This document shows, in pieces, positions 1 to 64,000 of a stretch of 64,000 bases of DNA. The stretch is from Cyanobium usitatum str. Tous. GTDB lineage: Bacteria > Cyanobacteriota > Cyanobacteriia > PCC-6307 > Cyanobiaceae. The position numbers and the translations under genes are program-made. The stretch covers positions 2,347,351-2,411,350 of the forward strand of contig NZ_OY986431.1 in the NCBI RefSeq assembly GCF_963920485.1, given 5' to 3'. The notes beneath the pieces are model-generated. The model had not been told where the DNA came from. It made no database searches and saw only the letters and a program-made list of their open reading frames with translations. Numbering within the stretch: the stretch's first letter is position 1; each line of letters starts with the position of its first letter.

Positions 1-443
1 TCGCCGTCTTGAAGGCGGGAGGCTTCATCGAGCTGGGCTAGGGCCGTTTTTAGGGCGGTGGCGCGCTTCTCGGCCTCGGGGCGGTCGGCGGGCAGCAGCC
101 TTTGGTTGATGTAGCTCATTTCCCGGCCCACTTCCTGCATGGGGCCGTGGATCAAGTTGGCAGTGAATACCCAGTTGCGATCATTTACGAGGGCGGCCAA
201 CTCGGGCAGGCGGTTGCGGGCTGCCAGGAAGCCCTCGGCTTGGCGCTCGATCAGGGCCATGTCCTCTGGGCTGATGGTCGGCGGCTTCTTGCCCTGGCTG
301 CCGTCACAGGCGCTCAGGCCGAGGCAGAGCACGGTGGCAAGGCAGAGCACCAGTAAACGGCGCAGCTGCTGACCAAAAGTGGTTTGACCGAAACTGGTTT
401 GGCCAAAAGCAGTGAAAACTGCAGGAATCCGCGCAGAAGCCAT
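1..443 (-). CDS. psbQ: PsbQ-like photosystem II lipoprotein (3' end beyond window)
   Basis: Lumenal lipoprotein that stabilises the oxygen-evolving side of photosystem II in cyanobacteria. The visible part starts at the ATG at 443 and holds a basic LRR stretch, a hydrophobic run and a lipobox LSAC with the Cys near residue 46. It then shows the family signature: an ARNRLPELAALV helix, NDRNW, and IHGPMQEVGREM followed by RLLP. The gene runs off the left edge, so the last helices are missing. The leader before the lipobox is longer than usual and carries a TAFGQ/TSFGQ/TTFGQ pentapeptide repeat, so a later start is possible, although no better start codon is seen. It is divergent from purU. Identity rests on motif recall from the PsbQ family and is fairly secure. 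Confidence 0.85.
   Translation of the reverse strand, partial: MASARIPAVFTAFGQTSFGQTTFGQQLRRLLVLCLATVLCLGLSACDGSQGKKPPTISPEDMALIERQAEGFLAARNRLPELAALVNDRNWVFTANLIHGPMQEVGREMSYINQRLLPADRPEAEKRATALKTALAQLDEASRLQDG
371..415. repeat. Three imperfect 15-bp tandem repeats in the psbQ leader
   Basis: Units at 371-385, 386-400 and 401-415 are near copies of GACCAAAAGTGGTTT. The unit length is a multiple of three, so the psbQ frame is kept. On the minus strand it reads as three FGQ-containing pentapeptides just upstream of the signal hydrophobic core. Confidence 0.75.
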
Positions 444-572
444 CAGCAGGTACCAACAACGTTTCGTGGGGGTGAGTTTATCGGGGCGGGCTGGCTCTTC
501 CGGCCTGTCTGTTGCCCCTCGCAACCTGGCCCTAAATGCCGCCGAGGTGCTACGTCTGAACTGACGTTGACC

Positions 573-1451
573 ATGGCCATGACTACCGCCACCGCCATCC
601 TGCAGATGATCTGCCCGGATCAACCCGGACTGGTGCGGGAATTGTCTGGCTGGGTGGCAGCTAACGGCGGCAACATCGTGCACGCCGACCACCACAGCGA
701 TCAAGGCGCCGGCTTGTTTTTGAGCCGGATTGAGTGGCAGCTTGAGGGTTTCGGGCTGCCGCGGCAGGCGATCTGTCCCACGGCCAGCGCCCTGGCGGAG
801 CGTTTGGGCGGCCAATACAAGGTGAACTTCTCAGATGTGCGCCCGCCAGTGGCGATCTTCGTGAGCAAGCAGGACCACTGCCTGCTGGATTTGCTGTGGC
901 GCACGCGCACGGGCGAGTTGCCGATGCAGGTGCCGCTGGTGATCTCCAACCATCCCGACCTTGGTCCTATGGCTGAGGAATTTGGGGCTCGCTTTGCCCA
1001 TGTGCCTATCTCAGCCGCCAACCGGGAGGCGGCTGAAGCACGGCACCTGGAGCTGCTTGCTGAGCACGGCATCGAGCTGGTGATCCTGGCCAAGTACATG
1101 CAGGTGCTGACGCCGGCATTTTTGGAGAGCTTTGATCCACCGGATGCTTTCCACCGAGTGATCAACATCCACCACTCTTTCCTGCCTGCCTTCCAGGGCG
1201 CCCAGCCCTATCACCGGGCCTGGGAGCGGGGCGTGAAGCTGATCGGTGCCACCGGGCACTACGTGACTGAGCAGCTGGACGGGGGCCCGATCATTGCCCA
1301 GTCCACCGTGCCCGTGGGCCATCGTGACGAGATCGATGACCTGATCCGCCTCGGCCGCGACTGCGAACGCCTGGCGCTGGCCCGGGCCGTGCGCCTGCAC
1401 CTCAAGCGCCAGATAATGGTTTACCGGGGGCGGACGGCGGTGTTTGCTTGA
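573..1451 (+). CDS. purU: Formyltetrahydrofolate deformylase PurU
   Basis: Hydrolyses 10-formyl-THF to THF plus formate, balancing the one-carbon pool and supplying formate. The protein is 292 aa from the ATG at 573 (a second ATG at 579 is equally possible). The first ~80 residues form an ACT domain beginning ATAILQMICPDQPGLVREL. The rest is a formyltransferase domain with VISNHPDL, ELVILAKYMQVL, the NIHHSFLPAFQGA block carrying the catalytic Asn and His, and GATGHYVTEQLDGGPIIAQ carrying the catalytic Asp. The open frame extends upstream to 384, but that part overlaps psbQ and has no family similarity, so it was rejected. Length and motifs match the family. Confidence 0.93.
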   Translation: MAMTTATAILQMICPDQPGLVRELSGWVAANGGNIVHADHHSDQGAGLFLSRIEWQLEGFGLPRQAICPTASALAERLGGQYKVNFSDVRPPVAIFVSKQDHCLLDLLWRTRTGELPMQVPLVISNHPDLGPMAEEFGARFAHVPISAANREAAEARHLELLAEHGIELVILAKYMQVLTPAFLESFDPPDAFHRVINIHHSFLPAFQGAQPYHRAWERGVKLIGATGHYVTEQLDGGPIIAQSTVPVGHRDEIDDLIRLGRDCERLALARAVRLHLKRQIMVYRGRTAVFA

Positions 1452-1498
1452 TGTGAGGGTTCTGATGATGGAAAAAGCCTGTGGGCCTGATGTTTGTC

Positions 1499-1520
1499 AA
1501 GCGGAGGGCTCGATCCGCTT
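1499..1520. terminator. Possible hairpin between convergent purU and the metalloprotease
   Basis: AAGCGGA (1499-1505) and TCCGCTT (1514-1520) form a perfect 7-bp inverted repeat with an 8-nt loop, exactly at the convergent gene ends. No U-tract follows on either strand, so intrinsic termination is only a guess. Confidence 0.35.
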
Positions 1521-4500
1521 AGACCGGCACATCAATCCCTAGAAGGGCGTTGCTGCCCAGTCCGTAGAGGCTGCCGTCGAAGAACAGCGGTGAGGGATAG
1601 CTGCCGCTGGTGGTGGATCCGAGGGCGGTGGGCTGGAACACGAAGACGTCTTCGTTGGTGGCGCTGAGGCTGGTGCCGCCGGTGGAGGCGCTGGCGTTGC
1701 CGCCGGTGGTAAGGAACATCCGGCCGTCGGCGGCCACGTCGATGGCGGTGATGTTTTCGGCTTTGCTGGTGATGCCCACGTCGCTCATGTCGGCGTAGAG
1801 GCTCCAGCTGCCGGCGGTGGTGGTGCCGACGCTGGTGGGCACAAAGCGCAGGATGTCTTGGGCGGCAAAGCTGCTTACACCGGTCACGCCGCCGCTGCCC
1901 CGGGTGGAGATCAGCCAGGAGCCGTCGGGCAGCCCTGTTACGGCGTCGATCTTCTCGGCTTTGGTGGTGAGGCCCACGTCGCTGCCGTCGAAGAACATCG
2001 ACACGTCGAACCCCCCGCTGGTGTTGCGGCTGAGGCGGGCCAGATCCGAGTCGTCGAAGGCGGTGCCCGAAAGGGTGATCGGGCTCTGGAAGGCCACCAC
2101 TACCTCATCGGGGCTGACGATGTGGAAATCGCGCAGCACCGCACCGCTCAGTCCGCTGGCGTTGCCGTTCAGCCAGGTGGAGAAACTGCTGCCATCGAAG
2201 GCGATGATGTCGTTGCGCTGGGCCGTCAGGCCGCCCATCACCGAAGCCGAGGAGCTGGTGACGGCGCTGCTCAGGCTGAAGAACAGGACCGGGCTCGGCT
2301 GAGGCGGCGGCACGAGAATGCTGAGCTCGCCGGTGGTGGTGTCGGTGCCGGAGTTGCCGGCGGCGTCGGTGGCGGTGACAACCACGTTGTAGCTGGGGCC
2401 GGCTGCGAGGGGGTCGCTCCACTGGAGCGACCAGGTGCCGTTGCCGTTGTTGATGGCACTGCGGCTGATGCCACCGATGCTGACGCTCACCTGGGCGGCC
2501 GCCTCGCTGATGGTGCCGCTGAGTAGGGGTGTGGTGTCCTCGGTGGTGAGGGCGTTGACGCTGACGAGGGGGGCAACGGTGTCGACGGTGAGGGCGAAGG
2601 GGCTAGAGAGGCTGCCCAGCTTGCCGCTGGTGCTGTCGACTAACCGGGCGGTGTAGGCGAAGCTGTTGCTGCCGGCGCTCTCCTGCAGGGAGATGCTCCA
2701 GCTGGTTGGGTCGGTGGCGCTGACATCGGCGCTGCCGAGCTGCAGGCCATCGCGGTAAAAGGCGATCGATTGGCCGAGGTCGAGGGCCTGGCTGAGGCTG
2801 CCGGAGAAGCTGAGGTCGGTGCTGCTGGTGGCGGCGCCGCTGAGCAGGCCGTTGACTGAACTGATCGTCACGTCTGCTAGCACCGGCCCCGAGAGGCTGC
2901 TGACCAGATCGGCATAGCTGAAACTGATGCTGTTGAAAACAATGTTTTCGACGCTGTTCCAGACTTGGTCGACATCGAAGCTGCCGGAGGTGCGGGAGAA
3001 CAGCAGCGAATTATCGGAGAGTGCGTAGCTGAGCAACTCGATCGACTCGCTGAAATACAACCAGTCGATGCCCTCATCGCCGTAGTAGGTGTCGGAGCCG
3101 AGGCTGTCGTAGAAGCTGTCGTTGCCACCGCCACCGCGGAAGCTGTTGTTGACATCGTTACCGTAGAAGCTGTCGTTGCCGCTGCCACCGATGGCGGCCT
3201 CGATAATCGTGCCGGCGGCGATCGTGAGGTTGCCGATCTTGCCGCCGATGTTGGAAATGGAAGGCGCCGTTGAGTTGCTTTGGGAGGGGGCCAGATTGAT
3301 CAACTGGTTGGCGCTGAAATTGCTGACGTTGAGGGTGTCGTAGCCGTCGCCGTCAACGATCGTGTGGGCCGTGGATCCTGCGTAGGTGCTGAATAGGTTC
3401 CAGATCTGGCTCTGGGCAGCAGTGATGTTGGTGCCAACGCCATAGATGGTGTCGCCTTGGAAGGCACTGGCGGTGCTGTAGCCCTGAGTTCCGTAAAGAT
3501 CGTTGAGCGCCATCCAGTCGACCGCCATCGGTGTCTGCAACCAGGCGAACGAGGCTCCGGTGGTGGTGTTCTCCGCTTGATCCCAGTACGACATCATCGT
3601 CGCCTGCCAAGAATCATTGGCGAACTGAGCCGAAACTGCGTAGGTGAGGGGCGTACCAGTATAATTGTATTGACCTTGGTGGCCTAGACCAAGTGCATGG
3701 CCGATCTCATGAAAGATCGTCTGTGGCGTGTAGGTGTTGTAATTCGACCTGCTGTTGTCCCAGGAGGCCTGGACATTGACGACGCTGTAGTCAATGATGA
3801 GGTCCTGCTTCGAGCTGTCGGCATACCAGCCAGTAGCCGTGTAGGCGTAAGCACCACTGTCATTGTCGGTGAAGCGGATATCGCCTCCTGAACCGGTCAC
3901 CTCCTGGAAGTTGATCCCCAACGTGGCCGAATACAGCTTGAACACCTCGCGGGTCAGAGTCCGGCGATCGGAAGAGAGGCCGTCTATGTCATTCCCCCAA
4001 CCCGTTACGTTGTACGTGATGGTTCCGTTATTGGCACCGTTGCCGCTACTGCTGAGGTTGTAACGGCGTGAATAGGTACCTGCCTCCAGCCAGAAGTCGC
4101 GCGTCAGGTAGTTCGCCAGGGTTTGCAGGCTGACCGGTGCGTTGGCCGCTGCGCTGGCGGTGCTGCCGGTGGGGGTGGTGATGACGCTGACTTCTCCCAT
4201 CGGGCTTCTGCCGGCACCATTGCAGGCCATGCAGACGCAGCGGCCGGCATGGAAGCGGCTGTCGATCGCATCGAGATCGATCGAGTCATCAGACACCGAG
4301 CTGTCGCTGCTAATGGCGGTAACCCTGGCAAGGGCCACGGTTAGGGCATCACGGGCCACCGGGGCTGCGAGGAGGGCGCCAGGGCTGGTCACGATGTCGC
4401 GCTGCTCCGGCTCCACAGAGGTTGGGGCTGCGAGAGCATCTGAAGCTCGGGTGGGGAATTCCGCCTTGAAGCCGGCCATGAAAAGGCTCTCAGTCCCTAG

Positions 4501-4566
4501 GAAATTCTCCTCCGGGCGACTGGCACGGGCGGGGATTTCGGGCTCAAAACGGCCGAGATTCGCCAT
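1519..4566 (-). CDS. M10-type RTX-like metalloprotease with Ig-like and C-terminal repeat domains
   Basis: Large (1015 aa) predicted secreted zinc protease. HEIGHALGLGH at about residues 286-296 is the HExxHxxGxxH metzincin site, and MMSYWDQ at about 324-330 is the Met-turn, as in serralysins. Residues ~455-500 hold glycine/aspartate-rich RTX-like calcium nonapeptides (GGSGNDSFYGN and GGGGNDSFYD). Residues ~660-760 look like a bacterial Ig-like domain (VTATDAAGNSGTD). About 845-1010 is a repeat region with DGSDVGLTTKAE/DMSDVGITSKAE and ILRFVPTSVG/VFVFQPTALG pairs. There is no N-terminal signal peptide, which fits type I (RTX) export. No exporter lies beside it; the only type I system in the window is at 57.4-62.3 kb. 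The substrate is unknown. An odd CVCMACNGAG cysteine cluster lies near residue 110. Confidence 0.85.
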   Translation of the reverse strand: MANLGRFEPEIPARASRPEENFLGTESLFMAGFKAEFPTRASDALAAPTSVEPEQRDIVTSPGALLAAPVARDALTVALARVTAISSDSSVSDDSIDLDAIDSRFHAGRCVCMACNGAGRSPMGEVSVITTPTGSTASAAANAPVSLQTLANYLTRDFWLEAGTYSRRYNLSSSGNGANNGTITYNVTGWGNDIDGLSSDRRTLTREVFKLYSATLGINFQEVTGSGGDIRFTDNDSGAYAYTATGWYADSSKQDLIIDYSVVNVQASWDNSRSNYNTYTPQTIFHEIGHALGLGHQGQYNYTGTPLTYAVSAQFANDSWQATMMSYWDQAENTTTGASFAWLQTPMAVDWMALNDLYGTQGYSTASAFQGDTIYGVGTNITAAQSQIWNLFSTYAGSTAHTIVDGDGYDTLNVSNFSANQLINLAPSQSNSTAPSISNIGGKIGNLTIAAGTIIEAAIGGSGNDSFYGNDVNNSFRGGGGNDSFYDSLGSDTYYGDEGIDWLYFSESIELLSYALSDNSLLFSRTSGSFDVDQVWNSVENIVFNSISFSYADLVSSLSGPVLADVTISSVNGLLSGAATSSTDLSFSGSLSQALDLGQSIAFYRDGLQLGSADVSATDPTSWSISLQESAGSNSFAYTARLVDSTSGKLGSLSSPFALTVDTVAPLVSVNALTTEDTTPLLSGTISEAAAQVSVSIGGISRSAINNGNGTWSLQWSDPLAAGPSYNVVVTATDAAGNSGTDTTTGELSILVPPPQPSPVLFFSLSSAVTSSSASVMGGLTAQRNDIIAFDGSSFSTWLNGNASGLSGAVLRDFHIVSPDEVVVAFQSPITLSGTAFDDSDLARLSRNTSGGFDVSMFFDGSDVGLTTKAEKIDAVTGLPDGSWLISTRGSGGVTGVSSFAAQDILRFVPTSVGTTTAGSWSLYADMSDVGITSKAENITAIDVAADGRMFLTTGGNASASTGGTSLSATNEDVFVFQPTALGSTTSGSYPSPLFFDGSLYGLGSNALLGIDVPV

Positions 4567-4901
4567 GGCGGAAACAGGGGCTCAAAACGACTACGGACCA
4601 GGAGGATTAAGGGTTGGGCCGCACAATCCCGAGTGGACTGAAAGTGGGTGGCATCCGAACGCTTGCGCGGACTGGGTGCCGCAATCCAAACGGCTATAGA
4701 CCTGGCCTGGCTAAAAGAGCGCTGCGAACAGCTCCTATCGAGTTTTAGCTCAGGAGAGGGGGGAGGTGTTCCCACCAGAAGTTTTCTTTGGAAGAACCTG
4801 GAATTTGGTGGCCTCAGATTTCTCATAGCACTCCAGTAGTGGCTGTAGTCACCCGCCGCCTCTCCCTCTGGATATCACGAAACCGCCACGCCTGCCTGGT
4901 C
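4567..4901. other. Intergenic region upstream of the metalloprotease gene
   Basis: These 335 bp separate the 3' end of the radical SAM gene from the start of the metalloprotease gene on the same strand. Short open frames on both strands show no recognisable motif. The region presumably carries the metalloprotease promoter, but no convincing -35/-10 pair, Shine-Dalgarno site or RNA gene was seen. Confidence 0.4.
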
Positions 4902-6473
4902 TCATGCCTGTACGCCATTTTTCTGAGTCAGGGCGAGTGCTTCGGCTCGATGCCGCTCCAGGGTTGCGGGGGGCAGCGGCCCCTCCAAGTGGGCCCAGGG
5001 CAATACCCGCTCGCTGTTCCAGGTGGCGTGGATCACTTCCTCCCAGGCTGGTGGGCTTTGCGGGCCTGAGGTTTGCTCCCGCACCGCCCGATAGGCCTGC
5101 TTCCAGCCCCCCAGGCTCTCGTGCTTGCCGCGGGCAGCAGCGATCACCGGCGCTAGGCGACGGTCGCTGCGCGACAGCAGCGCCTGGATCACGCTCCAGC
5201 CGTAGCTCTCGGGGCGTAGCTCGATGCCCTTGGGCTTGAGCCGCTTGGCCAGCAGCTTGAGTCGCTTGTCGGCTTCGGGTCGCACGCCTTGCCACTGGAA
5301 CGGCGTGTGGGCCTTGGGCACGAAGCTGCTCACTCCCAGGGTGAGCCTCAGGCCGGGAGTGGCCTTTTTCAGAGCTAAAAGCAGCTCGGCGGTGGCTTCC
5401 ACATCGACGTCTTCTTCCGTCGGCAGGCCCACCATGCCGTAGAGCTTCAGGCCCGTGAGCCCGCCCTCCTTGGCATAGCGGGCTGCTGAGTAGATCTCTT
5501 CGGTGGCCAGCTTCTTGTTAACCACCTGGCGCATGCGCTCGCTGCCGCTTTCAATCGCGATCGTGAGCGATTTGCTGCCACGTTTGGCCAGGATTCGGCC
5601 CAGCTCGGCGGTCACGGTGGCGGCCCGCACCGAGCTGACGCTCACCCGGGTGCCTTCAAAGCGGTCTTGATCCAGCCAGGCCAGCAGGTCGGCGAATTGG
5701 GGGTGCTGGGTGACTGAGGCTCCCAGCAATCCCAGGCGCTGGGTGGCGACCAAACCCTTTTCCACCGCCGGGATCAGGCCGTCTTCCAGGCTGGGGGTGC
5801 GAAAGGGCAGGGTGAGGTAGCTGGCCAGACAGAAGCGGCACAGCTCCGGACAGCTGCGCGCCACCTCCACCATGTGGATCGAGGGCCAGGCCGCCTCCGG
5901 GGTGATCACCGCCGAATGGCTCAAGGTGTTGCCGCGCCAGGTTTGTTTGGCCACCGTGGCCGGGATACCCGCTTCTGTTGGCTCCACCGCAAGCAGATCG
6001 CCCTCGGGGCTGTAGCGGGGGGCATAGAGGCTGGGCACATACACGCCCGGCACCTGGGCTAGCTGACGGAGCCGTTCGGCCCGCGGCTCCTCGCGGTGCG
6101 CCTGCAGGGCATCCACAAAGGCGGGCAGCAGCAGCTCGCCGTCGCCCAGCAACACCACATCAAAAAATGGCGCCAGGGGCTCGGGGTTGGCCGTGAGCAC
6201 CGGCCCACCGCCGAACACGATTGGATCGTCGTCGCCGCGCTCGGCCGCCCAGATCGGAATGCGCTGCTGCTCCAGCAGATCCAGCAGCACCGGCCCATCC
6301 AGCTCCCAGCTCAGCGAAAGGCCAAACAGGTCGCAGTGGCGGTGCACTGGGTCGCCCTGGTCAGTGAATAGGCGCCGCACATCCACATCGGCCCGCTGGG
6401 CCAGGGTCGCCCACACCACCTGGTAGCCCAGGCTGGTGATGCCCACCGTGTAGGTGCTGGGGAAGGCCAACAC
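4902..6473 (-). CDS. Radical SAM protein with B12-binding-like N-terminal domain
   Basis: Probable radical SAM enzyme of unknown substrate. The N-terminal third resembles the Rossmann-like cobalamin-binding part of B12/radical SAM proteins (VGITSLGYQ, LFGLSLSWE, IVFGGGPVLTANPEPL, DVVLLGDGE), but no DxHxxG cobalamin motif is evident. The radical SAM site is SCPELCRFC (CxxxCxxC) near residue 208, followed by a TIM-barrel-like region with IAIESGSERMRQVVNKK and KLYGMVGLPTEEDVD. The GTG at 6473 is used as the start. The frame stays open upstream to about 6551 and reads EILLFEPAPAEAGALRA, which looks like a real first beta strand, so the true start may be a CTG or other non-ATG codon up to 78 nt earlier. 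Confidence 0.85.
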   Translation of the reverse strand: MLAFPSTYTVGITSLGYQVVWATLAQRADVDVRRLFTDQGDPVHRHCDLFGLSLSWELDGPVLLDLLEQQRIPIWAAERGDDDPIVFGGGPVLTANPEPLAPFFDVVLLGDGELLLPAFVDALQAHREEPRAERLRQLAQVPGVYVPSLYAPRYSPEGDLLAVEPTEAGIPATVAKQTWRGNTLSHSAVITPEAAWPSIHMVEVARSCPELCRFCLASYLTLPFRTPSLEDGLIPAVEKGLVATQRLGLLGASVTQHPQFADLLAWLDQDRFEGTRVSVSSVRAATVTAELGRILAKRGSKSLTIAIESGSERMRQVVNKKLATEEIYSAARYAKEGGLTGLKLYGMVGLPTEEDVDVEATAELLLALKKATPGLRLTLGVSSFVPKAHTPFQWQGVRPEADKRLKLLAKRLKPKGIELRPESYGWSVIQALLSRSDRRLAPVIAAARGKHESLGGWKQAYRAVREQTSGPQSPPAWEEVIHATWNSERVLPWAHLEGPLPPATLERHRAEALALTQKNGVQA

Positions 6474-6581
6474 GGCACGCAGGGCACCGGCCTCAGCAGG
6501 GGCGGGTTCGAACAGCAGGATTTCCTGGTTCAGGTGAGATGCCAGATGGTGACCTCCAGCGTCTCACCACGGGGGCGCGAT

Positions 6582-7004
6582 TTACTTACCGGCCAGGGCG
6601 GAGAGGGGGCCAAGCAGGCCACTGATGGCGGCGTTGGCATCGGCAGCTGATGGAGTTCCCTTGCTGAAGGTGCCGCTTAAGCCTTGGGCAGCGCTTTCGA
6701 TGGCGGCCCACCTATCCCCGGCCAGGGGCTTCACTACTGGTGCTGCCTTCTCCCAGATCGCCTGGAAGCCCCCCATGGAGGCTGCGGCACCGGCTAGATC
6801 GCCTGCGGCCACCTTGCTTTGGCCCTGCTTGAGCAGGTCGAGCACCGGGGTCACGGCTGGCCCTAGGGCCGTCTGGGCGGCACCCGTGGCAGCAGAGGTG
6901 GCGGCGTCCTTGGCGCTCTTGGTGACCTGGTCACAGCCGGTGAGGCTTAGGCCACCCGCAAGAGTCAGGGCGATGCCGCCGGCGAGCAGGGAAATGTGAC
7001 GCAT
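6582..7004 (-). CDS. Small lipoprotein of unknown function
   Basis: A 140-aa predicted lipoprotein. The start at 7004 gives a clean signal: MRH, a hydrophobic Ala/Gly/Leu core and the lipobox SLTGC with the Cys near residue 24. The mature part is Ala-rich and helical (SAKDAATSAATGAAQTAL) and has a conserved-looking VKPLAGDRWAAIESAAQGL segment. A longer open frame to 7223 has no signal and was rejected. It lies just upstream of the radical SAM gene on the same strand and divergent from the orphan gene at 7170. I do not recognise the family; the cell envelope location is the only firm inference. Confidence 0.75.
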   Translation of the reverse strand: MRHISLLAGGIALTLAGGLSLTGCDQVTKSAKDAATSAATGAAQTALGPAVTPVLDLLKQGQSKVAAGDLAGAAASMGGFQAIWEKAAPVVKPLAGDRWAAIESAAQGLSGTFSKGTPSAADANAAISGLLGPLSALAGK

Positions 7005-7169
7005 GGAGGAGCTGTTCAACCAACTTTTGGACGCTAGGGACCTCAGCTGGGAGAACTGATTTCTTCGGTTTGTTGTAAGGACTGATACCAAACTGCGCCA
7101 GGCTGTGCAGTGGGCGCCAAGCTGACAGGGTGCGGCCAAGTGCTGACAATCCTTCGAAGCCTCCTGGCC

Positions 7170-8306
7170 ATGACCGCCAAGCGTCGTCAATTCATCTCCC
7201 CCTTCCAGTACAACCCAGGCCAAGACCCCACGGTGGTCACCTATTTGCAGGGCCTCAAGGGTGGTGACGCACCGGGTACTTTCCTGTTAGTAGGCGCAAA
7301 CAATTCGCCGGGGCCTACCCCGGTGGGGTTGGTGTATCAAGGGCCCTTGGATGCGGTGAATAAAAACGGTGTCAGTGGTTCTGGAACCTGGAGCACCGTG
7401 GCCGTGCCAAATAAATTCGGCGCTGCGGGCACCAGCGTGTATGGCCCCGACAATCTCGGTGCCGGCCTCGGCAATCTCGTGGGTGCTTATACCCGTGATC
7501 TGCGCAATAAGACTCCATCGGCAGAAAATCCAGCCGTTGTTGGCTTCGTCTACACCGGAGCGGTGGATGGCACGACGGGTCGCGGTTGGCGCAGTGTGCA
7601 GGGCACCACTCAGCTGGGCACGAAGGGGACCTACACCTTTGTCCATTCCGTTGATGGGGGCCTAGCAGTCGGGAACACCGATAACGCCGATGTCGATGGC
7701 ATCACCGGTTACTTCAGCCTCAATTCCACCGCTTTCATCGTTGAGTTGGCTACGGGCCGCCAAATCCCCATCCGCTTCCCGGGAGAGCGCGATCCGTTGG
7801 TGACCCACACGGCTTATGGAATCTGGGCCAATGGCCAAGGTTCCTACACAATTGCTGGGGGATCTGGCGACGCCCTGAATCGATCAGGAGGGCGATTGGA
7901 AGCAGGTGAAGGGTATCTGATCGATTACGACAGCATCACGGGTAAGTTCTCTAACTACACGGATTTCTCTTATCGAAATCGAGATCGCACCGACCTGATA
8001 AGCCACTTTGAAGGGATTTATCGCACAGAGAATGGCAACTACCGCCTGCCTGCTACCAGTGTTGGTCTGAACAATGAGGAAGACCTGGCGATCGCCTCCA
8101 TTGTCACTGTAAAACGCAATGAAAGGGGTGGATTTCGTGCCAAGGCCCGTTGGCAGGATTTGGATGTGAGGCGCAGTAGCGATGGGGAGGACAGCGTGCT
8201 GAGTACCGCTAATTCGCTGTACGGGGATGTGACAGTTGGCTTTGCCAATTACCCAGACCGCAACGGCGGCCTAACTCAGCTCGATTATGTGACTCAGCTG
8301 TTATGA
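7170..8306 (+). CDS. Orphan protein with repeated YGPD/VGAY-like blades, function unknown
   Basis: A 378-aa protein from the ATG at 7170 (the open frame reaches 7110). No signal peptide or membrane segment is seen. The sequence alternates short Gly/Asn-rich strands such as GTSVYGPDNLG, NLVGAYTRD, VVGFVYTGAVDG, GTYTFVHSVDGGLAVGNTDN and YGIWANGQGSYTIAGGSGD. This pattern suggests a beta-propeller or beta-rich fold with about 40-60 residue repeats. Base composition falls towards the 3' end compared with flanking genes. It is divergent from the lipoprotein gene and convergent with acnB (13-bp gap). I cannot assign a function. Confidence 0.65.
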   Translation: MTAKRRQFISPFQYNPGQDPTVVTYLQGLKGGDAPGTFLLVGANNSPGPTPVGLVYQGPLDAVNKNGVSGSGTWSTVAVPNKFGAAGTSVYGPDNLGAGLGNLVGAYTRDLRNKTPSAENPAVVGFVYTGAVDGTTGRGWRSVQGTTQLGTKGTYTFVHSVDGGLAVGNTDNADVDGITGYFSLNSTAFIVELATGRQIPIRFPGERDPLVTHTAYGIWANGQGSYTIAGGSGDALNRSGGRLEAGEGYLIDYDSITGKFSNYTDFSYRNRDRTDLISHFEGIYRTENGNYRLPATSVGLNNEEDLAIASIVTVKRNERGGFRAKARWQDLDVRRSSDGEDSVLSTANSLYGDVTVGFANYPDRNGGLTQLDYVTQLL

Positions 8307-8319
8307 GCTGGCCTTGGCC

Positions 8320-10935
8320 TTACACCCCCGCCAGCACCTGGGCTTCCTCTTCGGCGCTCATCACTCGGCCGCTGTCTTCAAAGCCTTCGATCTGATCGAA
8401 GTTGAGGTAGCGGTAGAGCTCGGCACCGAAGGGATCGATCTTTTCGGCGGCGACTTTCAGGTATTCGTCTCTAGAGGGAATGCGGCCCAGCTGGGCGCAC
8501 ACCGCTGCTAGTTCGGCGCTGCCTAGGTACACCTGGGCGCCGTTGCCGAGGCGGTTGTTGAAGTTGCGGGTGCTGGTGGAAAACACCGTGGTGTCGTTTT
8601 CCACCCGGGCTTGATTGCCCATGCACAGGGAGCAGCCCGGCATCTCCATGCGCGAGCCGGCCGCTTCGAAGATGGCGTAGTAGCCCTCTTCTTTAAGCAT
8701 CTCCTCGTCCATGCGGGTGGGGGGACATACCCACAGCCGCGCAGCATTTTCGCCCTGGCCTTTGAGCACGTTGGCCGCGGCGCGGTAGTGGCCGATGTTG
8801 GTCATGCAGCTGCCGATGAACACCTCATCGATGGCTGCGCCGGCTACTTCGGAGAGGGTTTTGACGTTGTCGGGGTCGTTGGGGCAGGCCAGGATCGGCT
8901 CTGTGATCTGATCGAGATCGATTTCGATCACAGCCGCATATTCGGCATCGGCATCGGCCTCCAGCAGCACCGGGTTGGCCAGCCAGGCCTCCATCGCCTT
9001 GATGCGGCGGGCCAGGGTGCGCCCATCGCCGTAGCCCCGGGCAATCATGTTTTTGAGTAGCGCCACGTTGCTGCTTAGGTATTCGCTCACCGTTTCAACG
9101 TTGAGCTTGATCGTGCTGCCGGCACAGGAGCGTTCGGCGGTGGCGTCGGTGAGTTCAAACGCCTGCTCGAGTTTGAGATCGGGCAGCCCCTCGATCTCCA
9201 TGATCCGGCCGTTGAACACGTTCTGCTTGCCTTCCTTGGCCACCGTGAGCAGGCCCTGCTGGATGGCCACGTAGGGAATCGCGTTCACCACATCGCGCAG
9301 GGTGACGCCCGGCTGCAGGGAGCCGGAGAATTTCACCAGCACCGATTCGGGCATGTCCAGCGGCATGGCGCCGATGGCGGCAGCAAAGGCCACCAGGCCC
9401 GAGCCGGCCGGGAAGGAGATGCCCAGGGGGAAGCGGGTGTGGCTGTCGCCGCCGGTGCCCACCGTGTCTGGCAGAAGCATGCGGTTGAGCCAGCTGTGGA
9501 TGATCCCATCGCCGGGGCGCAGGGCCACACCGCCTCGCGACGCCATGAAATCCGGCAGCTCGGCGTGGGTTTTCAGATCCACCGGCTTGGGATAGGCGGC
9601 GGTATGGCAGAAGCTCTGCATCACCAGATCAGCGCTGAAGCCCAGGCAGGCCAGCTCCTTCATCTCATCGCGGGTCATGGGCCCGGTGGTGTCCTGGGAG
9701 CCCACGGTGGTCATCAGGGGCTCGCAGCTGCTGCCGGGGCGCACGCCCGCCAGGCCGCAGGCCTTGCCCACCATCTTCTGGGCCAGGGTGAAGCCCTTGG
9801 CGGTGTCGGCCGGGGCCACCGGACGGATGAACAGCTCGCTGGCGGCCAGCCCCAGCTGGGCGCGCACCTTGTCTGTCAGGGAGCGGCCGATCAGCAGGGG
9901 GATGCGGCCGCCGGCGCGCACCTCATCGCTGATCGTGCTGGGTTTGAGCTCGAAGCGGGCCACGATTTCGCCGGCGTTCGCTTGGCCGCTGGCCCGCTCG
10001 ATCGTGCCGGCGTAGGGGCGGATCGTGATCACATCGCCGCTGCTCAGGGCGCTTACGTCGCACTCGATCGGCAGGGCGCCGGAATCCTCGGCGGTGTTGA
10101 AGAAGATCGGCGCGATCTTGCCGCCCAGGATCACACCGCCGCCGCGCTTGTTGGGCACGTGGGGGATGTCGCTGCCGGTGTGCCAGAGCACCGAGTTGAT
10201 GGCGGATTTGCGTGAGCTGCCCGTGCCCACCACATCGCCCACATAGGCCACCGGGTGGCCCTTGGTTTTGAGCTGGCTGATCAGCTCCAGGCCGCCGGGC
10301 ATGCGGGTTTCCAGCATCGCCATGGCGTGCAGGGGGATGTCGGGCCGGGTTGTGGCGTGGGTGGCGGGGGAGAGGTCGTCGGTGTTGGTTTCACCCTCCA
10401 CCTTGAACACCGTCACGGTGATCTCGGCGGGCAGCTCGGCCTTGGCGGTGAACCACTCGGCGGCGGCCCAGCTGTCGATCACCTGCTGGCCGTAGGGGTT
10501 GCTGGAGGCCAGCTCCAGCACCTCGTTGTAGGCGTCGTAGACGAGCAGGGTGCGGCTCAGCCCCTCGGCGGCAGCGCTGGCGATGGCCGGATCGGAGTTG
10601 CTGAGCAGCTCGATCAGGGCGCTGACGTTGTAGCCACCGATCATGGTGGCCAGCAGCTTTACGGCCGCCACCGGGTTCACCAGGGGGCTAGTAGCCGTGC
10701 CCTGGGCCACAGCCGCAAGCCAGCCGGCCTTCACGTAGGCCGCCTCATCCACGCCGGGGGGGATGCGCTCGCTCAGCAGGTGCAGCAGGAAGGCTTCCTC
10801 GCCGGCGGGCGGTGCGCTCAGCAGCTCCGTGAGTGCACTGGCTTGCGCGGCGCTCAGCGGCAGGGCGGGCACCCCCAGGGCTTCGCGCTCGGCCGCGGCG
10901 GCGCGGTAGCTGGGGAGGAAGGTGGCTGCAGACAT
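8320..10935 (-). CDS. acnB: Aconitate hydratase B (bifunctional aconitase / 2-methylisocitrate dehydratase)
   Basis: Interconverts citrate and isocitrate in the cytosolic TCA branch that supplies 2-oxoglutarate, the carbon skeleton for ammonium assimilation. The protein is 871 aa from the ATG at 10935 ([11 protein letters not shown]), which matches the AcnB start; a 9-residue upstream extension is unlikely. AcnB domain order is present: an N-terminal HEAT-like domain, the swivel domain ([17 protein letters not shown]), then the catalytic core with [17 protein letters not shown] and [11 protein letters not shown]. Iron-sulfur ligands lie in FIGSCMTN and GCSLCMGNQ. Full length and strongly conserved. 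Confidence 0.96.
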
Positions 10936-11054
10936 GCCCGGTCGCTTCGATCTACACCCCATTGTTCTTGGCAGCCGGTCCCTTTGATGGTCGCAATCGC
11001 TGCTGACTAGGGTGGAAGGCGACTCCGCAGCGCCGTTCTGACGGCCTCAGGCCC

Positions 11055-12101
11055 ATGACCACCACCACCGCCGACTTGCATGTGGTGGAAACCCGGCCGC
11101 TGGTGCCTCCGGCGCTGTTGCACCGCGAACTGCCAATCAGCGATCGTTCAACGGCAACGGTCCAGCAAGCCAGAGAACGTATTAAGGCGATCCTGCATGG
11201 CCGTGATTCCCGCTTGCTGGTGATCGTGGGGCCCTGCTCGGTGCACGATGTGGCCGCGGCCCACGAATACGCCGCGGCAATCGCCGCGGCCCAGGAGCGC
11301 TACAAAGACGCGCTCGAGATCGTGATGCGGGTTTATTTCGAGAAGCCCCGCACCACCGTCGGTTGGAAGGGCCTGATCAATGACCCCCACCTCGATGGCA
11401 GTTACGACATCAATACGGGACTACGTGTGGCCCGCGGCCTGCTGCTGCACCTAGCCGAGATGGGCCTGCCGGCGGCTACCGAGCTGCTCGATCCGGTGGT
11501 GCCCCAATACATTGCCGATCTAATCAGCTGGACCGCCATCGGCGCCCGCACCACCGAAAGCCAGACCCACCGAGAGATGGCCTCGGGTTTGTCGATGCCG
11601 ATCGGCTTCAAAAATGGCACCGACGGCAGTGCCATCACCGCCATCAATGCCATGGAGGCGGCGGCGCGGCCCCACCATTTCCTTGGCATCAATGGGGAGG
11701 GCCAGGCGGCGATCGTGACCACCACGGGCAACCCCGATGGCCATCTGGTTTTACGGGGTGGTAACCGCGGCACCAACTACCACCCGGAGGCGGTGCAGGA
11801 AGCCGCTGCTGAGCTGGCCAAAGCCGGCCTGCCGCCTCGGGTGATGGTGGATTGCAGCCATGGCAACTCCAACAAGGACTATCGCCGCCAGGGCGAGGTG
11901 GCCGCCCAGGTGGCCGCCCAGCTGCGCGCCGGCTCTGGCCACGTGATGGGCGTGATGCTGGAGAGCCATCTAGTGGCTGGCAGCCAGAAGATTCCGTCAG
12001 ACCTAAGCCAGCTCACCTACGGCCAGAGCATCACCGATGCCTGCATCGATCTGGCCACCACCTCGGAGGTGCTCGAAACCCTGGCTGAGGCGGTGCGCTA
12101 G
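11055..12101 (+). CDS. aroG: 3-deoxy-7-phosphoheptulonate (DAHP) synthase, AroF/G/H type
   Basis: Condenses phosphoenolpyruvate and erythrose 4-phosphate, the first step of the shikimate pathway. The protein is 348 aa, the usual length of class I-alpha enzymes. Visible motifs are VGPCSVHD (metal-ligand Cys), RVYFEKPRTTVGWKG, SMPIGFKNGTDG, LRGGNRGTNY and MVDCSHGNSNKDY. The ATG at 11055 leads directly into the family N-terminus. It is divergent from acnB across 119 bp and convergent with the phytol kinase gene. The isozyme (Phe-, Tyr- or Trp-sensitive) cannot be told from sequence by eye. Confidence 0.93.
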   Translation: MTTTTADLHVVETRPLVPPALLHRELPISDRSTATVQQARERIKAILHGRDSRLLVIVGPCSVHDVAAAHEYAAAIAAAQERYKDALEIVMRVYFEKPRTTVGWKGLINDPHLDGSYDINTGLRVARGLLLHLAEMGLPAATELLDPVVPQYIADLISWTAIGARTTESQTHREMASGLSMPIGFKNGTDGSAITAINAMEAAARPHHFLGINGEGQAAIVTTTGNPDGHLVLRGGNRGTNYHPEAVQEAAAELAKAGLPPRVMVDCSHGNSNKDYRRQGEVAAQVAAQLRAGSGHVMGVMLESHLVAGSQKIPSDLSQLTYGQSITDACIDLATTSEVLETLAEAVR

Positions 12102-12114
12102 CTAAGCCAGTGCG

Positions 12115-12789
12115 TTAGCTGAGCCGTTGCCAGAGCCAGCCGGCCGCCAGCGGCACGGTGAAGTTGTCCAGGCCCCCCACCGCCAGCTGCTCCAGCACCA
12201 CTGCAGTGGTGCTGATGGCCAGCAGGGCCGGCAGCTCCGGGTGGGGCAGGCCAGCTGCGATCGCCAGCTGGCGCACCAGCAGCAGCATGGCCAGGCTGCC
12301 AGCGGCCATGGCGCCGGTGCCAACGACGGATTTGCGCTGGCCCCACACCAGCCAGCAAGGGGAGCTCACCAGGGGACCCAGCAGTCCGGCAAGGCCATCA
12401 CCCACGGCCATCACCAGCACGCCAGCGGCTACGGCAGCTGGTTGCTGGGGCCAAAACTGCAGCAGCAGCAGGGTTATTGAGGCCCCATAGGCGATGGTGC
12501 CGTAGCTAGCCCTGCCCACATCTTCGATGGCTGGCAGTAGGCGGAAGCGATGGTTCATTGCCGCCAGCAGCGTGATCAGGCCGGCGGCGGGGATGGCGAT
12601 CAGGCGATCGATGCCGGTGGCCCAGGCGATCGGCACCACGGCGCCGGTGCCGATGTGCACCAACTTGCGACTCCATTCCCGTTGACCATTCCAGCGACGC
12701 CGCACCTGCAGCGCCGCTAGCGCCAACAGGGCCAGCCAGCCAGCAACGGCCGCCACTCCCAGCAGCTGCTGCGACCATCCAGCGGCCAT
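12115..12789 (-). CDS. Phytol kinase-like (VTE5/dolichol kinase family) membrane protein
   Basis: Predicted CTP-dependent kinase that phosphorylates phytol released from chlorophyll, feeding tocopherol or chlorophyll salvage. The protein is 224 aa with about six hydrophobic segments. Family motifs are RKLVHIGTGAVVP near the N-terminus, VMAVGDGLAGLLGP in the middle (the acidic CTP-binding GD motif), and WGQRKSVVGTGAMAAGSLAM. It sits 4 bp downstream of the sigma factor gene on the same strand, so co-transcription is likely. The name rests on family resemblance; a general polyprenol kinase is the alternative. Confidence 0.82.
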   Translation of the reverse strand: MAAGWSQQLLGVAAVAGWLALLALAALQVRRRWNGQREWSRKLVHIGTGAVVPIAWATGIDRLIAIPAAGLITLLAAMNHRFRLLPAIEDVGRASYGTIAYGASITLLLLQFWPQQPAAVAAGVLVMAVGDGLAGLLGPLVSSPCWLVWGQRKSVVGTGAMAAGSLAMLLLVRQLAIAAGLPHPELPALLAISTTAVVLEQLAVGGLDNFTVPLAAGWLWQRLS

Positions 12790-12793
12790 GGGC

Positions 12794-13858
12794 TCAAGCG
12801 GCCTGCTGGTAGTTGCTCATCAGGCGCAGCTTCATGATTGCCTTTGCCTCCAGCTGCCGCACCCGCTCCCGAGACACATTGATCAGCCGGCCAATCTCAG
12901 CGAGGGTGAGAGGTTCGGCCCCTTCTAGGCCGAAGCGCAGCTTGAGGATCTGCTGTTCCCGGTCGTTTAGCTGGGAGAGCCAGGTGCCCAGGTGCTCCTT
13001 TTGGATGTGCCGGTCCATCGAGTCCAGGTGCTCGTTGCTGGCCGGATCGGCGATCAGTTCGCCCAGGGTGCTGCGATCTTCTTCGCCGCGGGCATGGGCA
13101 TCGAGGGAAGCGCAGGGAGCGCTTTGGGCCATCAGATCTTCGAGGTCCCGCGGGGCCATGTCCATGGCATGGGAGAGCTCGAGGCGATTGGGTTGGCGGC
13201 CAAGGCGATGGGAAAGCTCCCGGCTGATCCGCCGCATCTTCGACAGCTTTTCGCTGATGTGAATCGGCAAACGAATCGTGCGGGCGCTGTTGTCGATCGC
13301 CCGGGTCATCCCCTGACGGATCCACCAATAGGCGTAAGTCGAAAATTTGTAGCCCATTGCTGGGTCGAATTTGTCAACAGCTCTCTCTAGGCCGATCGCC
13401 CCTTCTTGCACCAGATCCAGTAGCTCCAGCCCCTGGTTTTGATATTTCTTGGCGACGCTCACCACCAGGCGCAGGTTGGCGGCCATCATGCGATCGCGGG
13501 CCCGCTGGGCCATGCGCAGCTGGCGCTTGTGCTTGGGGGTGTGCTCCCCTGCAGGCAACTCCAGCAGGCGTTTGCCAGCCTGCACGTGGTGGGCCAGCTC
13601 AATTTCTTCGGCGGCCGTGAGCAGCGGCACCCGGCCAATGGTGCCTAGATACCAGCCAATTGAATCGGCACTAAGCCGGCCTCCGGCTTTTGGGCCTGTG
13701 GCGCGTGCCTTTGCAGACGCAGATTTGCTAGCAGCAGCATTTGGCGCCATCAAAGATGGCGACTGCTTCGAGGCGTTGCTGTCAACAACGTCTGAAGCGG
13801 ATTGCAAAGGCGTCCCCACACCCCAGCCTCCGTATTGGATTTGGCTGGAATGTAGCAC
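12794..13858 (-). CDS. RpoD/SigA-family group 2-type sigma factor
   Basis: Alternative primary-like sigma factor of the cyanobacterial kind. From about residue 64, DSIGWYLGTIGRVPLL is region 1.2. NLRLVVSVAKKYQNQGLELLD, with KFSTYAYWWIRQGMTRAI, is region 2, including the -10 recognition and melting residues. RLPIHISEKL begins region 3. LTLAEIGRLINVSRERVRQLE is the region 4.2 helix-turn-helix. The start is uncertain: the ATG at 13858 adds a low-complexity Ser/Ala tail, and the ATG at 13750 (MAPNAAASK) would give 318 aa. It lies downstream of ppk (57 bp), an order suggesting stress or phosphate-related expression, but no operator was seen. Confidence 0.92.
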   Translation of the reverse strand: MLHSSQIQYGGWGVGTPLQSASDVVDSNASKQSPSLMAPNAAASKSASAKARATGPKAGGRLSADSIGWYLGTIGRVPLLTAAEEIELAHHVQAGKRLLELPAGEHTPKHKRQLRMAQRARDRMMAANLRLVVSVAKKYQNQGLELLDLVQEGAIGLERAVDKFDPAMGYKFSTYAYWWIRQGMTRAIDNSARTIRLPIHISEKLSKMRRISRELSHRLGRQPNRLELSHAMDMAPRDLEDLMAQSAPCASLDAHARGEEDRSTLGELIADPASNEHLDSMDRHIQKEHLGTWLSQLNDREQQILKLRFGLEGAEPLTLAEIGRLINVSRERVRQLEAKAIMKLRLMSNYQQAA

Positions 13859-13915
13859 TGTTGCGTTGGTTGTAACTCCTTGATTTGGAAGAATTCCTGT
13901 ATGGATTGCTGCTGA

Positions 13916-16054
13916 TTAAGCCACCAAACCGCCGCGCCAGCGACGCATCATCTCCCGCTGAACCAGATGTTGTTCGCCTTCGAGCTGTCGTTGACTGAAC
14001 TTTCCTTGATTGTCCATGTGCCAGGCACTGGTGTCATTCAGGTAGAGATCGATGACCTGCTCAAGCTGATGGCGCAGTTTTGGATCTTCGATCGGGGCTA
14101 CGGCTTCAACTCGTCTGTCCAGGTTGCGTGACATCCAGTCGGCGCTGCCAAAGAAAAGTTCGGGCTCGCCGCCATTGCCAAACCAAAACAGCCGCGAGTG
14201 TTCAAGGAAGCGACCGATAACACTGACAACTTGGATGTTGTCGCTGATGCCCTCCAGTTGGGGCCGCAGGCTGCACATGCCACGCACCACCAGCTCGATC
14301 ATGACGCCGGCCTGAGAGGCCTCGTAGAGCAGGGCGATGATCGCCGGATCCACCAGGGCATTCATCTTTGCCCGGATACGGCCGCCCCTTCCCGCTTGGG
14401 CATGCTCGATTTCGCGGCGAATCAGGCCTTCCATGCGGCTGCGCAGCGTCACTGGAGCCACCAGTAGGCGGCGGAAGCTTTGCTGCTTGGAGAAACCGGT
14501 GAGGTAGTTGAACAACTCCACTAGGTCGGCGCCGAATTCCGGCCTGGCCGTGAGCAGGCCGATATCGGTGTAGAGGCTGGAGGTTTTGGAGTTGTAGTTG
14601 CCCGTACCTATATGCACGTAGCTGTTGAGGCGCTCCTTCTCCTTGCGAACTACCAGCAGGATTTTCGTGTGGGTCTTTAGGCCCAGCACGCCGTAGACGA
14701 CGTGCACCCCAGATGCCTCCAACTGCTTAGCCCACTGGATGTTGTTGTCTTCATCGAAGCGGGCCTTTAATTCAACGAGGGCCATCACCTGCTTGCCATT
14801 TTCGGCGGCCCGGATCAGTGCTGCCACTACCGCTGAATCCTTAGAGGTGCGGTAAAGGGTCATCTTGATGGCCAACACCGAGGGGTCATCGGCGGCCTGG
14901 TTGAGGAATTCCTCTACCGATGTGGAAAACAGGTCGTAGGGGTGATGCAGCAGCACATCTCCCCGGCGGATCACAGAGAAGATGCTTTCAAATTCCTCCG
15001 CCTTGATAGAGCCGTCTTCCAGCTGGCTTTTCTGGGTGCGGACCAGGGCTGGTGTGGTGCGGCCCTTGTGGGGCTTCTCCTTGAGCTGGGGCAGGGGAAT
15101 GGCCAGCAGGCTCATCAGATCGTCGAGACCTAGGGGTCCGTTGACGCGGTAAACGTCTTCCGCTTCGACGGCGGTGCCTTCCATCAGCAGCTGCACCACC
15201 GCTTCCGGCATCTCATCGGCCACCTCCAGCCGCACCACCTCGCCGCCGCGGCGGCGTTTGCGTAGGCCCTCCTCAAGGGCCTCCATCAGATCGTCGGCCT
15301 CCAGGTCGCGCAATTCCAGGTCGGCGTCGCGGGTGACGCGGAAGAAGTAATGCCCCTCCACGTGCATGCCTGGGAACAGCAGGCCGAGGTTGAAGGCCAC
15401 CACCTGCTCCAGAGGCACGGCCGTGTAGACGGGTTCGGGTTGCTTGCCGCTCAGGTGGGGCGGGATCTGGACAAAGCGGGGCAGGTTTTTCTGCGGCACC
15501 TTCACCCGGGCAAATTCCTGCTGACCCGTATCGGGGTCGCGCACCAGGGCGGCCACGTTGAGGCTCAGGTTGCTGATGAAGGGAAAGGGGTGGGAGGGAT
15601 CCACCGCCAGCGGGGTGAGAACCGGGAAAATGGCGTCTTGGAAATAGGAGTTGAGCCAATCGCGCTGGGGACCGTTGAGGTTGGCGTAGTCGGTGAGGTG
15701 AACGCCGTAGTCGCAGAGATGGCTCTTAAGGGAGTGGCGGTATTGCTGCTGCTGCATCTCCAGCAGGGGGCGCAGCTTGGTGCGAATCGCCTGCAGCTGT
15801 TGCTGGGCGGTGAGTCCGTCATCACTGAGAGTGCTTACCCCTGCATCGATCTGGGACTTCAGCGAGGCCACCCTCACCATGAAGAATTCATCGAGGTTGT
15901 TGCTGAAGATGGCGCTGAACTTCGCCTGCTCTAGTAGCGGCGTGCGCTCGTCCAGGGCTTGTGCCAGCACCCGGTAGTTGAATTCCAGCCAGCTCAGTTC
16001 ACGGTTGATATAAAGCTCGGGATCCAGCTGGGTTTCAGCCATTGATTCCGCCAT
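13916..16054 (-). CDS. ppk1: Polyphosphate kinase 1
   Basis: Polymerises the ATP gamma-phosphate into polyphosphate. The protein is 712 aa, normal for the family. The N domain begins YINRELSWLEFNYRVL. The H domain shows FFRVTRDADLEL. The C1 domain contains the phospho-His site in LKTHTKILLVVRKE, with YVHIGTGNYN just after it, and the C2 domain contains YTDIGLLTARPEFG and NLDRRVEAVAPI. The start at 16054 is ATG; an in-frame ATG four codons on (16042) also fits. Downstream on the same strand lies the sigma factor gene. Confidence 0.96.
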   Translation of the reverse strand: MAESMAETQLDPELYINRELSWLEFNYRVLAQALDERTPLLEQAKFSAIFSNNLDEFFMVRVASLKSQIDAGVSTLSDDGLTAQQQLQAIRTKLRPLLEMQQQQYRHSLKSHLCDYGVHLTDYANLNGPQRDWLNSYFQDAIFPVLTPLAVDPSHPFPFISNLSLNVAALVRDPDTGQQEFARVKVPQKNLPRFVQIPPHLSGKQPEPVYTAVPLEQVVAFNLGLLFPGMHVEGHYFFRVTRDADLELRDLEADDLMEALEEGLRKRRRGGEVVRLEVADEMPEAVVQLLMEGTAVEAEDVYRVNGPLGLDDLMSLLAIPLPQLKEKPHKGRTTPALVRTQKSQLEDGSIKAEEFESIFSVIRRGDVLLHHPYDLFSTSVEEFLNQAADDPSVLAIKMTLYRTSKDSAVVAALIRAAENGKQVMALVELKARFDEDNNIQWAKQLEASGVHVVYGVLGLKTHTKILLVVRKEKERLNSYVHIGTGNYNSKTSSLYTDIGLLTARPEFGADLVELFNYLTGFSKQQSFRRLLVAPVTLRSRMEGLIRREIEHAQAGRGGRIRAKMNALVDPAIIALLYEASQAGVMIELVVRGMCSLRPQLEGISDNIQVVSVIGRFLEHSRLFWFGNGGEPELFFGSADWMSRNLDRRVEAVAPIEDPKLRHQLEQVIDLYLNDTSAWHMDNQGKFSQRQLEGEQHLVQREMMRRWRGGLVA

Positions 16055-16092
16055 GTCGCAACCTGGCCCTCATTAGCGGCAACGTAGCAATC

Positions 16093-17364
16093 TCAACTGT
16101 CCGATCCGTGTAGTCCTGCTTTCATCTCGGCGTTTCGGCCCGGAAGACCACCGGCCACCAGCAGGGCCACCCCCACCAGCAAGGCGATGCCAAGCCAGAA
16201 GGGGCTCTGGCGTCCGGTGGTTTCGTAGGCCAAGCCCGCCAGCGGCGGGCCCAGGAAACTGCCCAGGCTCTGCAGCCCCTGCAGGCTTCCCAGGGCGGCG
16301 CCCTGGCCTTCGCTGTCGAGTCGGCGTGACACCAGGCTGCGCAGGCAGGGAGTGACTAGGCCGGTGCCGAGGGCCAGGATCGCCACGGCGCTAAACACCA
16401 CCGGTTGGGCGTTGGCCCGGGTTGCCAGGGGAATCAGCAGGCAGCCGGCGATCACAAAGCCCAGTCCGGCCAGGGTGAGGCGCCATTCACCAAAGCGCTT
16501 CACCAGCGGGCCAATCAGGCCGCCCTGCACCACCGTGGCCACCACGCCCACCACCAGGAAAGCTGAGGCCGCTAGGCCGGGCCCCCAGTTGAAGGCCTGC
16601 TTGAAATAGAGCACCAGCACGGCGGTGAAGCCGTTGAAGGCCAGGAAAAACAGAAAAAATGCCACGCACAAGCGCCGCACCTGGGGGTTGGTGAATACCC
16701 GTTGCAGGGCGACCAAAGGGTTGAGATCCCGTTTGCGCGGCATGGCCCGGCGTGCTTCTGGCGGGTGGGTTTCTGGCAGCACGGTGAGCACTAGCACCAG
16801 ATTGAGCACGGCGATCGCTACGGCAACGAGCAGCGGCAGGGTGACGTTGATCTGGCCGAGCAGCCCGCCTAGGGCGGGGCCAAGAATGAAGCCCAGGCCA
16901 AAGGCCACCCCGATCAGGCCGAAGGCCTTAGCTCGTTTTTCCGGCGGCGAGATGTCGGCCAGCACGGCGCTGGCGGTGGCGGCGGTGCCGCCGCTCACCC
17001 CGTCGATCAGCCGGGCTCCGAACAGCAGGGCCAGGGGCAGCCCGGCCGCCTGGGCTGCGGGCCAGAGGGTTGCCCAGGGGAGGCTGATGGTGAGGGCAAA
17101 CAGGGCCAGGCCCAGCACCGAACCCGCCACACAAAAACTGATTACTGGTTTGCGGCCGTAGCGATCGCTGAGGGCGCCGATTAGGGGCGTGAAGGCGAAC
17201 TGGGCGATGGCGTAGCTGCCTGCTAGCAGACCCAGCACCCGGCCGTCGTTGGTGAACCCCGCTAGCAGAAAGGGCAGCAGCGGAAACACGATGCTTTCGC
17301 CCAGCCGGTCGTTCAGCAGGGTGAGGAAGGCGCAGAAGAAGGTGGAGGGGCGGCTCCAGCGCAT
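16093..17364 (-). CDS. MFS transporter (TetA/multidrug-like)
   Basis: Twelve-segment major facilitator protein, 423 aa from the ATG at 17364 (MRWSRPSTFFCAF). Motif A is present as GALSDRYGRKPV between segments 2 and 3, the TetA-like pattern of drug:H+ antiporters. LPETHPPEARRAMPRKR marks the central cytoplasmic loop. A longer frame to 17433 adds a non-hydrophobic tail and was rejected. It is divergent from the DsbA-like gene. The substrate cannot be predicted. Confidence 0.86.
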   Translation of the reverse strand: MRWSRPSTFFCAFLTLLNDRLGESIVFPLLPFLLAGFTNDGRVLGLLAGSYAIAQFAFTPLIGALSDRYGRKPVISFCVAGSVLGLALFALTISLPWATLWPAAQAAGLPLALLFGARLIDGVSGGTAATASAVLADISPPEKRAKAFGLIGVAFGLGFILGPALGGLLGQINVTLPLLVAVAIAVLNLVLVLTVLPETHPPEARRAMPRKRDLNPLVALQRVFTNPQVRRLCVAFFLFFLAFNGFTAVLVLYFKQAFNWGPGLAASAFLVVGVVATVVQGGLIGPLVKRFGEWRLTLAGLGFVIAGCLLIPLATRANAQPVVFSAVAILALGTGLVTPCLRSLVSRRLDSEGQGAALGSLQGLQSLGSFLGPPLAGLAYETTGRQSPFWLGIALLVGVALLVAGGLPGRNAEMKAGLHGSDS

Positions 17365-17415
17365 GGGGCAAGCCTCAAAGCGTTGCCTACAGTTGAACCC
17401 ATCAGCTGCTCCGAT

Positions 17416-18054
17416 GTGCCAGCCCAGCCGCACGAACTGCCGCCGGAACTGCAGAGCAGCCGGATCGTGGTGATCTCAGACTTCAACTGTCCCTACTGCT
17501 TCACCCTCAACGAGTGGCTGAATCAGCTTGGGGTTGCTGAGCGGGTGTACTGGGCTGGGGTGGAGCACAAATCTCACCTGCCGCTTGAGTTCTCCACCAC
17601 CAACCAGCCTGACGATTACACCACCCTGCTCAAGGAGGTGGCCGACGTGCAGCGCCGTGCTCCGGAGGTGGAGGTTCAGCTGCCGCCGGTATGGGTCAAC
17701 TCTCACCATGCGCTGCTGCTGCAGGCCGCCGTGGAAGCCGATGAACCCGCCCTGGCGGCGCCCCTGCGCACGGCGATCTTTCGGTCCTTCTGGCGCGATC
17801 AACGCAACATCGCCAACGCCCAAGAGCTCCACCACTGCCAGCAGCAGGCCGAGGTTGAGCCAGATCCGGAGCGGTTTCTCGACCCGGAGGCCTTGGCTCG
17901 GCTCACCACTTGGTGGCGACAGGAGCTAGACCGCGTTCCCTGCATGCTCGCCCCCACCGGTGCGCGCCACCTGGGGCTGCAGGACCGGGCGGCCGTTGAG
18001 GCGTTTGTGCTGGGAGCCCTGCACGATCCCCCCGCCGGTCCTGCCTGCCGATGA
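17416..18054 (+). CDS. DsbA-family thioredoxin-like oxidoreductase
   Basis: A 212-aa thioredoxin-fold protein with a CPYC redox pair in ISDFNCPYCF near residues 25-28, followed by an all-helical insertion and a second conserved segment, typical of the FrnE/DsbA-like group. No signal peptide, so probably cytosolic. The GTG at 17416 is preferred; the frame can also start at the TTG at 17383, which lies only 18 bp from the divergent MFS start. Its stop overlaps the start of the GGDEF-EAL gene by 4 nt (ATGA), implying translational coupling. Cellular partners are unknown. Confidence 0.78.
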   Translation: MPAQPHELPPELQSSRIVVISDFNCPYCFTLNEWLNQLGVAERVYWAGVEHKSHLPLEFSTTNQPDDYTTLLKEVADVQRRAPEVEVQLPPVWVNSHHALLLQAAVEADEPALAAPLRTAIFRSFWRDQRNIANAQELHHCQQQAEVEPDPERFLDPEALARLTTWWRQELDRVPCMLAPTGARHLGLQDRAAVEAFVLGALHDPPAGPACR

Positions 18055-20195
18055 GCGCCTGTTCTGCCGAGGATCGGCAGCGCCTGGAGCGGGAGATTCG
18101 GCGGCTGCGCCATGAACTCCAGGCGGCGGTGCATGTGTTGCCCCATCTGCGCCAGATGGTGCAATTCAGCGGTGACCTGCTGATTCTTGCCGGGGCCGGT
18201 GGGCGGATCCTGGAGGCCAATGGCCGTCTGGCAGAGGCCCTGGGGGTGTCCCAGCACGCGCTCTACGGCCAGTCGCTGCAGCAGTGGATTCCCAATCCTG
18301 GCCAGGTTCGTCTGCTGGAGGAGCGGCTGGCGGCCACAGCCGACCCCGTGCCGCTGCGGATGGAGGTGGACCTGCAGCCCTTGCAGGGGGAGCCGCTGGC
18401 CCTGGAGCTCGAAGCCCACCCGCTGCTCCAGCAGGGCGAAGCCCGCTGGACCCTGGCGCTGCGCGACATCGGCGTGCGCCGCCAGCTCGAGAGCAGTGAG
18501 ATGGCTCGTCAGGTTCAGGCCAATCTGCTCGCTTCGCTTGGTAGCAGTGAGGCTCGCTATAGGGCGTTGGTATCCCAGCTGGCGGATGGTCTCGGCCAGA
18601 TTGATTCGGGCACCAGGCTGCTGTTCGCCAATCCCTCTCTGCATCGCATCCTGGCGGTGGCGCAAGGGGAGCTGCAGGGTCGGCGGCTGTTGGAGTTCCT
18701 CACACCCCAGGGGCGGGGGGCCTTCGAGCAGATCTGGGGAGCGGTGCTGGCCGGCCAGGAGCGTCGGATCACCCTGCCGCTGCTGGCAGCCGACGGCAGG
18801 GCCCATCAGGTGGAGATGACCCTGCAGCCTCCCTCCCCGGGGGAAGCGGAGCCCGGCTCCGCCCCGGCCGTGGGACTTTTGCTTCGAGATGTCACCGACC
18901 TGACCCGCGCCCTCGACGAGCTGACCGCCCTCGCCTTTCACGACCCGCTGACGGGTTTGGTCAATCTGGAAGGTTGCCGTCGCGAGTTGGAGCGCCGCTT
19001 GGCCCAGGCCGGGGGGCATCCCTGGTTGGTGCTCTGGCTCGACCTCGATGGCTTCCGCCGGGTCAACCACAGCTTCGGGCGGGAGGTGGGCGACGCCTTG
19101 CTGCAGGCCGTGGCCAACGGCCTGCGGGCCTGGGCTAAGCCCTCCGATCTGCTGGCACGACTCGGTGGGGATGAGTTTGTGCTGGTGCGGGAGCTTCCAG
19201 GCCCTGCCGATGATCCGGTGGCCCTAGCCCGCCAGGCCGAAGCGGTGCTGGGGGAGCTGCGGGGTGCCCTCAGCCAGCTGCCGGTTGGGGATGAGCTGGC
19301 TCCCATGGCCCTGGGATTTAGTGCCGGCTACAGCCTGGCGCCGCTCCATGGCGAGCAGGTTGAAGCGCTCTTGCAGGGGGCGGCTACGGCCCTCAGCCGC
19401 GCCCGTGAGGTGGCCCCGGGCACCGCTCTGGCCTACGAGCCCAGGTACACCACCCGCCTGCGTCGGGAGATGGCGCTGGAGGCGCGCCTGCATCGGGCCC
19501 TGGGCGACGGGGCGTTGCGGTTGGTGTACCAGCCCCAGTACGACGGCAGTGGTTGTTTCCTGGGCGCGGAGGCCTTGTTGCGCTGGGACGACCCGATCCA
19601 TGGAGCCGTGCCCCCGGCGCGGTTTGTGGCCCTGGCTGAGCGCACCAACCTGATCCATCCCCTGGGTCAGTGGGTGCTGGAGGAAGCCTGCCGGCAGCTG
19701 CGGGCCTGGCTGGATGCGGGCCTCCAGATCCCCTGGCTGGCGGTGAATCTCTCGCCGCGCCAGTTTGAGCTCACCCTGCCGCCCCTGGTCGATCAGGTGA
19801 CCGCCCTGCTAGCTCGCCATCGCCTGCCCGCGGGACTGCTGGAGTTGGAGATCACCGAAACTTGCATCCTGCCGGCGGCGGGCGTGACCGCCCAGGTGCA
19901 GGACCTGGCGGCCCTGGGCGTGAGGCTGGCCCTCGATGACTTCGGCACCGGTTATTCCTCCCTGTCGGTGCTTAATCGCCTGCCTCTGCACAAGTTGAAG
20001 ATCGACCGCAGCTTCATCCAGCACCTGGAAACCAGTGACTCCGCCCGCACGATTGTGCGGACGGCCCTCGCCATGGGTCGGGGCCTTGGCCTGGAGACCC
20101 TGGCGGAGGGCTTGGAGACCGCCGGCCAGCTGGCGGTGCTCGAGGATTTGGGCTGTGATGCCTACCAGGGGTATTGGTTCCAGCCTTCCTCTTGA
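18051..20195 (+). CDS. PAS-PAS-GGDEF-EAL cyclic-di-GMP protein, C-terminus apparently frameshifted
   Basis: Predicted cyclic-di-GMP enzyme, 714 aa. Two PAS-like domains (~45-150 and ~165-285) precede a GGDEF domain (intact GGDEF in LLARLGGDEFVLV) and an EAL domain (EALLRW, NLSPRQF, ITETC, LDDFGTGYSSL, KIDRSFI, AEGLET, QGYWF). All expected EAL catalytic positions seem present, so phosphodiesterase activity is plausible. The I-site Arg is replaced by Lys (KPSD). The frame stops right after QGYWFQPSS. The usual EAL tail ([16 protein letters not shown]) is encoded in the next frame to 20232; one extra C near 20180 explains this. The tail is peripheral, so function may survive. Confidence 0.9.
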   Translation: MSACSAEDRQRLEREIRRLRHELQAAVHVLPHLRQMVQFSGDLLILAGAGGRILEANGRLAEALGVSQHALYGQSLQQWIPNPGQVRLLEERLAATADPVPLRMEVDLQPLQGEPLALELEAHPLLQQGEARWTLALRDIGVRRQLESSEMARQVQANLLASLGSSEARYRALVSQLADGLGQIDSGTRLLFANPSLHRILAVAQGELQGRRLLEFLTPQGRGAFEQIWGAVLAGQERRITLPLLAADGRAHQVEMTLQPPSPGEAEPGSAPAVGLLLRDVTDLTRALDELTALAFHDPLTGLVNLEGCRRELERRLAQAGGHPWLVLWLDLDGFRRVNHSFGREVGDALLQAVANGLRAWAKPSDLLARLGGDEFVLVRELPGPADDPVALARQAEAVLGELRGALSQLPVGDELAPMALGFSAGYSLAPLHGEQVEALLQGAATALSRAREVAPGTALAYEPRYTTRLRREMALEARLHRALGDGALRLVYQPQYDGSGCFLGAEALLRWDDPIHGAVPPARFVALAERTNLIHPLGQWVLEEACRQLRAWLDAGLQIPWLAVNLSPRQFELTLPPLVDQVTALLARHRLPAGLLELEITETCILPAAGVTAQVQDLAALGVRLALDDFGTGYSSLSVLNRLPLHKLKIDRSFIQHLETSDSARTIVRTALAMGRGLGLETLAEGLETAGQLAVLEDLGCDAYQGYWFQPSS

Positions 20196-20288
20196 GGTGG
20201 AGGCCTTTGAGGCGCTGCTGAGGGCTGGCTGAGCCTGGCTCCGCAAGGCGCACAGGTGCATGCTGGGAGTGCGCAGGGTATACGAGCT

Positions 20289-20771
20289 ATGGCATCCCAG
20301 TTGAGCCACCTCAATGCCGCCGGCGAGGTGCACATGGTGGAGGTGGGCGATCGGCCCGCCACCGCCCGCCAGGCCACCGCTGAGGGGTTCATCAGCATGG
20401 AGGCGGCCACCCTGGCCCTGGTGCTGGAGGGCCGAGCCCCCAAGGGGGATGTGCTGGCGGTGGCGCGGGTGGCGGCGATTCAGGCCGCCAAGCGCACCTG
20501 GGAACTGATTCCGCTCTGCCACCCGATCTCCCTCAGCGGCGTGAGTGTGCAGCTCGAGCCCGCCGCCGATGGCACTGGCCTGCGGCTGCTCGCCACCGCC
20601 CGCACCACCGGTCCCACCGGGGTGGAGATGGAGGCGCTCACGGCCGTGCAGGTGGGCTTGCTCACCCTCTACGACATGCTCAAGAGCGCCGATCCGGCCA
20701 TGACTATCGGTCCGGTGCGGCTGCTGGCTAAGAGTGGCGGCCGCGGTGGGGAGTGGCAACGGCATGGCTGA
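20289..20771 (+). CDS. moaC: Cyclic pyranopterin monophosphate synthase MoaC
   Basis: Second step of molybdenum cofactor synthesis: converts 3',8-cyclo-dihydro-GTP to cPMP. The protein is 160 aa from the ATG at 20289. Conserved [13 protein letters not shown] (substrate-binding His), [20 protein letters not shown] and KSGGRGGEW are all present. The ATG of moeA overlaps its last 8 nt, so moaC and moeA are translationally coupled. An upstream in-frame start at 20256 lies in the tail of the GGDEF-EAL gene and lacks family similarity. Confidence 0.95.
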
Positions 20772-21999
20772 ACCCTTCGGCCCGGAGGGCCTGCCGCTGG
20801 AGCTGGCCCGCGAGCGGATCCTGGAGGCGCTGCAGCCCCTGGGGCTGGTGGAACAGCTGCCCTTGGCGGCTTGTCTGGGCCGTATCACCGCTGAACCCGT
20901 GCTGGCGGCGGCAGCCGTGCCTGGTTTCCGGGCTTCGATCATGGATGGCTACGCCATCGCCGGATCCGAGCAGCCGCTGGTGGGTGCCCGCTGGCGTCTG
21001 CGGGGCACTTCGGCCGCCGGGGCCCCCTATGGCGCGGCTTTGGCAGCGGGGGAGGCGGTGCGGATCCTCACCGGCGCCGTGGTGCCCCAGGGCAGTGGCC
21101 GGGTGCTGCCCCAGGAGCTGGTGGGGGTGGAGGGGGATCAGCTGGAGCTGCTCAAGCCTTGTGGTGTTCCCGTTTGGATCCGCGGGCCCGAAGAGGAGGC
21201 GGCTGCGGGGCAGGAGCTGGTGGCGGCGGGCCAGCGGCTGGGGGTGGCGGAGCTGGGACGACTGGCCAGTTGCGGGGTGTGCCAGTTGACGCTGACCCAG
21301 CGGCCGCGGCTGGGTTTGTTGATCAGTGGTGATGAGTTGTTGCCGCCAGGGAGGCAGCGGGCCCCGGGCCAGATCTGGGAGAGCAATTCGGTCTTGCTGG
21401 CCGCTTTGCTGGAGCAGCTGGGTTATGGGGTAACGCAGCAGCGGGTGGTGGCCGATCAGCCCGAGCCCCTGCGCCAGGCCCTACGGGAGCTGGCGGCCGG
21501 CTGCGATGTGGTGGTGAGCACCGGCGGCGTCTCCGCCGGCGACAGCGATTGGATCCGCCAATTGGTGGCGGAGCTGGGGGAGGTGAGCTTTTGGAAGCTG
21601 TTCCTTAAGCCGGGCCGGCCCTTTGCCTGGGGCCAGGTGGCTGGGGTGCCCTTTTTCGGGTTGCCGGGCAATCCGGTGGCGGCGGCGATCACGGCCCTGC
21701 AGTTGCTCTGGCCGGCGCTGCAGCGGCTTGAGGGTGGCGCTATCCAGGTGCTCCCCCGTCTGCTGGTGCGGCTGGAGCAGGAGCTGCGGCGTGGCGCTGG
21801 GCGACCGGAGCTGGCCCGCGCCCGGCTGGTGGTGGCGGCCGATGGGGCTTTGCTGGCCAGGGTGGAGGGCTCCCAGGCCTCCTCCCGCATCGGCTCGCTG
21901 CAGGGGGCCGATCTGCTGCTGGAGATCCCGGCGGAGCTGGGCAATCTTGAGGCGGGAACGCAGCTATGGGCCCAGCTGCTGCGGTTGCCGATCTTCTGA
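20764..21999 (+). CDS. moeA: Molybdopterin molybdenumtransferase MoeA
   Basis: Inserts molybdate into adenylylated molybdopterin. The protein is 411 aa from the ATG at 20764. The MoeA order is visible: an N-terminal domain with [10 protein letters not shown], the MPT-binding MogA-like domain with [30 protein letters not shown] and [10 protein letters not shown], then [10 protein letters not shown], and a C-terminal beta domain. It overlaps moaC by 8 nt and ends 28 bp before the convergent 22028 gene. Required for the nitrate reductase encoded at 29.8 kb. Confidence 0.95.
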
Positions 22000-22027
22000 G
22001 CCGCGCGCCGGCCGCGGCCCCAACTGC

Positions 22028-22309
22028 TCAGCTGGCCGGCAGCACGGAGTAGTGATCCACCACCAGCCCCTTGCGTTGTTCCGGGCGACCGTCCATGCCC
22101 CCTGGAAGATCGATCTGGGGCAGGAGGGTGGCTTCAGCCCAGCTGTCGTATTGCGCCTGCCCTTCCCAAAGGGACACGATCATCAGTCCCCCTTCCACCT
22201 CCGCCACCGTGCGCAGCAGCTGGGCTTGAGGTTGCTCCTTGCCCTCCAGCTGAGCTAGTTCCACCTGGAATTGCTCCAGCGTGGCTCCGGGCCAAAAATT
22301 CGCCACCAT
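22028..22309 (-). CDS. Small protein resembling a dimeric alpha/beta barrel (ABM-like), function unknown
   Basis: About 93 aa from the ATG at 22309 (a GTG at 22315 is also possible). The pattern of alternating strands and helices, with VEGGLMIVSLWEGQAQYDSW near the middle, resembles the antibiotic-biosynthesis-monooxygenase/ferredoxin-like dimeric barrel. No catalytic residue can be named. It lies downstream of moaE on the same strand with a 96-bp gap. A longer frame using the GTG at 22354 is open but not supported by the domain. Confidence 0.6.
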   Translation of the reverse strand: MVANFWPGATLEQFQVELAQLEGKEQPQAQLLRTVAEVEGGLMIVSLWEGQAQYDSWAEATLLPQIDLPGGMDGRPEQRKGLVVDHYSVLPAS

Positions 22310-22405
22310 GTGCACGGCCAGCTCTCCAAGTTTTTCTTGCCATGAATGTGGCACAGACAGTTGGGGTCTGCTGAGTCGCGGACTTCTTCTTCTTGGGCCC
22401 GAGCT

Positions 22406-22855
22406 TTATAGAGGCGTATTGCCCGTGATCCAGGCGCTGCTGCCATCGGCGTGCCACTCCCGTTTCCAGAAGGGGGCTTCGTGCTTGAGGGCCTCCAGCA
22501 GCTCCTGGCAGCAGCGCTGGGCCGGGCCGCGGCGATCGGCAGTTACCGCCACCAGCACGATTGCCTCTCCCGGCAACACCAAGCCGATCCGGTGTCTCAC
22601 CAGCACTGCAGTCGCCCCGTGCCGGCCGGCGGCGGCAGCTGCCAGGGAGGCGATGCAGGCCTCGCTCATGCCCGGGTAGTGCTCCAGCTCCAGAGCTGTG
22701 AGGGGTGCGTCGTTGGCGTCGCTGGGGCGCACTCGGCCCACGAAATGACTCTCGGCCGCAGGCAGCATTCCCAGCTCTGCAGCCAGCAATTGATGCCACT
22801 CGGCCAGGGCATGCAGCGGCTCAAACGGCTCCGCTTCCAGCTGGATTGCCACCAT
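22406..22855 (-). CDS. moaE: Molybdopterin synthase catalytic subunit MoaE
   Basis: Large subunit of molybdopterin synthase, which transfers two sulfurs from MoaD thiocarboxylate to cPMP. The protein is 149 aa from the ATG at 22855. Family features: FVGRVRPSDANDAPLTALELEHY, VLVRHRIGLVLPGEAIVLVAV, and the catalytic-Lys segment APFWKREW. It lies 4 bp behind moaD, so the two subunits are co-expressed. The longer frame to 22897 overlaps moaD and was rejected. Confidence 0.93.
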   Translation of the reverse strand: MVAIQLEAEPFEPLHALAEWHQLLAAELGMLPAAESHFVGRVRPSDANDAPLTALELEHYPGMSEACIASLAAAAAGRHGATAVLVRHRIGLVLPGEAIVLVAVTADRRGPAQRCCQELLEALKHEAPFWKREWHADGSSAWITGNTPL

Positions 22856-22859
22856 CGCG

Positions 22860-23126
22860 TTAGCCACCACTGATCGGCGGCAGGAAGGCCAGTTCATCGC
22901 CAGCGGCCAGGCTTGAGTCCCAGGCGGCGAACTGCTGGTTGATTGCCACCCTCACGCCGGCCGGGGGATGGGCGGGCTGCAGACCCAGCTGCCGCCAAAG
23001 CTGTTCAGGTGTGGTGCCAGCTGCTGGGGCTAGCTCGACCAGTTGCTCGCTCCAGCCCATCGCTTCTCGCAAGCCGGCGAAAAGGCGCACCCGCACTTGC
23101 GATGCCGGATCAGCGGAGACGGCCAT
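22860..23126 (-). CDS. moaD: Molybdopterin synthase sulfur-carrier subunit MoaD
   Basis: Ubiquitin-like sulfur carrier of 88 aa ending in the required Gly-Gly (PPISGG), which is adenylated and thiocarboxylated. The start at the ATG at 23126 gives MAVSADPASQVRVRLFAGLREAMG, matching the first strand of the fold. A much longer frame to 23729 is open by chance. It is divergent from moaB across 78 bp. The MoeB-type activating enzyme is not in this window. Confidence 0.9.
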   Translation of the reverse strand: MAVSADPASQVRVRLFAGLREAMGWSEQLVELAPAAGTTPEQLWRQLGLQPAHPPAGVRVAINQQFAAWDSSLAAGDELAFLPPISGG

Positions 23127-23204
23127 GGGTTGCAAGGGCAGGGTAATCACTATCGACCGCCTAGCTCCGCCACTCAGAATGCTCCAAACGCCTGAGCCCT
23201 GCCC

Positions 23205-23705
23205 GTGAGCCTCGCCATCGCCCTGCTCACGGTGTCGGACACGCGCGCCCTGGAAGATGACAGCAGCGGTGATGCTCTGCAGCAGCGCCTTGAGGCTGCC
23301 GGCCACCGGCTGGTGGGGCGCCTGCTGGTGCCAGACGACCGCTACCAGATCCGTGCCGCCATCAGTGGCTGGATTGCTGATCCTGCTGTGCAGATTGTGA
23401 TCAGCTCTGGCGGCACCGGGCTCACCGGCCGCGACGGCACGCCGGAGGCGGTGGCGCCCCTGCTCGACAAGACGATCGATGGCTTCGGAGAGTTGTTTCG
23501 GGTGCTCTCCTTTGAAACGATCGGCACCAGCAGCTTGCAGAGCCGAGCTCTGGCGGGGGTGGCTAATGGCACCGTGATTTTTGTGCTGCCGGGCTCCCTC
23601 GATGCGGTGCAAACAGCTTGGGACCGGCTCATTTCTGCTCAGCTCAATGCAGACACCCGCCCTTGCAATCTGGTGCAGCTGCTGCCGCGGTTGAGGGAGG
23701 TTTGA
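23205..23705 (+). CDS. moaB: MoaB/Mog-family molybdopterin adenylyltransferase
   Basis: A 166-aa MogA/MoaB fold protein that adenylates molybdopterin before metal insertion by MoeA. Motifs: LLTVSDTRALEDDSSGD, VISSGGTGLTGRDGTPEAV and LPGSLDAVQTAWD. The start is a GTG at 23205. It is divergent from moaD and stands as a single gene followed by the Nif11-like gene 97 bp later. Whether it acts as MogA or as the often-redundant MoaB cannot be told by eye. Confidence 0.9.
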   Translation: MSLAIALLTVSDTRALEDDSSGDALQQRLEAAGHRLVGRLLVPDDRYQIRAAISGWIADPAVQIVISSGGTGLTGRDGTPEAVAPLLDKTIDGFGELFRVLSFETIGTSSLQSRALAGVANGTVIFVLPGSLDAVQTAWDRLISAQLNADTRPCNLVQLLPRLREV

Positions 23706-23802
23706 GCTTTGCCTTTGAGTGTCAGACAAGACGGGTGTTTTTACTCACCTCTGAACTGAATAAGGCTTCTTAGCCTGGGTACAGATAGTTGAGGAAAGTG
23801 AG

Positions 23803-24018
23803 ATGACTACCTGCCAAACCCAATCCACCGTTGCTCTGCACGATCTCAAAGAGCTGGCGCGGCGCGATCCTGCATTCACTGCCGCTTTGCTGGCCACCCG
23901 CTCTACCCAAGAGGCCGCCAGGTTGGCAGCCTCCAACCACATCACTGTGACTCCGGAGGCGCTATGGCGTCATCGGGGCACCTTCATGGCAGGCGGTATG
24001 CCCACTTGGCGAGGCTGA
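23803..24018 (+). CDS. Nif11-like leader peptide protein (orphan RiPP-precursor-like)
   Basis: A 71-aa protein with a Nif11-type leader: ALHDLKELARRDPAFTAALL, then ATRSTQEAARLAASNHI and a VTPEALWRHRG helix. It ends with a Gly-Gly motif (FMAGG) followed by a short tail MPTWRG. In Nif11-derived peptide families a GG marks the leader/core boundary, but this tail has no Cys, Ser or Thr suited to lanthionines apart from one Thr, and no modification enzyme or C39 peptidase lies nearby. GAGGAAAG shortly before the ATG serves as ribosome binding site. Flanked by moaB and moaA. It may be a regulatory or orphan peptide rather than a natural-product precursor. Confidence 0.75.
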   Translation: MTTCQTQSTVALHDLKELARRDPAFTAALLATRSTQEAARLAASNHITVTPEALWRHRGTFMAGGMPTWRG

Positions 24019-24034
24019 TGCTGTCCGGTTCCAT

Positions 24035-25096
24035 TTAGCCCCCTAGGTAGGCCATCTCGGCGCGTGCGCTGTTGGCAGGCTTTGCAGTATTTCGCTCCTC
24101 GCTATAGCGGTCGCTTCGTTGATTCCAGAGGTCGGCCATGGCTAGCTCGAGTTCTGCGGCGCCTGACTCCTTCTGCAGCCATGGTTTGAGATCCAGGCCA
24201 CTGCCTGGGGAGGCAAAAAGGCAGGTGTAGGCGACGCCGTCTGCGGTAACCCGCAGACGGTTGCAGTCTCCGCAGAAAGGTGCACTCACCGATGCCACCA
24301 CCGCCAGGCTGCCGCCCCCATCCCGGTAGCGCCAGCGGCTTGCGGTGCCGTGGGCGCTGCGACCCAGCGGCTCAAGCGGCCAGCTGCTGCCGATTTGCTC
24401 CAGCATCTCGGCGGCGCTCAGCACCGCCTCGGACTGCCAGCCGTTACGGCTTCCCACGTCCATGAACTCAATCAGCCGCAGCTCCAGCCCCCGCTCCCGG
24501 GCCAGAGCCGCCAGGGGCAGCACCTGATTGTCGTTGGCGCCGCGCTGGATCACAGCGTTGAGCTTGAGGGCGCCCCGGGGGGGATCAAAGCCGGCGGCGC
24601 GGGCGTGCTCGATCGCAGCCAGCACCGTCGCCAAGGCCCGCTCGCCGGCGGCGGCATCGGTCAGGCCAGCCATGCGGGCAACCGATCCAGCCGTGGTGCC
24701 ATCGAGGCTGAGGGTGATTCGGTCGAGGCCAGCGGCTCGTAGCTGCTGGGCTCGCTCAGCGGTTAGCAGTAGGCCATTGCTGGTGAGAGCGATCTCGTCC
24801 AGGCCGGGACGCTCCGGATGTGTGGCGCGCAGGGGTTGCACAGCGGCGATCAGCTCCTCCAAGCCCCTGTGCAGCAGCGGCTCTCCACCGGTAAGGCGCA
24901 GGCTGCGGGCTCCTAGGGCCACCGCCGCCCCGATCACCCCCAGTCGCTGCTCCAGCGTCAGCAGGCCCGGTGGCTCCTTGCCATCCGGCAGGCAGTAGGG
25001 GCAGGCCAGGTTGCAAAGGGCCGTGAGCGACAGCCGCAGCACCCCGAGGGGGCGGCCCAGGCGGTCGTATGGGCGGGGATTGATGGCGCTGACCAT
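24035..25096 (-). CDS. moaA: GTP 3',8-cyclase MoaA
   Basis: Radical SAM enzyme starting molybdenum cofactor synthesis. The protein is 353 aa from the ATG at 25096. The N-terminal cluster site is CNLACPYC (CxxxCxxC); RLTGGEPLLHRGL and SLDGTTAGSVARM follow. The second, substrate-binding cluster is in APFCGDCNRLRVTADG with a third Cys in YTCLF. Its C-terminal GG pair, catalytically important in MoaA, is present as the last two residues (YLGG). A 17-bp palindrome lies 35 bp upstream. Confidence 0.95.
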   Translation of the reverse strand: MVSAINPRPYDRLGRPLGVLRLSLTALCNLACPYCLPDGKEPPGLLTLEQRLGVIGAAVALGARSLRLTGGEPLLHRGLEELIAAVQPLRATHPERPGLDEIALTSNGLLLTAERAQQLRAAGLDRITLSLDGTTAGSVARMAGLTDAAAGERALATVLAAIEHARAAGFDPPRGALKLNAVIQRGANDNQVLPLAALARERGLELRLIEFMDVGSRNGWQSEAVLSAAEMLEQIGSSWPLEPLGRSAHGTASRWRYRDGGGSLAVVASVSAPFCGDCNRLRVTADGVAYTCLFASPGSGLDLKPWLQKESGAAELELAMADLWNQRSDRYSEERNTAKPANSARAEMAYLGG

Positions 25097-25259
25097 GGCT
25101 GCAACGCTATAGCTACTGCACCTGCATCAATGTGATACAAATTCACAAGGACTTAGTGCTGTTGGCGGCGCTGGCTGGGGGCTTTTATTCAGAAACAGTG
25201 GCAATGCCATAGACGTAGGGTTGAAAATATATTTGTAATAGGGCGACAGCTATCGGGGC
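25097..25259. other. Intergenic region upstream of moaA
   Basis: AT-richer spacer between divergent moaA and a possible small gene at 25260. It holds the palindrome listed separately and a GTTGAAAATATATTTGTAAT stretch that could be promoter DNA. No complete NtcA site (GTA-N8-TAC) was found. Confidence 0.4.
25131..25147. promoter_or_regulatory. CRP-like palindrome upstream of moaA
   Basis: TGTGATACAAATTCACA has perfect outer arms TGTGA/TCACA as in CRP-family operators, but a 7-nt spacer instead of 6. Centred about 43 bp upstream of the moaA start. A role as operator is inference only. Confidence 0.35.
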
Positions 25260-25421
25260 ATGCCGCACCGCCAGACGATCCTGGTCAACCCGGAGGTTCT
25301 GGCTGCCTGTGGTTTGCGGGCCCACCAGCGGGTGACCCTGCAGGGTGAGGTGGCAGCTGAGGCCACTGCTCCCCTGCGTAGCCGTTGTCACCATGGCGGC
25401 GCCGGCCGCCGTCGAGAATGA
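25260..25421 (+). CDS. Possible 53-aa small protein
   Basis: ATG at 25260 to TGA at 25421. It begins with MPHRQTILVNPEVLAACGL and has a basic C-terminus (GGAGRRRE). Third codon positions are mostly G or C as in neighbouring genes, which favours coding. It is on the same strand as the HPP gene, 30 bp upstream of it. No family is recognised and no strong ribosome binding site is seen, so it may be spurious. Confidence 0.35.
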   Translation: MPHRQTILVNPEVLAACGLRAHQRVTLQGEVAAEATAPLRSRCHHGGAGRRRE

Positions 25422-25451
25422 AAGTCAGTGGCCTGAATATGGCTTGAGGGT

Positions 25452-25904
25452 GTGGTGAAGCTGCAGAGCTGGCTGGGAGCGCTGCTGGCGCTAACTCTGC
25501 TGAGCCTGCTCAGTGCCTGGAGCGGCATGGTGTTGTTGGCGGCGCCTCTCGGCGCGTCGTCGGTGCTGTTGTTTGGCTACCCCGCCAGCCCCCTGGCCCA
25601 GCCGCGCAATATCTTGCTTGGCAATCTGGTGGGGGCGCTGGTGAGCGTGGCGGCGGTGGCCTGGCTGGGCCAGGGGCCGCTGGTGATCGCCCTGGCGGTG
25701 GGGCTTACGGTGTTGCTAGGCCAGCAGCTGCGCTGCCTGCATCCTCCCGCCGGTGGCCTCGCCTTTCTCGGCGTGGCGCTGGGGGCCACACCGCTGTTTG
25801 TAATCACCCCTGTGCTGAGCGGCTCGCTGCTGCTTGTGCTGATCGCTGCGGCCTTCAGCCGCTGGGTGAAGGGGGCGCTGCCCTATCCGCACCACTGGCT
25901 GTGA
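25452..25904 (+). CDS. HPP-family membrane protein, probable nitrite transporter
   Basis: A 150-aa protein with four predicted membrane helices and the family signature RCLHPPAGGLA near residue 95. HPP proteins include chloroplast and cyanobacterial nitrite transporters, and the setting among nitrate and molybdopterin genes fits that role here. The start is one of two consecutive GTG codons (25452 or 25455), with GAGG just upstream. Its stop overlaps the start of the TSUP gene by 4 nt (GTGA), so the two are coupled. Nitrite as substrate is inferred from family and context, not seen in sequence. Confidence 0.82.
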   Translation: MVKLQSWLGALLALTLLSLLSAWSGMVLLAAPLGASSVLLFGYPASPLAQPRNILLGNLVGALVSVAAVAWLGQGPLVIALAVGLTVLLGQQLRCLHPPAGGLAFLGVALGATPLFVITPVLSGSLLLVLIAAAFSRWVKGALPYPHHWL

Positions 25905-26548
25905 CCCTCTGGCTGCTGCCGCTCCTGGGCCTGGTGGCCTTTCTCTATGCCGCCGTGGGCAATGCGGGCGCATCCGGCTACATAGCCGTGCTGGCCCTGG
26001 CCGGTCTGCCGGCGGAGCAGATCAAGCCGCTTGCCCTGATCCTGAACATCCCGGTGGCGGCCCAGGGCAGCTGGCAGTTCCAGCGAGCCGGCCACCTGCG
26101 CTGGCGGCTTTTCTGGCCGGTGTTGCTGGCGGGTCTGCCGATGGCCTTTCTGGGGGGCTGGCTCGATCTGCCCACGCTCTGGTTTCAGCGGTTGGTCGCA
26201 CTGGTGCTGCTGGCCGGCCTCACCGGTACCGGCGGTGGCGTGTTTCTCACGCCCCTGCTGTTGGCTTGCAGCTGGGCCTCCACCCGCCAGGCGGCAGCGG
26301 TGTCGTCGCTGTTCATCTTCGGCAACTCGCTCAGCGGCCTGGCCGGCCTGCTGCTGGCCCGCCAGCCATCTGGGGCCCTGCTGCCGGCCCTGCCGGCCCA
26401 GCTGGGCTGGATGTTGCTGATGGTGCTGCTTGCCGGTGCGGTGGGTTCGCGGCTTGGTAGCCGCCACTGGCCGGTGGCTTGGATCCGTCGCTGTCTGGCC
26501 TTGGTGCTCCTGCTGGCCGCCTTGAAGCTCCTGGGTTTCGCAGGCTGA
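25901..26548 (+). CDS. TSUP-family (TauE/SafE) anion permease
   Basis: A 215-aa membrane protein with about seven helices and the twofold TSUP repeat, including FLYAAVGNAGASGYIAVLALAG in the first half and LTGTGGGVFLTPLLL in the second. TSUP proteins move sulfonates, sulfite, thiosulfate or other small anions. It is translationally coupled to the HPP gene (4-nt overlap, GTG start), so the pair may act in the same process. It is somewhat short compared with the ~250 aa usual for the family. The substrate is unknown. Confidence 0.82.
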   Translation: MTLWLLPLLGLVAFLYAAVGNAGASGYIAVLALAGLPAEQIKPLALILNIPVAAQGSWQFQRAGHLRWRLFWPVLLAGLPMAFLGGWLDLPTLWFQRLVALVLLAGLTGTGGGVFLTPLLLACSWASTRQAAAVSSLFIFGNSLSGLAGLLLARQPSGALLPALPAQLGWMLLMVLLAGAVGSRLGSRHWPVAWIRRCLALVLLLAALKLLGFAG

Positions 26549-26569
26549 TGTTGGCGGTAGCGTTTAAGC

Positions 26570-26989
26570 ATGGTCGCCTCCGCTGCCGAGCGTTTCACGC
26601 CGCCCACCATCCCCTGGCGCCAGTCGCTGGCGCTGGAGCTTGCTCCTGAGCTGGGTCCGGGGTTGGATCCCCAGAGGTCTGGGGAAGCCTTGGCGCGTCT
26701 GTGCGCCGAACCCGATGTGCAGGCGGTGATCGCCTTTGGTTCCCGGGCCAGGGGTGAGGCGCGCCCCGACTCAGATCTGGATCTGGCGGTGATCGTGGGC
26801 CAGCCCCAGCTCACGCCGGCCGAGAAGATGGCCTGCTGGAAGCGCTTCAACCGAGCGCTGGGCCGGCAGGGAGTGCCTGTCGACCTGGTGGTGGCTGGCA
26901 GCGCTGATGCCGAGCGCCTGAGCGGCTCCCGTTGGCACGTGTTTGGCGATGTGGCCCGTGAGGGCCGGGTGCTGTATGTCGCCGGCTGA
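26570..26989 (+). CDS. MNT-type nucleotidyltransferase (antitoxin of HEPN/MNT pair)
   Basis: A 139-aa minimal nucleotidyltransferase with the signature FGSRARGEARPDSDLDLAV (GSxxRG...SDxDL, metal-binding acids) near residues 58-76. In HEPN/MNT modules this protein neutralises the HEPN RNase, often by adding AMP residues to it. The next gene encodes the HEPN partner with a 14-nt overlap. Its N-terminus (PPTIPWRQSLALELA) is longer than in the smallest family members. Confidence 0.88.
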   Translation: MVASAAERFTPPTIPWRQSLALELAPELGPGLDPQRSGEALARLCAEPDVQAVIAFGSRARGEARPDSDLDLAVIVGQPQLTPAEKMACWKRFNRALGRQGVPVDLVVAGSADAERLSGSRWHVFGDVAREGRVLYVAG

Positions 26990-27359
26990 AGACGCCTTGC
27001 TGCTCCTGGCGATTGTGCGCCGCCATCTGCGCAGCCTGGGGCTAACCCTTGACCCTGCCTATCCCGACGAAGACTGGGGCTTCACCGCCCAGCAGGCGGT
27101 GGAGAAACTGCTCAAAGCCTGGATTGTGCTGGCCGACCGGCGGCCACCCCGGGTCCATGACCTCGAAGATCTGTTCGCCCTGGCTGGTCAGCAGCTTGAT
27201 CCCCTGCTGCTTGAGCTGCAGGTGTTTGCGGTGGAGGCCCGCTATGAGCAGGGCCCATTTCCGTTGCCTGCGCCGCGGCAGGAGCTGCTGGCACTGGTCG
27301 AGGCGGAGCTGGAGCGGTGCGAGCGGATAGTGGCGGCGCTGGGCGAATCGGACGCCTGA
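26976..27359 (+). CDS. HEPN-domain protein (toxin of HEPN/MNT pair)
   Basis: A 127-aa all-helical HEPN protein from the ATG at 26976. FTAQQAVEKLLKAWIVLADRR followed by PRVHDLEDLFAL contains the Rx(4-6)H element associated with RNase activity. FAVEARYEQG is a typical later helix. The ORF overlaps the MNT gene by 14 nt, the standard toxin-antitoxin layout. A frame back to 26943 is open but lies inside the MNT gene. Convergent with mobA, 6 bp apart. Confidence 0.87.
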   Translation: MSPAEDALLLLAIVRRHLRSLGLTLDPAYPDEDWGFTAQQAVEKLLKAWIVLADRRPPRVHDLEDLFALAGQQLDPLLLELQVFAVEARYEQGPFPLPAPRQELLALVEAELERCERIVAALGESDA

Positions 27360-27365
27360 ATTGGC

Positions 27366-28043
27366 TTAGGCCAACTGACTTGGCCCGGGCCGGTTCACGT
27401 TGCGGATGGCACGGGGATCCAGCGGCACCGCCTGGCAGGGCAGCTCCACCAGCCAGCTCTGCAGGCGCCGTTCGCCCCGCTCCACCGCCGCGGCCAGGTG
27501 GGCCCGGATAGGGGCACTGCTCGGATAGAGGCCCAGCAGCGGTTGCAGCCGCTCGCCGTCGTGGGCAAGCCGGAGCCTGGTCGGGCTCCCTGTTGCTGCG
27601 TCCACCAACAGGGCTTGCAGGGCGGCCAGGCTGAGATCCGGCATGTCCACTGGGCAGAGCAGTAGCTGCTCGTTTGGGTGTTGCTGCATCAGCCGGTGCA
27701 GGGCCAGCAGCGGCCCCTCCCAGGGCGGCGGTTCGGCAATCAGCTCCAGGGCCACGTAGCGGGCTTTGAGCTCGGCCTGCAGCGCCTCGGAGCGCTCCAG
27801 GTGCGGCCCATGGCGGCTCAGCAGGGTGATCGGGGCGTCCAGCTGGGCCAGCAGTCGCAGCGTGCGCTCCAGCCAGCTGCCGCCCTCGGGGTGGCTCAGC
27901 AGCGCCTTGTCGCGGCCCATGCGCCGGCTCTCGCCACCGCTGAGCAGGCAGCAGCGCAGGGGGGCCTGGGGCCGGATCAGTTCCAATGGCGTGGAATCCA
28001 ATGGCGTGGAACAGCATCGGCTGATCTCGGTAGCGTCAACCAC
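27366..28043 (-). CDS. mobA: Molybdenum cofactor guanylyltransferase MobA
   Basis: Attaches GMP to molybdopterin to make the bis-MGD cofactor used by NarB. The N-terminal nucleotide-binding motif LLSGGESRRMGRDKALL is diagnostic; LLCPVDMPDLSLAALQAL carries the acidic metal site and DPRAIRNVNRP matches the family C-terminus. The start is uncertain: the GTG at 28043 adds about 30 residues containing a STPLDSTPLE duplication, while TTG codons just before RPQAPL would give the usual family length. It is divergent from nrtP. Confidence 0.9.
   Translation of the reverse strand: MVDATEISRCCSTPLDSTPLELIRPQAPLRCCLLSGGESRRMGRDKALLSHPEGGSWLERTLRLLAQLDAPITLLSRHGPHLERSEALQAELKARYVALELIAEPPPWEGPLLALHRLMQQHPNEQLLLCPVDMPDLSLAALQALLVDAATGSPTRLRLAHDGERLQPLLGLYPSSAPIRAHLAAAVERGERRLQSWLVELPCQAVPLDPRAIRNVNRPGPSQLA
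27982..28011. repeat. Perfect 15-bp tandem duplication near the mobA start
   Basis: TCCAATGGCGTGGAA occurs twice without a gap (27982-27996 and 27997-28011). It keeps the mobA frame and reads STPLD-STPLE on the minus strand. It may be a polymorphic repeat. Confidence 0.85.
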
Positions 28044-28150
28044 AGAAATGAATCAGACGCTCTGGTGTAGTTGCATCGCGGCTTGCATAAAGCGCCGCCC
28101 ATCAGGTCTGGCTCAGCGTTCTGAAGCTTCGATCATAATTCCACCTCGAC

Positions 28151-29716
28151 ATGCTCGGTGAACTCTGGTCTTTCCAGGGGAGATACAAGACGCTGCATCT
28201 CACCTGGTTTGCGTTCTTTCTTACTTTTGTTGTCTGGTTTAACCTGGCGCCGCTGGCGACCACCGTCAAGGCTGATCTGGGCCTCACGGTGCCCCAGATT
28301 CGCACCGTTGCAATCTGCAACGTGGCCCTCACCGTACCGGCCCGCATCCTGATTGGAATGCTGCTCGACAAGTACGGGCCCCGCCTCACCTACTCGGCGC
28401 TGCTGGTTTTTTCTGCTTTCCCCTGCCTGTTGTTCGCCTTCGCTCAGGATTTCAACCAGCTGGTGGTGGCCCGCCTGCTGCTTTCGATCGTGGGCGCCGG
28501 CTTTGTACTCGGCATTCGCATGGTGGCTGAATGGTTCCCGCCCAAGGAGATCGGCCTGGCTGAAGGCATCTACGGCGGCTGGGGCAACTTCGGTTCCGCT
28601 TTCTCGGCCCTCACCATGGTCACCCTGGCCGGCTGGCTCTCCTTCGGAGGTGGTTTCGCGGTCGATGGCGTGGTGCTCAACTGGCGCGGCGCCATTGCCC
28701 TCTCCGGCATCATCGCCGCCATCTACGGCGTCTTCTACTACCTCAACGTTGAAGACACCCCGCCTGGCCGCACCTACCAGCGCCCCGCCAGGACGGCTGG
28801 CCTGGAGGTGACCTCCATGCGGGACTTTTGGGGCCTGATCGGCATGAACGTGCCCTTCGGCGTGATCCTGGCCGTGCTGGCCTGGCGCCTTCAGAAGGTG
28901 AAGTTTCTCGATGACACCGGCTTTGCCATCGCCATCGTGCTGGTGCTGCTGTTCTTCGGGTTCCAGACCTGGGGCATCATCCGCACCAACAAGGAGTTGA
29001 TCGCCGGAACCAAGGTGTATCCCAAGGAGGATCGCTATGAGTTCAAGCAGGTGGCCATTCTCGAGCTCACCTACATCGTGAACTTCGGCTCGGAGCTGGC
29101 CGTGGTGTCCATGCTCCCCACCTTCTTCGAAACCACCTTTGACCTGCCTAAGGCCACAGCGGGAATCCTGGCCTCGGCTTTCGCGTTTGTGAACCTGGTG
29201 GCACGTCCCGGCGGCGGCCTGCTCTCGGACAAGCTCGGGTCGCGCAAGTCGACGATGGGCTTCCTCACGGTTGGTCTTGGTTTCGGCTATCTGCTGATGG
29301 GCATGATCAAGCCCGGAACGTTCGTTGGCTCCGCCGGCATCCTGCTGGCCCTGGTGATCACCATTCTGTGTTCCTTCTTTGTGCAGGCAGGGGAAGGATC
29401 CACCTTCGCCATGGTGCCGTTGGTGAAGCGTCGGGTCACAGGCCAGATTGCCGGCATGGTGGGCGCCTACGGCAACGTGGGTGCCGTGGCCTACCTCACC
29501 ATCTACAGCCTGCTGCCGCTGTGGTTGTCCGGTGCCGCCGATGCCGAACCCACCCCCGCCGTGGTGGCTGCCTCCAACAGTGCCTTCTTCCAGGTTCTGG
29601 GTGTGGCTGGTCTGATCGTTGGTTTCCTCTGCTACTTCATGCTGAAGGAGCCCAAGGGATCCTTCGATGAGCTCCACGAAGGAGAAACGGCTGTGGCTTC
29701 CCCGCCGCTGGTCTGA
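28151..29716 (+). CDS. nrtP: NrtP/NarK-type nitrate/nitrite permease (MFS)
   Basis: Twelve-helix MFS nitrate/nitrite transporter, 521 aa, the type used instead of ABC nitrate transport in marine and some freshwater picocyanobacteria. Visible features are RILIGMLLDKYGPRLTYS after segment 2, the first nitrate signature region GIYGGWGNFGSAFSALTM, the matching second one GMVGAYGNVGAVAYL, and RPGGGLLSDKLGSRKS. A long cytosolic loop lies between helices 6 and 7. It heads the nrtP-narB direction and is divergent from mobA across 107 bp. No full NtcA site was found in that gap. A strong terminator follows the stop. Confidence 0.95.
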   Translation: MLGELWSFQGRYKTLHLTWFAFFLTFVVWFNLAPLATTVKADLGLTVPQIRTVAICNVALTVPARILIGMLLDKYGPRLTYSALLVFSAFPCLLFAFAQDFNQLVVARLLLSIVGAGFVLGIRMVAEWFPPKEIGLAEGIYGGWGNFGSAFSALTMVTLAGWLSFGGGFAVDGVVLNWRGAIALSGIIAAIYGVFYYLNVEDTPPGRTYQRPARTAGLEVTSMRDFWGLIGMNVPFGVILAVLAWRLQKVKFLDDTGFAIAIVLVLLFFGFQTWGIIRTNKELIAGTKVYPKEDRYEFKQVAILELTYIVNFGSELAVVSMLPTFFETTFDLPKATAGILASAFAFVNLVARPGGGLLSDKLGSRKSTMGFLTVGLGFGYLLMGMIKPGTFVGSAGILLALVITILCSFFVQAGEGSTFAMVPLVKRRVTGQIAGMVGAYGNVGAVAYLTIYSLLPLWLSGAADAEPTPAVVAASNSAFFQVLGVAGLIVGFLCYFMLKEPKGSFDELHEGETAVASPPLV

Positions 29717-29743
29717 TCCGGGTCCTCAACCGCATCGCTGATG

Positions 29744-29773
29744 AGGGGCAGGCCCTGGGTCGGCCCCTTTTTT
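29744..29773 (+). terminator. Intrinsic terminator after nrtP
   Basis: AGGGGC (29744-29749) pairs with GCCCCT (29763-29768) across a 13-nt loop, and a run of six T follows (29768-29773). It lies 22 bp upstream of the narB start, so narB would depend on read-through or its own promoter. Confidence 0.75.
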
Positions 29774-29795
29774 GTCCGCCTGTTCTCTGAGCTCC

Positions 29796-32003
29796 ATGGC
29801 TGCTTCCCCACCAGGCTCGGTGCGCTCCCAGTGCCCCTACTGCGGCGTGGGCTGTGGCCTGGAGTTGCTTCCCCCTGCTGCCAAAAATCAGCCCACCCGG
29901 CGCGACGCCGACGGCCTTCCCCTCTGGGGCACCCGGGGGGATCGGCGCCATCCCTCCAGCCTTGGGCAGGTGTGCATCAAGGGGGCCACGGTGTGCGACA
30001 CCCTGCGCCACGGACGGCTCAGCCAGCCGCTGGCTCGCGCCAGCCTGGATGAGCCCTTCCAGCCGATCAGCTGGGATCAGGCCATCGATCGCATCGTGGC
30101 CAGGATCCGCAGCTCCCTGGCCAGCAAGGGCCCCGGTGCGATCGCCATGTATGGCTCCGGCCAGTTTCACATCGAGGACTACTACGTCGCCCAGAAGTTG
30201 CTCAAGGGGGCGATCGGCACCAACAACTTCGATGCCAACTCGCGCCTGTGCATGAGTTCGGCAGTGGCGGGCTATGCCCGCAGCCTCGGCTCCGATGGCC
30301 CCCCCTGCTGCTACGAGGATCTCGACCACTGCGCCGTGGCCTTCCTGATCGGCACCAACACGGCGGAGTGCCATCCGGTGCTGTTTCAGCGGCTGCTGAA
30401 GCGCAAACGGCGCCAGCCCGGCAGCGTCACGATCGTAGTGGTGGATCCCAGGCAGACGGCCACCAGCGACGCGGCCGACCTGCACCTGGCGATTCGCCCC
30501 GGCACCGACCTGGTGCTGATGCACGGCCTGGCCTATCTGATGGTGCAGGCGCTCACGATCGACGTGGAGTTCATCGAGGAGTCCACCGAAGGTTTCGCCG
30601 CCTATGCCGAACTCCAGCAGGCCTGGACCCCCGAGCGGGTCAGCCGGCTGTGCGGCATCCCTGAGGCGGCCCTGCGGCAGCTGGCCCAGCTCTGGGGCCA
30701 GGCCCCCAGCGTGCTCAGCCTCTGGTCGATGGGCCTCAACCAGAGCGTGGAGGGCACCGCCAAGGTGGCGGGCCTGATCAACCTGCACCTGCTCACCGGC
30801 CAGATCGGCAAGGTGGGAGCGGGGCCCTTCTCCCTCACCGGCCAGCCCAATGCCATGGGCGGCCGCGAAGCCGGTGGGCTGGCCCACCTGCTGCCGGGCT
30901 ATCGCACGGTGGTGGATCCCTCCCACCGGGCCGTGGTGGAGGCGGCCTGGCGGTTCGAGGCCGGCGCGATCGATCCCGCGCCTGGCCTCGACGCCTGGCG
31001 GCAGGTGGAGGCGATGGAATCCGGTGCCCTTGATCTCTGGTGGGTGGCCGCCACCAATCCCCTGGTGAGCATGCCGAACCTGGAGCGGGTCAAGGCCGCC
31101 GTGAGCCGCTGCCCGTTGGTGGTGCTCAGTGATGCCTATGCCGACACCGAGACCGCCCAGTACGCCCACCTGCTGCTGCCTGCGGCCCAGTGGAGTGAAA
31201 AGCCCGGGGTGATGGTGAATTCAGAGCGGCGGGTCACCCTGTGTCCGGCCTTTCGGCCGCCCCCCGGCGAGGCCCGCCCCGACTGGCAGGTGTTCGCGGA
31301 GGTGGGCCGCAGGCTGGGCTTCGTTGAGTCCTTCAGCTACGGCTCCGCGGCGGAGGTCTACGCCGAGCTGACCGCCCTCACCGCCGGTCGGCTCTGCGAT
31401 CACTCCGGTCTCAGCCATGCCCTGCTGGCCAGCGAGGGTCCCCAGCAGTGGCCCTTCCCCTGCGGCTCAGCTCCCAGCCAAGAGCCCCGGCGCCTGTACA
31501 CCGACCACCACTTCCCTACCGCCAGTGGTCGGGCCCGCTTCATCGCCGAGCAGCCCATGGGCCTGGCGGAGCCTCCCAGCGACGGGTATCCACTGGTGCT
31601 CACGGTGGGCCGTTACTTGGGCCAGTGGCACACCATGACGCGCACCGCCAAGGTGCCTCGCCTCAACGCCCTGCATCCTGAGCCCTTGCTCGAGATTCAC
31701 CCCGAGGATGCCGGCCCCCTCGGCCTGGAGGATGGCTCCATGGCCGAGATCCGCTCCCTGCGTGGCACGATCACGGCCCGGGCGACGGTGACCGAGCGCA
31801 TCCGACCGGGCACCGTGTTTCTGCCGATGCACTGGGGCTTCATGCAGGAGCAGGCCTGTGAGGCCAACGCCCTGCTGCACGAGCAGGCCTGCCCGATCTC
31901 CAGGCAGCCCGAACTCAAGGCCGCCGCCGTGGCCGTCGCCAGGGTTCAGGAGGTGGCCCCGGTCGGGGCAAACAGCTCCACCAGCGCCGCTGGCAGGTTG
32001 TGA
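29796..32003 (+). CDS. narB: Ferredoxin-nitrate reductase NarB
   Basis: Reduces nitrate to nitrite with ferredoxin electrons, using one 4Fe-4S cluster and bis-MGD. The protein is 735 aa from the ATG at 29796 (the frame also opens at a TTG at 29772). The N-terminal cluster motif is CPYCGVGCGLE with the fourth Cys in GQVCIKGATVCD. Molybdopterin-binding segments include FDANSRLCMSSAVAG (Mo-ligand Cys), IGTNTAECHPV, GPFSLTGQPNAMGGRE and, near the C-terminus, PMHWGFMQEQACEANAL. There is no Tat signal, so it is cytosolic as expected. Its 3' end overlaps the convergent narM by 58 nt. Confidence 0.96.
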   Translation: MAASPPGSVRSQCPYCGVGCGLELLPPAAKNQPTRRDADGLPLWGTRGDRRHPSSLGQVCIKGATVCDTLRHGRLSQPLARASLDEPFQPISWDQAIDRIVARIRSSLASKGPGAIAMYGSGQFHIEDYYVAQKLLKGAIGTNNFDANSRLCMSSAVAGYARSLGSDGPPCCYEDLDHCAVAFLIGTNTAECHPVLFQRLLKRKRRQPGSVTIVVVDPRQTATSDAADLHLAIRPGTDLVLMHGLAYLMVQALTIDVEFIEESTEGFAAYAELQQAWTPERVSRLCGIPEAALRQLAQLWGQAPSVLSLWSMGLNQSVEGTAKVAGLINLHLLTGQIGKVGAGPFSLTGQPNAMGGREAGGLAHLLPGYRTVVDPSHRAVVEAAWRFEAGAIDPAPGLDAWRQVEAMESGALDLWWVAATNPLVSMPNLERVKAAVSRCPLVVLSDAYADTETAQYAHLLLPAAQWSEKPGVMVNSERRVTLCPAFRPPPGEARPDWQVFAEVGRRLGFVESFSYGSAAEVYAELTALTAGRLCDHSGLSHALLASEGPQQWPFPCGSAPSQEPRRLYTDHHFPTASGRARFIAEQPMGLAEPPSDGYPLVLTVGRYLGQWHTMTRTAKVPRLNALHPEPLLEIHPEDAGPLGLEDGSMAEIRSLRGTITARATVTERIRPGTVFLPMHWGFMQEQACEANALLHEQACPISRQPELKAAAVAVARVQEVAPVGANSSTSAAGRL

Positions 32004-32434
32004 TGGTCGTGGCCGGGGCGGGCCAGCTTGCAGAGAGCAAACCGCTCCAGCTCCGAGAGACCATTCCACTGGTCAGGCCCCAGCCCATAGCCCAGCTCTG
32101 CGGCTGAGCTGCTCACCTCAGCGGGGGGCTCTCCAGGGTGTTGCCAGGGGGCTTCGCGGGGGATGGGCAGGGAGGTGACCCCGCCGTCCGCCATGGCCGC
32201 CGTGCTCTGGCGCAGCTCGGCCGCCAGGGCCGCCAGGTCGTCGGGGCCGTCACGCCAGAGCACGAGCTGATCCCGCTGGCTTTCCGTGAGGGCCAGCCAG
32301 TGGTTGAGCCGCAGTTTCACACCGCAGAGATCGAGCTTGCGGCGTAGGCAGAGGGGAATGCAGCGCCAGTTCCCGACGAAGTCGCGCTCGAAGCCGAAGC
32401 AGTGGGAGCAAGGATGGGAGCCTTCAGGAAGCAT
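31946..32434 (-). CDS. narM: Nitrate reductase associated protein NarM
   Basis: Small cyanobacterial protein needed for active NarB in some strains. It is 162 aa and has the family signature FERDFVGNWRCIPLCLRRKLD, CGVKLRLNHWLAL, and the C-terminal WNGLSELERFALCKLARPGHDH. An additional CSHC pair (HPCSHCFGFE) lies near the N-terminus and could bind metal. The start at 32434 overlaps cnaT by 11 nt, so cnaT-narM form one unit. Its last 58 nt overlap the end of narB on the opposite strand. Confidence 0.9.
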   Translation of the reverse strand: MLPEGSHPCSHCFGFERDFVGNWRCIPLCLRRKLDLCGVKLRLNHWLALTESQRDQLVLWRDGPDDLAALAAELRQSTAAMADGGVTSLPIPREAPWQHPGEPPAEVSSSAAELGYGLGPDQWNGLSELERFALCKLARPGHDHHNLPAALVELFAPTGATS

Positions 32435-33542
32435 CGTGTCTCCACTGGATCAGGGCACGCAGCTGATCCAGCAGCGCTCCGCTCTGGACCAGATCTGTGG
32501 CGCGGGCCACGCCTGCAGCCAGATCCTGGCAGACACCGCCATACCAGAGATAGGCCCCGGCATTCCAGATCAGGGCGGTGGCCAGGGGCCCCTGGCCACC
32601 CAGAGCGGCCAGGGCCTGCTCGCGCCAGGTCTCTAGATTCTGCCAGAGGGCATCGTGGTCGTAACAGCCGTGGTCGCGCGGGTGAAGGATCAGGCGCTCC
32701 CCATCACCTCCCTGGGCCCGGGCCGTGATGCAGGCGCGGCTGATCGGCAGGTCGGTGCTGCCCTCGAGGCCTTTCACCGTGATGGCCATCGCCTCGCCGG
32801 CCAGTTCCAGGGCCTTCCAGGCCCGGCTTTCGGTGGGGGGATGCACGAAGCCGCTCACCAGCAGGTGGGGGCCCTGATGGGCGGTCCAGAGCAATTCGAG
32901 GCTGGCCACGGGGGGGCGCTTGCCCAGGTCGTCGCGGATCGGCGTGAGGCTCTCCGCCAGCGGGAAGTGGTCCGGTTGGTGCACCAGGGCCAGGCGGTGC
33001 TGCGTCAGCCCTGCCTGCACCGTGGTCAGGTCCAGCCCCTGCAGCTCCAGCCCCAGGGCGGCGAACAGCTCGATGGCCGGCACGCCATATTTCACCGGCA
33101 TGCGCCCCCCCCCCTGCAGTACCACGGGCAGCCCGGCCGCACTCAGGGCCAGGGCGGTGAGCGGGTAAATGGGGGCCGTGCGGGTGCGGCCGTCAAAGGG
33201 CATGCTGAAGCAGAGGGCAGGCTCGGCGCTGTGCAGGCTCGGCCCCAGGCGCCGGTAGACATCCAGCATTCCGGCCAATTCCTGGGGCTCGGGCCGACGG
33301 ATCCGATGGGCGATCAGAAAGGCGCCGATCTGGGCCGGCGTGGCCTCTTCGTTCAGCATCAGTTCCATCGCATGGCCGGCCTCCTCCCGGCTCAGCCCCC
33401 GGCTGGTGTGCTCGCCACTGCCCACCTTCTGCAGATAGTGCTTGAAACGCTCCCGGCCAGACAGAAGCTCGGCAGCAGGGGCATGGCCGTTCAGTCCGGT
33501 CTCAGGCGAGGCGTTGGGCAGGGTGCCGGTAGGGAGCGCCAT
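32424..33542 (-). CDS. cnaT: CnaT-type anthranilate phosphoribosyltransferase-like protein
   Basis: A 372-aa TrpD-fold protein of the group known from Anabaena as CnaT, required for nitrate assimilation by an unknown mechanism. The N-terminal helical domain shows TSRGLSREEAGHAMELMLNE and AFLIAHRIRRPEPQELAG, close to TrpD. At the PRPP site, where TrpD has GTGGD and KHGNR, this protein has PFDGRTRTAPIYPL and LQGGGRMPVKYGVPA, so phosphoribosyl transfer is doubtful. KGLEGSTDLPISR is conserved near the C-terminus. It is followed by narM with an 11-nt overlap. Direction is opposite to narB and nirA. Confidence 0.88.
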   Translation of the reverse strand: MALPTGTLPNASPETGLNGHAPAAELLSGRERFKHYLQKVGSGEHTSRGLSREEAGHAMELMLNEEATPAQIGAFLIAHRIRRPEPQELAGMLDVYRRLGPSLHSAEPALCFSMPFDGRTRTAPIYPLTALALSAAGLPVVLQGGGRMPVKYGVPAIELFAALGLELQGLDLTTVQAGLTQHRLALVHQPDHFPLAESLTPIRDDLGKRPPVASLELLWTAHQGPHLLVSGFVHPPTESRAWKALELAGEAMAITVKGLEGSTDLPISRACITARAQGGDGERLILHPRDHGCYDHDALWQNLETWREQALAALGGQGPLATALIWNAGAYLWYGGVCQDLAAGVARATDLVQSGALLDQLRALIQWRHDAS

Positions 33543-33989
33543 CTAGGGCTGAGGGGAGGGGGCAGCGTGGGCCGCACGAACTGCATGGTCGAGAACTCCA
33601 TGCTGTCACCAGTGATCGTCCAGCGTGCGCCCCACCGAACAAAGGCCAGAACGGAAAAGAAGTATCAACCGACACGGAAGACATCCTGAAGATTGGCGCC
33701 GGAACCAGGCGGCTTCGGTTCGGTACCAACCGCTGCATCCCGATGGCCCCCTGGCTGGAGACAGTCGATCCTGAGACCTGGGTGCGCCGATGCGATTTGC
33801 TGCCTGCTGCGGGCTTCTGCTCGGATGCCTGCATGGTCTGGTGAGCCTTGAGCTGCGGCCCAACAGCGTCGTTGAGGCGCCTGGATCAGCTCTGGTGGGG
33901 GCCTGGAGCCCTGCCCCCCCAGCCGGCGCCCGCTTCTGAATCCCCTCATCCAGCTTCGATACTGGAGTTTGTTCTTCGGCAGCTCCGCC
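33543..33989. other. Intergenic region upstream of cnaT
   Basis: About 450 bp between divergent cnaT and the small membrane protein gene. Open frames on the minus strand (for example 33606-34088) show no family similarity and are probably chance. Promoters for both flanking genes should lie here, but I found no GTA-N8-TAC site and no RNA fold I could defend. Confidence 0.4.
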
Positions 33990-34196
33990 ATGGCCACTCC
34001 GCTGCAGACCACCCGTAGCGCCAGCTCCCCCCTCGGCGTCGCCCTCGCCTTCGTCGGCATGTTTGTGGTGGGGTCCCTGGGAGTTCAACTGCTGGCCGGT
34101 CTGCTACGCGACGCGGCGCCTGCCGCTTCCGCCGGGCGAGCCGCCTCGGTGGTGGCCCATCCCGCCACCCTCTGGAGTGCCCTGGGGGAGCGCTGA
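33990..34196 (+). CDS. Small single-span membrane protein, unknown
   Basis: A 68-aa protein with one hydrophobic helix (LGVALAFVGMFVVGSLGVQLLAGLL, about residues 16-40) between a Ser/Thr-rich N-terminus and an Ala-rich tail. The ATG at 33990 gives the natural start; the frame extends to 33969. It lies 280 bp upstream of nirA on the same strand. Coding is supported by codon pattern and the membrane segment only. Confidence 0.55.
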   Translation: MATPLQTTRSASSPLGVALAFVGMFVVGSLGVQLLAGLLRDAAPAASAGRAASVVAHPATLWSALGER

Positions 34197-34476
34197 AGCC
34201 AGCCAGGTCAGGGATAACAGATCCGTAACGACCACGACACCCGGTCCTGCCCCGCGCCTGCAAGATCAGTGAAGGTCTGTGATTGCAGATCCCAGCTCAT
34301 CTCGAAGGGGAGCCGCAGCGCCATGGCGCTGCCCTCCCATTCCGGACAACGCATCCCTCATTGGCGTTCACCGGCTCCATCCCCTCCCGATCCCGGGGCT
34401 GAGCTTGGTGGTGCCATGGGGTCACGTTCACGGCCGCGTTGTCTGGGCGTGTACTAGCGCGCCGTGTACCTTTTCC
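34197..34476 (+). promoter_or_regulatory. Long leader upstream of nirA with degenerate NtcA-like promoter
   Basis: 280 bp without a recognisable gene. At 34225-34238 GTA-N8-GAC resembles an NtcA site with one mismatch, and 22 nt later CAAGAT resembles TAN3T with one mismatch. This is the same geometry as the perfect urtA promoter, so weak NtcA control is plausible. A small hairpin AACGC...GCGTT and two GTGTAC direct repeats (near 34449 and 34464) lie further down. An open frame through the leader has no NirA similarity. Confidence 0.35.
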
Positions 34477-36033
34477 ATGAGCTCTTCCAGCACCCCCGCT
34501 GCGCCTGCCCCCAGCTCCGGCCTCACCAAGGTGGAGCAGGCCAAGGCCGATCTCTGCGGCCTCGATCTGCAACCCCAGCTGGCTGAGCTGGCCGCCGCGG
34601 GCTGGGACAGCCTCGACGAGGCCACCCTCACCATCCGGCTGAAGTGGATGGGCATCTTCTTTCGGCCCGTCGCCCCCGGCCGTTTCATGCTGCGGCTGCG
34701 ACTCCCGAACGGCGTGGTCAGCGCTGAGCAACTGGTGCTGCTCGCCGAGGCGGTGGATCGTTGCGGCGAGCACGGCAGCGCCGACATCACCACCCGCCAG
34801 AACCTGCAGCTGCGGGGCCTGCTGTTCGAGGACATGGCGCCGCTGTTGGAGGCCATGGAGCGGGTGGGCCTAACCAGTCGCCAGTCGGGACACGACAACC
34901 CGCGCAACATCACCGGCAACCCCCTGGCCGGCATCGATCCCGAGGAGATCGTCGACACGCGTCCCCTCGTGCAGGCGATTCAGGCGCGGCTGTTCCAGCC
35001 GGATGGCCCCCGCAACCTGCCGCGCAAGTTCAACGTGGCCGTCGGCGGTGCTCCCGACAGCTTCCTGCTCCACAACGACCTCGCCTTCCTGCCCGCCCAT
35101 CACGCCGGCGAGCTCGGCTTCACCGTGATGGTGGGCGGCTTCTTCTCAGCCCAGCGCAACGAACTCGCCATCCCGCTCGGCCTGTGGCTGCGGGCTGATC
35201 AGCTGCCTGATTTTGCCCTCACGGTGCTGTTGCACTTCGAGCAGAACGGCAATCGCAAGCTGCGCAACAAGAGCCGGCTGATGTATCTGATCGATGATCT
35301 GGGGCTTGAGACCTACAGGGACACGATCAAGGCGGCCTATGGGGCGTTGGCCGGCGGCGAGGCGATGGCCTCGCTCCAGCCCCACGACGGCACGCACCTG
35401 GTGACACGGGCCCCCCGGGATGGCCTCGGCTGGAATGCCCAGGCCCAGGAGGGGCTCGGCTGGATGGGCCTGCACGTGCCGATGGGCCGTCTCGATGCCG
35501 AAGGGATGCTGGCCCTGGCCGGTCTGGCCCGGCAGTACGGCAGCGGTGAACTGCGGCTCACCGAGGCCCAGAACGCCCTGATCGTCAACGTGCCGGAAGC
35601 CAGCCAGGAGGCGCTGTTGGCCGAGCCGCTGCTGCAGCGCTTCCGCCCCGATCCCGGCCACCTGCAGGCCGAGGCTGTGAGCTGCACCGGCAACGCCTAC
35701 TGCAGTTTTGCCCTGATCCCCACCAAGAGCACGGCCCAGGAGCTGGTGGAGGAGCTGGAGCGGCGGGTGGAGCTGCCCCATGGGGTGCGCACCCACTGGA
35801 CCGGTTGTCCCAACGCCTGCGGCCAGCCCTACATGGGTCAGATCGGCCTGATGGGAGCCAAGACCCGCAAGGACGGCGAGATGGTGGAAGCCGTGAAGAT
35901 CTTCCTCGGCGGCTCCATGGACGCCGACCCGAGGCTGGCTGAGCTGCATGACAAGGGTGTGCCTCTCAGCGACCTACCGGACGTGATGGAGCAGCTGCTG
36001 GTGGACCGCTTCGGAGCTCGCCGCCGCGAATAG
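34477..36033 (+). CDS. nirA: Ferredoxin-nitrite reductase NirA
   Basis: Six-electron reduction of nitrite to ammonium with ferredoxin, using siroheme and a 4Fe-4S cluster. The protein is 518 aa from the ATG at 34477 (MSSSSTPAAPAP). Family features: TTRQNLQLRGL, SRQSGHDNPRNITGNPLAG, RKFNVAVGG, and the cluster/siroheme cysteines in SCTGNAYCSF and GCPNACGQPY (Cx5C...Cx3C). Start upstream of 34477 was rejected because the extra sequence is unlike NirA. Siroheme genes follow directly. Confidence 0.96.
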   Translation: MSSSSTPAAPAPSSGLTKVEQAKADLCGLDLQPQLAELAAAGWDSLDEATLTIRLKWMGIFFRPVAPGRFMLRLRLPNGVVSAEQLVLLAEAVDRCGEHGSADITTRQNLQLRGLLFEDMAPLLEAMERVGLTSRQSGHDNPRNITGNPLAGIDPEEIVDTRPLVQAIQARLFQPDGPRNLPRKFNVAVGGAPDSFLLHNDLAFLPAHHAGELGFTVMVGGFFSAQRNELAIPLGLWLRADQLPDFALTVLLHFEQNGNRKLRNKSRLMYLIDDLGLETYRDTIKAAYGALAGGEAMASLQPHDGTHLVTRAPRDGLGWNAQAQEGLGWMGLHVPMGRLDAEGMLALAGLARQYGSGELRLTEAQNALIVNVPEASQEALLAEPLLQRFRPDPGHLQAEAVSCTGNAYCSFALIPTKSTAQELVEELERRVELPHGVRTHWTGCPNACGQPYMGQIGLMGAKTRKDGEMVEAVKIFLGGSMDADPRLAELHDKGVPLSDLPDVMEQLLVDRFGARRRE

Positions 36034-36148
36034 GCAGCCAGCTGATCAGGGTGGTGGTGGTAAGAACACCAGCGGGCTGGAATCCAGTGGTTACCTACCC
36101 AGCACACCTCGCGAGCTGATTGCCCTGGCCCCTGTTGAGCCCCAACTA

Positions 36149-37432
36149 ATGCCGGCGGATCTGCCACCGATGGGCTGCGCGGATCGCTGGTCCTGGCTGC
36201 AAAGGTTGCGCCACCAGCCTGAGCTGGTTGCCGAAGACTGGCTGGCGGCGCTGGAGGCTGGAGTTCTGGGGGCAGACCAGGATCTTTTGGCCGTCCTGGC
36301 GGAGCGCCTGGATCCTCCGGCCCAGTTGCGAATGCTGCGCTGGTGGCGCCAGCAGGCCAAGCCCGATCCCGCCTTACCCGCCCAGGTGCTGCGCCACCTG
36401 GATGGGGCCAGTGCTGCCTGGTTGCTGGAGCAGCTGGCCGCTGGCCCGGCTGCCCTTGCTGCGGAGTTGCCCCCCGCTGTGGCGGCGGCCCTGCTTCCCT
36501 TGCTGGGTCACCAGCGCCAGCGTCAGGCCTGGCCGGTGCTGCAGGCCTGGTTGCAGGCGCCGATTGCCAGGCACCTGCGGCGCTCAGCGCTGGAGGGGGT
36601 GGCCCGGGGCCTGTCGGTGTGGCCCCGGGCCCAGCTGCGGGTTGTGCTCAGCGCCCTCGCCGCCGGCGACCTCGATCCCCAGCTGGCCGCCCCGGCGGTG
36701 GATCTGCTGGCCCGCCTGCCCGGAGCCCGCCGCGCCCTGGTGCCCCTGCGGCATTGTGAGCTCGATCCCCAGGTGGCCGAGCGCCTTGGTCGCCGCCTCG
36801 TGGCCACCCCCGTCCAACCCCTGCTACTGGTGGTGCATGGCCGCGCCGGCGGCCAGCTGCCTGCCGAGTTGGTGGCCCTGGCCGCCGAGCTGGAGTGCCG
36901 CCGTGGTGCGCCCGTGCGGCTGCAGGCCCTTTCGGCTGCGGCGCCGCCGGCGGCGAGCGAACTGCTGCAGCCGGGTCAGGTCCTCGGCTTGGTGCCGCTG
37001 CTGCTGCTGCCCGGCGGCCATGTGCGCCACGATTTGCCTGCGATTGTGCGCCATTGGTCGGCTTTTGCCCGCGTGCAGCACTGGCCCTTCCTGGGGGCCT
37101 GGCCCCGCTGGCAGGCCGCCCTCGCTAAAGAGCTGGCCGGATTGGCTACGCAGGATGCCCGGCCCTTACTGCTGCATCACCCCTTGGAGGGCCCCCTGGC
37201 AGCGCGGTATCTCACCAGCCTGGAGCGGCGCACCGGCGCCCACTGCGTCGCCACTCCATACAGTGCAGACCATCTCGCGCAGCTGAAGCTGACCCTTGCC
37301 GCTCCAGCTCTGGCCCTAGCCCTGGCCGCCAACCGGCTCACCGACCAGCTGGCCGAGCAGGTGGGTCCGCCGTTGCTGCAGCGGCCTGGGCTACGCCAGC
37401 TGTTGCTGGCTGAACTCGAGGGCCTGCCATGA
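36149..37432 (+). CDS. HEAT-like/CbiX-like fusion, probable sirohydrochlorin ferrochelatase
   Basis: A 427-aa protein. The first ~215 residues are Ala/Leu-rich helical repeats of HEAT/armadillo character. Residues ~225-420 resemble CbiX/SirB chelatases: LLLVVHGRAGGQLPAELVALAAEL with His230, and VPLLLLPGGHVRHDLPAIV with His291, the two expected metal/substrate His. It lies between nirA and cobA and overlaps cobA by 4 nt. CobA makes precorrin-2, and NirA uses siroheme, so iron insertion is the likely job. The oxidation step (precorrin-2 to sirohydrochlorin) has no candidate here. The role of the helical part is unknown. Confidence 0.78.
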   Translation: MPADLPPMGCADRWSWLQRLRHQPELVAEDWLAALEAGVLGADQDLLAVLAERLDPPAQLRMLRWWRQQAKPDPALPAQVLRHLDGASAAWLLEQLAAGPAALAAELPPAVAAALLPLLGHQRQRQAWPVLQAWLQAPIARHLRRSALEGVARGLSVWPRAQLRVVLSALAAGDLDPQLAAPAVDLLARLPGARRALVPLRHCELDPQVAERLGRRLVATPVQPLLLVVHGRAGGQLPAELVALAAELECRRGAPVRLQALSAAAPPAASELLQPGQVLGLVPLLLLPGGHVRHDLPAIVRHWSAFARVQHWPFLGAWPRWQAALAKELAGLATQDARPLLLHHPLEGPLAARYLTSLERRTGAHCVATPYSADHLAQLKLTLAAPALALALAANRLTDQLAEQVGPPLLQRPGLRQLLLAELEGLP

Positions 37433-38217
37433 GTGCCCCGGCCCAGCTCGGCACGGTTTATCTGGTGGGGGCGGGCCCCGGTGATCCGGAGCTGCTCACC
37501 CTCAAGGCCCACCGGCTGCTGCGCCAGTGCGACGCCCTCGTTTACGACTCCTTGGTGCCCCAGGCCCTGCTGAATCTGGTGCCCCAGGGTTGCGAGCTTC
37601 ACTTTGTCGGTAAGCGCCGCGGTCACCATTCGGTGCCGCAGCCAAGCACCAACGCGGTGCTGGTGGAACTGGCCAGCCGCCATCGCCTGATCGTGCGTCT
37701 TAAGGGTGGTGATCCCTTTTTGTTTGGCCGCGGCGGCGAGGAGGCCGCCCACCTAGCCGCCAAGGGCGTGCCGGTGCAGGTGGTGCCTGGGGTAACCGCT
37801 GGCATCGCGGCTCCGGCCTATGCGGGTATTCCTGTAACCCACCGCCGAGCCGGCTCCAGCGTCACCTTCGTGACGGGCCACGAGGAAATCGATAAGGGCC
37901 GCCCAGGGGTGAACTGGCGCGGCCTGGCCCAGACCAGTGATGGCCTGGTGATCTACATGGGCTTGCACAACCTGCGCCGCATCGCTGAGGAGCTGATGGC
38001 GGGGGGCCTGGCGGCCGACACGCCGGCGGCGGTGATCCAGCAGGGCACGGTGCGCGGTCAGCGCCAGCTGGTGACCGTGCTCGGTGAGCTGGCCGACCGG
38101 GCTGAGGAGCAGAATTTCGCATCGCCCTCAATCGTGGTGCTGGGCGAAGTGGTGGCCCAGCGGGTGCCGGTCTGTGCCCCCGAGCCCGCTGATGTGGAGA
38201 TGCCGATCCCCTTTTAA
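37429..38217 (+). CDS. cobA: Uroporphyrinogen-III C-methyltransferase
   Basis: Methylates uroporphyrinogen III twice to precorrin-2, the branch to siroheme and cobalamin. The protein is 262 aa, single-domain type without CysG extension. Signature YLVGAGPGDPELLTLKAHRLL at the N-terminus, then VGKRRGHHSVPQ, LKGGDPFLFGRGGEEA, VPGVTAGIAAPAYAGIPVTHR and IYMGLHNL. Starts inside the CbiX-like gene (ATGA overlap), so both are co-translated and linked to nirA upstream. Confidence 0.96.
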   Translation: MSAPAQLGTVYLVGAGPGDPELLTLKAHRLLRQCDALVYDSLVPQALLNLVPQGCELHFVGKRRGHHSVPQPSTNAVLVELASRHRLIVRLKGGDPFLFGRGGEEAAHLAAKGVPVQVVPGVTAGIAAPAYAGIPVTHRRAGSSVTFVTGHEEIDKGRPGVNWRGLAQTSDGLVIYMGLHNLRRIAEELMAGGLAADTPAAVIQQGTVRGQRQLVTVLGELADRAEEQNFASPSIVVLGEVVAQRVPVCAPEPADVEMPIPF

Positions 38218-38345
38218 GTCAAATCAGCTACGCCAATGGGTAGTGGTTGCGACGGCTGGCCCCCCGGTGGTGAGTTTCATTGGGGCGTGATCTGGCAGCA
38301 CCCGCTGCTCTTGCCCGAATGGCTGCCCTTCCCCGGCTAGCGCCG

Positions 38346-38822
38346 ATGTTTGAGCTGATTCCCTACGAGAAGTTCCGCGATACCCCCGCCGTTCGTTTCT
38401 TTGATATCACCGTTGCCAGCTCCAATGCCCGCGATCTGGTGATCCATGCCGGCCCGGCGGTAAGCCCTCCGGATGAGGAGAAGACTGGTGCCTGGCAGTT
38501 TTATCTGCACCCCCACCAGGAAGATAATTTGTTGGCCCTGCACGGCGGCCGAACTTTTTACTTGGTTAATTTGGGCTGGAATTATCCATATCACATTGTT
38601 CGCCTAGAAACAGGTGGCGACATCCTGCGCATTCCTCCGGGAACTTTTCACCGCTCCGTTTCTGATCACGATGGTTCGGTGGTGCTTAATCAGGCTGTGC
38701 GCGAAGAGGGCGCCAGCGTGGTGCGGGAGTTTCGGGTTTACAACAGCCGCCTTATTCCCCGCTTATTTGCTACAACCTTTAAGACCGCTCCCCTGCCTAA
38801 GTTGCACGGGGTTAGTTGGTAG
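38346..38822 (+). CDS. Cupin-like protein, unknown
   Basis: A 158-aa single-domain cupin-like protein from the ATG at 38346 (MFELIPYEKF). FYLHPHQEDNLLALHGGRTFYLV resembles cupin motif 1 with two His and a Glu, and ILRIPPGTFHRSVSD resembles motif 2 with a His, so a mononuclear metal site is plausible. The frame extends to 38280, with an alternative ATG at 38319. The base composition is slightly more AT-rich than neighbours. Convergent with the transglutaminase gene, with only 1 bp between the stops. The substrate is unknown. Confidence 0.72.
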   Translation: MFELIPYEKFRDTPAVRFFDITVASSNARDLVIHAGPAVSPPDEEKTGAWQFYLHPHQEDNLLALHGGRTFYLVNLGWNYPYHIVRLETGGDILRIPPGTFHRSVSDHDGSVVLNQAVREEGASVVREFRVYNSRLIPRLFATTFKTAPLPKLHGVSW

Positions 38823-38823
38823 C

Positions 38824-39705
38824 CTAAACGGACTGCATAGTTGTGGCCGGCTCTTGGATGTCTGCCTCAATGCTCCATTCCATCAAGCTTTCAACGCCAT
38901 TCGGCCCTGAAAAGCTGCCGGTGATGGCGGCGGTCAGCTCCGGCTTGGATGAGGTGGCCAGGGTGATGTAGCGATCGTCGATCACGCCTATGCCGCTCGG
39001 ATCAAAGCCCCGCCAGCCAGCACCGGGTAGATACACCTCGGCCCAGGCGTGCAGGTCGTAGCTCTCCGGCTTTGGTTCGAGTAGGTGGTAGCCGCTCACG
39101 AAGCGGGCCGGTAAACCCACGCAGCGGCAGGCCTCCACCATCAGCATGGCCAGGTCTCGGCAGGACCCCACCCTTTCCTTGAGGGTGCGGCCGGCGGGCC
39201 AGGCCGGACCCACGTGTCGCTGGGTGTACTTGACCCGGTCTTGAATGATCTCCACCAGCTGTTGCAGAAACATCAGCGCCCGTTGGTCGCTGCCCATCAG
39301 GGCTTCCTGGGCCATGTCCACCGCGGCTGGATCGTGCTGGCCATTGGGCAGCCAGCCCTCCAGGCTGCCGGCCAGGTCCCCATTCAGGTGGCCCACCGGG
39401 TAGGGCAGCATCGGCTCGCTGCCCTCGAGGCAAACCTGCAGCAGTGGTGCCGGTTCCGTTTCCACCAGGCTGCTGGCCCGCACGATGAACGTATCCGCGG
39501 GCCCATTGAAGCGGGCCCGGATGATTTCATCGCCGCTGGCGGCCACCAGGGGGTATTGGCGTCCGGGCTGGGGGCTGATCGTCAGCTGGAAATCCAGCAG
39601 GCGCTGGAACCCCTGCCCCCTGGGTTTGAGGCAGAAGCGATGGGGGCCAAGCAGCACGGGTGCGCTGTAGCTGTAGGTGAAGGTGTGGTTTACGCGGGCA
39701 CGCAT
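38824..39705 (-). CDS. Transglutaminase-like cysteine protease-fold protein
   Basis: A 293-aa protein with an N-terminal beta domain (VNHTFTYSYSAPV), as in bacterial transglutaminase-like proteins, and a catalytic core from ~145. The triad is visible: Cys in ERVGSCRDLAMLMVEACR, His in YDLHAWAEVYLPGAGW and Asp in GFDPSG. Cytosolic, no signal peptide. It is the last gene of an overlapping trio with alpha-E and ATP-grasp proteins (16-nt overlap with alpha-E). Such trios are widespread and are thought to make or trim small peptides or peptide tags, but no product is known. Confidence 0.88.
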   Translation of the reverse strand: MRARVNHTFTYSYSAPVLLGPHRFCLKPRGQGFQRLLDFQLTISPQPGRQYPLVAASGDEIIRARFNGPADTFIVRASSLVETEPAPLLQVCLEGSEPMLPYPVGHLNGDLAGSLEGWLPNGQHDPAAVDMAQEALMGSDQRALMFLQQLVEIIQDRVKYTQRHVGPAWPAGRTLKERVGSCRDLAMLMVEACRCVGLPARFVSGYHLLEPKPESYDLHAWAEVYLPGAGWRGFDPSGIGVIDDRYITLATSSKPELTAAITGSFSGPNGVESLMEWSIEADIQEPATTMQSV

Positions 39706-40649
39706 GCGGAGTCGGCGATGAAGTAGCGCTGCTCGACCAAATCATGGAGCCGGTTGAGATCGCTTTGCAGATAGTCGATCGACTCGTGCAATCCCCCGGC
39801 GATCAGCTCGTCGATGCTGGTGTAGCTCCAGCGGGCCAGGGTGAGCCCGCTGAGGCATTCGAGCTCATCGGGGGCACCAGGCACGGCCTGGCCCCGCACG
39901 ATGCGCAGGGTTTCGTCGATGCGCCCTAGGCAATAGCGCACCGACCGGGGAAAGATCGGATCCAGTAGGAGAAAGGCGGCCACGGCTTTCGGTTCGATCG
40001 CCTGCTGCTGGGACTGGCGGAACATCTGATAGGCCCCGGCGCTGCGCAGCAGCGAGATCCACTGCAGTTCATCCAGCACACCGCCCACCTCATCCGGGGA
40101 GGGCAACAGCAGAAAGTATTTGACATCGAGGATGCGGGTGGTCTTTTCAGCCCGCTCCAGCACCCGCCCCAGGCGACTGAATTGCCAGGAGAGGTCGCGG
40201 CTCAAGGTGGCGTCCGTGATGCCATAGAAAAGTTGGCAGGAGCGGCGGATGTCGCGAAGTTGCTCTTGGGGCGGCTGATCCCAAAAGCCCTTGTTGTCGA
40301 ACAGCGTCCAATAGATGTCGTTGAGCTGCTCCCACATCTCTGTGGTGATTACATCGCGGATTTGGCGTGCGTTTTCGCGGGCGATGGCGATGCAGTTCAC
40401 CACGCTGTTGGGATTGGCTTCGGCGCGCACCAGAAACTCCACCACCTGCTCCGGGCGTCCTTCCGGATAAAGACGGTCGAACAGCTCCCGATCGCCACTG
40501 GCATCAACCAGGGGCAGCCAGGGTTCGGCGCTGCCGGGCGGGCAGTCGAGGGCCATGGCTTCGCTCACCTCCACAAACCGGGAGATGTTTTCGGCCCGCT
40601 CCACATAGCGGTTGATCCAATAAAGGGAGTCGGCGACGCGGCTCAGCAT
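39690..40649 (-). CDS. Alpha-E domain protein (DUF403)
   Basis: A 319-aa all-helical alpha-E protein starting MLSRVADSLYWINRYVERAEN, the diagnostic N-terminus of the family. Other conserved segments are SVVNCIAIARENARQIRDVI, WQFSRLGRVLERAEKTTRI and FPRSVRYCLGRIDE. Its biochemical role is unknown; it always accompanies an ATP-grasp enzyme. It overlaps the ATP-grasp gene by 7 nt and the transglutaminase gene by 16 nt. Confidence 0.92.
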   Translation of the reverse strand: MLSRVADSLYWINRYVERAENISRFVEVSEAMALDCPPGSAEPWLPLVDASGDRELFDRLYPEGRPEQVVEFLVRAEANPNSVVNCIAIARENARQIRDVITTEMWEQLNDIYWTLFDNKGFWDQPPQEQLRDIRRSCQLFYGITDATLSRDLSWQFSRLGRVLERAEKTTRILDVKYFLLLPSPDEVGGVLDELQWISLLRSAGAYQMFRQSQQQAIEPKAVAAFLLLDPIFPRSVRYCLGRIDETLRIVRGQAVPGAPDELECLSGLTLARWSYTSIDELIAGGLHESIDYLQSDLNRLHDLVEQRYFIADSACVPA

Positions 40650-42082
40650 GGTTGTTCACTCACGATCCAGGTGTCCTTGCAGCCGCCACCTTGGGAAGAG
40701 TTGACCACCAGGGAGCCGCGGCGCAGGGCCACCCGGGTGAGGCCGCCCGGGCTTACCCAGGCCCCCTTGCCGCGCAGCACATAGGGCCGTAGATCCACGT
40801 GGCAGGGGAACAGTTCGCCCTCGCTCAGCGAGGGCACGGTGGAGAGCTCGAGGGTGGGCTGGGCTACGTAGTTGCGGGGATCGGCTTGGATCTTGACGGC
40901 AAACTCGGCGATCTCCTCGCTACTGGCGTGGGGGCCGATGAGCATGCCGTAGCCACCGGCCTCGGCCACCGCTTTCACCACCAGCTCACTGAGGTGGGCC
41001 AGCACGTAGGCCCGGTCGTCCTCCCTGGCGCAGAGGTAGGTGGGCACGTTTTCGATGATCGGATCTTCGCCGAGGTAGTAGCGGATCATCTCCGGCAGGT
41101 AGGCGTAGATCAGCTTGTCGTCGGCTACGCCGGTGCCTGGGGCGTTGGCGATTGCCACCCGGCCGGCCCGGTAAGCGGCCATCAGGCCCCGCACCCCCAG
41201 CATCGAATCGCTGCGGAATACGGCCGGGTCGAGGAAGTCGTCGTCGATGCGCCGGTAGATCACATCCACCGGTTCGGGTCCGGCCGTGCTGCGCATCCAC
41301 ACCCGGTCGTCTTGGCAGATCAGGTCGCGGCCCTCCACCAGCTGGATGCCCATCTGCTGGGCCAGGTAGCTGTGCTCGAAGTAGGCGCTGTTGAACACCC
41401 CGGGGGTGAGCAGGACCACCTTGGGGGTGTCGGTCCAGGGGGCCAGCTCCCGCAGGGTTTGCAGCAGGTGGGAGGGGTAATCGTCGATCGGTTGCACGGT
41501 GCGGCCGGCAAACAGGCTCGGGAACATCCGCTTCATCACCCGGCGGTTTTCCAGGAAGTAGGCCACGCCGGAGGGACAGCGCAGGTTGTCTTCCAGCACC
41601 CGCCAGGTGCCCTGGCCGTCGCGCACTAGATCCAGGCCGGAGATGTGGCACCAGCGGCCCAGGGGCGGCTGGAAGCCCTGCAGTTGGGGCCGCCAGCCCT
41701 GGGAGCTCTCCACGTCTTCCCGGGGGATCATCCCGTCGTTCAGGATTTTTTGGGCCCCATAGACATCGGCCAGAAACAGGTCGATCGCCTCTAGCCGCTG
41801 GAACAGGCCGGCCTCGAGGCGTTGCCAGTCCGCGCTACCGATCAGCCGCGGCAGGGGGTCGAAGGGCAGGATGCGCTCACCCCCCTGGCTGCCCGTGCCA
41901 TTGAGGCGAAAGGTGGCCCCAAGCCGCCGCAGCAACACCCCAGCGGCCGCGTGATTGCGGTTCAGTTCATCGAGGCCCAGCTGGCCCAGGGAGGAGAGCA
42001 GGGGCTGCAGGGTGCTGCGGGGCTGATCCGGCGCACTGAAGTATTCGTCGTAGCCCCGATTTGGTCTGTATTTCGTAAACAT
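40643..42082 (-). CDS. Circularly permuted ATP-grasp protein
   Basis: A 479-aa circularly permuted ATP-grasp protein. Conserved features: GYDEYFSAPDQPR near the start, FPFDPLPRLI-like PFDPLPRLI, YGAQKILNDGMIPRE, DLVRDGQGTWRVLEDNLRCPSG, EGRDLI, YRRIDDDFLDP and GVADDKLIYAYLPEMI. ATP-grasp enzymes of this group probably form amide bonds, so a peptide or tag synthesis role with the two downstream genes is the leading idea. The ATG at 42082 sits in a short gap shared with the PilZ gene on the other strand. Confidence 0.92.
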   Translation of the reverse strand: MFTKYRPNRGYDEYFSAPDQPRSTLQPLLSSLGQLGLDELNRNHAAAGVLLRRLGATFRLNGTGSQGGERILPFDPLPRLIGSADWQRLEAGLFQRLEAIDLFLADVYGAQKILNDGMIPREDVESSQGWRPQLQGFQPPLGRWCHISGLDLVRDGQGTWRVLEDNLRCPSGVAYFLENRRVMKRMFPSLFAGRTVQPIDDYPSHLLQTLRELAPWTDTPKVVLLTPGVFNSAYFEHSYLAQQMGIQLVEGRDLICQDDRVWMRSTAGPEPVDVIYRRIDDDFLDPAVFRSDSMLGVRGLMAAYRAGRVAIANAPGTGVADDKLIYAYLPEMIRYYLGEDPIIENVPTYLCAREDDRAYVLAHLSELVVKAVAEAGGYGMLIGPHASSEEIAEFAVKIQADPRNYVAQPTLELSTVPSLSEGELFPCHVDLRPYVLRGKGAWVSPGGLTRVALRRGSLVVNSSQGGGCKDTWIVSEQPC

Positions 42083-42227
42083 GCCGCGCCACCTGCCATG
42101 GCTGGATCATGTCCACCTGCTGGGGTTGGCGCCGGTGTGGGTTGATACGGAAGGCCAGCTCCGTCCATGGCTGCTTTCTTTCTTGGGCATTAGGGTGAAG
42201 GGACGGCAGCTCTCTGGGGCTTTTGTT

Positions 42228-42739
42228 ATGCCCAGCCATCTCCCAAATCCTGCTGGCGATGCCTCCAGAGGGCCTGGTGTCTCCTGGGCAGAACCCTTCG
42301 GTAAAGGTCCAGGGGGCAATGAGGCACAAACAATCCTTACTGGGGATGAATACCCAGAAATTCTGGGTCCCGACGACGGTCAGCGCTGCTTTGAAAGGTT
42401 CCTGGCGCTTCCCTGTCCTCCTTTGCTGATTCAGCTGCCCAGCCCAGGCTGTGAAGCTCGCACCCAGTGGTTTTATGCCGACATCCTCGACATCAGTCTC
42501 GGTGGCTTGTGCCTGTTTATCACCGGAAACCATGATTTACAGGTAGGTCAAGCATTGCTGGTTGATTTCCATGTGCATCGGACCGCCGACTTGCATCAGG
42601 TGGCGGGTTTTCTGCGTTGGTTTGTTCGCTCCAGCACCTTTACCACCATGGGGATGGGCTTCAGCGAACCCCTGGCCCAGCTTCCCCAGCTGCTGCCGGA
42701 GCAGCGCAATAGCCCGCGTGACCCCAAAACGGTGGCTGA

Positions 42740-42743
<4 letters not shown>
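42228..42743 (+). CDS. PilZ-domain cyclic-di-GMP receptor-like protein
   Basis: A 171-aa protein with a C-terminal PilZ-like domain. RCFER (RxxxR, about residues 53-57) and ILDISLGGL (D/NxSxxG) are the two c-di-GMP binding motifs, and the strands [21 protein letters not shown] and TMGMGFSEP complete the barrel. The start is uncertain: the open frame reaches 42081, right against the divergent ATP-grasp start, but the ATG at 42228 is more plausible. Its stop overlaps the ureC stop by 4 nt. The output is unknown; the c-di-GMP enzyme in this window is at 18-20 kb. Confidence 0.78.
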
Positions 42744-44464
<1,721 letters not shown>

Positions 44465-44475
44465 GTGGAAAAGGG

Positions 44476-44793
44476 TTAATCGAGCGGTCCGTTGACCAGG
44501 CCGTTGAAGCCGAAAACGCGGCGCTCGCCGGCGAAGGGCACCAGCTGCACTTCGCGGCTGTCGCCGGGCTCAAAGCGGACAGCCGTGCCGGCGGGGATGT
44601 CGAGCCGCAGGCCGCGGGCGGCGTCGCGGTCAAATTTGAGCGCGCTGTTGGCCTCGTGGAAATGGAAGTGGGAGCCCACCTGCACGGGCCGGTCGCCGCT
44701 GTTGGCCACCAGCAGCGTTGTCACGGGCCGGCCGGCGTTCAGCACGATCTCGCCGGGTTCGGGCAGTAGTTCACCAGGGATCAGGGGGGGCAT
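44476..44793 (-). CDS. ureB: Urease beta subunit
   Basis: A 105-aa structural subunit with the family segments [27 protein letters not shown] and [15 protein letters not shown]. It lies 11 bp upstream of ureC and 12 bp downstream of ureA on the same strand. Assembles with UreA and UreC into the (abc)3 enzyme. Confidence 0.96.
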
Positions 44794-44805
44794 GGTTTTC
44801 GGTGA

Positions 44806-45108
44806 TCAGCGGATCGGGTCGTGCAGGGTCACGAGCTTGGTGCCGTCGGGAAACATCGCTTCGATCTGCACTTCGCTTACCAGCTCAGGAATCCCCTCCA
44901 TCACCTGTTCACGGCTCAGCCAGGTGCTGCCCTCGGCCATCAGGGCGGCAACGGTCTTGCCGTCCCGGGCGCCCTCGATCACCTGGAAGCTGAGCCAGGC
45001 AACGGCCTCGGGGTGATTCAGCTTGAGGCCGCGGTTGAGCCGCCGCTCCGCCAGCAGGGCGGCGGTGACGATCAGCAGCTTGTCCTTTTCCTGGGGGGTT
45101 AGGTGCAT
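44806..45108 (-). CDS. ureA: Urease gamma subunit
   Basis: A 100-aa structural subunit starting [23 protein letters not shown], with [24 protein letters not shown] and [15 protein letters not shown], all diagnostic of UreA. Lies 37 bp downstream of ureD. Confidence 0.96.
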
Positions 45109-45145
45109 GGCCCAACTTTGGCAGCCTTAGGGCGCCTTGACCCGT

Positions 45146-46072
45146 TCAGCCTGAACCCAAGGGATGTTCCTGGAAGGGCCATACCCGCGGCAGTTCTGGG
45201 GCGCTGAGGCCGCGTGCGGCCCGGATCCGGGCCCATACCCTGGTGAACCAAAACCGGGCCGCCTGACTGGAAGGGCCGCGGTAGCGGGCGATCAGGCCCT
45301 GGTCTAGGGCTCCGCAGGCCAGGTCGCCCTCCAGACCCTGGCGGTCGCTGCGGCAGTCGGCCAGCAGCTGGGCTAGGGCAGCGGCCCCCAGGGGCTGCGG
45401 CGCTGCCCACACCAGCGATCCCAGTACCGGTTGGCCCGCCATGCCGTGCTCAGTTGCGAGGCTGGCGCCGCTGATTTCCAGGGGATCCACCAGCTCCCAG
45501 CGGCGACCTTCGGGGCCGCGGCGACAAACCTGCAGCCGTGAGCGCCAGCAGCCCTGGCCCAGGGTTTCGCCGGCGGCGCTGCGGCCTAGCCGTACGACGT
45601 CCATGCCCAGCCAGCTGGCTCCTGGTGCCAGCTCCACCGTGAGGTTCTGCTCCAGCAGCCCGCCGGCAAACAGCACCAGCTCCTGGGGCAGCCATTCCAG
45701 GTCGCTGCCTGCTTCAAGGCTGAAGTGCAGACTCTGGCGGGCCCACTGGCCCTGCGGCACCAAGCGGGAGCGCCCCACCGTGCCATACACCTTCTGGGCC
45801 GCCACGCTGGTCAGTAGGGCCTGGCTGGCAGGGGCAAGGTGGGCCCGCACCGTGAGTTGGTCGCCTCCCACCAGGCCGCCGGCGGTGTGCAGGAGGGGCA
45901 ATTCGCAGCGGCCACCAGCCTGGGGGTAGGCCCGTTGCAATTTCAGAGGGGATGTAGCCCAGCCCTGATGCACAGTTGCAGGCGGCTCCCCCGGACTGCC
46001 CTGCCGGGCCGTGAACTCCAGCTCAGCGGCGCCGTGCCAGCGGCCTGCCGCAATGGTGTTGGGATGATTCAC
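45146..46072 (-). CDS. ureD: Urease accessory protein UreD
   Basis: A 308-aa scaffold for the UreDFG apo-urease activation complex. Family segments: HTAGGLVGGDQLTVRAHL, LTSVAAQKVYG, and WLPQELVLFAGGLLEQNLTVEL. First gene of ureDABC. Its ATG at 46072 is divergent from ureE, only 21 bp apart, so the two promoters must overlap the opposing coding regions. Confidence 0.93.
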   Translation of the reverse strand: MNHPNTIAAGRWHGAAELEFTARQGSPGEPPATVHQGWATSPLKLQRAYPQAGGRCELPLLHTAGGLVGGDQLTVRAHLAPASQALLTSVAAQKVYGTVGRSRLVPQGQWARQSLHFSLEAGSDLEWLPQELVLFAGGLLEQNLTVELAPGASWLGMDVVRLGRSAAGETLGQGCWRSRLQVCRRGPEGRRWELVDPLEISGASLATEHGMAGQPVLGSLVWAAPQPLGAAALAQLLADCRSDRQGLEGDLACGALDQGLIARYRGPSSQAARFWFTRVWARIRAARGLSAPELPRVWPFQEHPLGSG

Positions 46073-46093
46073 CAGGCATGCTGTTTAGAGACC

Positions 46094-46600
46094 ATGGTGC
46101 ACCCGGCGATGGCCAGCTCCGAGCCTGCTGACCGGCCTTTGGTGCTGCGTGAGCGCGGGCTGGCCGCCAGCCCGGGGGGTGTTCCTGCCTTGGTGCTTGC
46201 CCTTTCGGCGGCGGAGCGCACCCAGCTGCGGGGGTTGCGTTGCACTGTCTGTGGCAGGCAGGTGCTGCTGCAGCTGCCCCGGGGCTCAGCCCTGGAACCC
46301 GGTGAGTGGCTGGCCGCCACGGTTGCCGAACCGCTGGTGCAGGTGCGGGCGGCGGCGGAGGAGCTGTTGCAGGTGCGCAGCGCCGATCCCCTGGCCCTGC
46401 TCCAGGCCGCCTATCACCTTGGCAATCGCCACGTGGCCATGGAGATCAGGGCTGGTGAATTGCGCCTGCTCGCCGATTCCGTGCTGGCCCACCTGCTGGA
46501 GCATCGCGGTCTGCAGGTGGATCAGCTGCAGGCTCCCTTTCAGCCCGAGTCCGGTGCCTACGGCCCCATCCACGGCCACAGCCACAGCCATGACCACTAG
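46094..46600 (+). CDS. ureE: Urease nickel metallochaperone UreE
   Basis: A 168-aa chaperone that delivers nickel. The N-terminal peptide-binding domain is followed by a metal-binding domain with AAYHLGNRHVAMEIRAGEL, and a short His-rich tail (HGHSHSHDH). The start is taken at the ATG at 46094; a second ATG at 46109 is possible. It overlaps ureF by 11 nt. Confidence 0.92.
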   Translation: MVHPAMASSEPADRPLVLRERGLAASPGGVPALVLALSAAERTQLRGLRCTVCGRQVLLQLPRGSALEPGEWLAATVAEPLVQVRAAAEELLQVRSADPLALLQAAYHLGNRHVAMEIRAGELRLLADSVLAHLLEHRGLQVDQLQAPFQPESGAYGPIHGHSHSHDH

Positions 46601-47231
46601 CCGGTTGCGCTTGTTTCAGCTGATTAGCCCAGCGCTGCCGGTGGGGGCCTTCAGTTATTCGGAGGGCTTGGAGGTGCTGGTGCAGCGCGGGCTTTTGCTG
46701 GACGGGGCTGGGGTCAGGGCCTGGCTTGAGGCTGAGTTGCAGCGCGGCACCTTGGTGCTGGAGGCTGCCAGTTTGCCGGGCTTGCTGCTGGCTGAGGTGG
46801 CCGAATTGCGCGAGCGCGACAGCTGGTTGCTGGCCCTGCGGGAGGCGGCCGAGGTGCGCGCCCAGCAGCGCCAGATGGGCGCTTCGCTGCTGGGGCTGCT
46901 GGCCGATCTGGGCTTCAATCCGCCCGCCTTGAACCTGGCCTGGCCGGCAGCCTTTGCCCTGGCGGGCCGCGCCCTGGGGGTTGCCGCCACCGAGCTGGTG
47001 GAGGCCTACCTGTATGGCTGGGTGGCAAACCAGCTCAGTGCGGCCTTGCGGCTGGTGCCCCTTGGACCCACCGAGGCCCAGCGCCTACAGCTGGGCCTGG
47101 CGCCTTTGATTGCCGAGAGGGCCCTGGAACTGGCGGCTGCCGATCCAGATCAGCTCTGGAGCGGTGGTGTGGGAGCGGGTCTGGCCCAGTTGCGCCACGC
47201 CGAGCTGTACTCCAGGCTGTTTCGCAGCTGA
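46590..47231 (+). CDS. ureF: Urease accessory protein UreF
   Basis: A 213-aa helical GTPase regulator of the activation complex. The N-terminus LRLFQLISPALPVGAFSYSEGLE is diagnostic; EAYLYGWVANQLSAALRLVPLG and a C-terminal AELYSRLFRS also fit. The ATG at 46590 lies inside the ureE tail. A longer frame from 46149 is chance reading through ureE. Confidence 0.93.
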   Translation: MTTSRLRLFQLISPALPVGAFSYSEGLEVLVQRGLLLDGAGVRAWLEAELQRGTLVLEAASLPGLLLAEVAELRERDSWLLALREAAEVRAQQRQMGASLLGLLADLGFNPPALNLAWPAAFALAGRALGVAATELVEAYLYGWVANQLSAALRLVPLGPTEAQRLQLGLAPLIAERALELAAADPDQLWSGGVGAGLAQLRHAELYSRLFRS

Positions 47232-47240
47232 GCGGATCGG

Positions 47241-47840
47241 ATGAGCAAGCTGCGGGTGGGCGTAGCTGGGCCGGTGGGCTCGGGCAAAACGGCTTTAGTG
47301 GAAGCCCTGTGCCGGCGGCTGCGCGATCGCCTGCAGCTGGCGGTTGTGACCAACGACATCTACACCCAGGAGGACGCCCAGTTCCTCACGCGAGTTGGGG
47401 CCCTAGAGCCCGAACGCATCCGCGGCGTCGAAACCGGCGGCTGCCCCCACACCGCCATCCGCGAGGACTGCTCGATCAACCGGGCGGCGGTGGCAGAGCT
47501 GGAGGCGGCCTTCCCTGATCTGGATCTGGTGCTGGTGGAGAGCGGCGGCGACAACCTGGCTGCCAGCTTCAGCCCGGAATTGGTGGATCTCTGCATCTAC
47601 GTGATCGATGTCGCCGCTGGCGACAAGATCCCCCGCAAGGGCGGCCCGGGGATCACCCGCTCCGACCTGCTGGTGATTAACAAGATCGATCTGGCCCCGA
47701 TGGTGGGAGCAAGCCTTGAGGTGATGGCAGCGGATACCGAGCGCATGCGTCAGGGGCGCCCATGGTGTTTCACCAACATCCGAAATGGCCAAGGAGTTGA
47801 TGTTGTTGAAGCATTTTTGTTGCAACAGCTACCAAGCTGA
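47241..47840 (+). CDS. ureG: Urease accessory GTPase UreG
   Basis: A 199-aa SIMIBI GTPase that drives nickel insertion. P-loop [49 protein letters not shown] (nickel-binding CPH motif), [13 protein letters not shown] and [11 protein letters not shown] are all present. Starts 9 bp after ureF. The NtcA promoter of urtA begins 7 bp after the stop. Confidence 0.97.
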
Positions 47841-47846
47841 GTATTT

Positions 47847-47889
47847 TGTAGTTTTGGTTACAGGCAGGCTGCATTCAGCTCTTTACGTT
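47847..47889 (+). promoter_or_regulatory. NtcA-activated promoter of urtABCDE
   Basis: TGTA (47847-47850), N8, TACA (47859-47862) is a perfect NtcA operator. Exactly 22 nt after TAC lies TACGTT (47884-47889), matching the TAN3T -10 box. This is the canonical class II NtcA promoter geometry. Predicted transcription start is near 47896, giving a leader of roughly 20 nt. Confidence 0.9.
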
Positions 47890-47913
47890 GAATCAGCTTA
47901 AAAAATCTTTTCT

Positions 47914-49200
47914 ATGCTCCCGATTCAAATTCGCCGCGTTGCCAGTGGCACAGCTTTTTCTCTTGTTGCTTTTTCATTAGCCTCCTGCGGCTCTGGTGAT
48001 CAAGCCGTCAAGTATGACGACACTGTGAAGGTAGGGATCTTGCATTCCCTAACTGGCACCATGGCAATTTCGGAATCCACACTAGTGGATACTGAGAAAA
48101 TGGCCATTGATGAGATCAATGCAGCCGGGGGCGTTACGGTTGATGGTAAGAAGTACAAGATCGAGTACATCGTTGAAGACGGAGCTTCCGATTGGCCAAC
48201 ATTTGCTGAGAAATCTAAAAAATTAATCGATCAGGATAAGGTTCCTGTTGTTTTTGGTGGTTGGACTTCTGCTAGCCGTAAGGCAATGCTGCCTGTTTAC
48301 GAGTCCAAGGATGCTTTCCTTTATTACCCTATTCAGTATGAGGGTCAGGAATGTTCAAACAATATCTTCTATACAGGAGCCACTCCCAATCAGCAGTCTG
48401 AGCCTGCAACAGAGTTCATGTTCAAGAAGTCGCCTGCCGCTGGCAAGCCCTTCTTCTTAGTGGGATCTGACTATGTGTTCCCCCGGACTTCAAACACGAT
48501 CACAAAGTCCCAGGTTGCTCAGCTTGGTGGCAAGGTTGTAGGCGAAGACTACCTGCCTTTGGGTAATACTGAAGTTGCCCCTATTATTGCCAAAATAAAG
48601 AAAGCTCTTCCCGATGGCGGAGTCATTATCAATACGTTGAACGGCGACCAAAACGTCGCTTTCTTCAAGCAAATTCAGGATGCTGGTATCACACCAGCCA
48701 AGGGCTATTATGTGATGAACTATTCAATTGCTGAAGAAGAAATCAGCACTATTGGATCTGAGTTCTTAGAGGGCCATTACGGCGCTTGGAACTATATGAT
48801 GTCCATTGATACACCAGCTTCTAAGAAGTTTGCGTCAGATTTCCAGGCCAAATATGGAGCTGATCGCAAGGTCGCTGACCCTCAAGAGTCGGCGTACAAC
48901 ATGGTTTATCTCTGGAAGGCTGCAGTTGAAAAGGCTAATAGCTTTGACAACGACAAGGTTCGTAAAGCCTTGGTAGGCATAGAATTTGCTGGGCCCCAGG
49001 GACCTGTAAAGGTAATGCCTAACCATCACTTGTCACAAACTGTCCGTATTGGTCAGATAACTGCAGACGGCCAGTTCAAGATCCTGGAGGAAAGTGATGG
49101 TCCCGTTGCTCCTCAGGCCTGGAACCAGATTCACCCAGACTCCAAGGGTTACTCCTGCGACTGGACTGATCCTAATAAAGGCGGTAAGTACAAGCTCTGA
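47914..49200 (+). CDS. urtA: Urea ABC transporter substrate-binding lipoprotein
   Basis: Periplasmic urea receptor, 428 aa. Signal peptide ends in a lipobox SLASC (Cys near residue 25). The mature protein has the family segments VKVGILHSLTGTMAISESTL, DEINAAGGVTVDGKKY, VFGGWTSASRKAMLPVYE and YPIQYEGQECSNNIFYTGA. Strong NtcA promoter upstream; a terminator hairpin follows the stop and probably raises UrtA over the membrane genes. Codons are much more AT-rich than in ureG. Confidence 0.96.
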   Translation: MLPIQIRRVASGTAFSLVAFSLASCGSGDQAVKYDDTVKVGILHSLTGTMAISESTLVDTEKMAIDEINAAGGVTVDGKKYKIEYIVEDGASDWPTFAEKSKKLIDQDKVPVVFGGWTSASRKAMLPVYESKDAFLYYPIQYEGQECSNNIFYTGATPNQQSEPATEFMFKKSPAAGKPFFLVGSDYVFPRTSNTITKSQVAQLGGKVVGEDYLPLGNTEVAPIIAKIKKALPDGGVIINTLNGDQNVAFFKQIQDAGITPAKGYYVMNYSIAEEEISTIGSEFLEGHYGAWNYMMSIDTPASKKFASDFQAKYGADRKVADPQESAYNMVYLWKAAVEKANSFDNDKVRKALVGIEFAGPQGPVKVMPNHHLSQTVRIGQITADGQFKILEESDGPVAPQAWNQIHPDSKGYSCDWTDPNKGGKYKL

Positions 49201-49230
49201 TTTCTAGTTACTCTGTTTTTAGTAGCTAGC

Positions 49231-49267
49231 AAGGGGTGGCGCTGCAAAGTGCCACCCTTTTATTTTT
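49231..49267 (+). terminator. Hairpin terminator between urtA and urtB
   Basis: AAGGGGTGGC (49231-49240) and GCCACCCTTT (49251-49260) form a long GC-rich stem with a 10-nt loop, followed by TATTTTT. It ends about 20 nt before the urtB GTG, so it likely causes partial termination. It excludes the upstream GTG at 49236 as the urtB start. Confidence 0.85.
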
Positions 49268-49286
49268 GGTTTCCTTTCTTATTCTC

Positions 49287-50441
49287 GTGGAACTTCTTTT
49301 TGAAAGTTTATTCAATGGAGTGGCTATCGGCTCAGTGCTGATGGTTGCCGCGCTTGGCTTGGCTATCGTATTTGGCCTTATGGGTGTAATAAACCTAGCC
49401 CATGGCGAACTAATCATGCTTGGTGCTTACACCACTTATGTGGTACAGCTAATCTTTAAGCTACCAGCACTGCAATCAATTTACTGGGCATATATTTTAG
49501 TAGCCATACCTTTGGCGTTTGTTGTTAGTGGTGTTGTGGGTATTCTTCTCGAGCGCACGGTGATCCGGCGCCTTTACGGCAATCCTTTGGAGACTCTCCT
49601 GGCGACTTGGGGCGTAAGTTTGATTTTACAACAGTTCGTACGAAGTGTGCCATTAGCTTATGCTGCTGGCTTTATCTTTGCATTACTTGTAGGGTTTAGT
49701 TTCCCATTTTTGCTTCCCAAGAAACTATTAGAGGGCCCGTCTGCTAAGTTACTTAAGGCTACGGGTTGGTTTGTGTCTGCAATCGCGGGCATTCTGCTAG
49801 CGGGAGGCTTGGCCACTCAAATTAATACTATTTCCCGCGCCAATTCACGCAATGTTGATGTAACTGCTCCAAGATGGATGCGCGGCGGGATTGAGTGGAT
49901 GAATCTTACTTTCCCAGTTCCTAGATTGGTCATTATTGCCATGACAATCTTAGCTGTGTTAGCCGTATTTTGGTTTTTAAATCGCAGTGTATGGGGCATG
50001 CGTATTAGGGCTGTGACTCAAAATAGGTCCATGAGTGATTGTCTTGGAATTCCAACTGATACAGTTGATGTTCTTACATTTGGTATCGGATCTGGTTTGG
50101 CTGGAGTCGCTGGAGTGGCTGTGTCCTTGCTGGGCTCAGTTGGGCCAAATGTTGGTAGTTCTTATATAGTTGGCTGTTTTATGGTAGTTGTTCTGGGCGG
50201 GGTAGGTAATTTATTTGGAACTATATTAGCCTCCTTTTCAATTGGATTGCTAACAGATCTAATTGGCGCCGGCCGACTCCTGTCTTTATGGCCCAATATG
50301 CCAAGTCCTTTAGCAGTTACTGTGGATTTCTTTGCTACAACTAGCATGGCTCAGGTAATGATATTTGCATTGATCGTTATCTTTCTGCAATTTCGTCCTG
50401 GTGGGCTATTCCCACTTAAGGGTCGCACTGTGGAGGCTTAA
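49287..50441 (+). CDS. urtB: Urea ABC transporter permease UrtB
   Basis: LivH-type permease, 384 aa from the GTG at 49287 (MELLFESLFNGVAIG). The frame is open from 49236 but that segment is the terminator hairpin. Signature VINLAHGELIMLGAYTTY, a periplasmic insertion, and VGSSYIVGCFMVVVLGGVGNLFG near the C-terminus. Coding sequence is AT-rich (sample line 49441-49500 has 22 of 60 G/C). Confidence 0.94.
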   Translation: MELLFESLFNGVAIGSVLMVAALGLAIVFGLMGVINLAHGELIMLGAYTTYVVQLIFKLPALQSIYWAYILVAIPLAFVVSGVVGILLERTVIRRLYGNPLETLLATWGVSLILQQFVRSVPLAYAAGFIFALLVGFSFPFLLPKKLLEGPSAKLLKATGWFVSAIAGILLAGGLATQINTISRANSRNVDVTAPRWMRGGIEWMNLTFPVPRLVIIAMTILAVLAVFWFLNRSVWGMRIRAVTQNRSMSDCLGIPTDTVDVLTFGIGSGLAGVAGVAVSLLGSVGPNVGSSYIVGCFMVVVLGGVGNLFGTILASFSIGLLTDLIGAGRLLSLWPNMPSPLAVTVDFFATTSMAQVMIFALIVIFLQFRPGGLFPLKGRTVEA

Positions 50442-50444
50442 GCA

Positions 50445-51575
50445 ATGATCTTCAAAGCATCTACGCTTCCCCGTTGGGCGCTCTTGCTGATATGGGTTCT
50501 GATATTTGCAGCCATCTTTGCGGCACCGTCGGTCCTTCCTGTATTTCGCTTAAATTTACTTGGTAGATTTTTATCTCTGGCTATTGTTGCCTTAGGGATT
50601 GATCTGATATGGGGCTTTACTGGCTTGCTGAGTTTGGGACAGGGAATCTTCTTTGCCATAGGTGGTTATGCTGCTGCCATGTATTTGCAACTTACAAGTT
50701 CGGCAAAAGAAATAAATGGAATTCCTGAATTTTTTGGCTTGTATGGAGTGCAAGAGCTTCCTGCCTTCTGGCAACCATTTTATTCTCCTATATTTACACT
50801 AGTTGCTATATGGTTGCTTCCGGCCTTATTGGCGGGCTTTCTTGGAAATCTTGTTTTTCGAAATCGAATAAAAGGTGTTTATTTTTCCATTCTTACCCAG
50901 GCTTCTCTTCTTGTATTCTTTAACTTTTTTAATGGCCAACAAAAACTTATAAATGGTACCAATGGTCTTAAGACTGATGTAAGTGAGCTATTCGGTCAAA
51001 TGGTTGGCTCTGCAAATATGCAGAAATCATTTTTTTGGTTAACTTGTTTTCTTGTGATTCTTACCTGGTTTTTATTGCGCTGGGTGGTGAGAGGGAGATT
51101 TGGAGACGTTTTAATAGCAATAAGGGACGATGAACCACGACTACGCTTTACGGGATTTAATCCCACCCTATTTAAAACGATAGTGTTTGCAATGGCGGGA
51201 GGCTTGGCTGGTATTGGGGGAGCTTTATATACCGTTCAATCCGGTATCGTGTCTCCCCAGTATATGACTATACCTTTCTCCATTGAAATGGTTATTTGGG
51301 TTGCTGTCGGGGGTAGGGGTACTTTGCTTGGAGCGATTCTTGGCGCTGTATTTATTAACTATGCAAAAAGCTTGGTAAGTGAAGCTTTCCCTGAAACATG
51401 GCTATTTATTCAGGGAGGCTTGTTTATTGTTGTGGTTTGTGCATTGCCTGAAGGCGTTATAGGCTGGCTTCAGAATGGTGGAGTCCGCAATCTGTTTACT
51501 CGCTTTGGCTGGTCTACTCCCATAGCAACTTATCCAAAACTCCAAAACTCGGGGATCGATGAGGTTCAGCCATGA
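50445..51575 (+). CDS. urtC: Urea ABC transporter permease UrtC
   Basis: LivM-type permease, 376 aa. Segments: GIDLIWGFTGLLSLGQGIFFAIGGY, GNLVFRNRIKGVYFSILTQA and RFGDVLIAIRDDEPRLRFTG, with WVAVGGRGTLLGAILGA near the end. Starts 3 bp after urtB and overlaps urtD by 4 nt (ATGA). Base composition is the most AT-rich in the window (50881-50940: 20 of 60 G/C). Confidence 0.95.
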   Translation: MIFKASTLPRWALLLIWVLIFAAIFAAPSVLPVFRLNLLGRFLSLAIVALGIDLIWGFTGLLSLGQGIFFAIGGYAAAMYLQLTSSAKEINGIPEFFGLYGVQELPAFWQPFYSPIFTLVAIWLLPALLAGFLGNLVFRNRIKGVYFSILTQASLLVFFNFFNGQQKLINGTNGLKTDVSELFGQMVGSANMQKSFFWLTCFLVILTWFLLRWVVRGRFGDVLIAIRDDEPRLRFTGFNPTLFKTIVFAMAGGLAGIGGALYTVQSGIVSPQYMTIPFSIEMVIWVAVGGRGTLLGAILGAVFINYAKSLVSEAFPETWLFIQGGLFIVVVCALPEGVIGWLQNGGVRNLFTRFGWSTPIATYPKLQNSGIDEVQP

Positions 51576-52324
51576 GTGATTACTTGCTTGAGCTGCGTCA
51601 CGTGAATGTTTCTTTTGATGGCTTTCTTGCTCTAAATGATCTCAATCTTTCACTAGTGACTGGTGAGCTTAGGGCTGTAATTGGGCCCAATGGTGCAGGT
51701 AAAACCACCTTCCTTGATGTTATTACCGGTAAGGTTAGACCTACTACTGGTGATGTTCTTTTCAAGAGCCGCTCTATAGCGCGCGTATCTGAGTATTCAA
51801 TTGCTCGCTTGGGTATAGGGCGTAAGTTTCAGAGTCCAAGAGTTTTTGAAAAGCTTACTGTTCAGGAAAATCTTGAATTAGCTGTAAGCCAGCCTAAGCA
51901 GCCCTTTCCTCTTTTATTTGGAAGCCTTACCGCTACCCAGCGTGATCAAGTTCAGCATTTAATGTCTATTGTGAGCCTGCAGCCAAAAGCAAGATGGCCG
52001 GCAGGCTCTCTTTCTCATGGGCAAAAGCAGTGGCTAGAGATTGCTATGCTTGTGGGTCAAGATCCCGATTTGCTGTTAGTAGACGAGCCGGTGGCTGGTC
52101 TTACTGATGAGGAGACTGAGCTTACAGCAGATTTGCTGAAGTCATTGGCTGGCGACCACACCGTACTCGTGATTGACCATGACATGGAATTTATTCGAAG
52201 GCTTGATACTTCTGTGACAGTGTTGCATCAGGGGCATGTTCTTTGTGATGGAAGCATGGATGAAGTGCAGTCCGACCCTCGAGTAATTGAGGTTTATCTT
52301 GGCAGCAGTGAGGTTGACTACTAA
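51572..52324 (+). CDS. urtD: Urea ABC transporter ATPase UrtD
   Basis: LivG-type ATPase, 250 aa. Walker A GPNGAGKTTFLD, signature LSHGQKQWLEIAML (variant of LSGGQ), Walker B LLLVDEPVAGL and switch His in IDHDMEF. The start is coupled to urtC and the stop to urtE (1-nt overlap). Confidence 0.95.
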   Translation: MSDYLLELRHVNVSFDGFLALNDLNLSLVTGELRAVIGPNGAGKTTFLDVITGKVRPTTGDVLFKSRSIARVSEYSIARLGIGRKFQSPRVFEKLTVQENLELAVSQPKQPFPLLFGSLTATQRDQVQHLMSIVSLQPKARWPAGSLSHGQKQWLEIAMLVGQDPDLLLVDEPVAGLTDEETELTADLLKSLAGDHTVLVIDHDMEFIRRLDTSVTVLHQGHVLCDGSMDEVQSDPRVIEVYLGSSEVDY

Positions 52325-53034
52325 TGACTACACTTTTAGAGATTTCGGGCCTCAATACTTACTATGGTGAGAGCCATATTCTCCGCGACGTAGACCTCAC
52401 TGTTAATTCAGGGGAAATGGTCTGCTTGGTGGGGCGTAATGGTGTGGGAAAAACAACCCTCCTTAAGTCATTGATCGGGCTCCTGCAGGCTCGCAGGGGG
52501 GACATTTTATTTGAAGGTATGCTTGTAAACAGACAAGCCCCTCATGTAAGAGCAAGAGCGGGTATTGGCTATGTGCCTCAGGGAAGGGAAATCATTGCGC
52601 AGTTAACTGTGGAGGAAAACCTCAAGCTGGGGATGGAGGCACTACCCTCTGGCTTGAAGCAGAACAGCAAGATCGACCCTTTCATATATGAGCTCTTCCC
52701 GATACTGCAGGAGTTCCTGCCGCGCAAGGGAGGTGATCTTAGTGGCGGGCAGCAGCAGCAATTGGCTATTGCAAGGGCACTTCTTGGAAGGCCAAAGTTG
52801 CTATTGCTAGATGAGCCAACTGAGGGGATTCAGCCAAATATTGTCCAGGATATCGAAAATGCCGTACGCAGAATAATTGCAGAGACAGGTATCGGCGTGC
52901 TGCTAGTTGAGCAGCATCGTCATTTCGTGCGCCAGGCAGATCGTTATTACGCTATGCAGCGTGGCGGGATTGTGGCCAGTGGTGCTACAGCGGATCTCAG
53001 CCCGGAGATGATTCAGCGCTTTTTAAGTGTTTGA
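52324..53034 (+). CDS. urtE: Urea ABC transporter ATPase UrtE
   Basis: LivF-type ATPase, 236 aa. Walker A GRNGVGKTTLLKS, signature LSGGQQQQLAIARALLG, Walker B LLLLDEPTEGIQPNIV, and switch His in VEQHRHF. Last gene of urtABCDE. The final 38 nt overlap the 3' end of the convergent pabC, and the AT-rich composition of the urt block continues a short way into it. Confidence 0.95.
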   Translation: MTTLLEISGLNTYYGESHILRDVDLTVNSGEMVCLVGRNGVGKTTLLKSLIGLLQARRGDILFEGMLVNRQAPHVRARAGIGYVPQGREIIAQLTVEENLKLGMEALPSGLKQNSKIDPFIYELFPILQEFLPRKGGDLSGGQQQQLAIARALLGRPKLLLLDEPTEGIQPNIVQDIENAVRRIIAETGIGVLLVEQHRHFVRQADRYYAMQRGGIVASGATADLSPEMIQRFLSV

Positions 53035-53884
53035 ACCCGCCCGCCGTTAATAATCGCCGCCAAGCTGTCTCTGGATCTTCCCAATGGCTATTTTTTAGCT
53101 TGGCGTCATGGAAATGACTTATGGGCCGGCAGTTAAGGCTATTAATTAGCCATGCTGCATCGCATGTCAGGAGCTCAGGCTTTTGTACATCACATTCAGT
53201 GATTAGTCCAGTTTCCAGACCCCGCTGCCGCATCACCCCCGGCAGGCAGCCGCTGCTTAGGGGCGGGGTGATCCAGGAGCCCCCGCGGCACACCAGCAGG
53301 TTGGCGCTGGTGCTGCAGCAGAGGCCGCCGGCGGAACTATTCAGCAGGGCGTCGTCGGCGCCCGCCTCCAGGGCCTGGCGGCGGGCCTGGATCGAGGCCC
53401 CGTAGGCAAGGCTCTTGCAGCGGCTCAGCAGGCTGGAGGCGCTGCGGGTTTCGGTGGGACTAACGATCACTCGCACCGGCTCAAAACACGGTTTGCTGGC
53501 ACTGAGCTGCAGCCAGAAGCTGGGGCTGCTGATGCGGGGTGGGTCGATGCCCCGTGCACCGCTGCCGCGGCTCCAGTTGAGCCGCAGGGCGCCGCTGCCG
53601 CCCTGGGCCGTGCCGATGCCGCTGCGCTCGATCGCTGCGGCGATCAGGGGCTTCACGGTCGCCGCTACTGGCGGTGGCGGCAGCCCCAGCAGCATCGCCG
53701 AGCTCTGCCAGCGGGCCAGGTGTTCGTCCAGCAGCCAGGCCTGACCTGCCTCCACCAGCAGGGTTTCAAACAGGCCATCGGCCAGCAGCAGGCCTCGGTC
53801 GCTGATCGGCAGGGTCAGGGTCTGCGGTGTGCCCCAGCGCCCCTGCCCCGTGCCGTCGCCCAGCCAGGCGATCGGGTCGCTCAT
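52997..53884 (-). CDS. pabC: Class IV aminotransferase-fold protein, probable aminodeoxychorismate lyase PabC
   Basis: A 295-aa PLP enzyme that probably releases p-aminobenzoate for folate. Segments: SDRGLLLADGLFETLLVEAG, LRLNWSRGSGARG, the catalytic Lys in LSRCKSLAYGASIQARRQA, ADDALLNSSAGGLCCSTSANLLV and LPGVMRQRGLE. It is coupled to pabB by a 4-nt overlap, supporting PabC over a branched-chain aminotransferase. The last ~55 codons are AT-rich, unlike the rest of the gene, and overlap urtE. Confidence 0.86.
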   Translation of the reverse strand: MSDPIAWLGDGTGQGRWGTPQTLTLPISDRGLLLADGLFETLLVEAGQAWLLDEHLARWQSSAMLLGLPPPPVAATVKPLIAAAIERSGIGTAQGGSGALRLNWSRGSGARGIDPPRISSPSFWLQLSASKPCFEPVRVIVSPTETRSASSLLSRCKSLAYGASIQARRQALEAGADDALLNSSAGGLCCSTSANLLVCRGGSWITPPLSSGCLPGVMRQRGLETGLITECDVQKPELLTCDAAWLINSLNCRPISHFHDAKLKNSHWEDPETAWRRLLTAGGFKHLKSAESSPG

Positions 53885-55218
53885 GCCAGGGCCTCCAGCA
53901 GGGGTTGCAGTTTCCAGCCCAGCTCCTCGGCTTCGGCGGCGGGGTCGGAGTCGGCCACGATGCCGCAGCCGGCGTGGGCCCGCAGGCGCTGGCCGCGCAG
54001 CAGCAGCGAGCGGATCAGGATGTTGCTGTCGAACTGGCCGTCGACCCCAAGCCTGAATAGGGAGCCGCAGTAGGGCCCCCGCGGCACCGGCTCGAGGCCA
54101 TGCAGGCGCTGGCAGGCGCGGATCTTGGGCGCACCGGTGATCGAACCGCCCGGCCAGCAGGCCCGCAGCAGGTCAATCGTGTCGAACCCCGGCTGCAGCT
54201 GGCCCCGCACCACCGAGGTGAGGTGGTGCACCTGGCGGTAGCTCTCCAGCCCCACCAGCTGGGGCACCTGAATCGAGCCTGGCTTGCACACCCGGCCCAG
54301 GTCGTTGCGCAGTAGGTCGACGATCATCACGTTCTCGGCCCGGTCCTTGGGGCTGGTGACCAGGTCGGCGGCGGCGTCGGCATCGGCGTCGGCATCGCCA
54401 TGGCGCGGCCGGGTGCCCTTGATCGGCCTGGTTTCCACCTCCCCACCAGCCCCCACCCGCAGGAACCGCTCCGGCGAGGCCGACAGCACCGCCTCCCCCG
54501 ACGCCGCGCCGCCGGCGATCGCCAGGCCAGCAAAGGGGGCGGCGCATAGCTCGCGCAGGCGGCCGTAAAGGCCGAGGGGATCGGCGGGGCTTGTTAAGGA
54601 GTGCTCGCAGCAGGCGGTGAGATTGGCTTGGAAAAGATCGCCGGCGGCGATCCAGGCCAACACTTGCTCCACCTGGGCGGCAAAGCGCTCCGGTGGGGTG
54701 TGCCAGTGCCAGGAGGCTGGCGCGATCGCGGCCGGGGATTGGCTCGCTGGCGTGGTGCCTAGATCAAGCCGCTCCAACAGGGCAGCGAAGCTGCTTAGCC
54801 GCGCTGGATCTTGACCCTCGAGCCACTGCTGCTGGCTGCCATGGTCAAACACCAGCACCGGGTCGTGGCGGGCGGCCCAGAGCAGGGCCATGTCGGGCGA
54901 CTGCCAATGGGGTGCCGGCTCCACCCAGGCCCCGGCTTCGTAGCTGAGCCAGCCCATCCAGTGGCCGCCGCCAGCGGCTAGATCGGCCAGCAGCGCAAAG
55001 GGATCACTGGCGCCGCTCTCCCCCGGCAGGCCGCGGCAGATGCGCTGCTCCAGGGGCGCCAGGCCAAGGCGGCTGCAGGGGCCCTGGGCGCTGCCATCGC
55101 TATCGAGCCACACCAGACCTTCCCTACCCAGCTCGGCCGCCAGGGCTTGCACTAGGGGCCAGGGATCCCGCCAGGGCAGGGCGTGATATTGGGGCTCGCG
55201 GTGGCGGGGCGGGCTCAT
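53881..55218 (-). CDS. pabB: Aminodeoxychorismate synthase component I PabB
   Basis: Chorismate-binding enzyme, 445 aa. EVLASASPERF-type [13 protein letters not shown], the PIKGTRPR segment with the Lys characteristic of PabB (TrpE has Ala at this place), [19 protein letters not shown] and [14 protein letters not shown]. The partner amidotransferase PabA is not in the window. Coupled by 4-nt overlaps to queC upstream and pabC downstream. Confidence 0.92.
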
Positions 55219-55871
55219 GCCTCAGCTGCCAGCAGGGCGGCATCGCGGATGCGGCAGCTGTCGCACACGCCACAGGGCCGCTCGCCGCCCTCGTAGCAGC
55301 TCCAGGTGCGCTCGATCGGCACGCCCAGCCGCCGGGCCTCTTGCACGATCCGGGTTTTGCTCCAGGTCACCAGGGGTGCCCAGAGCTGGGCGGCGTGGCC
55401 TTCGCGGCCGGCCTTGCTGGCCAGCTCCGCCAGGCTCTGGAAGGCTTCGAGGTAGTCGGGACGGCAGTCGGGGTAGCCGGAATAGTCGACAGCATTTACG
55501 CCCAGCACCAGCTTCTGGGCGCCGCGGGCCTCAGCCAGGCTCAGCGCCAAGGCGATGAACACGGTGTTGCGTCCTGGCACATAGGTGCACGGGATCACGC
55601 CCGCCTCAACCCCTGCGCTGGGCACGGCGATGGCGGTGTCGGTGAGGGCGGAGCCACCCCAAGCGGCCAGATTGACGGCGATGGTGTGGTGTTCAGCCAG
55701 TCCCAGGAGCGGTGCCAGTTCGGCGGCGGCTTGCAGTTCGCGGCGATGGCGTTGGCCGTAATCCAGCGACAGCCCGATCACCCGGTAACCGGCTTCGATC
55801 GCCAGGGCCGCGGCGGTAGCCGAATCCAGGCCGCCGGAGAGCAGGGCGATGGCCAGGGGTGGGCCAGGCAT
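55215..55871 (-). CDS. queC: 7-cyano-7-deazaguanine synthase QueC
   Basis: Converts 7-carboxy-7-deazaguanine to preQ0 for queuosine tRNA modification. It is 218 aa from the ATG at 55871 ([17 protein letters not shown]). PP-loop [29 protein letters not shown] and the zinc site [15 protein letters not shown] are present. The open frame to 56021 lacks similarity upstream of 55871. Overlaps pabB by 4 nt, so queC-pabB-pabC is one operon. Confidence 0.95.
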
Positions 55872-55986
55872 GGGTGCGGCAGACACGGCTACTGGGCTGG
55901 CGATGGCGTTGAGGAGCTTGTACAGAAGTACATCTTCCCCAATGCCAGCGTCGCTTGCGGCCGCCACGATGGCCATAACCGTTGAT

Positions 55987-56517
55987 ATGGAGATGGATAC
56001 GGATTTGGCCAGGGGCATCAAGAACGCGGCGCTTGTTTTGCTGCTCGCTGCGGCGCCCGTCTCGGCGGTGCCCCGGCTCGATCTCTCTAGTTACCCCAAA
56101 GTCGCTGCCGGCGACCGGCGCTGGGTGATTCAGCTGCCGGGGGTGCTGCCCCCCAACTCCGATGCCGCCCTGTCGTCAAACCCCGCCGACTGGCGGGTGC
56201 AGTTGCTGGTGGGACAAATGGTGCAACTGGATTGCAATCGCCAGATGTTCGGCGGCAAGCTCCGCGCCGTGAAACCCGCCCAGAAGGGTGGACCGGTGAT
56301 CTATCGGGTCACGGATGTGGGGCAGTTGGCCTCCACCCGCATGGCCTGCCCGGCGGACCAGCCGCGCCGGCTCGGCTTTGTGCCGATGGCCGGTAAGGCG
56401 TTTGTGGTGCCTTACAACGCCAGTCGCCCGATCGTGGTCGATGCCCCCCGGCCGCTGGAGCTGCGCTGGCGGCTGTGGAAGGCCGAGGTCCAGGAGCGCC
56501 CGGCCCGCCTGCAGTGA
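55987..56517 (+). CDS. eco: Ecotin family serine protease inhibitor with Arg at predicted P1
   Basis: Periplasmic protease inhibitor, 176 aa from the ATG at 55987 (an ATG at 55969 is possible). A signal peptide ends APVSA. Family core: [53 protein letters not shown] and LRWRLWKAE. The two Cys (DCNRQ and RMAC) would form the conserved disulfide. The reactive loop reads STR-MAC where E. coli ecotin reads STM-MAC, so P1 is Arg, suggesting preference for trypsin-like proteases. It is unusual in picocyanobacteria as far as I know. Abuts queE tail-to-tail with no gap. Confidence 0.9.
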
Positions 56518-57165
56518 TCAGCGCAATCCCAGCAACTTGTGGCTCTGCAGGCTGAGCCGCCAGCGGCGGTGGCGGCGCACGTAGTCGATCGCCAGGGCCT
56601 GGCCAGCTGGGGAGTCCCAGCCCGGTTGCAGCAGCAGCGCCGGCTGGTTGCCAGCGGCGGCGGCCGCTGCCGCCATGGCAGCGGCGAAGGCCAGATCGGC
56701 GGCCTCGTGCACCACCACCTTGAGCTCCTGGCAGGTCGCCAGCAGCTCCGCGGTGGGAGGGCGGTGGCGCTTGGGCGAAAGGGTGATCCAGGCGAAGCGA
56801 CCACTGAGCGGATCCACGCCGCTGGTTTCCAGGTGCAGCGGCAGGCCCGAGGGCTCTAGGGCCTGGCAAAGGGGCCCCAGATCGTGGTGCAGCGGTTCAC
56901 CGCCGGTGAGCACCACGAAGGCGGCACCGGTTGCCGCGGCGGCCTCGGCTTCGGCAGCCAGCGCGGCCAGGGCTTGCTGGGGGTGCGCCTCGGCCGGCCA
57001 GGAGTGCTTGGTGTCGCACCAGCTGCAGCCCACGCTGCAGCCCCCCAGGCGGATGAACAAGGCGCTGCGGCCGGCGTGCAGGCCTTCACCCTGGAGGGAG
57101 TGGAAGGTTTCCACTACCGGCAAGGCAGCAGACAGTGGCAGGGCAGCGGCCAGTGACTGGGGCAC
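56518..57165 (-). CDS. queE: 7-carboxy-7-deazaguanine synthase QueE
   Basis: Radical SAM enzyme upstream of QueC in preQ0 synthesis. Cluster site CSVGCSWCDTKHSW (CxxxCxxC), with the VVETFHSLQGEGLHAGRSALFIRLGG lead-in, VVLTGGEPLHHDLGPL and LHLETSGV. No ATG fits; the GTG at 57165 gives 215 aa, and the frame is open back to another GTG at 57261. Separated from queC by the oppositely oriented ecotin gene. Confidence 0.93.
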   Translation of the reverse strand: MPQSLAAALPLSAALPVVETFHSLQGEGLHAGRSALFIRLGGCSVGCSWCDTKHSWPAEAHPQQALAALAAEAEAAAATGAAFVVLTGGEPLHHDLGPLCQALEPSGLPLHLETSGVDPLSGRFAWITLSPKRHRPPTAELLATCQELKVVVHEAADLAFAAAMAAAAAAAGNQPALLLQPGWDSPAGQALAIDYVRRHRRWRLSLQSHKLLGLR

Positions 57166-57419
57166 CGGGCTTCGGAGATTGGGATGTCTAGATTGGTCTA
57201 GCGCTTGGCGCTCCCTCTGGGGTGGAGTGCTTGCATGCAGACCAGTCCAGGCCAATGGCACTTTATTTGCATATGTTTGTATTAAGGACTTGTCAGCATG
57301 GGGAAATCTTCAAAACTTTATTAACAGAATAGTTGATATGGATTAGTGGGTTTTGCGCAATCGCGTAAATTCATGCAATTGTTTTATTCTTTGCAAATCG
57401 CTCAAAGACAGGCTTATTT
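57166..57419. promoter_or_regulatory. AT-rich region upstream of the type I secretion operon
   Basis: The part nearest the next gene (~57250-57419) is strongly AT-rich within a GC-rich chromosome and must carry the promoter of the secretion operon. Candidate -10 TATTCT lies at 57385-57390, but no well-spaced -35 was found. No RNA gene seen. Confidence 0.5.
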
Positions 57420-58196
57420 ATGTCGGATGAGTCTCAAAAGAGTCCAATAGCTTCTCTCGAGGAGTTGGCTCGCCTCGGCTTGCTTGAGCCCTACGTGCGA
57501 GCCAATTTGCTGGCCTTGGCGGCTAGCGATGTTGCCCTAAGCGATGAGCAAATAAATGCGGCCAGGCAGGCTTTTTGTCGTCAGTACCAAATCCGCGACG
57601 CTGAGGCTCTCAAGGCCTGGGCGATAGCCCGCATGCTTAGCCCTGCCGCCCTCGAGGCGCAGATGCGACAGCCCCTGCAGCTGCAGCTTCTCTGCCAGCG
57701 CGATTTCTCCGCCAAAGCGGAAGCGCGCTTTCTGCAGCGCAAGAACCAACTCGATCGCGTCGTTTACAGCCTGCTGCGCCTCCGCGATGGTGGTCTGGCC
57801 CGCGAGCTCTATTTGCGCATTGATGATGGCGATGCCAACTTCGCCGATTTAGCAGCCCGCTACGCCGAAGGCCCCGAGCAGGCGACCCGCGGCATTGTTG
57901 GCCCGGTGCCCCTCACCCAAGCCCACCCTGCCTTGGTTGATCGACTGCGCACCGCTCCCCCTGGCGTAGTGCTCGAGCCCTTCCAGATCGAAGCCTGGTG
58001 GCTGGTGGTGCGGCTCGAAAGCCTCACCTCCGCCACCTTCGATGAAGCCACCGCAGCCCAAATGGCCGAAGAGCTGTTCGAGCAGTGGATCTCAGAGCAG
58101 GTTGAACGACGTCTTGCTGACCTGCGGCCCCTGCTTGAGCTGGCCGTGTCCGGCGATGCTGCCCAGCCGTTAGCTCCTGCTTCACAATCGGTGTGA
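57420..58196 (+). CDS. Parvulin-like peptidylprolyl isomerase linked to type I secretion
   Basis: A 258-aa protein without a signal peptide. The N-terminal helical part (~1-105) resembles SurA/PpiC chaperone helices (MRQPLQLQLLCQRDFSAKAEARFLQRK is split over it), and residues ~110-215 look like a parvulin domain (LYLRIDDGDANFADLAARYAEGPE, then GIVGPVPLTQAHPALVDRL). Position just before an HlyB-type exporter, with a 1-nt overlap, suggests it keeps RTX substrates unfolded for export. Confidence 0.82.
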   Translation: MSDESQKSPIASLEELARLGLLEPYVRANLLALAASDVALSDEQINAARQAFCRQYQIRDAEALKAWAIARMLSPAALEAQMRQPLQLQLLCQRDFSAKAEARFLQRKNQLDRVVYSLLRLRDGGLARELYLRIDDGDANFADLAARYAEGPEQATRGIVGPVPLTQAHPALVDRLRTAPPGVVLEPFQIEAWWLVVRLESLTSATFDEATAAQMAEELFEQWISEQVERRLADLRPLLELAVSGDAAQPLAPASQSV

Positions 58197-61132
58197 TGGA
58201 CGATTCAATCCCTGCGCAGCTGCCCGCCCATCCCGCCTTTGCCGGGTTGTCGCACGCCAGCGCCGAGCGTTTGCAGCGGCAGCTCAGTGTGCGCCGGTTT
58301 GCTGTTGGTGATCCCCTTTGCCTTGGGGGCTTGATTCCCTCTGAGATTCTGCTGATCCAATCCGGCACAGCTCGCTTGCTGGTGCGGGACCAGGGCCGCC
58401 TGCGCACAGCGGAAAAGCTGGGACCGGGCAGCTTTGTGGGCCTGGCCTCCCTGTTGCGAGCTGCTCCCTGTGAGGAGGTGAGCGCGGGCTCCGAAGTGGA
58501 GGCCCTGGTGCTGGCCGACTCCCTGATCCTGGAGCTGCTGACGGGCGAAACCTCCTTCGCCCAGTGGTGTGGCTCCCACCTATTCACCGCTGAATTGGCA
58601 GCCCTACTGGCCCTGCTGCTTGAGCAGCACCCCCAGGCCCGCACTTCGATCCAGGAGTTGCTGGATCAGGCCCGCCCCCAGGCCCGACTGGTTCCGCCTG
58701 AGCCTGCGGCCCTAGCTGCCCTGCCGATTGAATTCAGCTTGCTGGCCGCCAGTCACAACCTGCTCGATCACCCCTTGGGCGCAGCGCTCAATCCCCGCCA
58801 GGGTGTGCCGGTCGCCACCCCACCGCTGCCGCCACGCCTGATTGCCCTGCCTGCGGAGCTGCTCGCGCCGGTAGCTCCAGTGCTGGAAGCCGAGCTGATG
58901 CCGGAGGGTTCCGGCAGCGGTGCCGGCGAGCCTGGTGGCTCCAATCCGCCTTTGGCTTCAGGCCTTGATCTGGGCCAGCGGGATCGCACGGCCCTGCAGC
59001 TACTGCGCGGCAATGGCCCCCTAGAGGAAACCCTCGCCTGTTTCCAGATGTTGGCGGCGGAGCTCAAGCTGCCCTTCCGCCGCGATGCGATCGAGAAGAT
59101 CCTGCGCGATGTGTTGCGCCGCGGCCAGACGCCGGACCTGCAGCTCTGCGGCAATCTCGCCGCGATGATGGGTTTGCACGTAAGCGGCGTGCGAGTGCCT
59201 GCCAACCAGGGCACGCGCCTGCAGACCCCGGCCCTGATCCCCTGGCAGGGCGGGTTTGCCGTGGTGCGGGGCGCCAATGCGCGCGGTTTGCTGCTGGCCT
59301 CCCCTCGGCAGGGCTGGGTGGAGATCTCCCCCGACCAGCTTGCCGAGGCCTTCCCCGATGGCATCGAGGTGCTGATGCTGGAGCGCAGCTCTGCCACTCC
59401 CGAGCAGCGCTTTGGCTTTGCCTGGTTCTGGCCAGCTCTGCAGCGCTACCGCGGCATCCTCACCCAGGTGCTGATCGCCTCCTTTGTGGTGCAGCTGTTC
59501 AGCCTGGCCAACCCCCTGCTGATTCAGGTGATCATCGACAAGGTGATCAACCAGCGCAGTCTCGACACCCTGCAGGTGCTGGGCTTTGCCCTGGTGGTGG
59601 TGACCTTGATGGAGGGTTTGATCGGCGCCCTGCGCACCTTCCTATTCAGCGAAACCACCAATCGCATCGACCTGCGCCTAGGCGCTGAGGTGATCGACCA
59701 CCTGCTGCGGCTGCCGCTCAATTACTTCGATCGCCGTCCCGTGGGCGAACTCGGTACCCGTATCGCTGAGCTGGAGAAGATCCGTAATTTCCTCACCGGC
59801 CAAGCGCTCACCACCCTGCTCGACACTGCCTTCTCGGTGATCTATATCGCCGTGATGCTGATCTACAGCTGGCTGCTTACCTTGATCGCCCTGTGCGTGC
59901 TGCCGATTCAGATTGCTCTCACCGTGCTTGGCGCGCCCCTGTTCCGCCGTCAATACCGCGATGCGGCCCAGGAGAACGCCCGCACCCAGAGCCACCTAGT
60001 TGAGGTGCTCACCGGCATCCAGACGGTGAAGGCCCAGAACGTCGAGATGATCAGCCGCTGGAAGTGGCAAGACCTCTACGGCAAATACATCTCCCGCACG
60101 TTTGAAAAAACCATCACCGGTACGGCCCTTACCGAAACCTCCCAGGTGCTGCAGAAGCTCTCCCAGCTGCTGGTGCTCTGGGTAGGCGCCTCTTTGGTGC
60201 TCTCCGGTGACATGACCCTGGGCCAGTTGATCGCCTTCCGGATCATTTCTGGTTACGTCACCCAGCCTTTGCTGCGGCTCTCTTCGATCTGGCAGAGCAT
60301 CCAGGAGCTCAAGGTTTCCTTTGAGCGCCTTGCTGATGTGGTCGACACCCCGGAGGAATCAGACGAGGCTGATAAGCAGAAGATTCCTCTGCCGCCCATC
60401 GCCGGCGAGGTGCGTTTCGACGACCTCTGCTTCTCCTTCACCCCAGGTGGCGCCCAGGTGTTGCGTCACATCGACTTCACCATCGCTGCCGGCACCTTTG
60501 TGGGGGTGGTGGGGCAGAGCGGTAGCGGTAAGAGCACCCTCACCAAAATGCTGGCGCGCCTCTATTCACCAGGCAGCGGCCGCATCCTGATCGACAACTA
60601 CGACATCGACAAAGTTGAGCTCTATTCGCTGCGGCGCCAAATCGGCATCGTGCCCCAGGAGCCCCTGCTGTTCACCGGCACGGTGGCAGAAAATATTGCC
60701 CTCACCGATCCCGATGCCAGCAGCGATGCGATCGTGCAGGCGGCACGTCTGGCCTGCGCCCACGATTTCATCATGGAGCTACCTGCTGGCTACAGCAGCA
60801 ATGTGGGTGAGCGTGGTGCCGGCCTTTCCGGCGGTCAGCGGCAGCGGCTGGCCCTGGCCCGCACCCTGCTCTCCCAGCCGCGGCTGCTGGTGCTCGATGA
60901 AGCAACTAGCGCCCTCGACTACGACACCGAGCGCCGAGTGTGCGACAACTTGCTCGACAACCTCAAACACTGCACCGTCTTCTTCATCACCCACCGGCTC
61001 TCCACCATCCGCCGGGCCGATCTAATCGTGATGCTGCACGAGGGAGCCGTCGTGGAAACGGGTACCCACGATGAGTTGATGGAGCGCCGAGGTCGCTATT
61101 ACGCCCTATACCGCCAGCAGGAGGTCAACTGA
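58196..61132 (+). CDS. HlyB-type type I secretion ABC exporter with cNMP-like and degenerate C39-like domains
   Basis: About 978 aa. Residues ~20-125 resemble a CRP-type cyclic-nucleotide-binding fold. Residues ~270-395 are a C39-like peptidase domain in which the expected catalytic Cys, His and Asp appear replaced (EETLACF, GGFAVV, ASPRQG), so it should bind but not cut substrate. Residues ~418-700 form the six-helix membrane domain. The ATPase shows GQSGSGKSTLT, LSGGQRQRLALARTL, LLVLDEATSALD and switch His in ITHRLS. ATG at 58196 or GTG at 58193 as start. Coupled to hlyD-like gene by 1-nt overlap. The outer-membrane TolC partner is not in the window. Confidence 0.92.
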   Translation: MDDSIPAQLPAHPAFAGLSHASAERLQRQLSVRRFAVGDPLCLGGLIPSEILLIQSGTARLLVRDQGRLRTAEKLGPGSFVGLASLLRAAPCEEVSAGSEVEALVLADSLILELLTGETSFAQWCGSHLFTAELAALLALLLEQHPQARTSIQELLDQARPQARLVPPEPAALAALPIEFSLLAASHNLLDHPLGAALNPRQGVPVATPPLPPRLIALPAELLAPVAPVLEAELMPEGSGSGAGEPGGSNPPLASGLDLGQRDRTALQLLRGNGPLEETLACFQMLAAELKLPFRRDAIEKILRDVLRRGQTPDLQLCGNLAAMMGLHVSGVRVPANQGTRLQTPALIPWQGGFAVVRGANARGLLLASPRQGWVEISPDQLAEAFPDGIEVLMLERSSATPEQRFGFAWFWPALQRYRGILTQVLIASFVVQLFSLANPLLIQVIIDKVINQRSLDTLQVLGFALVVVTLMEGLIGALRTFLFSETTNRIDLRLGAEVIDHLLRLPLNYFDRRPVGELGTRIAELEKIRNFLTGQALTTLLDTAFSVIYIAVMLIYSWLLTLIALCVLPIQIALTVLGAPLFRRQYRDAAQENARTQSHLVEVLTGIQTVKAQNVEMISRWKWQDLYGKYISRTFEKTITGTALTETSQVLQKLSQLLVLWVGASLVLSGDMTLGQLIAFRIISGYVTQPLLRLSSIWQSIQELKVSFERLADVVDTPEESDEADKQKIPLPPIAGEVRFDDLCFSFTPGGAQVLRHIDFTIAAGTFVGVVGQSGSGKSTLTKMLARLYSPGSGRILIDNYDIDKVELYSLRRQIGIVPQEPLLFTGTVAENIALTDPDASSDAIVQAARLACAHDFIMELPAGYSSNVGERGAGLSGGQRQRLALARTLLSQPRLLVLDEATSALDYDTERRVCDNLLDNLKHCTVFFITHRLSTIRRADLIVMLHEGAVVETGTHDELMERRGRYYALYRQQEVN

Positions 61133-62274
61133 TGTCGATTGTGCGCCGCGCCCAAAACGCTATTGAGCGCCGGGTTCAGACCAGCCATGAGGAGATGGCG
61201 TTGCAACAGTCCCGCTTTTTAGCGCGGGCTATCACCTGGGCCTTGGTGGGCACCACAGCTGCTGGCCTGGCCTGGCTGGCCTTCGCCAAAACCGACGAAG
61301 TGGTGGTGGCCCCTGGCAAGCTTCAGCCGATCGGCGATGTCAAAACCATCCAGATGCCGGTGGGTGGCGTGCTCGAAACCATGCTCGTCAAGGACGGGCA
61401 GCGGGTGACGAAGGGGCAGGTGCTGCTGCGCCTCGACAACGAGGCCACCCTCGACCGCCAGGGGAGTCTGCGCACCACCATCACCGCTAAGCAGGCCCAG
61501 TTGCGTCTCAAGGAGGTGGAGCTGGCGCGCTATCTCAATCTCAACGACACCGAGCAGACGGTGACACGGCAGAACCTCGTGCTTGAGATCGAAATCCTGC
61601 AGCGGCTTGAGGTCCTCAAGGCCGTTGGGGCATCTGCCGAGTTGCAGTATCTGCAACAGCGCAACAAGGTGCGCGAAGTGGAGGGTGAGATCTCCAAGCT
61701 CAAGGTCGATCGTCTGCGTCAAGTTGCGATCATTGAGCAGGCGCTGGAGCAGATCAAAGGAGAGCTGGCCGATCTCGGCAGCAAGCTCACTGAGCTCCAG
61801 GTCAACATCCGCTACCAGGATGTGCGCTCTCCGGTGGATGGGGTGGTGTTTGATCTCAAGCCCACCGGTCCTGGTTTTGTGGCCCAGGGCAGTGAGCCAG
61901 TGATGAAGATTGTTCCCTTTTCTGCGCTCCAAGCCAAGGTGGAGATTGAGAGCAGCGATATTGGCTTTGTGCGAGTTGGTCGCCCTGCCGATATCAGCAT
62001 CGATTCCTTCCCCGCTACTGATTTCGGAGTGCTGCTTGGCACCGTTAAGGGCATTGGCTCCGATGCCTTGCCCCCGGATGAGCGCAACCAGACCTATCGC
62101 TTCCCTGCCACGATTGCTCTCGACACCCAGCAGCTCATGCTGAAATCTGGCAAGAGCCTGCCATTGCAGGTGGGCATGTCACTCACGGCCAATATCAAGC
62201 TGCGCAAGGTAACTTACTTGCAACTTCTACTTGGAGAATTTAAAGATAAAACAGACTCCCTCAAGCAGATCTGA
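61132..62274 (+). CDS. HlyD-family periplasmic adaptor of the type I secretion system
   Basis: A 380-aa membrane fusion protein. One membrane helix (ITWALVGTTAAGLAWLAF, ~33-50) is followed by the lipoyl half VVVAPGKLQPIGDVKTIQMP and VKDGQRVTKGQVLLRLDN, a coiled coil (~110-230), and the second lipoyl half IRYQDVRSPVDGVVFDLK with a beta-barrel C-terminus. Works with the upstream ABC protein and an outer-membrane TolC. Its stop is directly adjacent to the pyrG stop (convergent, no gap). Confidence 0.94.
   Translation: MSIVRRAQNAIERRVQTSHEEMALQQSRFLARAITWALVGTTAAGLAWLAFAKTDEVVVAPGKLQPIGDVKTIQMPVGGVLETMLVKDGQRVTKGQVLLRLDNEATLDRQGSLRTTITAKQAQLRLKEVELARYLNLNDTEQTVTRQNLVLEIEILQRLEVLKAVGASAELQYLQQRNKVREVEGEISKLKVDRLRQVAIIEQALEQIKGELADLGSKLTELQVNIRYQDVRSPVDGVVFDLKPTGPGFVAQGSEPVMKIVPFSALQAKVEIESSDIGFVRVGRPADISIDSFPATDFGVLLGTVKGIGSDALPPDERNQTYRFPATIALDTQQLMLKSGKSLPLQVGMSLTANIKLRKVTYLQLLLGEFKDKTDSLKQI

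Positions 62275-64000
<1,726 letters not shown>

What the first reader, a model, noticed from the sequence alone, without database searches (positions are those of the whole stretch)
55987..56517. Ecotin with Arg at the predicted P1 position in a picocyanobacterium
Ecotin inhibits trypsin-fold proteases of predators or hosts and usually has Met at P1, giving broad specificity. Here the loop reads STRMAC, which should favour trypsin-like enzymes. A secreted inhibitor could protect against grazing protists or against proteases in particle-associated life.
Basis: partly seen in the sequence, partly recalled or inferred. Interest (0 to 1): 0.6.

Follow-up and report, generated by a model that had tools for sequence, protein, structure and literature searches.

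The report
Ordinary picocyanobacterial ecotin with arginine P1
The gene encodes a real, probably exported ecotin (a bacterial blocker of trypsin-type enzymes), and the arginine at its tip, which looked unusual, is the normal state in this family of tiny cyanobacteria.

Summary
Window 55987-56517 (+) encodes a 176-aa ecotin (Pfam PF03974, E 3e-30; solved-structure matches are all ecotins; AlphaFold model mean pLDDT 89.7, Z 16.8 to an ecotin). The conserved Cys pair, a signal-peptide-like N-terminus and the reactive loop STRMACP are present, and alignment to E. coli STMMACP puts Arg118 exactly at P1. From P3 to P4' the loop equals the engineered E. coli ecotin M84R.

The framing as an oddity does not hold. 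Of 110 distinct Cyanobiaceae ecotins with a readable loop, 79 have Arg at P1, 17 Leu, 12 Lys, 1 Ala, 1 Val and none Met. All 23 members of the window's clade have Arg. Arg and Lys at P1 are also published for Rhizobium, Tatumella and Burkholderia glumae ecotins.

The gene sits at one fixed site, between queC and queE, across the family, and is absent or decayed in several lineages. In the cyanobacterial phylum sample it occurs only in this family.

Most likely it inhibits foreign trypsin-like S1 proteases in the periplasm or outside. The target is unknown; published transcript data do not favour protist grazers, whose bacterivory peptidases are mainly cathepsins. New member of a known kind; modest interest.

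The parts
55987..56517 (+). ecotin gene, 176 codons plus stop (ATG at 55993 is an alternative start)
   Evidence: ORF; PF03974 3e-30; PDB ecotins; model fold
55987..56067 (+). signal-peptide-like N-terminus, ending VSA before VPRLDL (cleavage site inferred by eye)
   Evidence: sequence; low pLDDT over about the first 30 residues; no signal-peptide predictor was available
56143..56172 (+). 10-residue insertion (V53-L62) between strands 1 and 2, absent from the proteobacterial ecotins aligned; the same loop length occurs in 105 of 111 family members
56233..56235 (+). Cys83, partner of the conserved ecotin disulfide (E. coli Cys50)
56287..56301 (+). 60s loop of the secondary protease site: KGGPV in place of E. 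coli GWGYD
56332..56352 (+). reactive-site (80s) loop STRMACP, P3 to P4'; P1 Arg118 codon at 56338-56340
56347..56349 (+). Cys121, partner of the conserved ecotin disulfide (E. coli Cys87)
56410..56427 (+). 100s loop of the secondary site: P-Y-N-A-S-R in place of E. coli R108-Y-N110-S-K112-L113; the Asn is kept
55218..55871 (-). queC, divergent neighbour marking the conserved site
   Evidence: PF06508 2.3e-69; synteny
56518..57261 (-). queE, convergent neighbour marking the conserved site (start uncertain)
   Evidence: NCBIfam QueE models, below their cut-offs; synteny

Best explanation
A normal, functional ecotin exported to the periplasm or outside the cell. It presents a substrate-like loop (Ser-Thr-Arg-Met-Ala-Cys, pinned by the Cys83-Cys121 disulfide) to trypsin-fold (S1) serine proteases; Arg118 fills the negatively charged S1 pocket, so trypsin-like enzymes are held best. 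The secondary site is reduced compared with E. coli (GWGYD becomes KGGPV, Arg108 becomes Pro), so binding should rest more on the Arg loop than in E. coli. The gene was settled between queC and queE early in this picocyanobacterial family, has mostly kept a basic P1, and has been lost several times. Shown here: family membership, P1 alignment, predicted fold, purifying selection, fixed locus, distribution of P1 residues. Inferred: export, dimerisation, inhibition, preference for trypsin-like enzymes. Unknown: the real target, most likely a foreign protease.
For: PF03974 3e-30; PDB matches all ecotins, including M84R complexes 1ID5, 1P0S, 1XX9 and 1EZS with the same STRMACP loop; model Z 16.8, rmsd 1.8 over 134 residues to 1AZZ ecotin; Cys pair and Thr117 invariant in 50 sequences; dN/dS 0.13-0.24; P1 tally R79 L17 K12 A1 V1 Met0; window clade 23/23 Arg; pabB-queC-eco in nearly all loci, queC-queE joined without ecotin elsewhere; M84R strengthens binding to trypsin-like MASPs and compensates for a weak secondary site (PMC9136129). 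The genome's three trypsin-fold proteases give stronger Trypsin_2 than Trypsin matches, and ecotins were shown not to inhibit DegP/HtrA (PMC7773321), which favours a foreign target.
Against: No activity, secretion, dimer or expression data. Below the curated NCBIfam ecotin cut-off (89.9 vs 162 bits), as expected for a distant branch at about 35% identity. The altered secondary site and a 10-residue insertion could change partner choice in ways the P1 rule does not capture. No promoter-like site was found by a simple scan.
Confidence: 0.85

Rival explanations
1. Defence against metazoan grazers: ecotin released from ingested cells inhibits gut trypsins of crustaceans such as Daphnia or copepods, in the manner of cyanopeptolins from bloom-forming cyanobacteria. 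(This and the next two share the inhibitor mechanism above and differ in the target.)
For: Trypsins and chymotrypsins are the main digestive proteases of Daphnia and are targets of cyanobacterial inhibitors (PMC2873468). In cyanopeptolins Arg/Lys gives trypsin inhibition and Leu/Tyr/Phe chymotrypsin inhibition (PMC6070996), the same R/K versus L alternation seen at P1 here. The closest solved structure is ecotin on a crab digestive serine protease, 1AZZ.
Against: No ecological data; picocyanobacteria are small food for these animals; benefit after ingestion is indirect; ecotin elsewhere is a cell-protecting periplasmic protein.
Confidence: 0.3
2. Protection against trypsin-like proteases released by neighbouring or predatory bacteria, in water or on particles.
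For: Ecotin is periplasmic and acts on exogenous serine proteases in E. coli (PMC7773321). The gene is missing or broken in several relatives and in the small-genome genera sampled, as expected of an optional defence.
Confidence: 0.3
3. Protection against digestion by grazing protists.
For: Grazing is a major loss for picocyanobacteria (general knowledge), and ecotin protects E. coli against a phagocyte serine protease (PMC2635572).
Against: In marine flagellate metatranscriptomes the bacterivory peptidases are cysteine and aspartyl cathepsins and serine carboxypeptidases; 'trypsin' does not occur in that paper's text (PMC10268365). Ecotin acts on trypsin-fold enzymes only.
Confidence: 0.15
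4. Control of the cell's own periplasmic trypsin-fold (HtrA-type) proteases.
For: The genome encodes three trypsin-fold proteases.
Against: Their matches are stronger to Trypsin_2 (121-130 bits) than to Trypsin (63-70 bits), as for HtrA; Campylobacter and E. coli ecotins do not act on HtrA/DegP. Many family genomes lack ecotin altogether.
Confidence: 0.05

Closest known systems
Escherichia coli ecotin (PF03974, MEROPS I11)
   Same: Fold, disulfide, STxMACP loop, C-terminal strand ending xWKAE, export-type N-terminus
   Different: P1 Met in E. coli, Arg here; GWGYD 60s loop and Arg108/Lys112 not kept here; 10-residue insertion between strands 1 and 2 here; 35% identity
Engineered E. coli ecotin M84R (PDB 1ID5, 1P0S, 1XX9, and 1EZS with W67A/G68A/Y69A/D70A)
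   Same: Identical STRMACP loop; 1EZS also lacks the 60s contacts, much as this natural protein does
   Different: Laboratory mutants of E. coli ecotin, not natural; rest of the protein about 35% identical
Rhizobium ecotin (NZ_CP149878)
   Same: Natural P1 Arg in an STRMACP loop; Arg in Rhizobium ecotins is published (PMC9904509)
   Different: Keeps GWGYD and Arg108 of the secondary site; lacks the insertion
Other Cyanobiaceae ecotins (e.g. Synechococcus sp. CS-1330, Cyanobium usitatum)
   Same: Same locus, insertion, loop; 94-97% identical
   Different: Some lineages have Lys or Leu at P1
Cyanopeptolins (cyanobacterial depsipeptide inhibitors)
   Same: Same logic: basic versus hydrophobic specificity residue sets trypsin or chymotrypsin
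   Different: Non-ribosomal small molecules, unrelated in origin

Membership tests
Ecotin (PF03974 / MEROPS I11) | Significant match to the family profile over its length | tested here: met
   3e-30, profile positions 2-122 of 122
Ecotin (PF03974 / MEROPS I11) | Ecotin beta-fold | tested here: met
   predicted model Z 14.9-16.8 to 19 solved ecotin entries (best chain of each); a split ecotin chain 6.0; next unrelated 2.9
Ecotin (PF03974 / MEROPS I11) | Disulfide Cys pair holding the reactive loop | tested here: met
   Cys83 and Cys121 align with E. coli Cys50 and Cys87, invariant
Ecotin (PF03974 / MEROPS I11) | 80s loop S-T-P1-M-A-C | tested here: met
   STRMAC
Ecotin (PF03974 / MEROPS I11) | Secondary site (60s GWGYD and 100s Arg108/Asn110/Lys112) | tested here: inconclusive
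   only Asn110 within a YNxSxP frame is kept; GWGYD, Arg108 and Lys112 are replaced. Whether a secondary contact still forms cannot be told. Most of 103 relatives share this, so it is treated as a variable, not a strict defining, feature
Ecotin (PF03974 / MEROPS I11) | Homodimer through the C-terminal arm | not testable with these tools
   C-terminal region is present and aligned; no complex was modelled
Ecotin (PF03974 / MEROPS I11) | Export to the periplasm | tested here: inconclusive
   hydrophobic N-terminus with VSA before the mature start, seen by eye
Ecotin (PF03974 / MEROPS I11) | Inhibits trypsin-fold serine proteases | not testable with these tools
   needs an enzyme assay
NCBIfam NF002987 ecotin equivalog | Score above the curated cut-off | tested here: not met
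   89.9 bits against 162: an ecotin-family member, not certified as an equivalog of the enterobacterial protein

The most novel reading that the evidence does not exclude
Cyanobiaceae ecotins form a distinct natural class in which the secondary protease site has largely been given up and a basic P1 carries the binding, with repeated switches between Arg/Lys and Leu at P1 that retune the inhibitor between trypsin-like and chymotrypsin-like targets: a gene-encoded counterpart of cyanopeptolins.
Probability: 0.25. Interest if true: 0.5.

Novelty: new member of a known kind. Interest (0 to 1): 0.3.

Why it matters
It moves ecotin, studied mostly in host-associated bacteria, into free-living photosynthetic bacteria, and shows that Met at P1 is not the rule there. 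If the protein inhibits grazer or bacterial trypsins, picocyanobacteria would have a simple, knock-out-able gene for testing whether protease inhibition affects predation. As a single gene finding it is ordinary.

Tried and rejected
Arg P1 as an oddity: rejected by the family tally. Sequencing or frame artefact, or pseudogene: rejected (purifying selection; 97-98% identical copies in relatives). Link between Leu at P1 and a kept GWGY loop: raw counts look strong (9 of 13 Leu rows, 9 of 89 Arg/Lys rows), but the tree gives only 4 independent contrasts, not significant. Promoter and terminator scan: nothing. CBM_6 search in the genome: irrelevant and empty. P0001 search in four ecotin-less genomes: empty, and that search had no positive control in the same run. 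Literature: no paper in the held library joins ecotin with picocyanobacteria, and the papers holding both 'ecotin' and 'cyanobact' or 'Synechococcus' are, by titles and counts, not about cyanobacterial ecotin; the library omits most subscription journals. The key paper on ecotin orthologues (Eggers 2004) was not held.

Full report
What is there. The window comes from a 2.66-Mb single-contig genome, and the named close relatives are Synechococcus and Cyanobium strains. The frame at 55987-56517 (+) encodes 176 residues. Pfam finds one family, Ecotin PF03974, at 3e-30. Every PDB sequence match is an ecotin or ecotin-like protein. An AlphaFold2 model from 50 window and locus sequences has mean pLDDT 89.7 and matches solved ecotins at Z 14.9 to 16.8; apart from one split ecotin chain (Z 6.0), the next match is at 2.9. 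dN/dS of 0.13-0.24 to seven relatives shows a maintained protein.

The P1 residue. E. coli ecotin reads VSTMMACP and the window ASTRMACP; the alignments place Arg118 on Met84. From Ser to Pro the loop equals that of engineered M84R ecotins crystallised with thrombin, factor Xa, factor XIa and trypsin (1ID5, 1P0S, 1XX9, 1EZS).

Is it unusual? PF03974 was found in 119 of 400 genomes of the same family, in 17 of 59 genera. Of 111 distinct sequences, one was truncated; the others have at P1 Arg 79, Leu 17, Lys 12, Ala 1, Val 1, and Met 0. On a tree built without the P1 and P1' columns the states need 12 changes, far fewer than shuffled labels (24.7), and the well-supported 23-row set holding the window is all Arg. 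In a phylum-wide sample 22 of 386 genomes had ecotin, all in this family. A review already reports Arg or Lys in Rhizobium, Tatumella and B. glumae ecotins (PMC9904509), and a Rhizobium locus checked here reads STRMACP. Arg is therefore the family's default.

Locus history. In nearly all relatives the order is pabB-queC-ecotin, and queE follows on the far side in most, with ecotin divergent from queC. In ecotin-less genomes where both were seen, queC and queE stand next to each other, roughly 10-170 bases apart. In two genomes of one genus (G029, G120) a broken remnant with stop codons remains at the site. One complete genome of the window's own genus (G171, about 1.8 Mb) has no ecotin match, and the queC fragment and queE on one of its contig ends leave no room for one. 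The simplest reading is one early arrival at this site followed by repeated loss. Direction (gain or loss) was inferred, not tested on a species tree.

What differs from E. coli ecotin. The secondary site is largely replaced: GWGYD becomes KGGPV, and Arg108 and Lys112 become Pro and Ser, while Asn110 is kept. Pro at position 108 occurs in 96 of 103 relatives. A 10-residue insertion lies between strands 1 and 2. In E. coli ecotin, M84R raises affinity for trypsin-like MASP proteases 17- to 7000-fold and can largely compensate for a weakened secondary site (PMC9136129). By analogy, a basic P1 may matter more here. A trend for Leu-P1 proteins to keep GWGY exists in raw counts but is not significant once ancestry is counted.

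Target. The genome's own trypsin-fold proteases are three HtrA-like proteins, judged from their stronger Trypsin_2 matches, a type that ecotins tested so far do not inhibit (PMC7773321). A foreign target is thus likelier. Protist bacterivory peptidases in one marine study were cathepsins and carboxypeptidases, outside ecotin's range (PMC10268365). Crustacean gut trypsins (PMC2873468) or bacterial trypsin-like enzymes fit better, but nothing here decides between them.

Verdict. Observation confirmed; interpretation partly supported; an ordinary member of a known family on a lineage where that family is little described in the papers searched.

Noticed in passing
window 57420-62274 (+): A three-gene run next to queE: a PpiC-type rotamase protein (best NCBIfam match TIGR04500, 'putative peptide maturation system', below cut-off), an ABC transporter with a cyclic-nucleotide-binding domain and a weak peptidase C39 match, and an HlyD-type membrane fusion protein. 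Looks like a type I export unit for a protein or peptide; no substrate gene was sought.
   Followed up: partly
L151 and L157 (genomes G120 and G029), beside queC: Ecotin remnants with in-frame stop codons at the conserved site: the gene decaying in place in one genus while another genome of that genus (G071) keeps an intact copy.
   Followed up: partly
L056, L067, L091, L096, L101: Divergent ecotin-like proteins (Leu or Val at P1) with no pabB, queC or queE match in the flanks held. In two genomes (G222, G259) they occur beside a standard copy elsewhere on the chromosome, so they look like a second, separately acquired type.
   Followed up: no
L106 (genome G276): A single ecotin with Ala at P1 (STAMAC) nested among Lys-P1 relatives.
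   Followed up: no
window 62275-63885 (-): CTP synthase-like ORF (536 aa) after the export genes, named by eye from its sequence; ordinary.
   Followed up: no
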